Positions 1 to 28,940 of a DNA stretch of 28,940 nucleotides are shown one piece after another (position 1 is the stretch's first letter; every line of letters begins with the position of its first letter). Made by a program: the position numbers and the translations under genes. The DNA lies in the IMG/VR virus record IMGVR_UViG_3300031801_000012, positions 1 through 28,940 of that record. One strand, given 5' to 3'. This stretch comes from a virus. The notes below the pieces were generated by a model, which was not told the origin of the DNA, made no database searches, and saw only the letters and a program-made list of their open reading frames with translations.

Positions 1-81
1 GTTGGCTTTTTCAATTACCATTCGGTGCTCTCCTATGCTATCCACAGCCCGGCGTGGGCGTTTCCAGTTTTCATCGGGATG

Positions 82-111
82 CCTGCAGGTGGTCGCTACT
101 GCACCTGCAGG
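82..111. repeat. 10-bp inverted repeat (stem-loop)
   Basis: CCTGCAGGTG at 82-91 is perfectly complementary to CACCTGCAGG at 102-111, with a 10-base loop. CGGG at 75-78 and CCCG at 117-120 could extend the stem after a short internal loop. There is no T-run after it on either strand, so it is not a typical intrinsic terminator. It is the strongest element in the non-coding leader. Confidence 0.6.
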
Positions 112-177
112 GATTGCCCGATTTACTTGCTGGTCGTCTCCACGCTTACTGCTTCAACCTCACGCGCCTGTCACGTG

Positions 178-211
178 GCCCACTGTGGGCAGTTCGCTTG
201 CACTGTGCAAG
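178..211. repeat. Twin dyads with a shared ACTGT centre
   Basis: GCCCACTGTGGGC (178-190) and CTTGCACTGTGCAAG (197-211) are two nearly perfect palindromes that share the core CACTGTG, and their centres (184 and 204) are exactly 20 bp apart. Read as DNA they resemble two operator sites on one face of the helix. Read as RNA they form two stem-loops with the same ACUGU pentaloop and stems of 4 and 5 bp. A CACGTG palindrome lies just upstream at 172-177. No function is known. Confidence 0.5.
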
Positions 212-521
212 GGATTAACTGGTCTTCCTTCGACACCCTTACCTTACCATATCATCGACCATATCACCACCCAGACTAGAGGCCAAATCCAAACTTTCTT
301 GGTGGTCTCATACGGCTCCACGGGCACGCGCCAGCCCCTAGGGGGGCCCCCTCTAGCTACGGCCCTGCTGGGAGTCCCTGCTCGCCCCCCCTTCCTTCCT
401 CTCGGACGGATGACCCCCTACCCCCATTTCGAAAAAAAATTTGGGACTCCTTTTCCTAGTTGAAAAAATTGGGCATTCCCCCTATCATGACTACCGCCCT
501 GATAACTCCAAAGGAGATACC

Positions 522-854
522 ATGACTGACCAGACCCCTGAAAAACCTGAAGAAGACTTCCCGCCTGAGTTCAAGAAAAACCCGGATGGTAGCTTCAGTT
601 TTGGGACTGAAGAGTACAAGGAAGGACTTAACGAGGGAGCAAAGAGGGATGAAGAAGAGAAGACTAAAGTTGACGCAGAAGAAATGCGGGTTGCTTTAGA
701 AGAGCTTAGAGAAATGAAAAAGATGATGGATACCTTACCTAATCATCTAGAAATGATGGGAAAGTTGTTGGATACGGTTAAATCAGCTTCCCTGATCTCA
801 GAGTTAGAAGATGCTGTCGCCCTGTTTGAGAAATTAGAGAGCAAGTGGGAATAG
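522..854 (+). CDS. Acidic helical protein of unknown function
   Basis: I do not recognise this 110-residue protein. The start at 522 is chosen because AAAGGAG ends about six bases upstream; an in-frame ATG at 441 has no such site and would translate through non-coding-like sequence. The protein is highly charged and rich in Glu and Lys. An N-terminal acidic stretch (EKPEEDFPPEFKKNPDGSFS) is followed by a long predicted helix with heptad-like hydrophobic spacing (EELREMKKMMDTLPNHLEMM), so a coiled coil is likely. It is the first gene of the plus-strand block that leads to the terminase. Small helical proteins ahead of a large terminase are sometimes the small subunit, but no DNA-binding motif is visible, so that is only a possibility. 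Confidence 0.75.
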   Translation: MTDQTPEKPEEDFPPEFKKNPDGSFSFGTEEYKEGLNEGAKRDEEEKTKVDAEEMRVALEELREMKKMMDTLPNHLEMMGKLLDTVKSASLISELEDAVALFEKLESKWE

Positions 855-869
855 ACCTACTTGCATTTT

Positions 870-886
870 CTCTCTAGAATAGAGAG
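870..886. other. Small intergenic hairpin
   Basis: CTCTCTA at 870-876 pairs with TAGAGAG at 880-886 around a GAA loop, just after the stop of the 522-854 gene. GCA (863-865) and TGC (887-889) could pair outside it across a bulge. There is no following T-run, so it is at most a weak terminator or an mRNA-processing hairpin. The rest of this AT-rich gap has two copies of ACTAGTAT and a repeated upstream element at 945-975. Confidence 0.35.
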
Positions 887-944
887 TGCAGAAGTCTATT
901 ACATAAGAATTACTAGTATCCTTAGTAATAACTAGTATTAGTTA

Positions 945-975
945 TAGGTTTCAATTTCCAGATTTTAATTAGGAG
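945..975 (+). promoter_or_regulatory. 31-bp repeated upstream element, copy A
   Basis: This AT-rich element ends in the ribosome binding site (AGGAG, 971-975) of the gene at 983. It matches 28 of 31 bases with 15045-15075, which lies at the start of another gene; both contain TCAATTTCC and GATTTTAATTA one base apart. A looser relative sits at 27631. Repetition in front of genes far apart suggests a phage promoter or a regulator-binding site, but no canonical -35/-10 pair fits it cleanly. The role is inferred from repetition only. Confidence 0.45.
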
Positions 976-982
976 AGTAGCC

Positions 983-1396
983 ATGGCTAAAAAAGCCCCA
1001 TCTACCGCTGCACAGGACACCAAGATCCAACAGGCTCAATTCGATGCCATCTCGACCAAGCTGGAGGGCCTGTCCGAGACCCTTGGTCTAATAAACTCCC
1101 GCCTCTCTGAAGCGGAGATCAACATTGGTCGATGTCTCCCGCGCGAGAGTCTTGTACCCGCAGAGGTTTGGGCTTCTATGGGAAACGAGACAGTGACTAC
1201 CGCAGCCTTACAAGGCGTCATTTCTGGCATCCTTTCCAACACTCCCCTGCACAACCTGAACAAGCCAGCAACGCAGGAAGTCTACGCAGAAATGATTTTC
1301 TCCTTTACGGAGAAGGTTCTGCTACAGTACGGAAAGCAAATGAATCAGATCGTCAAAAACGATAGCCCCGAAGAGGAAACTGAGACCGATGTTTGA
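983..1396 (+). CDS. Hypothetical protein, possible small terminase subunit candidate
   Basis: I do not recognise this 137-residue protein. It starts at ATG 983 behind AGGAGAG. The first 50 residues are a Gln-, Ala- and Ser-rich predicted helix (about residues 12-48) with coiled-coil-like spacing. The middle is mixed, and the end is acidic (SPEEETETD). Its stop overlaps the next gene by 8 bases, so the two are probably translationally coupled. Position ahead of the terminase and a helical build are compatible with a small terminase subunit or a virion accessory protein, but no helix-turn-helix is evident and neither assignment is supported by a motif. Confidence 0.75.
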   Translation: MAKKAPSTAAQDTKIQQAQFDAISTKLEGLSETLGLINSRLSEAEINIGRCLPRESLVPAEVWASMGNETVTTAALQGVISGILSNTPLHNLNKPATQEVYAEMIFSFTEKVLLQYGKQMNQIVKNDSPEEETETDV

Positions 1397-1613
1397 TAAA
1401 ATCAAGGCCCGACTAGGCGACTGGTGGAAGTCTTCTTCATCCAAGAGGCTTCAGGCAGCAGTCATCACTGCGATCTTCACCACCGTCGCAACCAACTCCG
1501 GTTTCATCACAGAGCAGCAGGCTCTCTATATAAGCGGGCTTATTATTGCGGTCGTGATCGGTGACTCCTTCAGACCAATTAACCCTGAGAAGGTAAATGG
1601 TAATGGCTCGTAG
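1389..1613 (+). CDS. Small membrane protein, holin-like candidate
   Basis: This 74-residue protein has a basic, Trp-containing N-terminus (about residues 1-20), a first hydrophobic stretch (AAVITAIFTTVATNSG) and a second (ALYISGLIIAVVIGDSF) with a short polar turn between them. It ends in a Pro/Asn-rich polar tail. Two membrane spans, small size and a position in a phage operon suit a holin, but many small phage membrane proteins look the same. No endolysin is visible in the window, which weakens the lysis assignment. It overlaps the upstream gene by 8 bases and the downstream gene by 17. Confidence 0.7.
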   Translation: MFDKIKARLGDWWKSSSSKRLQAAVITAIFTTVATNSGFITEQQALYISGLIIAVVIGDSFRPINPEKVNGNGS

Positions 1614-1878
1614 AAGACGAGATCGAGAGATCCCCGAGGACGATGGTTCGGATCGTCAGGACGATAAGGATGATCGTCGTGAGGATAAACACGACTACAA
1701 GCTGCACAAGATCGATGCCAAAAGTCAGAAGGCAATTTCGACCGCAATGAAACGCGACTCGCTTTCTCGACTTATCAAATGGTTCTTAATAGCCATAGGA
1801 GTCTTCTATGCCCTCTCCAAGTTCGGAGGATTTAACTTGGGCGGGATTATCGACAAGGTAAAAGGAATAATGCCATGA
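1597..1878 (+). CDS. Single-span membrane protein with a highly charged N-terminus
   Basis: About 93 residues. The first 50 are almost entirely charged (runs of Arg, Asp, Lys and His, such as DDKDDRREDKHD). One hydrophobic segment follows near residues 62-77 (IKWFLIAIGVFYALSKF), then a short Gly-rich amphipathic tail. GAGAAGG lies upstream of both ATG 1597 and ATG 1603, and the second start (MARRRR) is an equal alternative. The layout resembles a membrane-anchored accessory to the preceding holin-like protein. A lysis role is possible but unproven. Its stop forms an ATGA overlap with the next gene. Confidence 0.7.
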   Translation: MVMARRRRDREIPEDDGSDRQDDKDDRREDKHDYKLHKIDAKSQKAISTAMKRDSLSRLIKWFLIAIGVFYALSKFGGFNLGGIIDKVKGIMP

Positions 1879-2081
1879 GACTGCGATTCATCAAACCGCT
1901 TCATAAAGACCGGATGCTGCTCAGAGGCCCCTTCACCGAGGACATGCTGAGAGTTGCCAGCCTGATCATCGACTTGGGGTACAACCCAGCCACCCTCGTC
2001 CAGTTCTGGGCGCATGCCCTTCTCTGGAAGTTGAGAAAGAGGAAAGCTGAAAAAGCCCAAGCTCCCCCAAAGAAGAAGTAA
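1875..2081 (+). CDS. Small basic protein of unknown function
   Basis: This 68-residue protein starts in an ATGA overlap with the preceding gene. It has an amphipathic middle (MLRVASLIIDLGYNPATLVQ), a short hydrophobic patch (FWAHALLWKL) and a strongly basic C-terminus (KRKAEKAQAPPKKK). A peripheral membrane or nucleic-acid-contacting protein is plausible. I recognise no family. The 69-base gap after it contains an imperfect hairpin (CCACTC with GAGTGG) and only an eight-codon open frame. Confidence 0.65.
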   Translation: MRLRFIKPLHKDRMLLRGPFTEDMLRVASLIIDLGYNPATLVQFWAHALLWKLRKRKAEKAQAPPKKK

Positions 2082-2150
2082 TGCGCCACTCCCTCCCCAG
2101 AGAGAGTGGTAAGGAAGGGATGACCGAAGCCTCTGGCGAGGTCTAAGCCA

Positions 2151-2531
2151 ATGAGTAGTGAGCCTGTCTCCCCAGAAATTGAATATCGCCCCCCTCCAGA
2201 GACTTTCTACTGGTACAAGTGCGATGTCATCAGGGTCGTTGACGGAGACTCTGTGTGGCTCGACATCGATCTGGGGTTTGGGATCAGGATGGAGAAGAAC
2301 TGTCGTCTGAGGGGCATTGACGCCCCTGAGATAAGAGGCCCTGAACGTCCCGAGGGCCAACGATCAAAAGCCTACTTGGAGTGGATTCTCTCTGAGGGAG
2401 ACCACCAGCTTTTCGTGAGATCCTTTAAGGACAGGACGGGGAAGTATGGTCGGTATCTTGTAGACTTGTATCAGGATGGCTACTGCATCAACGACATCAT
2501 GGTGGCAGAAGACTATGCTGACAGATACTGA
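2151..2531 (+). CDS. Staphylococcal nuclease (SNase/TNase) family protein
   Basis: This 126-residue protein matches the thermonuclease family, which cleaves DNA and RNA with calcium. The core motifs appear in order: VVDGDSVWLDIDLG, RLRGIDAPE and DRTGKYGRYL. By alignment with the S. aureus enzyme, D33, R52, D57, E60 and R101 correspond to D21, R35, D40, E43 and R87, so the metal and catalytic residues are intact and the enzyme is probably active. No signal peptide is seen, so it should act in the cytoplasm. Phage SNase proteins are often placed near packaging or recombination genes, and here terminase is two genes downstream. Host DNA breakdown or DNA-end processing are possible roles. The 3' end overlaps the next gene. 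Confidence 0.9.
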   Translation: MSSEPVSPEIEYRPPPETFYWYKCDVIRVVDGDSVWLDIDLGFGIRMEKNCRLRGIDAPEIRGPERPEGQRSKAYLEWILSEGDHQLFVRSFKDRTGKYGRYLVDLYQDGYCINDIMVAEDYADRY

Positions 2532-2820
2532 ATACTGGGAACGAAAACGAAAACTTTGGGAAGATCAAGTGGGGCAGGAAAAGCAGTATCCGATTTTTTC
2601 AAACCCGATTCGTCCATCTCATTACACAACAGGATCAATGGAGACTTGGGACGCTATTCATGGTCTGGGTTTAGGGTATCTGGCAGGCAATGTAGTAAAA
2701 TATCTCTGTAGGTATCCTCACAAGGGAGAGAAGAATGTGGATCTTCTCAAGGCCCGAGCCTATTTGGACAAACTAATTCAAGAAGAACTGGGATCTGATG
2801 GGTCTTCTGGACAGGATTAA
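2515..2820 (+). CDS. DUF3310-type (SaV-like) phage protein
   Basis: This 101-residue protein has the DUF3310 pattern: RPSHYTTGSMETWDAI, then LGYLAGNVVKYLCRY, then LLKARAYLDKLIQEE. The family is common in phage genomes and has sometimes been annotated as nucleotide-kinase related, but its function is not established. The start at 2515 is preferred over an in-frame ATG at 2476, because the extra residues read inside the nuclease gene and look unlike protein. Even so it overlaps the nuclease gene by 17 bases and the terminase by 23. The N-terminal helix (TEYWERKRKLWEDQ) is charged. Confidence 0.85.
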   Translation: MLTDTEYWERKRKLWEDQVGQEKQYPIFSNPIRPSHYTTGSMETWDAIHGLGLGYLAGNVVKYLCRYPHKGEKNVDLLKARAYLDKLIQEELGSDGSSGQD

Positions 2821-4306
2821 AGATAGTGATAGTGTCTTCCACGGTCTCAGGCCCAAGTGGACTCCTTACATTCCGCACGATCCCACACCCAAACAACTCG
2901 CGTTTTTAATGCTGCCTCACCGCGAAGCATTCTACGGGGGGGCTGCGGGGGGTGGAAAATCTGACGCCCTGCTGATGGGTGCTCTACAATATGTAGACGT
3001 TCCCGGTTACGCTGCGATGATCTTTCGTAAGACTCTCTCGGATCTGAAACAACCCGGAGCTTTGTTGGATCGTGCTCACAGTTGGCTGATGAACACACCC
3101 GCCCACTGGAATGCGGGAGAACACACCTACTACTTCCCCACCTATGACGAGAAGGGAAACCCAGCAGAACCCGCTAAGATGACTTTCGGGTACATTGGAC
3201 AAACCGATGCTTACACTCGCTATCAGGGTATTGAGCTACAGTATTGTGCATTCGATGAATTAACACAGCACTGGGAAGATGACTACCTTTACCTTTTCTC
3301 TCGTATTCGACGAAATCGCTGCCCAACTCACGGCAGTGACGCAGACCCCGATTGTTCCGATTGTGATCGACGTTCATCCATCCCAATCCGAATGCGGGCA
3401 GCATCGAATCCCGGTGGTGTGGGACATAGCTGGGTTCAAGAGCGATTTGATATTGGGCCAGCCCCAGATCCAGACAATCCCGGTAAGGAGAGATTCGTTG
3501 GAAGGCATCCAGATCGTCCTTACATTCCCGCTTACATTCGAGACAACCCTTACCTCGATCAAGAAGAGTATTACATTGGACTCGACCAACTCGACCCAGT
3601 CACGAGAGAGCAGCTAAAGGCAGGTGACTGGGGGATCAGTGCTGACTCCCGATTCAGGAAAGCATGGGCGCAGTATTACAGTGTCAGGGGGATGCATTAC
3701 TGTCTTGGCAAGGGCGGGAAGGGGGCTGTTCACACGAAGGATGAACTTCAACGAGTCTTCTGCACCGTTGATCCCGCAGCTTCCGCGAGGGAAGGCCCCG
3801 GAGACAAAGATATCTGGCGTAAGCAGCCCAGTTACACCGTCATCTCCACATGGGGTCTGACGCAGGACTACAACCTGCTCTGGCTGGACATGCGCAGGTT
3901 CCGTAAAGAGATCCCCGACATTCTTGCAGAAGTCCGCAAGGTCTACAGGACATGGCAACCGCAGTATTTCATTGTCGAAGCTACGGGTCTGGGTAAGGGG
4001 GCCTACCAGATGCTTGCCAAGTGTGGGCTTCCTGTAAAAGCAGTCCACCCGCATTACGATAAACTCGTCCGAGCAACTGATGCCATGAACCGGATGGAGC
4101 AGGGGCGTATCTGGCTCCCTGAAACCGCAGGCTGGCTGCATGACTGTGAGAAGGAACTGTTTACATGGACAGCCCACCCGCATCAGAGTGACGACATCAT
4201 CGACACCCTTTCCTATGCAGCCTTGGACATCTCGTGGGAAGCTTCCCATGATGAGAGGTCATTTGCGGAAATCTACACTGACGATCTCCCCGGCATCATC
4301 ATGTAG
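2798..4306 (+). CDS. terL: Terminase large subunit
   Basis: This 502-residue protein has the full large-terminase architecture. The ATPase domain has Walker A GGAAGGGKS (residues 47-55), Walker B YCAFDE (149-154, with D153 and E154) and the coupling motif ASNPGG (202-207). The C-terminal RNase H-like nuclease has its acidic residues in TVDPA, IVEATG and SDDIIDTLSYA. It pumps DNA into the procapsid through the portal and cuts it. An insertion between Walker B and the coupling motif carries C175, H178, C186 and C189 (CxxH...CxxC), a possible zinc knuckle. No small subunit was identified next to it. Its last 48 bases overlap a convergent minus-strand gene. Confidence 0.97.
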   Translation: MGLLDRIKDSDSVFHGLRPKWTPYIPHDPTPKQLAFLMLPHREAFYGGAAGGGKSDALLMGALQYVDVPGYAAMIFRKTLSDLKQPGALLDRAHSWLMNTPAHWNAGEHTYYFPTYDEKGNPAEPAKMTFGYIGQTDAYTRYQGIELQYCAFDELTQHWEDDYLYLFSRIRRNRCPTHGSDADPDCSDCDRRSSIPIRMRAASNPGGVGHSWVQERFDIGPAPDPDNPGKERFVGRHPDRPYIPAYIRDNPYLDQEEYYIGLDQLDPVTREQLKAGDWGISADSRFRKAWAQYYSVRGMHYCLGKGGKGAVHTKDELQRVFCTVDPAASAREGPGDKDIWRKQPSYTVISTWGLTQDYNLLWLDMRRFRKEIPDILAEVRKVYRTWQPQYFIVEATGLGKGAYQMLAKCGLPVKAVHPHYDKLVRATDAMNRMEQGRIWLPETAGWLHDCEKELFTWTAHPHQSDDIIDTLSYAALDISWEASHDERSFAEIYTDDLPGIIM

Positions 4307-4555
4307 TGTGAACAACCTGTAGTCCTGCGGGTTGATCAGCGGGCCAGTTGTCGGAGGTTGCTGGCGCAGCAGGGCCTTCTCCATCGACTGAAGCCAGTTG
4401 TACCAGACATAGGATTTCCAGAGCAGCATTCCAAAGTAGAGTGCTCCAACCATGAAGAAGACGATGCCCATTCGATAGAACCAGCCTTGGCAGCGTCGGA
4501 GAGGATCTTTGTTGTTTGTGTACCAATTCATTTTATTTTGCCCGTGTGATTTCAT
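4259..4555 (-). CDS. Small single-span membrane protein
   Basis: About 98 residues. A basic N-terminus (KDPLRRCQGWFYR) is followed by one hydrophobic segment (MGIVFFMVGALYFGMLLW), an aromatic stretch (YVWYNWLQ) and a soluble tail of about 45 residues. The start at 4555 is chosen because GAGG lies about 9 bases upstream; ATG 4564 sits directly against that site, and ATG 4531 has none. With this start it overlaps the metallophosphoesterase gene by 23 bases, so coupling is likely. Its 3' end runs 48 bases into the terminase gene on the opposite strand with no visible terminator between them. I recognise no family; topology suggests an inner-membrane protein. Confidence 0.65.
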   Translation of the reverse strand: MKSHGQNKMNWYTNNKDPLRRCQGWFYRMGIVFFMVGALYFGMLLWKSYVWYNWLQSMEKALLRQQPPTTGPLINPQDYRLFTLHDDAGEIVSVDFRK

Positions 4556-5441
4556 AACTGACATACCTCGATACTGACGAGGTTTTGTTAGTTACAAAAA
4601 ACAGGCGAAGCCAGTATGCGCCAATGGGCTTGGGGGGCGCACCCCGTTCCACATGCCAGCCCTCGAAGCCTTCCTTGTACTCTTCCTTGTATGTCGGAAG
4701 GCAAACGTGGGTTTGCTCGTCGTGGTAAGTACCGTTCTTTCCTAAACGCAATCTTACCAGATCGAGTTTCCACGACTCATGGATATGACCACTGATGACA
4801 ATCTGGGGGTCTGGAAGATACACAGCCCTCCGATTTGTCTGGATGACCCCTTTCGTTACCGGCCCACCTCCACCTGCTCCATGCGAATAATGCAAAATCA
4901 GGGATCGACCCACTGACCGACTTACACCATTCCTTTCCTCTTTCGCATGGAATCGGACAAAACCGGAATAGCCTCCGTTGTAGACTGTCTCCCCCGTCTT
5001 GTATTTCATCGTTGCGCAAAAACGCTCGATGAGGTCGGTCTCGTGCCTCTTCAGAATCCCAGCCTCGTGATTTCCCCGCCCGATCAGAATTAGATTCTCT
5101 GCGTAAGGCGCAAAGAAATCTGAGGCAGTGGAAACCAGAGCATCCAAGTATTCGGGGCAGTTGTGCTCTTCCCGCACATCCCCTTTCATCGATCTGGGAT
5201 CGTATTTTCCCTGCATGGCGCAGAACCAGTCGCCTGCGTCAATGATACCGGCTCCCCGCTTTTTCGCCTCGTCGAGATGCTCCTTTTGAAGCTCCCAATT
5301 GCTCTTGGGATTATCCCAGTGTCGATCAGAGGTAAGAAGAAACCACTGCTCCCACTGAGAGAGTCTGCCTTTTGGCGTGCAGTTTACATTGAATACATTT
5401 TTACTTAGTTTTTTGACATTGTAATTAAGTTTGCTTCCCAA
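4533..5441 (-). CDS. Calcineurin-like metallophosphoesterase
   Basis: This 302-residue protein shows the ordered metal-binding motifs of the metallophosphoesterase superfamily: DRH (D39, H41), GDW (D71), GRGNHE (N124, H125), a histidine pair near HYSHG (H184, H187) and SGHIHE (H219, H221). All expected dinuclear-metal ligands are present, so it is likely an active phosphoesterase. The substrate is not predictable; DNA, nucleotides or phosphoproteins are all possible. It lacks the extra domains of Mre11/SbcD. The start is a TTG at 5441 behind AAGGGG; the first internal ATG would remove the D-x-H motif. It lies 19 bases after the large virion-like gene on the same strand. Confidence 0.92.
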   Translation of the reverse strand: MGSKLNYNVKKLSKNVFNVNCTPKGRLSQWEQWFLLTSDRHWDNPKSNWELQKEHLDEAKKRGAGIIDAGDWFCAMQGKYDPRSMKGDVREEHNCPEYLDALVSTASDFFAPYAENLILIGRGNHEAGILKRHETDLIERFCATMKYKTGETVYNGGYSGFVRFHAKEERNGVSRSVGRSLILHYSHGAGGGGPVTKGVIQTNRRAVYLPDPQIVISGHIHESWKLDLVRLRLGKNGTYHDEQTHVCLPTYKEEYKEGFEGWHVERGAPPKPIGAYWLRLFFVTNKTSSVSRYVSYEITRAK

Positions 5442-5460
5442 CTTCAGCCCCTTTAGTTGA

Positions 5461-6828
5461 TTAATCGGACGCTAACGAGTCTGCAATGAATGGGCTTGCG
5501 TCGGAGGGTAGTTGCATTCTAAAGCCTTTACGGAACATCGTCTGAAATTTTCCAGCATCATCATTTGCAACGGTGAAAGTTGCTCGGTCGTTGAATAGGG
5601 TCTTGGCTGACCCGTCGATGACGTTGGCATGAACCCCGCCATGATAGAACACGGGGCCAAACTGCATGTGGTCTATAAGTACCGTTTTTGCATTTGTAAG
5701 AGCAGGAGTTATTGTGATTGATAGTTTAAAGTCATCAGGAATCACTGTGGGCATGTTAATGAAGAAGAATTCAACGCCATAGGCTGTTTGAGCAGCAAGG
5801 GCGGTAGCATCCATTGAAATTTTCTCACTGGAACTGGCGGTGTACCCCGTCCCAGTAAATTTAATTTCCAAAACCCCTGCTGAAATTGTTGACTGCCCCT
5901 TCACATAACAAGCAAGACAATATCGACGATACTGGTGCAAGCTATTTGAACTAATTGCTTGGGTTAACTCAAAAGTAGCACCGGCGGGGGTTCCTACAAG
6001 GCCAAGGGCATACGTTCCTTTGTACGCATCACTACTTCGAGTTGGTGGATGGTCGCTGTCTACCCATGTACCCGGCGCGGATGTACTACTCCAAGTTTCA
6101 AAGTCAAGATTCGAGAGACCATAGTTCGACCCGTACCTTGTCAACGGGTACATGCTCGGGCCAGCCCCCGACCCAACATCGCCAGAAGTGTATCCTGCTG
6201 ATCCAGTATTTCCTCCCCACTCAAAAAGCTCATTTCCTTCACTGACATTAGAGGCGTAATCAGAATCTTTTACGCAGGTGATTCTCATTGTGTCAGCAGT
6301 AGGTGCCAGTTGACTGTCCACTCCGTCTTGATATTTGTGAGCAAGGCCCCCGTTGATAGCAGCTTGGTATCCGTCAAGAACTTTTCCCGTAGCAACTGAA
6401 AACGCATCAGAGTTGGTCAGCACATAAGAGGGGCTTCCAAGAGTTACTGTGCTGGGCAGGATATCTCGCTGACCATCTGCGTGCTCTTTCATATCTCGGT
6501 AGAGTTCGAGGTATGTTCCCTCCCACCCCGAGGTAGTGACGAAGTTGTCTAACACTATTGTTCTGTCGCTCAACAGCCTGCTTATCTTGCCCACAAGCTG
6601 GGCAATCCAACTGACTACTTGGTACTTGTATGAATCAAACACAATGGTGTTGTCTGAGTAGGTTTCGATGGGGTAGCTGTCATTGGTAATCTTGTCGAGC
6701 AATTCAGTATTAAGCTCAACTCTGTCTGCTTCCAAGGCGGTGACGATGGCCTCGAAATCATTTATTCGTTCGACATATTCCCCGATAACTTCAAACAGGG
6801 TGGTATACTGAGCAGATGAAAGACCCAT
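5461..6828 (-). CDS. Probable virion protein with a carbohydrate-binding-like domain
   Basis: This 455-residue protein starts at ATG 6828 behind AGGAAC. Residues 1 to about 130 are mostly helical (such as INDFEAIVTALEADRVELN). Residues from about 240 to 400 look like a CBM4/9-type beta-sandwich: LDFETWSS..PGTWV, then YALGLVG, then a strand-rich segment ending in TVLIDHMQFGPV. Such domains occur in phage tail and receptor-binding proteins, where they bind glycans, so a virion or host-recognition role is likely. The C-terminal 50 residues are separate from this domain. It is the first gene of the minus-strand cassette, so it is expressed apart from the main virion operon. Binding specificity is unknown. 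Confidence 0.75.
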   Translation of the reverse strand: MGLSSAQYTTLFEVIGEYVERINDFEAIVTALEADRVELNTELLDKITNDSYPIETYSDNTIVFDSYKYQVVSWIAQLVGKISRLLSDRTIVLDNFVTTSGWEGTYLELYRDMKEHADGQRDILPSTVTLGSPSYVLTNSDAFSVATGKVLDGYQAAINGGLAHKYQDGVDSQLAPTADTMRITCVKDSDYASNVSEGNELFEWGGNTGSAGYTSGDVGSGAGPSMYPLTRYGSNYGLSNLDFETWSSTSAPGTWVDSDHPPTRSSDAYKGTYALGLVGTPAGATFELTQAISSNSLHQYRRYCLACYVKGQSTISAGVLEIKFTGTGYTASSSEKISMDATALAAQTAYGVEFFFINMPTVIPDDFKLSITITPALTNAKTVLIDHMQFGPVFYHGGVHANVIDGSAKTLFNDRATFTVANDDAGKFQTMFRKGFRMQLPSDASPFIADSLASD

Positions 6829-6853
6829 TGTTTTGTTCCTATGTTGACTTTAC

Positions 6854-6883
6854 TTGACACAAAAGCCTGTAAAAAATTATTCT
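6854..6883 (+). promoter_or_regulatory. Candidate sigma70-type promoter
   Basis: TTGACA at 6854-6859 is followed after 18 bases by TATTCT at 6878-6883. The -35 is a full consensus match, and transcription would start near 6890, upstream of the 6908 gene and so of the whole head operon. It lies in the only gap between divergent genes at the start of that operon. A second TTGACT at 6844 gives an alternative -35. Confidence 0.5.
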
Positions 6884-6902
6884 AACCGATGAAGGGGTTA
6901 GA
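6881..6902. promoter_or_regulatory. Dyad over the promoter start: candidate operator
   Basis: TCTAACC at 6881-6887 is perfectly complementary to GGTTAGA at 6896-6902, with an 8-base spacer. The left arm overlaps the proposed -10 and the right arm covers part of the Shine-Dalgarno region (GAAGGGG, 6891-6897). It is placed to act as a repressor site or, if transcription starts further upstream, as an RNA hairpin that hides the ribosome site. Confidence 0.35.
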
Positions 6903-6907
6903 CTATT

Positions 6908-7078
6908 ATGTCATATATGAACATCGGTGATCCGATTCAGGAAAATTTTCAGGGAGCAGACCGAGACAAGCCTGTCAAAAACAAGCGACGAGTTTGGAAA
7001 CGACAAAGACGCAAAGAAACCGAACAGAAAAAACGTAATCGAACTGGTAAGCTCAAACCCGCAGCAAAGAAGAAGTAA
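6908..7078 (+). CDS. Very basic 56-residue protein
   Basis: This short gene begins at ATG 6908, about 10 bases after GAAGGGG, and its TAA overlaps the next ATG (TAATG). The first 20 residues are neutral to acidic (MSYMNIGDPIQENFQGAD), and the rest is dominated by Lys, Arg and Gln (VWKRQRRKETEQKKRNR, ending PAAKKK). It has no cysteines and no hydrophobic core, so it is probably disordered or helical on binding nucleic acid. Coupling to the protease/scaffold gene suggests a head-assembly role, such as a DNA-associated or scaffold-associated peptide. That is inference; I recognise no family. Confidence 0.7.
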   Translation: MSYMNIGDPIQENFQGADRDKPVKNKRRVWKRQRRKETEQKKRNRTGKLKPAAKKK

Positions 7079-8376
7079 TGCGATTTAAGAAACCCATTGT
7101 AACCACCGGGGTCTATTCTATTCCGGGCGATACTTCCCGAAAGGTTGAAGTAACTGAGAATCGACTAAGTCACTGGGCTTCACAATTCGAGAAGATGAAA
7201 AAGGCGGGAATTTCTGTTCCTGCTCCTTGGAACCACAGCAAAGAAGCCTTTCCCATGTCCATAGGTGATGATGGGACACTTCCTCGAAGTGATATCAATG
7301 CAGGTTGGTGGGACAGGGTCTGGGTAGAAAATAATACTCTCTGGGGGGAAGTTGATGTTCCCTCAAACGAGGATGCAGTTAAGATTGGTACTAACGTAAA
7401 AGAATCTTCCATCTACGTTCGTCCTTCTTTTGTTGACGGGGCAGGCAATGAATGGAAAGATTCCTTAATGCACATTGCCTTGGTAACTCATCCCGTTGAG
7501 AACGGACAAGGAAATTTTGAGCCAGTTGAACAAGGGCTGGCCTTGGCAATGTCACAATTAACGGAGCCACTATCAATGGCATCACCACAACCAGCAGAAG
7601 AACAACTCAACGCAACTGACAACGTAGGCCCCGGAGAGTCCAAGGATTCGCAGCAGCAGGGCCTCCAAGGAATGCTGGAACTTCTTAGATCCCTACAAAT
7701 CGATTTACCTGAAGATACAAATGAAGTAAATTTTATGGAGAGACTGATGGTCGCTCTTCGACAGAAGAAAGCTTCAGAACAACCCGATGATCAATCTGTA
7801 ACTACACCACCGGAGGGAGCAAAAGAACAACCTGCTCCAGTTGCTATGTCACAAGAAAAGAAAAGCGAAGTTCAAGAAGAGGAAGTCACCCTTTCTCACG
7901 AAGAGCAGGTAGGGGAAGAGGTTGTTATGTCTCACCCGAAATTTAAGGCTGCAAGTCAGACGATCACTTTTCTTCTGAACCATATTGGTCAGCAGGAGAA
8001 GAACGGACTGGCTGACCGTCGTAACAATCTGGTTGCGACCGGGAAAGTTACCGAAGCTTACGCCTCAGAGCATCTTGATCCCTCGATTGGATCTTTCCAG
8101 ATGTCCTTTGGCGACAATGGTAGTCCCGAAGTTTGTGCAGCATCACAAATCATGGATGCCTTGGAGTCAGCCCCGTCCCTTACAACGGGTGTTCTTGGCA
8201 GGAGTGCTCATGACAATGAGTCCTTGCAGAAGATCGCTCTGGCGATGTCCCAGTCGGGCATTGAGGGTCTTCCGGTTGGCTTTGGCTATCAGGAAGAGGA
8301 ACTGGAGTCTGAGGATGGGCGAACTGCTGACGAGATCGCCATCGACTTCTTAAAAAACACGGGCCACGACGCATAG
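7078..8376 (+). CDS. Capsid maturation protease fused to scaffold-like region
   Basis: This 432-residue protein precedes the decoration and capsid genes, where a head protease/scaffold is expected. Residues 1 to about 150 look like a Mu gpI-type or related prohead protease: WNHSKEA (H53), VKESSIYVRPSF (S110/S111) and MHIALVTHPV (H132) are the likely catalytic histidine, serine and conserved segment. Residues from about 165 to 285 are Gln/Glu-rich, low complexity and probably a coil (EEQLN, QQQGLQGMLELL, KKSEVQEEEV), typical of a scaffold. The C-terminus is helical and acidic. It would line the procapsid and then be cleaved. Which serine is catalytic cannot be decided by eye. Confidence 0.82.
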   Translation: MRFKKPIVTTGVYSIPGDTSRKVEVTENRLSHWASQFEKMKKAGISVPAPWNHSKEAFPMSIGDDGTLPRSDINAGWWDRVWVENNTLWGEVDVPSNEDAVKIGTNVKESSIYVRPSFVDGAGNEWKDSLMHIALVTHPVENGQGNFEPVEQGLALAMSQLTEPLSMASPQPAEEQLNATDNVGPGESKDSQQQGLQGMLELLRSLQIDLPEDTNEVNFMERLMVALRQKKASEQPDDQSVTTPPEGAKEQPAPVAMSQEKKSEVQEEEVTLSHEEQVGEEVVMSHPKFKAASQTITFLLNHIGQQEKNGLADRRNNLVATGKVTEAYASEHLDPSIGSFQMSFGDNGSPEVCAASQIMDALESAPSLTTGVLGRSAHDNESLQKIALAMSQSGIEGLPVGFGYQEEELESEDGRTADEIAIDFLKNTGHDA

Positions 8377-8388
8377 CCCAAACTTTAC

Positions 8389-8403
8389 TCCCCTTTAAGG
8401 GGA
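8389..8403 (+). other. Small GC hairpin ahead of the decoration gene
   Basis: TCCCC at 8389-8393 pairs with GGGGA at 8399-8403 around TTTAA. It lies between the protease stop and the AAAGGA ribosome site of the decoration gene. No T-run follows, so it is more likely an mRNA-processing or stability element than a terminator. Confidence 0.35.
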
Positions 8404-8417
8404 AAGGAAAATAGACA

Positions 8418-9254
8418 ATGTCGTTTGAATTTACAGGTGCATTTGGTCTTCCTTCAGTACAAGCTGCCTTGGAGACCAGTGAAAACGTATTTTGGTGGGG
8501 TCGGTTTGAGCAAGAGGCGTTCATCGGTTCCTTGATTGATGGTTCTGCACGAGATTCTCAGAACAGCATTACTGACGTTCTTCGTCCCGGTCTTCTAATG
8601 GGTAAGATCACTGCTTCAGGCAAGCTGAAGGAATGGTCTCCCGCCGCTGTTGACGGTACGCAAGACGTTTACGGTGTTCTTGGGTACTCCCAGAAGATGC
8701 AGCGACTCGGTGCTAATGCTGATCGTTGGCTAGGGTGGATCTACACTTGGGGATTTATCAAGGCAGAGCGTATTCTTCTCGGTGGTGCAAGCAACTTTGG
8801 CATCGACCAGACTGTTGGTGGGGTGAGTTATGAGCATCTCATTCGCGCTCAAGTTCACAACCGATTCACTTTCAACGATCAGTTGGAAGGGAACAACTTT
8901 GGTGGAATCCGAAGCGTAGTTGCCAAGACTACGGATTACACAGTTACAGCAGCGGATCACGATACTCTCTTCACCACTCGTGGTGCTGCGGGTGCGGTCA
9001 ACTTTACCCTTCCCACGACTGCGTTGGCTGGGCTTCGTTATCGCTTCATTGCTGTTGCAGATCAGAATCTGACAGTAACCGCAGGAACTGCGGATACGAT
9101 GGTCACCGCGAATGACGCTGCTGCTGATTCGGTTGCCTTCTCCACTTCCTCCGAAAAGATCGGTGGCAGTTTTGAAGTCTTCGGAGATGGAACGTCATGG
9201 CTGGTTGTCACCCATATACCGCAGGATGGGCATACCATAACAGTTGCTACTTAA
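8418..9254 (+). CDS. Head decoration protein (lambda D-like) with extra C-terminal beta-domain
   Basis: This 278-residue protein is over twice the length of lambda D (about 110 residues). Residues about 52-150 match the decoration-protein pattern, including DVLRPGLLMGKITASGKLKE followed by DGTQDVYGVLG. Residues about 172-265 form a second, Thr/Ala-rich beta-domain (TDYTVTAADHDTLF, FTLPTTALAGLRYRF, LTVTAGTADTM), similar in layout to a segment of the fibre-like protein at 11436. The first domain would bind the capsid surface at its symmetry axes and stabilise the head; the second probably projects outward. The gene sits directly upstream of the major capsid gene, as D does before E. Confidence 0.88.
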   Translation: MSFEFTGAFGLPSVQAALETSENVFWWGRFEQEAFIGSLIDGSARDSQNSITDVLRPGLLMGKITASGKLKEWSPAAVDGTQDVYGVLGYSQKMQRLGANADRWLGWIYTWGFIKAERILLGGASNFGIDQTVGGVSYEHLIRAQVHNRFTFNDQLEGNNFGGIRSVVAKTTDYTVTAADHDTLFTTRGAAGAVNFTLPTTALAGLRYRFIAVADQNLTVTAGTADTMVTANDAAADSVAFSTSSEKIGGSFEVFGDGTSWLVVTHIPQDGHTITVAT

Positions 9255-9299
9255 TAACGAGTACTTAACCATAGTTCTGTCCGCACAAAGGAAAATCTA

Positions 9300-10457
9300 A
9301 TGGCAGGCGAAATCACTATTCAACAATTGATGCAAACTCCCGTAATCACGCGAGTGGTTTCGCGCATCAAGACCCCGATGACGCTCATGCAGAGCTTCTT
9401 CAAAATGCTTCCGGGTCAGGCTGCTACGCAGCAGGTTTCCGGTCGCTATCTTGGTTGGGATATCTTTGACAAGACTCGTCTGATCGCTGAAGGTCGTGCT
9501 CCCGGTACTGGGCCTTCCACGGTTCAACGTAAGGCAGTCGGTCATGTGAGTGCGGTAGCTTATCGCTCTCACGAAAAGATCACCATGCTTCACGAAGAGA
9601 TTTTCCGTACTCGTCCTCTGGGACAGCAGTTCGGTATCGTCGATGTGAACGGGCAAAACTACGTCAACCGTCAGTTGGAATACATGACTCAGCGATTCCG
9701 CAATTCGCGTGAGTTTATGATTTCCCGACTGCTGCGTGGTGGTTTTGGTGTTCTTCAGTCTGGCGAAAGCTGGATTCCGGTTGAGAAGGGTGCTGGTACG
9801 TTCGATGTGGACTACGGTATTCCCGCTACCAATCTGGATCAGCTTGACATGGGTACAGGCAGCGACATCATCGATGCTTCATGGGCATTGGCAGGCACTG
9901 ATGTTATTGCTCACATTCTCAAGGTCAACAAGGCGATGGAACGACAGAATGGTCGTCCTCTTCGTCATGTCTGGATCAACAGCACGACGTTCGAGCTACT
10001 GTTGAGCAACACTTCACTCCAGAATGTGGCTGGTACTGCGTATCGTATCTTCGATTCGCTGACTGCCCGCAACATGAAGAGTGAAGAAGGCATTCCTGAT
10101 AGTGGCTTTGATGTCGTCTTCCGTGGTCTTCCGCTTCAGACCTTCCATGTCTATGACGGGGTTTTGAATATCAATCAGACCGTGGATAGTGATACAGGTG
10201 CTAACAGCAGCCTGTTCATTCCTGACAACGTCGCAGTGTTCATGCCCGATCCCGCCCCGGATTGGATTGGATACATTAGTGCTTCCGAGTTCGTGAAAGA
10301 AAACATCATGGACAATGGTAAGCAGGTCTTCGGATTCCATAGTTGGACGACCAACGTGATCGATCCCGCTGGTGTAGAGCTAAAGATGATCGACAACGGT
10401 CTTCCGGTTCTCTACGTTCCGAAGTGTATCGCTTACGGAACAGTCATTGGCTTCTAA
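9300..10457 (+). CDS. Major capsid protein (lambda gpE family)
   Basis: This 385-residue protein is of normal length for the lambda E-type capsid family (HK97 fold). The N-terminal arm (ITIQQLMQTPVITRVVSRIK) is followed by the family's typical EGR-APG region (LIAEGRAPGTGP), and the C-terminal half has the segment MPDPAPDWIGYISASEF and a final WTTN.IDPAGVELKMIDNGLPVLY. It would form the icosahedral shell with the upstream decoration protein. The ribosome site is AAAGGAAAA. A strong intrinsic terminator about 30 bases downstream probably ends the head transcript, which would raise the relative amount of this most abundant protein. Confidence 0.93.
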   Translation: MAGEITIQQLMQTPVITRVVSRIKTPMTLMQSFFKMLPGQAATQQVSGRYLGWDIFDKTRLIAEGRAPGTGPSTVQRKAVGHVSAVAYRSHEKITMLHEEIFRTRPLGQQFGIVDVNGQNYVNRQLEYMTQRFRNSREFMISRLLRGGFGVLQSGESWIPVEKGAGTFDVDYGIPATNLDQLDMGTGSDIIDASWALAGTDVIAHILKVNKAMERQNGRPLRHVWINSTTFELLLSNTSLQNVAGTAYRIFDSLTARNMKSEEGIPDSGFDVVFRGLPLQTFHVYDGVLNINQTVDSDTGANSSLFIPDNVAVFMPDPAPDWIGYISASEFVKENIMDNGKQVFGFHSWTTNVIDPAGVELKMIDNGLPVLYVPKCIAYGTVIGF

Positions 10458-10484
10458 CGAAGTCCACTGGAAAATGTTGCAAAG

Positions 10485-10522
10485 ACGGGCTACGGGCCTC
10501 TGTTGTCCGTAGCCCGTTTTTT
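10485..10522 (+). terminator. Intrinsic terminator after the major capsid gene
   Basis: ACGGGCTACGG (10485-10495) and CCGTAGCCCGT (10507-10517) form a perfect 11-bp stem with an 11-base loop, followed by a run of six T (10517-10522). This is a textbook Rho-independent terminator in the plus direction, placed between the capsid gene and the rest of the virion operon. No clear promoter was found just downstream, so partial read-through may feed the tail genes. Confidence 0.9.
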
Positions 10523-10526
10523 GTAA

Positions 10527-10841
10527 ATGATTATGAAATTCCTAGCCTTTGCAGTTTTACCGACACTTCTCGCTGCTGCGGATTCCTTCGCCAACTTTGA
10601 CTGGGGAACTGTAAGTGCAACGGGATTGCTTGGTTGGTATCTTTGGTACACAACGAAAGTCATCTTTCCCAAGCACGACGATCTCATGATGTCCATGCAG
10701 GATCGCTGTGCAGAAGAGCTTCTTCAGCAGCGTACTCACTACGAGGGACTGATGTCTGAGATGCACGACAGGCACACTGAACAACATGGAGAATTGTTAG
10801 AGGCTTTGGAGAAGATTGTTGATAAACTAGAGGGAGAGTAG
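10527..10841 (+). CDS. Small membrane protein with coiled-coil tail
   Basis: About 104 residues. The N-terminus is hydrophobic (FLAFAVLPTLLAAADS), a second hydrophobic stretch follows (GLLGWYLWYTTKVIF), and the remaining 55 residues are a charged helix rich in His, Glu and Gln (LLQQRTHYEGLMSEMHDRH), probably a coiled coil. The ATG lies only four bases after the terminator T-run, with no recognisable ribosome site; ATG 10533 is an equal alternative. The layout resembles holin-like or membrane-accessory proteins carried among phage virion genes. The lack of a start signal suggests weak or unusual translation. Confidence 0.65.
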   Translation: MIMKFLAFAVLPTLLAAADSFANFDWGTVSATGLLGWYLWYTTKVIFPKHDDLMMSMQDRCAEELLQQRTHYEGLMSEMHDRHTEQHGELLEALEKIVDKLEGE

Positions 10842-10842
10842 T

Positions 10843-10995
10843 ATGGGTGCTGTTGTTCGTCTTCTTTTATGCGAAGCATGCGATGAGCATTACGAAGTAA
10901 GATACATGATGGTCGGTGACGACCTAGAACCGCTGGAAGAATTCATTGGGGATAGCTGCCCCACCTGTTACCAGAAAGATAAGGAACCTGAATAA
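10843..10995 (+). CDS. 50-residue zinc-ribbon-like protein
   Basis: A short gene behind a strong site (GAGGGAGAG). The protein has two CxxC pairs: C10-E-A-C13 and C39-P-T-C42, about 26 residues apart, the spacing of a small zinc ribbon. The middle is acidic. It starts one base after the previous stop and its own TAA overlaps the next ATG (TAATG), so it is tightly coupled to both neighbours. Such mini zinc ribbons can bind nucleic acid or a partner protein. The specific role is unknown. Confidence 0.7.
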   Translation: MGAVVRLLLCEACDEHYEVRYMMVGDDLEPLEEFIGDSCPTCYQKDKEPE

Positions 10996-11423
10996 TGGCA
11001 GGCGTTACTAACCGAGGAAAATTCAACATCTTGAACCATGTATTCCGTGGTGTCACACTCCCCTCCAACTACTATATATTTTTGGTCTCAGACACACCGA
11101 CTGAGGACACTGACACTCTTGGGCAGTTGACTGAGGTTAATGTGGCTGCTGGGGAAGTAGCACTCCCAACTGGGGGCAGCGACGGCATAGCTTCGTTTGA
11201 CACTATTACAGAAACTGACAGTTCAACGGATAATGCCATCATTCAAATCAAGAACTGTGTTTTTGCGGGGCCAATTGTCGCAGCTACTCATGCAGTAATG
11301 GTAGATGGTACTACTACGGGCGACGATGTCTGGGCTTTCTGGAGCTTGGGTGGGGCAACAACGGTCAGTACAGGACAAAATCTTACCCTTCAGGATCTTC
11401 AAATCAACCTCCAAGAATCCTAA
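10995..11423 (+). CDS. Probable virion structural protein
   Basis: This 142-residue protein is rich in Thr, Ala, Val and Gly with alternating beta-strand patterns (YYIFLVSDTPTEDTDTLG, AIIQIKNCVFAGPIVAATH) and no signal or membrane segment. It precedes a fibre-like protein and shares the T/G/A-rich style of the neighbouring virion proteins. I would expect a small beta-sandwich virion protein, perhaps a fibre-attachment or minor head protein. No specific family is recognised. Confidence 0.7.
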   Translation: MAGVTNRGKFNILNHVFRGVTLPSNYYIFLVSDTPTEDTDTLGQLTEVNVAAGEVALPTGGSDGIASFDTITETDSSTDNAIIQIKNCVFAGPIVAATHAVMVDGTTTGDDVWAFWSLGGATTVSTGQNLTLQDLQINLQES

Positions 11424-11435
11424 TGGGGGGCGATA

Positions 11436-12479
11436 ATGGCGAATGAATTCCTTGTTGCTGACAGGGTGAAGGAGACCAGTACGGAGACTGGGACTGGAGC
11501 CTTCACATTAGCTGGCGCAGTTACGGGCTACCAGTCCTTTGCCATAGTAGGTGATGGTAACTACACCTACTATGTCATAGAGGATGGTACATGGTGGGAG
11601 ACCGGGATAGGTCTCTACACTTCCTCTGGAACCACCCTTACCAGAACCGCAGTCATTGCATCCAGCGGAGGTGGTGGAAGTTCAGCCAATACTGCGGTCA
11701 ACTGGGGTGCAGGGTCTAAGAACGTCTTCTGTACCGGGCCTGCGCCCACTCACTGGCCTTCGACCACCATTAAAACCTCGGATGCCACCCTTACTGCGCG
11801 GGAACACACAGTATTAGTGGATTCGGGATCGGGGGCGGTCACTATTACTCTTCCTGATGCTGCTGCTGCGACTTTGGGTCGTCGTTACATGATCAAGAAG
11901 ATCAACACGGGTACTCTTTCAATTACCATTGCCACGGGCGCGGGAAACATTGATCACGCCTCATCCCAGAAGCTTTACCTTCAGGGAGACTGCTACGAGT
12001 TGGCCTGTGCTCACACTGGGTCTGGTTTTGAGTGGATTGCTCTCTCTCGACAACTCAAGGCACATTCTGCCTCACTGATCCAGACAAGTGCTCAGAGTCC
12101 CTCGGGAAGTGCTGCATTTACCTGCACCTTTGAGTCGGTGGAGTTTGAATACGGGGCAGATGGAGATGTCAGCAATAACTATATCGACATTCAACGAGCA
12201 GGAGTCTACGACTGCTTTGCATTTCTGAGTCTTGACAACATTAGTAGTGGTGCGTGTTTTGTCTACGTTTCTGTTGATGGGACAGCTTTAGCCCAAGCAA
12301 AAGCAGTCGGTTCTGGAAGTGTCACCGGGAATAACTATATCTCGGGAAGTGTTCTGCTGGACTTAGCTGCTGGTGCCAAGATTCGTTGCCTTGGTTATCA
12401 TCAGGAAATGGGCGGTGTTAGCACTATTGTTTCTACTACGAGACTTCAGTCGAGGCTGCAAGTTAGCGAAGTTCTCTAG
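11436..12479 (+). CDS. Fibre-like virion protein with C1q/TNF-like end
   Basis: This 347-residue protein has three parts. Residues 1-100 carry a module common in phage tail or decoration proteins: DRVKETSTETGTG, WWETGIGLYTSSGTTLTRT and NWGAGSKNVFCTGPA. Residues about 117-205 are a beta-domain (AREHTVLVDSGSGAVTITLP, RRYMIKKINTGTLSITIA, EWIAL) similar in layout to the C-terminal domain of the decoration protein. The last 135 residues resemble a C1q/TNF-type jelly roll (AGVYDCFAFLSLDN, VSVDGTALAQAK, VLLDLAAGAKIRCLGYHQ). It is probably a trimeric surface or tail fibre for host contact. Receptor and exact position in the virion are unknown. Confidence 0.78.
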   Translation: MANEFLVADRVKETSTETGTGAFTLAGAVTGYQSFAIVGDGNYTYYVIEDGTWWETGIGLYTSSGTTLTRTAVIASSGGGGSSANTAVNWGAGSKNVFCTGPAPTHWPSTTIKTSDATLTAREHTVLVDSGSGAVTITLPDAAAATLGRRYMIKKINTGTLSITIATGAGNIDHASSQKLYLQGDCYELACAHTGSGFEWIALSRQLKAHSASLIQTSAQSPSGSAAFTCTFESVEFEYGADGDVSNNYIDIQRAGVYDCFAFLSLDNISSGACFVYVSVDGTALAQAKAVGSGSVTGNNYISGSVLLDLAAGAKIRCLGYHQEMGGVSTIVSTTRLQSRLQVSEVL

Positions 12480-12488
12480 GATAGGGCC

Positions 12489-13598
12489 ATGTACGGAAAC
12501 CAACCCTATTCATCTGCCCCCTACGCTGATGTTCTTGTTACAGTAGCACCAGATATTGAGGTAACCCCAAGTGCGGTAACCGCAGTAGCCAGCACTGTAG
12601 CCCCGACCGTAGTCCTTGGTAGCCTTTCAGTAACCCCGTCTGCTGCCACAGCAGTGGCTGCTTCCGTAGCTCCAACACTAGTCTTTAATGGCTTTTCAAT
12701 GACCCCGGCTGCTTCGACAGCAGTCGTCAGTTCGGTAGCTCCAACACTACTCTTTGGCAGTTTATCGACCACTCCTGCTGCTGTAACAGCGGTAGCCAGT
12801 AGCGTGGCTCCCACCCTGTTGTTCGGAAGTCTTAGTGTGACTCCTTCCGCAACAACCGCTGTTGCAAGTGTTCAAGGCCCGGATATTGCTCTTACGACCC
12901 TAGCAAGCACTGCGGTCGCAAGTACCGTGGCTCCAACAGTTGTGTTTGGAAGCCTGTCGGTAACGCCCTCTGCTACGACTGCGGTTGCAAGCACTGTGGC
13001 TCCCACGGGCCTAATAACTGTTTCTCCCACTGAAGTGACGATGGTCGGAGCGACAGTCGCCCCCACAGTAGCTTTGAGTAGTATTACTCTCACCCCCTCC
13101 GCAGTAACAAGTGTTGCAAGTTCTGTTGCTCCATCTGTAGTTCTCGGGAGCATGACAGTAACGCCTTCCTCAGCCACTGCGGTTGCAAGCTCTGTTGCCC
13201 CGACTGTGGTCTTCGGGTCTGTGTCGGTAACGCCTTCAGCAACTACGGCAATTGCAGCAAGCGTAGACCCAACAGTAGTCTTTGGGTCGGTCTCCATAAC
13301 CCCCTCTGCTGTAACTTCTGTTGCTGCTTCGGTATTGGGCCATGTAGATTTTTACGTTCCTGTTAGAATAACTTGCGTAGCAGAGGCGGTTATTGGTCTC
13401 GTACTGATTACGAAGCCCGGAATAGACCCCTCCTTAATGAAACCCAAACTTGATGAAGACGAGTCCAAAAATGCCCTTTTTACTTTTCTCAAACCCAGTC
13501 TTGGAAATAGCCGGGCAGGTAGCACTGATCCACAACTTGCAATTGAGCATATAAATGTGTCAGGGTTTGTCGCTGAATCACTAGACAACGAGGCTTAA
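12489..13598 (+). CDS. Protein of about twelve 23-residue Val/Thr/Ser/Ala-rich repeats
   Basis: Of 369 residues, about 25-288 are tandem copies of a 23-residue unit whose consensus begins VTPSAVTAVASSVAPTVVFG. The N-terminal 24 residues (YGNQPYSSAPYADVL) and the C-terminal 80 residues (IDPSLMKPKLDEDESKNALF onward) are not repeated. The unit alternates small hydrophobic and hydroxylated residues with Pro at two fixed positions, which suits short beta-hairpins or a beta-solenoid. Position among virion genes suggests an extended fibre or surface adhesive component. Similar Ala/Thr/Val repeats are known in predicted phage proteins, but their role is not established. The ribosome site is weak (AGG). 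Confidence 0.8.
   Translation: MYGNQPYSSAPYADVLVTVAPDIEVTPSAVTAVASTVAPTVVLGSLSVTPSAATAVAASVAPTLVFNGFSMTPAASTAVVSSVAPTLLFGSLSTTPAAVTAVASSVAPTLLFGSLSVTPSATTAVASVQGPDIALTTLASTAVASTVAPTVVFGSLSVTPSATTAVASTVAPTGLITVSPTEVTMVGATVAPTVALSSITLTPSAVTSVASSVAPSVVLGSMTVTPSSATAVASSVAPTVVFGSVSVTPSATTAIAASVDPTVVFGSVSITPSAVTSVAASVLGHVDFYVPVRITCVAEAVIGLVLITKPGIDPSLMKPKLDEDESKNALFTFLKPSLGNSRAGSTDPQLAIEHINVSGFVAESLDNEA
12561..13352 (+). repeat. Degenerate 69-bp tandem repeat array (about 12 units)
   Basis: The DNA behind the 23-residue repeats. Units are 69 bp where intact; two near residues 117-157 and one near 158-177 are shortened or altered. Codon choice differs a lot between units (GTA/GTT/GTC/GTG for Val), so this is an old, diverging array and not a recent slippage expansion. 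The strand opposite also stays open over long distances because the repeat rarely yields stop codons. Confidence 0.85.
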
Positions 13599-13600
13599 CT

Positions 13601-13993
13601 ATGTCCAGATCCATTCTTTCCGTAGAAGACCGACGAGTAGATGAAGGCACATCTGCCAAATACACTGCTGGAATTACCGATGAGTCAGAGGAATACATTG
13701 CACTGAGTGATCTCACTGCAATCACTTTGACTCTGTATGACTACGCAACAGGAACCATCATCAACAGTCGAGAAGATCAGGATGTGAAGAATACAAATGA
13801 CGTAGTAATTAGTATTACAGGTCTGCTCACTTGGACAATGAAGCCTGCTGATAACATCATTGTTACAGCAGCAATGCACAAAAATGCTTATGAGAAACAC
13901 GTTGCTCTTTTTGAGTACACATGGGACTCGGGAACCAACGCAGGAAAACATGAACTTGAGTTTGAAGTTCGACAAATCAATAAGGTGACTTAA
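13601..13993 (+). CDS. Probable beta-sandwich virion protein
   Basis: This 130-residue protein has an alternating strand pattern: YIALSDLTAITLTLYDYATG, DVVISITGLLTWTMKPAD and ALFEYTWDSGTNAGKHELEF. The whole sequence fits one immunoglobulin-like or similar beta-domain. It lies directly upstream of the connector gene, with a TAATG overlap. Comparable small Ig-like proteins in phages attach to the capsid or tail. No catalytic motif is present, and I cannot name the family. Confidence 0.72.
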   Translation: MSRSILSVEDRRVDEGTSAKYTAGITDESEEYIALSDLTAITLTLYDYATGTIINSREDQDVKNTNDVVISITGLLTWTMKPADNIIVTAAMHKNAYEKHVALFEYTWDSGTNAGKHELEFEVRQINKVT

Positions 13994-14490
13994 TGGTTGA
14001 AACGCTTGTTTACACCTATACCACTCGGGAAGAGATGGAACGAATTTTCGGGGAGAGTGGAATCTCTCTTCGTTCAGATGACCTTGGCAGCAACCAAGGG
14101 GCCATGCTCGACGAGATCATTGGGGAAGCTACCGAACTGGTGAACTACCACTGTGGCCTGACCTACGAAGAGGAAGACTTGAATGACTCCTATCTTGTCC
14201 GAAGATGGGCAACATGGATCGCCTGCTACTTACTCTCCCAGAGAAGGGGCAACCCCTCAGTATTCTCGGATAAGTACGAGGAAGTTCTTACCATGCTTAC
14301 CGAGATAGCTGACTTCACAAGAATCCTTCCCCGGTTAGCAACCCGAGAAGACCTTACTCCTGCGATGTCTAATCTCCACATTGATGATCGTTTCCGTACC
14401 CATAAGATTCGGGTTCATCCCACGATTTCCACTGGGGGCATATATGGAAAACAGGATCTATCTCCGAGGTTCCCATTTGAATGGCTGTAA
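13993..14490 (+). CDS. Head-tail connector/adaptor protein (gp36/DUF1320-like)
   Basis: This 165-residue, mostly helical protein fits the adaptor family that joins portal to tail. Seen are YTTREEMERIFG at the N-terminus, a middle helix (MLDEIIGEATELVNYHC) and the typical YLVRRWATWIACYLLSQRRG followed by FSDKYEEVLTMLTEI. In such phages the protein forms a ring below the portal. Gene order fits: completion-type proteins follow directly. It overlaps the upstream gene by one base and the downstream one by ten. The portal itself is encoded 7 kb downstream, which is unusual. Confidence 0.75.
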   Translation: MVETLVYTYTTREEMERIFGESGISLRSDDLGSNQGAMLDEIIGEATELVNYHCGLTYEEEDLNDSYLVRRWATWIACYLLSQRRGNPSVFSDKYEEVLTMLTEIADFTRILPRLATREDLTPAMSNLHIDDRFRTHKIRVHPTISTGGIYGKQDLSPRFPFEWL

Positions 14491-15047
14491 GTCGAATTCA
14501 TACTCGGAAGACTTCCGTCGAGTTACAAGGACTCATTAAGGATCTTCCCAAGATACTGTCAACGAAGAGCCAGAGGCTTTCTCCACAACTGTCTAAATTG
14601 AGAGAATTATTCTGGGCAACCTTTGCTCACTCTTTCTTCAAGAAGGCACATAAGAACTATGTGGTAAAGTCGAAGGGAGGAACTGACGAGTTCGGAGTAA
14701 AATGGAAACCCACAAAGGGTTTCAAGAAGAAGGGGGTTGCCAGCAAACTTCTTGCACTGACTAAGTCGAAGAATCAAACACAGGAAAAGCTAATTCTGGT
14801 AAAAACGGGGAGGTTGAGAGACAGCTTCAAGCCCGGAAGCCTGTCAGGAAATTCCTACTCGCCAAGTGGGGATGACCAGCAATACGACTTATCGAAGGGA
14901 CAATTACGGTTGGGGAGCAAGGTTCCCTATGCAAAAGAGCATGATCCAGAAAGACCCCTTTTGGGAGACGAAAAGGAACTTGTTGAGTACGCTATGGGGC
15001 AAGCTTACGAAGCCCTCATGAAAGAACTACAAAAAGTAATAAAGTAG
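14481..15047 (+). CDS. Virion morphogenesis / head-tail joining protein (Mu gpG-like)
   Basis: This 188-residue basic protein has the signature of the phage virion-morphogenesis family: an early helical part, then FGVKWKPTKG, then VKTGRLRDSFKPG, and near the end LRLGSKVPYAKEHDPERPLL. Those segments (GxL-x-S-F and the YA-x-x-H turn) mark the conserved core. These proteins close the head-tail interface or complete the tail. Placement after the adaptor and before the terminator-like protein is canonical. It starts ten bases before the upstream stop. Confidence 0.82.
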   Translation: MAVSRIHTRKTSVELQGLIKDLPKILSTKSQRLSPQLSKLRELFWATFAHSFFKKAHKNYVVKSKGGTDEFGVKWKPTKGFKKKGVASKLLALTKSKNQTQEKLILVKTGRLRDSFKPGSLSGNSYSPSGDDQQYDLSKGQLRLGSKVPYAKEHDPERPLLGDEKELVEYAMGQAYEALMKELQKVIK

Positions 15048-15075
15048 GTATCAATTTCCTGATTTTAATTATGAG
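15045..15075 (+). promoter_or_regulatory. 31-bp repeated upstream element, copy B
   Basis: This copy matches 945-975 at 28 of 31 positions. It begins in the stop codon of the upstream gene and ends in the start codon (ATG 15071) of the next, so it fills the whole intergenic gap, and the AGGAG of copy A is replaced by ATGAG. The gene after it therefore has no Shine-Dalgarno site. If the element is a promoter, transcripts starting within it would be almost leaderless. Confidence 0.45.
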
Positions 15076-15646
15076 CATTGGACGACTTCTACTAGCGACA
15101 AGAGACCAACTCAGGGAGAAGCTGGAGCTTCTTCCCGAGGAATGTAATGTCATGCCGGGGCCAGAACCCCCTCCATCCTGTGGGCAGAAGTTCATATCTG
15201 TCTATGGATCAAGCTGGTCTGCTTCCGGGGAAGATATTTATCAGGATCAGGGGATCTACGAGAGCTATGACCTTGTCTGCGCAGTTACCTTTCGCAGTTC
15301 CTACGTTCCCTTCGATCTTCTGGGGGAAGAGCTTTACGTCAAGAGACTGCTGGGGATTGAGGACTTCTGTAGAAAAGTTATTAGGCACGTTCACAACAGC
15401 ACTGCAATCAATGGCAAAGTGAACGACATGCTGTTGGCTGATTTTGAGACAAGTGACAAAAGCCCCCATGCTATGGTGGAGTATCTTCGCTGGGTCTCCA
15501 CAGACCCTAACCCCCTGCCCGTGACAGGCACTTGGTTCAACAGCGATGATCCCGCATCTTCCGGGCTGGTCATGGAATGTAGATTCAATCAGGCCACCCG
15601 CTTCAGTTCTTTCCAAGCCAGCGATTCTCGGGACAATTATTCATGA
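15071..15646 (+). CDS. Tail terminator/completion-like protein
   Basis: This 191-residue protein follows the morphogenesis gene and precedes the tail-tube candidate, where siphophages encode a tail terminator. The start helix (IGRLLLATRDQLREKLEL) followed by a mixed alpha/beta body (FISVYGSSWSASGED, YDLVCAVTFRSSYVP) and a late strand (HAMVEYLRWVSTDP) fits that fold. No diagnostic motif is seen, so the call rests mainly on position. The start lacks a ribosome site and lies in the repeated 15045 element; no other in-frame ATG is found before residue 28. Its end forms an ATGA overlap with the next gene. Confidence 0.65.
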   Translation: MSIGRLLLATRDQLREKLELLPEECNVMPGPEPPPSCGQKFISVYGSSWSASGEDIYQDQGIYESYDLVCAVTFRSSYVPFDLLGEELYVKRLLGIEDFCRKVIRHVHNSTAINGKVNDMLLADFETSDKSPHAMVEYLRWVSTDPNPLPVTGTWFNSDDPASSGLVMECRFNQATRFSSFQASDSRDNYS

Positions 15647-16098
15647 CCGCCATCCACACAACACCAGTTCGTATGTTCCCCCTCAAGTGCAAGAACAAGG
15701 GCTGCTCCGAATTCAGGAAGACTGTCTATCTCCCCTTCTCTGAGAAGAGGGGCGTGTGGAAAAAATTTGAAGAGGCTTCCGAGACTTGCCTTGGGTGTGA
15801 CCGGATTTACACCTTATGCTGTGTGAATCACTTGGTAATTCCTGATGAGAATGGGCAGGTACACGGTTCTCTGGAGGTTGGCCCCGGTAACTTTGTTGAT
15901 CATCCCATCAAACGCTGGGAATTTCTTTGTGAGAATGCAAAACGAGGCTACGCAGAACAACAGGACTCAATCGATTATCCCCGCTTTTTTACCACAGTAC
16001 CGCATGTGGCGAACTGTTATGATTGTGTAGAAGGCTTCTCCAAACTGGACGGAGAAGAACAAAACAAATTAATGGATTATTTTCGCTCGAAGGAGTAA
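15643..16098 (+). CDS. Cysteine-rich protein, possible zinc binder
   Basis: This 151-residue protein has nine cysteines in pairs: C16/C21, C49/C52 (CLGC), C59/C60, C96 and C125/C128 (CYDC). Together with nearby His these could hold one or two zinc ions. The sequence is otherwise mixed and hydrophilic, with no signal or membrane segment. It sits between the tail-completion and tail-tube genes, so a tail-assembly or virion role is likely, but Cys-rich proteins are unusual at this position. I recognise no family. Confidence 0.7.
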   Translation: MTAIHTTPVRMFPLKCKNKGCSEFRKTVYLPFSEKRGVWKKFEEASETCLGCDRIYTLCCVNHLVIPDENGQVHGSLEVGPGNFVDHPIKRWEFLCENAKRGYAEQQDSIDYPRFFTTVPHVANCYDCVEGFSKLDGEEQNKLMDYFRSKE

Positions 16099-16101
16099 AT
16101 A

Positions 16102-16659
16102 ATGGCACTCAGTATCAATGCAATTTCAGGCCCGTACTCAGGTCAATGGTCTGCGGAGTTTCTCGGAGTAACCGAGGATGGTTACGAATTGGAGCACACT
16201 TTCTACAGTGAGCCAGTCCGTGGTGACAACATGGGCGACTCCATTCAGGACGAGGTTCATCGTGGGGCAGATGTCTATGTGAACTTTACTGCTATGGAGT
16301 TTGGGGCTATGGCTGTAGTAGACAATGGTGGTGCGCCTTCCAGTTCTCCTTTCTGGCCTACAGGTAATTCCGGGTTCAATGCTGTTGGGGCAAATGCAAC
16401 TGTTGGCGTCATGGGCGACTCCCGTGGGGAGTATTCAGATGTCCTCCTTCTAACTGCTCTTGCAGGTACTCCATCAGCAGCGAATCCAGCAACCATCACA
16501 TTTCCTCAAGCGATCTTGGCAGCAAATTTCCCCATTAGAACTTTGTATGCCAGTAGGGTTCGTAGGATTCCCATGCGAATGATCTGTTATCCGTTCGCTG
16601 GGGGTTCTGGGTCTGCCAATCAATATACAGCAGCAATTTACTACTACACCACTACCTAA
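16102..16659 (+). CDS. Probable major tail tube protein
   Basis: This 185-residue beta-rich protein starts three bases after the previous stop behind AAGGAG. The N-terminus (ISGPYSGQWSAEFLGVTEDG) leads to alternating strands, an expected loop, and a segment DEVHRGADVYVNFTAMEFGA that resembles the inner strands of tube proteins. The end (YASRVRRIPMRMICYPFAGG) is again strand-rich. Length and position ahead of the tape-measure-like gene fit the tail tube, which would polymerise around the tape measure. No sheath gene accompanies it. A different beta-rich virion protein cannot be excluded. Confidence 0.68.
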   Translation: MALSINAISGPYSGQWSAEFLGVTEDGYELEHTFYSEPVRGDNMGDSIQDEVHRGADVYVNFTAMEFGAMAVVDNGGAPSSSPFWPTGNSGFNAVGANATVGVMGDSRGEYSDVLLLTALAGTPSAANPATITFPQAILAANFPIRTLYASRVRRIPMRMICYPFAGGSGSANQYTAAIYYYTTT

Positions 16660-16910
16660 TGAATTTCTATAGCGGTAAGGTCAAGAAGACTGACAGGATT
16701 GCACTTCTCTTTGCCAAAGGCCCAAGAAATCAAGATGAGATAAACCTTCTGACAGAACACATCCAGAAGGAGTCAAAACTTATTAGCGATTCTTGGTCAG
16801 ATAAAGAGAGAGAAGTTCGTGCTAAGAGAGCAGGCTCTCCCCGCAGAGAGTCTTTCTCAGTTGTATCGACTACCAGCCCGTTCCCCCAACTGAGCGAAGA
16901 CGATGGCTGA
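16659..16910 (+). CDS. Small basic protein between tail tube and tape measure
   Basis: This 83-residue protein starts in a TAATG overlap and its end overlaps the tape-measure-like gene by eight bases. The centre is a charged helix (INLLTEHIQKESKLISD, DKEREVRAKRAG), and the tail is Ser/Pro-rich. In many phages this slot encodes tail-assembly chaperones, but no slippery frameshift site is seen here; the better chaperone candidate is at 20709. I therefore make no functional call. Confidence 0.65.
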   Translation: MNFYSGKVKKTDRIALLFAKGPRNQDEINLLTEHIQKESKLISDSWSDKEREVRAKRAGSPRRESFSVVSTTSPFPQLSEDDG

Positions 16911-18126
16911 CAAAGACTATACATTCACGATTGTCACCAAGGATGAGGGGGGTGATGGTGGTGGTGGGGGGAAGAAACCGCAACCTTGGGACTATCAGGA
17001 TGAGGGCGGCAAGATGCTCCGTCCGGGGCAGGCAATCCCCGAACAGCCCCAAGGAACAGGAGAAACTCGACCAGAAGACCCTGATCTTCCCTCGGGACAG
17101 GGTGGTATGGGTGGCGGTGGAGGATTCTCGCTTGTTGGTCGTCCGGGGGATGCTGATGAAGACGACCCCCACATGACCGCAGATGAGCCAGACAAATCAT
17201 TCTGGACAGACCTTCTTGGGGGTTCTGTGGAGAAGCTCGGGGGAGTCTTCACAGGAGGGCTGAACCTTCTAGGATCTTTGATAGGGGGTATTCCGGGGCC
17301 ACCGGATCAGGGTCTCTATGACCCAAGTGGTCAATCCATGATTCGGGGAACGCAGGGCATAGTTAGGGGGGCTGGACAAAAGGTTGGAGGCACGCTTCAA
17401 ACTATGGGAGACAAAGCTAGCATGACTGGAGAGGCAATGAGTATGGCGGGCGCGAGTGGCGGTGGCATGGCTATGGCTGGGAAAGCTCTTGGTGTAGCAG
17501 GCTTGGCAGTTACTGCGTTTGCGGGGGCCATTGAAGGGGCCATTGATGCTGTTGCTAAGTGGGCAAGCTTTCTGGACAACGCCAGTAACGAAATGATGGC
17601 GTTTTCTCCTGAGCTTATGAACGAGAAGATCACAACCTCCATTGATCTGCTCATGCACCGAATAAATCGTGCCCAAAAACTTGGGGGCGAGATGGCAGAG
17701 TTTGAAGCAGCCAAGAGAGATGCAATGCTAGAGTGGGAGGACTTTAAGACCCATCTCATGCAGGCACTGCTTCCTTTCATGAAGAAGGCAATGAAGTTTA
17801 TGGCATGGCTCATTGATAGGTTGGACGCATTCTTCAAATGGACGATGAAGATGCTGGGTAATATGTTGGTAGCATTCGCAGCCCTGTATAACACTATGCA
17901 TAAGGCAATGACCGCTTGGTGGAAAATTTGGACTGAGCATACATGGATTACAGAACTAAGAAGATTGGGTAAGGAATTGATAAACATGAACTGGGACGAG
18001 GAGGATAGACGAAACAACCCGTTGGATACGATGTTCGATATATGGTTCAACAACCCCAACATAGCTCTTGGACAAATCCAAGGCCCCGAGGCTGGGATAG
18101 CCCCCGGTGGAGCAAATCCCTTTTAA
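16903..18126 (+). CDS. Short tape-measure-like protein
   Basis: This 407-residue protein is long, helical and rich in Met, Ala and Gly. The first 110 residues are Gly-, Pro- and Asp-rich and probably disordered. Next comes a hydrophobic segment (about residues 185-215, with GKALGVAGLAVTAFAGAIEG), then a long helical part (MHRINRAQKLGGEMAEFEAA) and aromatic, membrane-like helices (FMKKAMKFMAWLIDRLD, MLGNMLVAFAALYNTM). That mix fits a tape measure that sets tail length and helps DNA cross the membrane. At this length the tail would be short. The position just after the tail-tube candidate supports the call; a structural protein that is not a tape measure is the alternative. Confidence 0.65.
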   Translation: MADKDYTFTIVTKDEGGDGGGGGKKPQPWDYQDEGGKMLRPGQAIPEQPQGTGETRPEDPDLPSGQGGMGGGGGFSLVGRPGDADEDDPHMTADEPDKSFWTDLLGGSVEKLGGVFTGGLNLLGSLIGGIPGPPDQGLYDPSGQSMIRGTQGIVRGAGQKVGGTLQTMGDKASMTGEAMSMAGASGGGMAMAGKALGVAGLAVTAFAGAIEGAIDAVAKWASFLDNASNEMMAFSPELMNEKITTSIDLLMHRINRAQKLGGEMAEFEAAKRDAMLEWEDFKTHLMQALLPFMKKAMKFMAWLIDRLDAFFKWTMKMLGNMLVAFAALYNTMHKAMTAWWKIWTEHTWITELRRLGKELINMNWDEEDRRNNPLDTMFDIWFNNPNIALGQIQGPEAGIAPGGANPF

Positions 18127-18137
18127 GGACTAGTTAG

Positions 18138-20690
18138 ATGCCACAGCCAAGAGACATTTCTAACGACAACCAGTTAAATCTGGGGTTGGTAACCTACAAC
18201 GGTTTTATCTTCCCCCCAGCCATTAACACATCGGTATCCATGACCCCGGTCTATGATCGTTCTGATCGAGGACTCATGTATGTGAAGTACGGGATTCGTA
18301 TTGAGTTCGTCATTCATTCTCGGGATGTCAGTTCAGTGAATGCCCCTGCTGCTGGTGCTATCGGTATTTTTGGAGACAACTGGGCGAATGAGCTTAGGAA
18401 TACCCAAGACGTTAATGGAGAGCAGGGAACCTATCAAAACTCATCCCATCTCGGACAGGTCGTGCAGGGAGGGATTGATCACCAGCTACATTACATTCGC
18501 AGAATACTAAACCAGCCGGGAAGACGATTGACCATTGCAGGTATTGGTCTTGGCCCGGACATGGATATCAACCACCCCAATCTGAATGTCTCTGATGTTC
18601 CTATGGCTTCTCGTGGTCTTTATGACGTTGCTTGGGGGCCAAAACCTCGCGCCCTTCGATGGGAGCCTATTGGTGGCAGTAGTGCTGCCCGTGTTGTGTG
18701 GGAGTGTGAAGTAGGCTTGGTTGAATGCGAGGATATCAATTCTGCTCACAAAGAAAGGAAACCCATCACGTTCAGCACTAATCCTGACAGCGGTGCTGGT
18801 TTCCTTCCTGATGAAGTCCTTCAACTTGTCTACAACGAGTCATGGGATATTGACGTCAATGGAATGACTACCAAGCACTATGACGCAATTCTCCAAGTTC
18901 GAGGATATATTGACGCAGGATTCCTGCAAGCGGTTTTCAATAGTGATCCTACAGCGGGACAGGACGTGGATGTTAATCCCTTTGGAACACCGGGGGCACA
19001 GGGGGAAAGTGCGGACGCCTTTCGTTGGTTCTTTGAACCAGCCCTGCGTCATGGGTATTTGAGAACCAGAAAATACGCAATAAATGACGACAAGACAGAG
19101 CTTCGCATTAACATCACTGATACGGAGGTGGCAAGTGATTGGCCCTTCCCACCCGGAGTTTCAGATATGTCTGCTGAGTACAGCATCTCGTCAGCTTTGA
19201 TGGGTGGGAATGTTCCGGGCGGTGGAGGCGGAGGTTTCATAACATGGGACTGCAAATTGTCGGGCAGCATAACCATGACAAAAAGTTGGCATCCTTACTG
19301 GAGAAGGGTGTACCCCTATTACATCTTTCTACTTCTTATCCGAAGTCGCTATCGTCCCGCACTTCGGGCGGGGGACGAGCCAGAGGGTGTTGTCCGTCCA
19401 GCGAATCCAGCCCAGTTTGCTCCCGGTGGAGATGATGTAGAACCCTTGAACGCTACAGGCCAACCATTCCAAAATCTCCCTCTATCCTTCAACTTGACCG
19501 AAGATATCTTCGGAAGAGAGTTCAGTTTCAACTTTAATTGGATGGCTCTAGTCAATCCCCCTTCTGAAGCCCCCAGATACTTACGTTATGGCTACCCCCC
19601 AAACATCTTTGCAGAAAATCAACACAAGGTAGATCCAGATGATTTCCTGAAGCGGGGGCGTCTGGTGTCATGGGATTGGGATCTCTGGCTTCGCAGCATG
19701 ATCAAAGCTGGTGGGGCTTCTGATTTCTACTGGCAGGACTGGAGCATTGGAGACCCGATAGCAGATGAGCAAGTGGGTGACGTATCCGGTGTTGTATTCA
19801 CTACAGAAATTCCAACCCACTTCTTGAAGAGAACGAAAGTTGCTGGACGGGTTGCCACCATTCTTTCAAACTGGACAATAAAAGCTGCTCCTATGAGTAT
19901 CCACGGTTCTGATCATCTTCGCTTTGAAGGAGATGGTCGTATGGAGCCTTGTCAGGATAATTTGGACTTCTGGTATCAGAACGCAATACCCACCCCACGT
20001 CAGGAACCCTTCATCTCCCCCGGTGAGAATCCAATCAGTGCTGTCTTCTACGATCATGGGGAGGACAACACCAACAAGATTATCGATATACAGTCTGAGA
20101 TGGAACTAGTTGAGCACAACAGTACCGTTGCTGTCTCTCCTTTGCACAACCAGTTCAACAGCAGCCCACTGATGGGCTATGTGGATGGGATGAGTACGGA
20201 AACCGATTATGGAAGCATAATTCCCAGCAGTGGTCTTCAGTCAGGTGAAACTTCTATTGCTGGGGTAGACCCCTCCATAGGCGACACCAACATGACTTAT
20301 GATCGGGTTGAGATAAAGTACGAGGGAACAAGTGACCGGGCCACAAAGAACATTGCTCTTGCCCCTCCCAAGTACCAGCTTCACGTTATGGGAAAAGCAA
20401 CAACGATGGGCCAGCCTTTGAACCCAAGTCGTTGTTATCAATACGGGGAAGCTCTCGCAGTTAAGAGTGGTACTCATCCGACCAGACACAGCGTCCGACA
20501 GGTGACTCATGGAACCGTTGAGATGTGGGTTACCAAATGGGATTTATGGTACGATTTGGTTGGAACACCTAACGGTGTTGCGCCCAAACCTGCGGGTGAG
20601 ACTGCTTATGGGCATGTAGGAAAAACAGGAAAAGCCCCCTATTTTGCTGAGAACCAAACGATACATAGTGCTACAAGAAGACTGGGTTAA
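18138..20690 (+). CDS. Large tail protein of unknown fold
   Basis: At 850 residues this is the second largest product. It has no membrane spans or catalytic motif that I can see. It is rich in Trp, Pro, Gly and Tyr. An early strand-rich part (MYVKYGIRIEFVIHSRDVS) recurs in style near residue 367 (WDCKLSGSITMTKSWHPYW). A Gly-run loop (PGGGGGGF) lies near residue 357. Position between the tape-measure-like gene and the frameshift pair fits a distal tail or baseplate-like protein. I recognise no named family. It begins behind AAGGAC. Confidence 0.7.
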   Translation: MPQPRDISNDNQLNLGLVTYNGFIFPPAINTSVSMTPVYDRSDRGLMYVKYGIRIEFVIHSRDVSSVNAPAAGAIGIFGDNWANELRNTQDVNGEQGTYQNSSHLGQVVQGGIDHQLHYIRRILNQPGRRLTIAGIGLGPDMDINHPNLNVSDVPMASRGLYDVAWGPKPRALRWEPIGGSSAARVVWECEVGLVECEDINSAHKERKPITFSTNPDSGAGFLPDEVLQLVYNESWDIDVNGMTTKHYDAILQVRGYIDAGFLQAVFNSDPTAGQDVDVNPFGTPGAQGESADAFRWFFEPALRHGYLRTRKYAINDDKTELRINITDTEVASDWPFPPGVSDMSAEYSISSALMGGNVPGGGGGGFITWDCKLSGSITMTKSWHPYWRRVYPYYIFLLLIRSRYRPALRAGDEPEGVVRPANPAQFAPGGDDVEPLNATGQPFQNLPLSFNLTEDIFGREFSFNFNWMALVNPPSEAPRYLRYGYPPNIFAENQHKVDPDDFLKRGRLVSWDWDLWLRSMIKAGGASDFYWQDWSIGDPIADEQVGDVSGVVFTTEIPTHFLKRTKVAGRVATILSNWTIKAAPMSIHGSDHLRFEGDGRMEPCQDNLDFWYQNAIPTPRQEPFISPGENPISAVFYDHGEDNTNKIIDIQSEMELVEHNSTVAVSPLHNQFNSSPLMGYVDGMSTETDYGSIIPSSGLQSGETSIAGVDPSIGDTNMTYDRVEIKYEGTSDRATKNIALAPPKYQLHVMGKATTMGQPLNPSRCYQYGEALAVKSGTHPTRHSVRQVTHGTVEMWVTKWDLWYDLVGTPNGVAPKPAGETAYGHVGKTGKAPYFAENQTIHSATRRLG

Positions 20691-20708
20691 AGCTCGAAAG
20701 GAAACTTC

Positions 20709-21026
20709 ATGCCCTTACTAACTATCACTACCCCGGAAGTAGAAACCCGCATTTGTCTTGAGGATGAGGAAGGAAACGCACTCTTTGAAGACGAGATTGT
20801 CTTTATTGACCATCTTCTGTCTTCTGCCCAAGAAGGCTTGGAGTTGGCCTCAGACGATGCAATTTATGTGTGGCTTCCCTTGTTCACTGAAAAGATGAAC
20901 ACACGATATGATCTTGAGTTGTCAGAGACAAACGCTTTCTACATAGCGAGAGAAGCGTCCCGCCTGATGTGGCTCATTAAAAAAAAATACGACAGCACGT
21001 TGAAGTTGCAGGAGTCTACGGAATAA
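20709..21026 (+). CDS. Zero-frame tail-assembly-chaperone-like protein
   Basis: This 105-residue protein begins behind AAAGGA. Its helical segments (FEDEIVFIDHLLSSAQEGLE, TNAFYIAREASRLMWLIKK) are followed by a short tail of 12 residues (YDSTLKLQESTE) after the lysine codons. The last part overlaps a -1 frame that encodes a longer, conserved-looking domain. The arrangement (short product ending soon after a slippery heptamer, longer product by -1 shift) is the lambda G/GT pattern, in which the chaperone pair loads the tape measure. Unlike in lambda, it lies after the tape-measure-like gene. The chaperone call comes from arrangement, not from sequence family. Confidence 0.7.
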   Translation: MPLLTITTPEVETRICLEDEEGNALFEDEIVFIDHLLSSAQEGLELASDDAIYVWLPLFTEKMNTRYDLELSETNAFYIAREASRLMWLIKKKYDSTLKLQESTE

Positions 21027-21238
21027 ATCCCTTTGAACTTACCACATCCCAACTTTATTACTTGCACGAGGGCATACCCGTAGTCACAGCTAAGAGAGAG
21101 TTGCACATACGAGCATCACGATCTCCCTTAACGGAAGAAAGAGTACACTCACTTGCTTACTTGCTGACAGATGATGTGGACGAGGCCCAAAGACAGGTTG
21201 CAAAATTCATTCTTGAACGCGCAAGAAAAAACAGATGA
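20709..21238 (+). CDS. -1 frameshift fusion product, 176 residues (join 20709-20987, 20987-21238)
   Basis: After codon 93 a shift into the -1 frame adds 83 residues: IRQHVEVAGVYGINPFELTT, then SQLYYLHEGIPVVTAKRELH, a helical charged part and the end AKFILERARKNR. The added part has the composition of a real protein. Its frame has no ATG, GTG or TTG between the in-frame stop (TAA, 20978-20980) and a TTG at 21062, which would cut off the GINPFELT part. The frame ends in an ATGA overlap (21235-21238) with the portal gene, which also supports translation. By analogy with GT proteins it would bind the tape measure. A sequencing error in the A-run could also join the frames, and I cannot exclude it. 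Confidence 0.7.
20981..20987 (+). other. Slippery heptamer A AAA AAA for -1 frameshift
   Basis: The run of nine A (20979-20987) contains a heptamer whose zero-frame reading is A|AAA|AAA. This is the exact register needed for simultaneous -1 slippage of two lysine tRNAs. No strong stem or pseudoknot was found downstream by eye, though A-run sites in bacteria can work without one. The stop in the zero frame is 37 bases downstream (21024-21026). Confidence 0.65.
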
Positions 21239-22452
21239 TTAAGAACAAGAAGACAAAACCAGAAGAGCTTCTGGGAAAACCAATTACCGCAGACTATATG
21301 CCTAGCGGTTATTCCGGTCTGTTTCTCTTTGCCAGAAATCGTCCTCCCTTCAGCATGACCGTGATTCAGGAGATGCTGGCAGACCCCCGAGTCATCTTTG
21401 GTCTCTGGTTGATCAAAGGCCCTATCCTTGCAAATTCCAGATTTTATATTGAGTGCGAGGACGCGAACGTCAAGAAGTTCCTTGTCAAGAATGTCACCCG
21501 TTTCTGGCGAGGTTCCGCAGCCCGAGCACTCAAGGCCATCGAGTGGGGTTTCTCTGGAAGCGAGACAATGTACCGTGTTCAGGACGGGCAGATCCACTTC
21601 GACACCCTGCGGGATCTTCACTCTCAGGATGTCCGGTGTGTCACGCAGGATGGTCAGCTTGTTGGGTTTGTGTGTAGAAATGTTCCAGACCCCAACACCA
21701 AGCAGGGACGACACAAGATTTTCCTTGGAGTACCCAAGGGCTTCTGGCACTCTCACTGGAGAACACATCACCCGTGGTACGGTCTCTCTCGCCTCTACGC
21801 TGCTCACATTCCTTGGTGGGAGATGTGGAGCGACGGGGGTTACCGCGACATCAGGAGACTGTGGTTCCACAAGAATGCCTTCGAGGGCGGGATCATGTAC
21901 CACCCTCCGGGCATTACCAGAACCAAAGAAGGTCTCGCCATCTCCAACAAGGATCTCGCCAGAGAGATGATCGAGAAGAAGCGAACTGGTGGTACACTCA
22001 CCCTCCCCAACACGATGGGTGGGGAAGGAATCCGAAGCTGGGAATACATGGCCCCCTCACCCAATGCGGTTCCCGCAGGACTCATGGAGTACGGAGCCAG
22101 CCTCAAAGAAGAGCTTTTTGAGGGCATGGGAATCCCCCCGGAAATCTTCGAGTCAGGGGGTGGAGGATTCGGTTCAGCAACAGGGAGGCAGGTTCCCGAG
22201 GAAGCTTTCTTCGCTGTCCTTCAGGAGATGGTTGGCTGGCTGATTCAGGATGCTGATGATCAAATCTTTCGACACCTAGTGCAAATGAACTTCGGAAATG
22301 TTCCTTACGAGATTATTCCCTTCGGTCTGACCTACAAGGCAGAGGAACGGGAAAACCAGATGAGGGAAGACACTCGAAATGCGGAAAGTGCTCAGGCGGG
22401 TATCATGGCTGGTCAGGGGGATGTGCCTCCAGAAGCTATGCTTGAGCAATAA
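21235..22452 (+). CDS. Portal protein (Mu gp29-like, DUF935 family)
   Basis: This 405-residue protein has the portal-family order of segments: ITADYMPSGYSG, LADPRVIFGLWLIKGPILAN, AIEWGFSGSETMYRV, PWYGLSRLYAAHIPWWEMW and the late segment EELFEGMGIPPEIFESGG. The portal ring sits at one head vertex, is the docking site of terminase and is the DNA exit. The ATG lies inside an ATGA overlap with the -1 frame of the chaperone-like gene. The location, after the tail genes and 17 kb from the terminase, is unusual, because portals normally sit next to terminase and protease. The 405-residue length is at the short end for portals. Confidence 0.87.
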   Translation: MIKNKKTKPEELLGKPITADYMPSGYSGLFLFARNRPPFSMTVIQEMLADPRVIFGLWLIKGPILANSRFYIECEDANVKKFLVKNVTRFWRGSAARALKAIEWGFSGSETMYRVQDGQIHFDTLRDLHSQDVRCVTQDGQLVGFVCRNVPDPNTKQGRHKIFLGVPKGFWHSHWRTHHPWYGLSRLYAAHIPWWEMWSDGGYRDIRRLWFHKNAFEGGIMYHPPGITRTKEGLAISNKDLAREMIEKKRTGGTLTLPNTMGGEGIRSWEYMAPSPNAVPAGLMEYGASLKEELFEGMGIPPEIFESGGGGFGSATGRQVPEEAFFAVLQEMVGWLIQDADDQIFRHLVQMNFGNVPYEIIPFGLTYKAEERENQMREDTRNAESAQAGIMAGQGDVPPEAMLEQ

Positions 22453-22482
22453 TTAAATTCCGGGTTTTGAAGGGAGTAGTTG

Positions 22483-25428
22483 ATGGCATATTTAAGTAGT
22501 GGGGTGGGTGCGTCTTTCATAAGACTTACACGCAAAGAAGTTCCATCTTCCCCTACCATCCCAGCTAACACGCATGATCATCTTCCCCTGTATCATCCGG
22601 GTCAATTGAAGGAACAACTTCTTGCGCTTTCTAGGTCTGTTGAAGGTTTTGATGGACTTGTAAACACCCTCAATTATCTTCCCCGAGGAAGAACCTCCAG
22701 TCATGGTTGGTTTTTAACGACACGGGGAGACATCCATGATTACCTTCAGACTTCCGAGACTGTTCTTGGTGTAACAAAACCAATAGGCGGGCTTGAAAAT
22801 CACCTTATTGACCCAGTCTCTATTCAATTTAAGGAAACTGGAGAACTTGGATTAACAGGCCCCAAGGCAGACAACGCTTTCGCCAGCAACAGCGACTTCA
22901 CAATCGAAGAGATGCTGGTAATTGACGCCTACGCTGTTACTGGGTTGGCTGATCCAGAAGAGGCTCTTCCAAGAAAACGCCTAGATCCTCCGGGGGGTGG
23001 TTCTATACAAGACACGGTGGAGATGCTGGAGGACGAAGCCACTAACTGGAGAAACCAGTTCTATGTTGTCCATGTAGTTGACTGGAGATACTTTGCTCAT
23101 CTCTCTTGCGTTACCAAGAGCTACAACGACCAAATACGTCTTTGGGAAGAGGGTGATGCTTACGTTACCTACAACCGATCACAAAATGGACTCTCCACTC
23201 CTGCCATTCTTAGTGATCTCTGGGGAATGCTACCCGACGATATGGGAACTCTGACCTACCATGACAACTGTCAATTCCCAGAAGTTAAGCTGGCTGAAAA
23301 TAACAAGTTCTGGGGGATGACCGCATGGGATGCTTTCTGGTCTATTCTGGATGAAAGCTTTAATACTCTGGTGAGAAGATATGACGGTAGTTTCGAGGTT
23401 TGGCCTATTGAGGAAGACACCCCCGATCCAAATCCGTTCTTGCCAAACCCAATTATCCCTAGCACTCTCGAAGACAGAATTAACTACGAGCAGGAAGCTA
23501 TCAGTGTTTCCAATGACATAACCACAAAATCCCTCCCAGAAACAATACGGGTTGTCTTCCCCAAGTGGGATTACCAGTGGCAAACTTCTACTGATGCCCA
23601 CGAAGTAACTCCCCTTGATTACTGGAACCAACGACCTATCTGGTATATCGATAAGGATGTGGAAGCCTTGTTGGGCCTTCCCGCCTCGGAATGGCAGGAC
23701 TTGGCGGTCATTGCAGGTTCATGCAAAATTATCCACTCAGGAGTGCTTGCCCAGTTTTCTCCCCGAGACAGCACTGACGGGGATACTGGAATCAATGACG
23801 ACCCAGCAGCGAATCCAAACCCACAGAATGAGGTTGATCTTCAGGAGCTTGCTACCTTGCTGGCAACCAAGTATGCAAACACGCAAATGGATGCCTATGA
23901 CTTCGTTGACTCTTCAGTAAGCGGTCGCCTTCTCGAAGAGCATTATCGAGGCTTCATTCCTTTTACTCCCACAGCACAACTCTCTTCAATTGTCTGGGGA
24001 GAAACTGGCGGGGGGCCACGAACTAGAATCCAAAACCTGCCTTACGCGCAGGAAGGAAACTTTGACCGAGACTCTAGGGCTATAAGACCACGGGGTGGAA
24101 GTGGTGGAGGAAGTTCGAGAGATAAGTACAACCCTGATGCGTCGTCCTCCCAGCGAGTAGCAAACGAGTATCCCGGTTCTCCAGATCATGCTCGACTAGA
24201 CGAACCATCCCTTCGCTGGTGTGTTGCTCAACTTTCCGCAGAGTGCAATCCTCTGGCAGAGGTTGTTGCTGTTGTGAAGTATGGGTTACCTACTGCTGGA
24301 GACAATAACACAGTTATTGCGGGTGACCAGATGATTCAATGGGATGGGACGAGTGGTAGCTCAACCCCAAGTGCTGCCACGCTTTCCACCAAGACCATCA
24401 ATGTCAACAACGCTACCGCCATCACAGTAGCAAGCGGGACTCGGGTCATAGCTTTCTGGAATGAGCAGATCCGAAGATGGGTCTTCGTCCCGTGGTCTGG
24501 GGCAGGGATAATAAGGAAGGGTGGAGACATCTGTTCTGCAATTGATGCCTCTCATGCAGTTGTTGGGGGTACTCATGCTGGCGAAAGATGGATATATGCC
24601 TTTGGTCATTCGTGGATGAATGCCTATGAGCACGATAACTGTGTTGATCAGGTTAAGCTACTTAGAACAAACGTGGACACCTTCCTTCGTACTTACCGAA
24701 GAACTGCTGCTTACAGCCTCACCGACCCCTGTGCTTACGGATTTGCGCAACCGGTAGAGAACGAAATGCTGATCAGCCTTGACGCATCAATGGATCAGGG
24801 AGGATCAGTCTTCTTCAGCGATGGAACTAAGGTTCGCTGGACGAAGGCTCCCCACATTGGAAAAGAGATTCTACTTGGCGATGGTTACAATAGATTAGAC
24901 CCTCCCCGGATTAGATTTCAGCATTCTGAGACTGCAACTCTCTCTGTGCCCGCAGCCCTTACTGACTTCTTCGAGATCATTTGCAGACCTATCAACACGA
25001 ATCTGGTAACGAAGGTAAACGAGGGAGTTGCTGTTCCGTATGTAGACGAGGTTCTCTCTATGTCTGCCTCGGTCATTCTCCCGAATGACACCGACGCCTT
25101 TTCTGTCGGGCAGAACCTGAGCATTAAATCGACCGGGGGTAGTTCTGACCCGAACTGTCTCAAGCTTCGTTGGACAGCACCGGGGGTATTTCCCCCGACC
25201 GGAGCCTTGACTGTTATTACTTCAGTAGATTTTGTTGCAGGGACAACCAAGGAGAGAACCCTACATTTTGACGACGGGGTTCTTATCGGAGCAACCAACC
25301 CGAACACAAATGCTTTGGAAGGGGCTGACTGGTATCGTACCGATGCAGAAGATGCTGACTGCTCCTATGTGGCCTACGCAGCCCCAGACCCCTGTGTCAA
25401 CGAAGATGGATTCCCCCACAGCCATTAA
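22483..25428 (+). CDS. Large tail hub or baseplate-like protein
   Basis: At 981 residues this is the largest product. The start at 22483 follows AGGGAG by six bases. Segments such as LPDDMGTLTYHDNCQFPEVK and WDAFWSILDESFNTLVRRYD, followed by FEVWPIEED, resemble the hub-like central part of phage tail proteins that hold a gp27-type fold. A Gly/Ser-rich linker with RPRGGSGGGSSRDKY lies near residue 540, and the C-terminal half is Thr/Asn-rich beta-structure. It is followed by the terminator at 25431. Role: tail-tip assembly or host contact. The hub call is by structural resemblance only. Confidence 0.65.
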   Translation: MAYLSSGVGASFIRLTRKEVPSSPTIPANTHDHLPLYHPGQLKEQLLALSRSVEGFDGLVNTLNYLPRGRTSSHGWFLTTRGDIHDYLQTSETVLGVTKPIGGLENHLIDPVSIQFKETGELGLTGPKADNAFASNSDFTIEEMLVIDAYAVTGLADPEEALPRKRLDPPGGGSIQDTVEMLEDEATNWRNQFYVVHVVDWRYFAHLSCVTKSYNDQIRLWEEGDAYVTYNRSQNGLSTPAILSDLWGMLPDDMGTLTYHDNCQFPEVKLAENNKFWGMTAWDAFWSILDESFNTLVRRYDGSFEVWPIEEDTPDPNPFLPNPIIPSTLEDRINYEQEAISVSNDITTKSLPETIRVVFPKWDYQWQTSTDAHEVTPLDYWNQRPIWYIDKDVEALLGLPASEWQDLAVIAGSCKIIHSGVLAQFSPRDSTDGDTGINDDPAANPNPQNEVDLQELATLLATKYANTQMDAYDFVDSSVSGRLLEEHYRGFIPFTPTAQLSSIVWGETGGGPRTRIQNLPYAQEGNFDRDSRAIRPRGGSGGGSSRDKYNPDASSSQRVANEYPGSPDHARLDEPSLRWCVAQLSAECNPLAEVVAVVKYGLPTAGDNNTVIAGDQMIQWDGTSGSSTPSAATLSTKTINVNNATAITVASGTRVIAFWNEQIRRWVFVPWSGAGIIRKGGDICSAIDASHAVVGGTHAGERWIYAFGHSWMNAYEHDNCVDQVKLLRTNVDTFLRTYRRTAAYSLTDPCAYGFAQPVENEMLISLDASMDQGGSVFFSDGTKVRWTKAPHIGKEILLGDGYNRLDPPRIRFQHSETATLSVPAALTDFFEIICRPINTNLVTKVNEGVAVPYVDEVLSMSASVILPNDTDAFSVGQNLSIKSTGGSSDPNCLKLRWTAPGVFPPTGALTVITSVDFVAGTTKERTLHFDDGVLIGATNPNTNALEGADWYRTDAEDADCSYVAYAAPDPCVNEDGFPHSH

Positions 25429-25430
25429 CG

Positions 25431-25476
25431 AAAAAAAGGCCCTCGGGGATAAGGAGCTTAAAACTCCCCGAGGGCC
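25431..25476 (-). terminator. Strong intrinsic terminator between convergent operons
   Basis: GGCCCTCGGGGA (25438-25449) and TCCCCGAGGGCC (25465-25476) form a perfect 12-bp stem with a 15-base loop. Seven A at 25431-25437 become a T-run on the minus strand directly after the stem, so it terminates the helicase operon coming from the right. The stem may also slow plus-strand transcription that ends the virion operon, but without a T-run on that side. Confidence 0.9.
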
Positions 25477-25544
25477 ATGAACCGAACCACTAGTATGATA
25501 CGGTTCCTTTTTGGAATTTGTCAACATTCCCATACCAAATATCT

Positions 25545-25769
25545 TTACTCGACATTGGTCACAGTGTCGTTTAACTCCTTGATAATCTCCGTATAGTCCA
25601 TCCCCTGATCTTTCAGACGCTGCACTAACGAACACAGCAATCGAAGTTCCTCGAAGGTGCAGGGTTCAGTCTCAAAGAGGGAGAGCATATCACTGACATG
25701 CTCTTCCCCCCAGTCGGGATACTCGAACACGATTTGTAGTGCGAGGTTAATGGCGATACGATTCTCCAT
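25545..25769 (-). CDS. Small acidic protein downstream of the helicase
   Basis: This 74-residue protein starts in a TGATG overlap with the helicase stop. It is mainly helical and acidic (EEHVSDMLSLFETE, CSLVQRLKDQGMDY, IIKELNDTVTNVE), with two Cys and no motif I recognise. Coupling suggests it acts with the helicase or is produced in the same amount. It is the last gene before the terminator of the minus-strand operon. Confidence 0.7.
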   Translation of the reverse strand: MENRIAINLALQIVFEYPDWGEEHVSDMLSLFETEPCTFEELRLLCSLVQRLKDQGMDYTEIIKELNDTVTNVE

Positions 25770-27355
25770 CAGAGTTCTCCTTCCATAACAAAGGTCAGCT
25801 TGTCAAGACTTCGCGTCAGGGCAACATACTTGATGTTGTACTCCTGTGAGATTTCCCATTCGAGTTTCGCCATCGGGTGAGGCATCTTCTCTGGTTCGAG
25901 GATGAAGACGGTCTCAGCTTCCAGTCCCTTGGCACGATGGACACTGGACAGGAGAACCTTCTCCTTGGGCTGTCCAGTCTTGTCACAGTCCGAGAAGAGG
26001 TTCTTCAGACGATCCACCAGTTCCCCAACAGTTCGGAGTCCCTGCATCACAGCTTCGATGCAGTTGTTCCTGTCTTGCAGCATCTCGAACTGGCTGGGAT
26101 TGACCCGAGTGTTCTGGGCCTTCTTCTCCAGACGAGATACTTCATTCAGGTAGTGACGATCCAAGTTGGTCTGGAAGATGGTGATTGCCATCTGCATGTC
26201 CTTCTTGGCGATCTGCTTGACGAGATTGGCAAGCGATGTACCGATGTCCCTGCCCTGAATAGTGACGGGGGTGTCCTGCTTAATCAGCATGTAGGCCAAC
26301 CGCAGCAGGGGAGCATTCATCCGACAGAGAACCAGATCTCCACCCTTCATCTCGGGGAGGCATTTCTCAAGGCGAGAGTTCTCAATCGATCCTTCCTTGG
26401 CATCGGGCATGGCCTTGATGTCAGGAACGATTTCCTGAGCAGCAGCCACATGCGACTTGGGGCAACGACGACTGACAGTCAGGGGCAACTTCTTGCAGCC
26501 TCTTGCAACTAAGACTCGTCCATCTGAACAGGCAATCCCAATCCCTGAGGAAAGCAGGTCTTCCATGTTTTTCATGGAGTGGGCATCTGCTCCGGTGAAA
26601 CCATAGATAGCCTGCTTGGGATCACCCACAATAATCAGGCGACCATCTTCGCTCAGGGATGACATCGCCAATTGTTGACGACTCTTATTCAGATCCTGAG
26701 CCTCGTCCACGAATATCAGATCGTACTTGGGAAGATCCCAGCCCCTGACGAGAGGCAACCAGATCATATCATCAAAGTCGATGGTGATCGTCGTATTACG
26801 AGAGACTTCGAGAACCCGCTGGAGATACTTCCAGATGTTCTCTTCATCGCCATTGAGTTGCAGACCATAGTGACGAACCATGTCGTCAAATTCCTGCTTG
26901 GTGGGATGGAGCCAATCCATCAGGGTACTCTTCGCCAGAGAGACTACCTTCTTGAAGGAGGACTGGAAGGTCGGGCCAAGCTTCTTGACTTCGTCCTTAC
27001 CAATCATGATCTCCAGAAGATTGATGGTCTTCCAATTGTCTACTTTGACTTTGCCAACTGCATCGCGCACAGCCTTGAAGCCAAGCGAGTGCATGGTGCA
27101 GGCTTCTACACCCTCGGGAACCTTGGCCTGAAGTTCACTTGCAATGGACTTGTTGTAGGCCACCATGATGATCTTGAATTCGTCGCCATGCATATCGACA
27201 TGCTTCTTTGCACCTTCGATGCAGGAGAAGGTCTTACCACTGCCAGCACGAGCTTCGAGGATGATATGGCTAGTACCATCTATAAGCTCCGACCAGAAGT
27301 TGACCTGCTCAGTGCTACCGACAATCTTCTTCTCATTAGTTTCAAATAAAGACAT
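25769..27355 (-). CDS. UvrD/Rep-type superfamily 1 helicase
   Basis: This 528-residue protein has the full SF1A motif set: Walker A ARAGSGKT (residues 35-42), motif Ia AYNKSIASEL, motif Ib CTMHSLGF, Walker B IFVDEAQDL, motif III VGDPKQAIYGFTGAD, motif V SSVHRAKGLEAETV and motif VI YVALTRSLDKL. It would unwind DNA in the 3' to 5' direction using ATP, in replication or recombination. No nuclease domain follows, and at 528 residues it is shorter than UvrD (about 720), so some accessory subdomain may be reduced. It is the middle gene of the minus operon. Confidence 0.95.
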   Translation of the reverse strand: MSLFETNEKKIVGSTEQVNFWSELIDGTSHIILEARAGSGKTFSCIEGAKKHVDMHGDEFKIIMVAYNKSIASELQAKVPEGVEACTMHSLGFKAVRDAVGKVKVDNWKTINLLEIMIGKDEVKKLGPTFQSSFKKVVSLAKSTLMDWLHPTKQEFDDMVRHYGLQLNGDEENIWKYLQRVLEVSRNTTITIDFDDMIWLPLVRGWDLPKYDLIFVDEAQDLNKSRQQLAMSSLSEDGRLIIVGDPKQAIYGFTGADAHSMKNMEDLLSSGIGIACSDGRVLVARGCKKLPLTVSRRCPKSHVAAAQEIVPDIKAMPDAKEGSIENSRLEKCLPEMKGGDLVLCRMNAPLLRLAYMLIKQDTPVTIQGRDIGTSLANLVKQIAKKDMQMAITIFQTNLDRHYLNEVSRLEKKAQNTRVNPSQFEMLQDRNNCIEAVMQGLRTVGELVDRLKNLFSDCDKTGQPKEKVLLSSVHRAKGLEAETVFILEPEKMPHPMAKLEWEISQEYNIKYVALTRSLDKLTFVMEGEL

Positions 27356-27366
27356 TGTGCTACTCC

Positions 27367-27609
27367 TTAGTTATTTACTGTGAGGTGACCGTACTTAAGA
27401 TCCATAGAAGCGGGCTGTGTCTCCAAGATGTCTTCGGGCTGTCCAAGGAAGCTGCGGAGGGTGTCGTTGGCGTACCACTTGTTGCCATCGCTCTTGACCT
27501 GCGTGAAAGAGATTGAGCCAGAGGGCTGCACCGTATAGTCTGTCACCCACATCCACTGGGATTTGGTTTCAGTCACAGCCACTTTCAGTCTCAGGTATCT
27601 AGTTGTCAT
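27367..27609 (-). CDS. Hypothetical 80-residue protein
   Basis: This 80-residue protein begins after AGAGAAC. The sequence has alternating hydrophobic residues (RYLRLKVAVTETKSQWMWV, SISFTQVKSDGNKWYA), so a small beta-barrel-like fold is possible. The end is less ordered. It is the first gene of the minus-strand operon, 11 bases upstream of the helicase. No family is recognised. Possible small beta-folded DNA-binding partners are only speculation. Confidence 0.65.
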   Translation of the reverse strand: MTTRYLRLKVAVTETKSQWMWVTDYTVQPSGSISFTQVKSDGNKWYANDTLRSFLGQPEDILETQPASMDLKYGHLTVNN

Positions 27610-27630
27610 CGTTGTGTTCTCTGTGCAAGG

Positions 27631-27655
27631 GGTTTCAAAATCCAGACTTTTATTC
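27631..27655 (+). promoter_or_regulatory. Divergent relative of the 31-bp upstream element
   Basis: This stretch in the gap between divergent genes matches copy A (947-971) at 20 of 25 positions, including GGTTTCAA and TCCAGA. It sits about 140 bases before the 27797 gene. Its repetition in a promoter-type gap is the main support for these elements being transcription-related. Confidence 0.3.
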
Positions 27656-27678
27656 TTAACACCTGTATACCTTATCGA

Positions 27679-27708
27679 CTTATTACCGCAGCGTCTATAG
27701 GTGGTAAG
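27679..27708 (+). other. Leader stem-loop in the divergent gap
   Basis: CTTATTACC (27679-27687) can pair with GGTGGTAAG (27700-27708) with two G-U pairs and a 12-base loop. It lies upstream of the proposed promoter at 27733 and could be a regulator site for either of the divergent operons or an RNA structure if transcription begins further upstream. Confidence 0.3.
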
Positions 27709-27732
27709 GAAAATAATCAGGGTTTTTTACCC

Positions 27733-27761
27733 TTGTTGAATCCGGGTAGAAAGCCTAAACT
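27733..27761 (+). promoter_or_regulatory. Weak candidate promoter for the right-hand plus operon
   Basis: TTGTTG (27733-27738) and TAAACT (27756-27761) are 17 bases apart, each a 4/6 match to consensus. Transcription would begin near 27768. That is too close to an ATG at 27773 for a ribosome site, which favours the ATG at 27797. Confidence 0.3.
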
Positions 27762-27796
27762 TGGTGCGATAAATGAATCCTTTAGAGGAAGCAACT

Positions 27797-27991
27797 ATGG
27801 CAAAGAAGAAACCAACCCCGAAGAAGACCCTGACCTTTGCTGCTCAGATAGCAAAACAGATGGGTTTGAGTGAAGAAGAGTTAGCCCCCTACCGAAGATG
27901 GATTAGTAAGGGGGAACGAGGATTCTATCCGAGGCAGGTAGTAATCAATCTTATCGAGAAAGAAAGGGAGAGTAGTAATGACGAGCACTAG
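27797..27991 (+). CDS. Small basic protein of unknown function
   Basis: This 64-residue protein starts at 27797 behind AGAGGAAG; an upstream in-frame ATG at 27773 has no such site. It is lysine-rich at the N-terminus (MAKKKPTPKKTLTF), followed by a helical segment (AAQIAKQMGLSEEELAPY) and a charged end (LIEKERESSNDEH). The middle could form a small helical DNA-binding fold, but no helix-turn-helix is clear. It is the first gene of an early-type operon and overlaps the next by 14 bases. Confidence 0.65.
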   Translation: MAKKKPTPKKTLTFAAQIAKQMGLSEEELAPYRRWISKGERGFYPRQVVINLIEKERESSNDEH

Positions 27992-28469
27992 TAAAGAGAG
28001 AGCAAAAGAGAAAGCAAAAGCCAAGCTGAAAGAGTCCAAGGTGAACGTCGCCCAACTCGACAAGCTTCTGGATATTCAGAAGACCCCCGACCCCCCAAGA
28101 AAGGCTTGGTATCGTACCCACGGTAGGAGGACTGGTTTGGGGATCATGGCATTTTGGGCCACGTTGTTCGAGGGCAACGAGTTGCTGCCCAAGTCCAAGA
28201 AGATGACCAACGCTGAACTTGAACGACAGGTCAGGTCAGAGTTTCCTCACGAGCAGACCCTGCTGGAGAACCTCGACTCGGGACGACAGTCGGTGAACTA
28301 CTATCGTCATCTCTACAACAAGGGGAGGATGTCCAAGCCCAAGGGAACCCCACCCCAACATATTTCCTTTCGATACAACGAGGAAGGATTCGTCGTTGAC
28401 ACTCGGACAGGCAAGAGAATGTTAGATGAGGTTGAGGTAGAAGAATATGCCAAACGATATCAAGGATGA
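27978..28469 (+). CDS. Hypothetical basic protein upstream of the resolvase
   Basis: This 163-residue protein begins behind AGGGAGAGTA. The first 35 residues are a strongly charged helix (KERAKEKAKAKLKESKVNVA). The middle, about residues 75-125, is a mixed basic region (AELERQVRSEFPHEQTLL, SGRQSVNYYRHLYNKGRMS) that suggests nucleic-acid contact. I recognise no family. The end overlaps the resolvase gene by 23 bases. Confidence 0.7.
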   Translation: MTSTSKERAKEKAKAKLKESKVNVAQLDKLLDIQKTPDPPRKAWYRTHGRRTGLGIMAFWATLFEGNELLPKSKKMTNAELERQVRSEFPHEQTLLENLDSGRQSVNYYRHLYNKGRMSKPKGTPPQHISFRYNEEGFVVDTRTGKRMLDEVEVEEYAKRYQG

Positions 28470-28923
28470 TTTGATCTATGGATTCATGGGAATCGATCCC
28501 GGTAAGACCGGGGGCATTGCCCTCATCTCGCCCGAGGGAGACAAGTACCTTGCTTGGAAGATCCCCCAGACCGAGAGAGACCTATCGGACTTGTTCAGCA
28601 AGATCAAAGAGCAGACCAAGTTTGCCCTGATCGAGCATGTCCACAGTACACCCCAGATGGGAGTGCGAAGTGCCTTCACTTTTGGACAGGGCTATGGAAC
28701 CCTGCGGGGGCTGTTGATTGCTTCCGAAATTCCATTCGATGAAGTTCGTCCTTTGAAATGGATGACTCACCACCGCTGCAAGACTGGTGGTGATAAGAAT
28801 GTTTCAAAGAGAAAAGCCCAACAACTATTTCCCAAGCTCAACATTACACACGCTATTGCTGACGCGATATTGATAGCGGAGTATTGCAGACAACTGAGAC
28901 TTGGGGGTACTGATGAGTGTTGA
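28447..28923 (+). CDS. RuvC-like Holliday-junction resolvase
   Basis: This 158-residue protein has the RNase H-fold motif order of RuvC-type nucleases: GIDPGKTGG with D17, FALIEHV with E63, and the C-terminal THAIADAILIAEY with H135 and D139. All four acidic or His positions expected for metal binding are present, so it should be active. Length fits RuvC (about 170). In phages such enzymes resolve or trim branched DNA before packaging. The start at 28447 overlaps the previous gene by 23 bases, behind GAGGTAGAAG; the residues before GIDPG are few, as expected. Confidence 0.92.
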   Translation: MPNDIKDDLIYGFMGIDPGKTGGIALISPEGDKYLAWKIPQTERDLSDLFSKIKEQTKFALIEHVHSTPQMGVRSAFTFGQGYGTLRGLLIASEIPFDEVRPLKWMTHHRCKTGGDKNVSKRKAQQLFPKLNITHAIADAILIAEYCRQLRLGGTDEC

Positions 28924-28940
28924 AGTAACAGGAAAACTCT
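28913..28940 (+). CDS. Start of a further gene, cut by the window edge
   Basis: ATG 28913 lies inside the 3' end of the resolvase gene and opens MSVEVTGKL before the window ends. The overlap of 11 bases resembles the other coupled starts in this phage. Too little is present to name it. Confidence 0.5.

Follow-up and report, generated by a model that had tools for sequence, protein, structure and literature searches.

A two-frame gene with a conserved -1 slippery site directly upstream of the portal gene in a phage family: a probable displaced tail-assembly-chaperone pair

Two overlapping frames ahead of the portal gene

The window, i.e., the whole stretch of viral DNA analyzed here (record IMGVR_UViG_3300031801_000012, positions 1 to 28,940; 28,940 nt), carries a gene laid out in two overlapping frames between the gene of an 850-aa tail-region protein and the portal gene (Table 1). 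The first ORF reads ...ATT AAA AAA AAA TAC GAC..., with three AAA codons after ATT, and the last seven A's of the run that they share form A AAA AAA in the X XXY YYZ register of this ORF. The run of nine A's is the longest homopolymer in the window and the only one of nine A's there. The -1 frame is open from 20981 to 21238, and its first ATG, GTG or TTG is the TTG at 21062. Direct reading of the sequence therefore upholds what a previous sequence-only reading had reported for the positions of the run, the heptamer and the 83-codon frame, for the lack of a start codon in that frame before 21062, and for the ATGA overlap with the portal gene. One other heptamer on the + strand of the window passed the same two-ORF test, GGGTTTG at 21664, where the -1 frame is that of the portal gene itself, with its own start far upstream; no second heptamer on this strand joins two ORFs of which the second lacks an upstream start of its own.

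Table 1. Features of the two-frame gene and its neighbors in the window.
Feature	Position	Strand	Description and basis
Probable major tail protein	16102..16659	+	Weak PHROG matches of a homologue (Ig-domain family, 8.9e-7; major tail protein, 0.07); position
83-aa gene in the usual chaperone slot	16659..16910	+	Present only in close relatives
Probable tape-measure protein, 407 aa	16903..18126	+	Weak PHROG 58 match (E 0.035); position; length varies in relatives
Conserved tail-region protein g18138, 850 aa	18138..20690	+	Directly upstream of the frameshift gene; between it and the tape measure in every relative
Shine-Dalgarno-like AAGGA	20698..20702	+	6 nt ahead of the ATG of the short ORF; direct reading
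0-frame ORF, short product, 105 aa	20709..21026	+	Direct reading; presumed major product
Frameshift fusion product, 176 aa	20709..21238	+	Translation; homologous fusions in relatives
Run of nine A's	20979..20987	+	Direct reading; same length in 14 other distinct relatives
Slippery heptamer A AAA AAA, -1 register	20981..20987	+	Direct reading and relatives
-1 frame extension IRQHVEVAGVYGINPFEL..., 83 codons + TGA	20987..21238	+	Purifying selection in relatives
0-frame stop TAA	21024..21026	+	12 codons past the heptamer
ATGA, fusion stop overlapping portal start	21235..21238	+	Direct reading
Portal protein, Mu gp29 type	21235..22452	+	Pfam Portal_Mu, 31.5 bits (curated cut-off 23.9); PHROG 113

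The identity of the portal protein is given by a match above the curated cut-off (Table 1), and the capsid protein, the decoration protein, the terminase and the head-tail adaptor of the window are likewise supported by profiles. About 17 kb, holding the head and tail genes, separate the terminase (2798-4306) and portal genes, and the portal gene is located 3' of the tail genes in all relatives.

Conservation of both frames and the mechanism of the shift

The fusion protein used as a query retrieved no relatives, and these were collected via the portal, first with the portal protein and then with a portal alignment. The protein search yielded nine viral contigs (72-83% identity), whereas the alignment search added 18 more distant ones (43-58%) and one contig of a gammaproteobacterial metagenome-assembled genome (L047, 37%). 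The sample thus comprises 27 viral relatives (portal identity 43-83%) with 22 different protein sequences, or 23 including that of the window; the window and L047 bring the number of loci to 29. The same two-part gene, with nine A's in the same phase, is located just 5' of the portal gene in 9/9 close contigs, and the two parts, their -1 relation and an in-register heptamer were found in 18/18 of the more distant ones. All 27 viral relatives therefore keep both parts, the -1 relation and a slippery heptamer in register inside the ORF overlap, and the shift falls at the same columns in an alignment of 24 distinct sequences. The short product shares 38-47% identity with those of the relatives, the fusions of relatives with an assigned start measure 169-207 aa, and a conserved stretch, IRxHxxVAxxYGINPFEL, starts right at the slip site.

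In the other genes of the examined loci, in-register heptamers occur, as a background, at 0.37% of the codons. Multiplied over the 23 distinct sequences (window included), the per-locus chance of finding one in the overlap is about 1e-24, a value that is overstated, the lineages being related; even allowing for this relatedness, the comparison excludes a chance origin of the heptamer pattern. Both frames are conserved as protein across the relatives, according to the alignments and to dN/dS. Between close relatives, pairwise dN/dS of the -1 frame is about 0.05-0.10, against about 0.9-1.3 for the same DNA read in the 0 frame, and the -1 frame is, by this measure, under purifying selection.

Homopolymers are prone to error, and the two frames could in principle be one continuous gene broken by a sequencing or assembly mistake, or a decayed pseudogene. 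In L047, the slip site of the homologous gene (5436-5987) indeed has ten A's, and the gene is a single uninterrupted frame of 183 codons; according to direct reading, the short form would there result from a -1 slip (ACA TGA), the reverse of the arrangement in the window. This frame comes from a single assembled genome and may itself be an assembly error; among 369 genomes from the class to which its host belongs, only L047's own genome was retrieved, apart from a single false match in a ribosomal-protein region. Against an error or decay stand the same two-frame layout in 27 other viral contigs from many metagenomes and with different heptamers, and the purifying selection acting on both frames, so that this explanation has a minimal probability and, given the conserved layout, we reject it for the family of the window. 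A relative with one continuous frame, which the sequence-only reading had named as evidence against itself, thus occurs once, in 1 of 29 loci, and the rest of that reading is not overturned. The arrangement seen in the window is, as far as sequence comparison goes, real and the product of neither error nor chance.

Another explanation would make the -1 part a separate small gene starting at the TTG at 21062. Apart from the presence of this codon, the evidence is unfavorable: the conserved stretch begins at the slip site, upstream of the TTG, the first start codon past the slip site differs in position among relatives, and no Shine-Dalgarno-like sequence precedes the TTG. On these grounds an independent start was rejected as very improbable. 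Slippage by -1 at 20981-20987, proposed earlier as the event fusing the 20709 gene to the 83-codon frame in the right register, is instead strongly supported by the 27 viral relatives with their conserved frames and changing heptamers, and a -1 frameshift in this phage family is, on comparative grounds, near certain.

The comparison of the slippery heptamer in related genomes, suggested as a check by the same reading, shows that its sequence changes while its register and alignment column stay. A AAA AAA is the slip heptamer in most relatives, G GGA AAC is found in L029-L031, A AAA AAC in L037 and L043, A AAT TTT in L034 and T TTT TTC in L035, and L033 has both A AAA AAA and A AAA AAC. The longest homopolymer in the members with G GGA AAC, A AAT TTT or T TTT TTC is only 3 to 6 nt, and four further members have only eight A's. 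Exactly nine A's, in three codon phases, are present in 15/23 distinct sequences (the window, L002-L006, L009, L010, L033, L036, L038-L041 and L044); seven or eight would be enough for ribosomal slippage in some of these. Structure 3' of the site is not evident in the clade of the window (z 0.94 to -1.38) and strong in L040, L041, L044 and L031 (z -2.7 to -4.2).

Runs of nine A's or T's are known to make bacterial RNA polymerase slip (PMC5009743). The shift could accordingly be made at transcription, if the polymerase slipped on the nine A's and ribosomes read straight through mRNAs that had gained an A, and the frequency of runs of exactly nine, in three phases and where shorter ones would do for some members, is in line with such an origin. 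However, the -1 relation is kept at sites with no run above six, as well as in the four members with eight A's, which favors ribosomal -1 frameshifting over polymerase slippage alone; ribosomal tandem slippage explains all of these. We therefore regard an exclusively transcriptional shift as improbable, while in the members with nine A's the polymerase may contribute to the shift alongside the ribosome.

Similar sites are known from the g-t genes of the haloarchaeal viruses HCTV-1 and HCTV-2, with shift sites G_GGA_AAC and A_AAA_AAC (PMC5009743). G GGA AAC and A AAA AAC, used in the g-t genes of HCTV-1, -2 and -5, are also used in the present family, although these are different viruses, and here A AAA AAA dominates and A AAT TTT and T TTT TTC are present too. 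The dnaX gene resembles ours in having a run of A's as shift site, but its recoding gives the shorter product, whereas here recoding gives the longer one, with the exception of L047. The shift is ribosomal in Escherichia coli dnaX, and homologous genes can use either mechanism (PMC5009743); in Thermus thermophilus dnaX, the polymerase slips on nine Ts (PMC5009743; Larsen et al., 2000, as listed in PMC3711429). Within the present family, slippery sites of several kinds occur at one homologous position, a natural set in which ribosomal and polymerase slippage could be tested against each other, and the second product of the gene would escape automatic annotation.

Gene order and possible function of the two products

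In every locus that is long enough, the genes follow the order adaptor/connector, neck, terminator-like, major tail, tape measure, g18138, frameshift gene and portal. The frameshift gene is directly 5' of the portal gene in 29/29 loci, the stop and start overlapping or abutting in most. The unusual position remarked on in the sequence-only reading, 3' of the tape-measure gene and immediately 5' of the portal gene, is thus real and conserved across the relatives. Tailed phages regularly carry the chaperone pair just 5' of the tape measure, and this order serves to locate and annotate the two. The chaperone of lambda, HK97, P2, Mu and TP901-1 is encoded between the major tail and tape-measure genes; in the present family, the frameshift gene always follows the tape measure and g18138. 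The usual chaperone slot is empty in most relatives, since the major tail gene runs directly into the tape-measure gene, with gaps of 4-78 nt in the viral relatives outside the closest clade; L047 has a gap of 245 nt. The 83-aa gene occupying this slot in the window has no heptamer-linked -1 extension in the clade of the window. Besides the frameshift gene, the tail operon has no conserved frameshifted gene and, because the slot is filled by the 83-aa gene in the closest relatives only, no conserved candidate for a chaperone pair.

When the fusion and 19 relatives were compared with the profiles of PHROGs, Pfam and NCBIfam, all matches were at chance level, and no chaperone family of these libraries reached its cut-off. 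The models of lambda T, lambda G and Mu gp41 (PF06223, PF10109 and PF06894, including Phage_TAC_2 and Phage_tail_T) were not matched. No match to the fusion, the 850-aa protein or the capsid protein was found by tblastn in 50,697 phage records, and g18138 (the 850-aa protein) had no profile match either. The best result of a sequence search of the PDB, a weak stretch of the XPR1 family, was judged to be due to chance. The two parts of the fusion were folded separately: the short product is predicted to form a beta-hairpin plus helices (pLDDT 87), with no credible fold match in Foldseek or VIA-align, and the extension, whose model reaches a pLDDT of only 73, had none in VIA-align. Judging from these searches, the protein family is absent from all the libraries and phage records covered here.

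Below the cut-offs, a resemblance to the GpE family of P2 appears. In 19 virus records, the Pfam GpE model (PF06528, Phage_P2_GpE) found one match, at 8242-8301 of the 38-kb contig of L037 and in the -1 frame of the frameshift gene; it was the best among the virus records (E 0.0033, 13.3 bits) and stayed under the cut-off of 23, which no relative reached. A profile of the extension scored 18.35 against a GpE profile of 11 phage sequences, with 0/300 column shuffles as high, and the ADVA..[YF]...P motif of the GpE profile aligns at the same place in the extension as the L037 match. When 768 ORFs of lambda, HK97, P2, Mu, TP901-1 and Riggi were ranked against the extension profile, P2 E' came fourth. 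Nevertheless, lambda Bet ranked above it and most chaperones of lambda, HK97, Mu and TP901-1 ranked low, so that the ranking alone constitutes no proof.

We propose that the short and fused products are probably a displaced tail-assembly-chaperone pair of the lambda G/GT or P2 E/E+E' type. This identity is the best inference, as the gene is the only conserved frameshifted one of the tail operon, the usual slot is mostly empty, the sizes fit and the extension carries a weak GpE motif. In the window and its relatives, the gene layout predicts a short and a -1-extended product of one tail-operon gene. Ribosomes starting at 20709 would mostly stop at 21026 and yield the 105-aa protein, while a minority would slip by -1 on A AAA AAA in the cell and read on to 21238; the resulting 176-aa form would have the same N-terminal part followed by a helical C-terminal extension. 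After the model of lambda G/GT and P2 E/E+E', the short form would coat the tape-measure protein and the fused form would recruit the tail-tube protein. The gene would have left the slot between the major tail protein and the tape measure; it now follows the tape-measure gene and g18138, a position that suggests translational coupling to the portal gene. The chaperone role put forward in the sequence-only reading thus stands as the preferred, if only probable, interpretation; no family reached its cut-off and no fold matched, and we describe the products as chaperone-like rather than filing them in a named family.

Compared with lambda G/GT, the pair is likewise part of the tail gene block, and the stop of the second lambda ORF also overlaps the start of the next gene. 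In contrast, the lambda pair is encoded between V (major tail) and H (tape measure), whereas here it follows the tape measure and the 850-aa gene and precedes the portal, and the Phage_TAC_2 and Phage_tail_T models are unmatched. The P2 E/E+E' proteins (GpE family) are of similar size (91 and 142 aa vs. 105 and 176 aa here), and P2 E' and the extension share a related ADVA..[YF]...P motif (P2 MADVAVIFHWPPSEL; L038 ADVAYAYNLNPFDL), with the weak HMM and profile matches described above. Nonetheless, all relatives remain under the Pfam cut-off, P2 slips on TTTTTTG and its pair is upstream of the tape measure.

Several features of the sequences weigh against a chaperone pair: the position is unlike that of known chaperones and tied to the portal gene in every relative, and the usual slot is occupied by a different small gene in the close clade. 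The constant vicinity of the portal gene, with the mostly overlapping or abutting stops and starts, would also suit a portal or head-tail-junction assembly factor, that is, a portal chaperone or scaffold in two ratio-controlled forms made in step with the portal protein. The large conserved gene separating the frameshift gene from the tape measure and the lack of matches to known chaperones at cut-off, by sequence or by fold, point the same way. However, such a role would leave the tail operon of most relatives without a chaperone pair, the resemblance of the extension to GpE, albeit weak, exceeds that of shuffled controls, and we know of no portal chaperone made by -1 frameshifting. We therefore consider a portal factor unlikely, though less so than a purely transcriptional shift; if true, it would represent a new use of ratio-setting recoding in phage assembly. 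If the pair is instead a displaced chaperone pair, as we favor, this lineage would break the rule of gene order: the one frameshifted gene conserved in its tail operon would follow the tape measure and be coupled to the portal, and chaperone and tape measure would not need to be made side by side.

Two minor observations concern the region of the portal gene. In L037, another pair of overlapping ORFs with in-register heptamers (TTTAAAA and AAAAAAC, 7604-7613) follows soon after the portal gene, and was not seen in the other relatives. In L029 (6004-8625), L031 (5986-8520) and L047 (5965-8988), the portal ORFs are about 850-1000 codons long, an apparent fusion with an extra C-terminal part.
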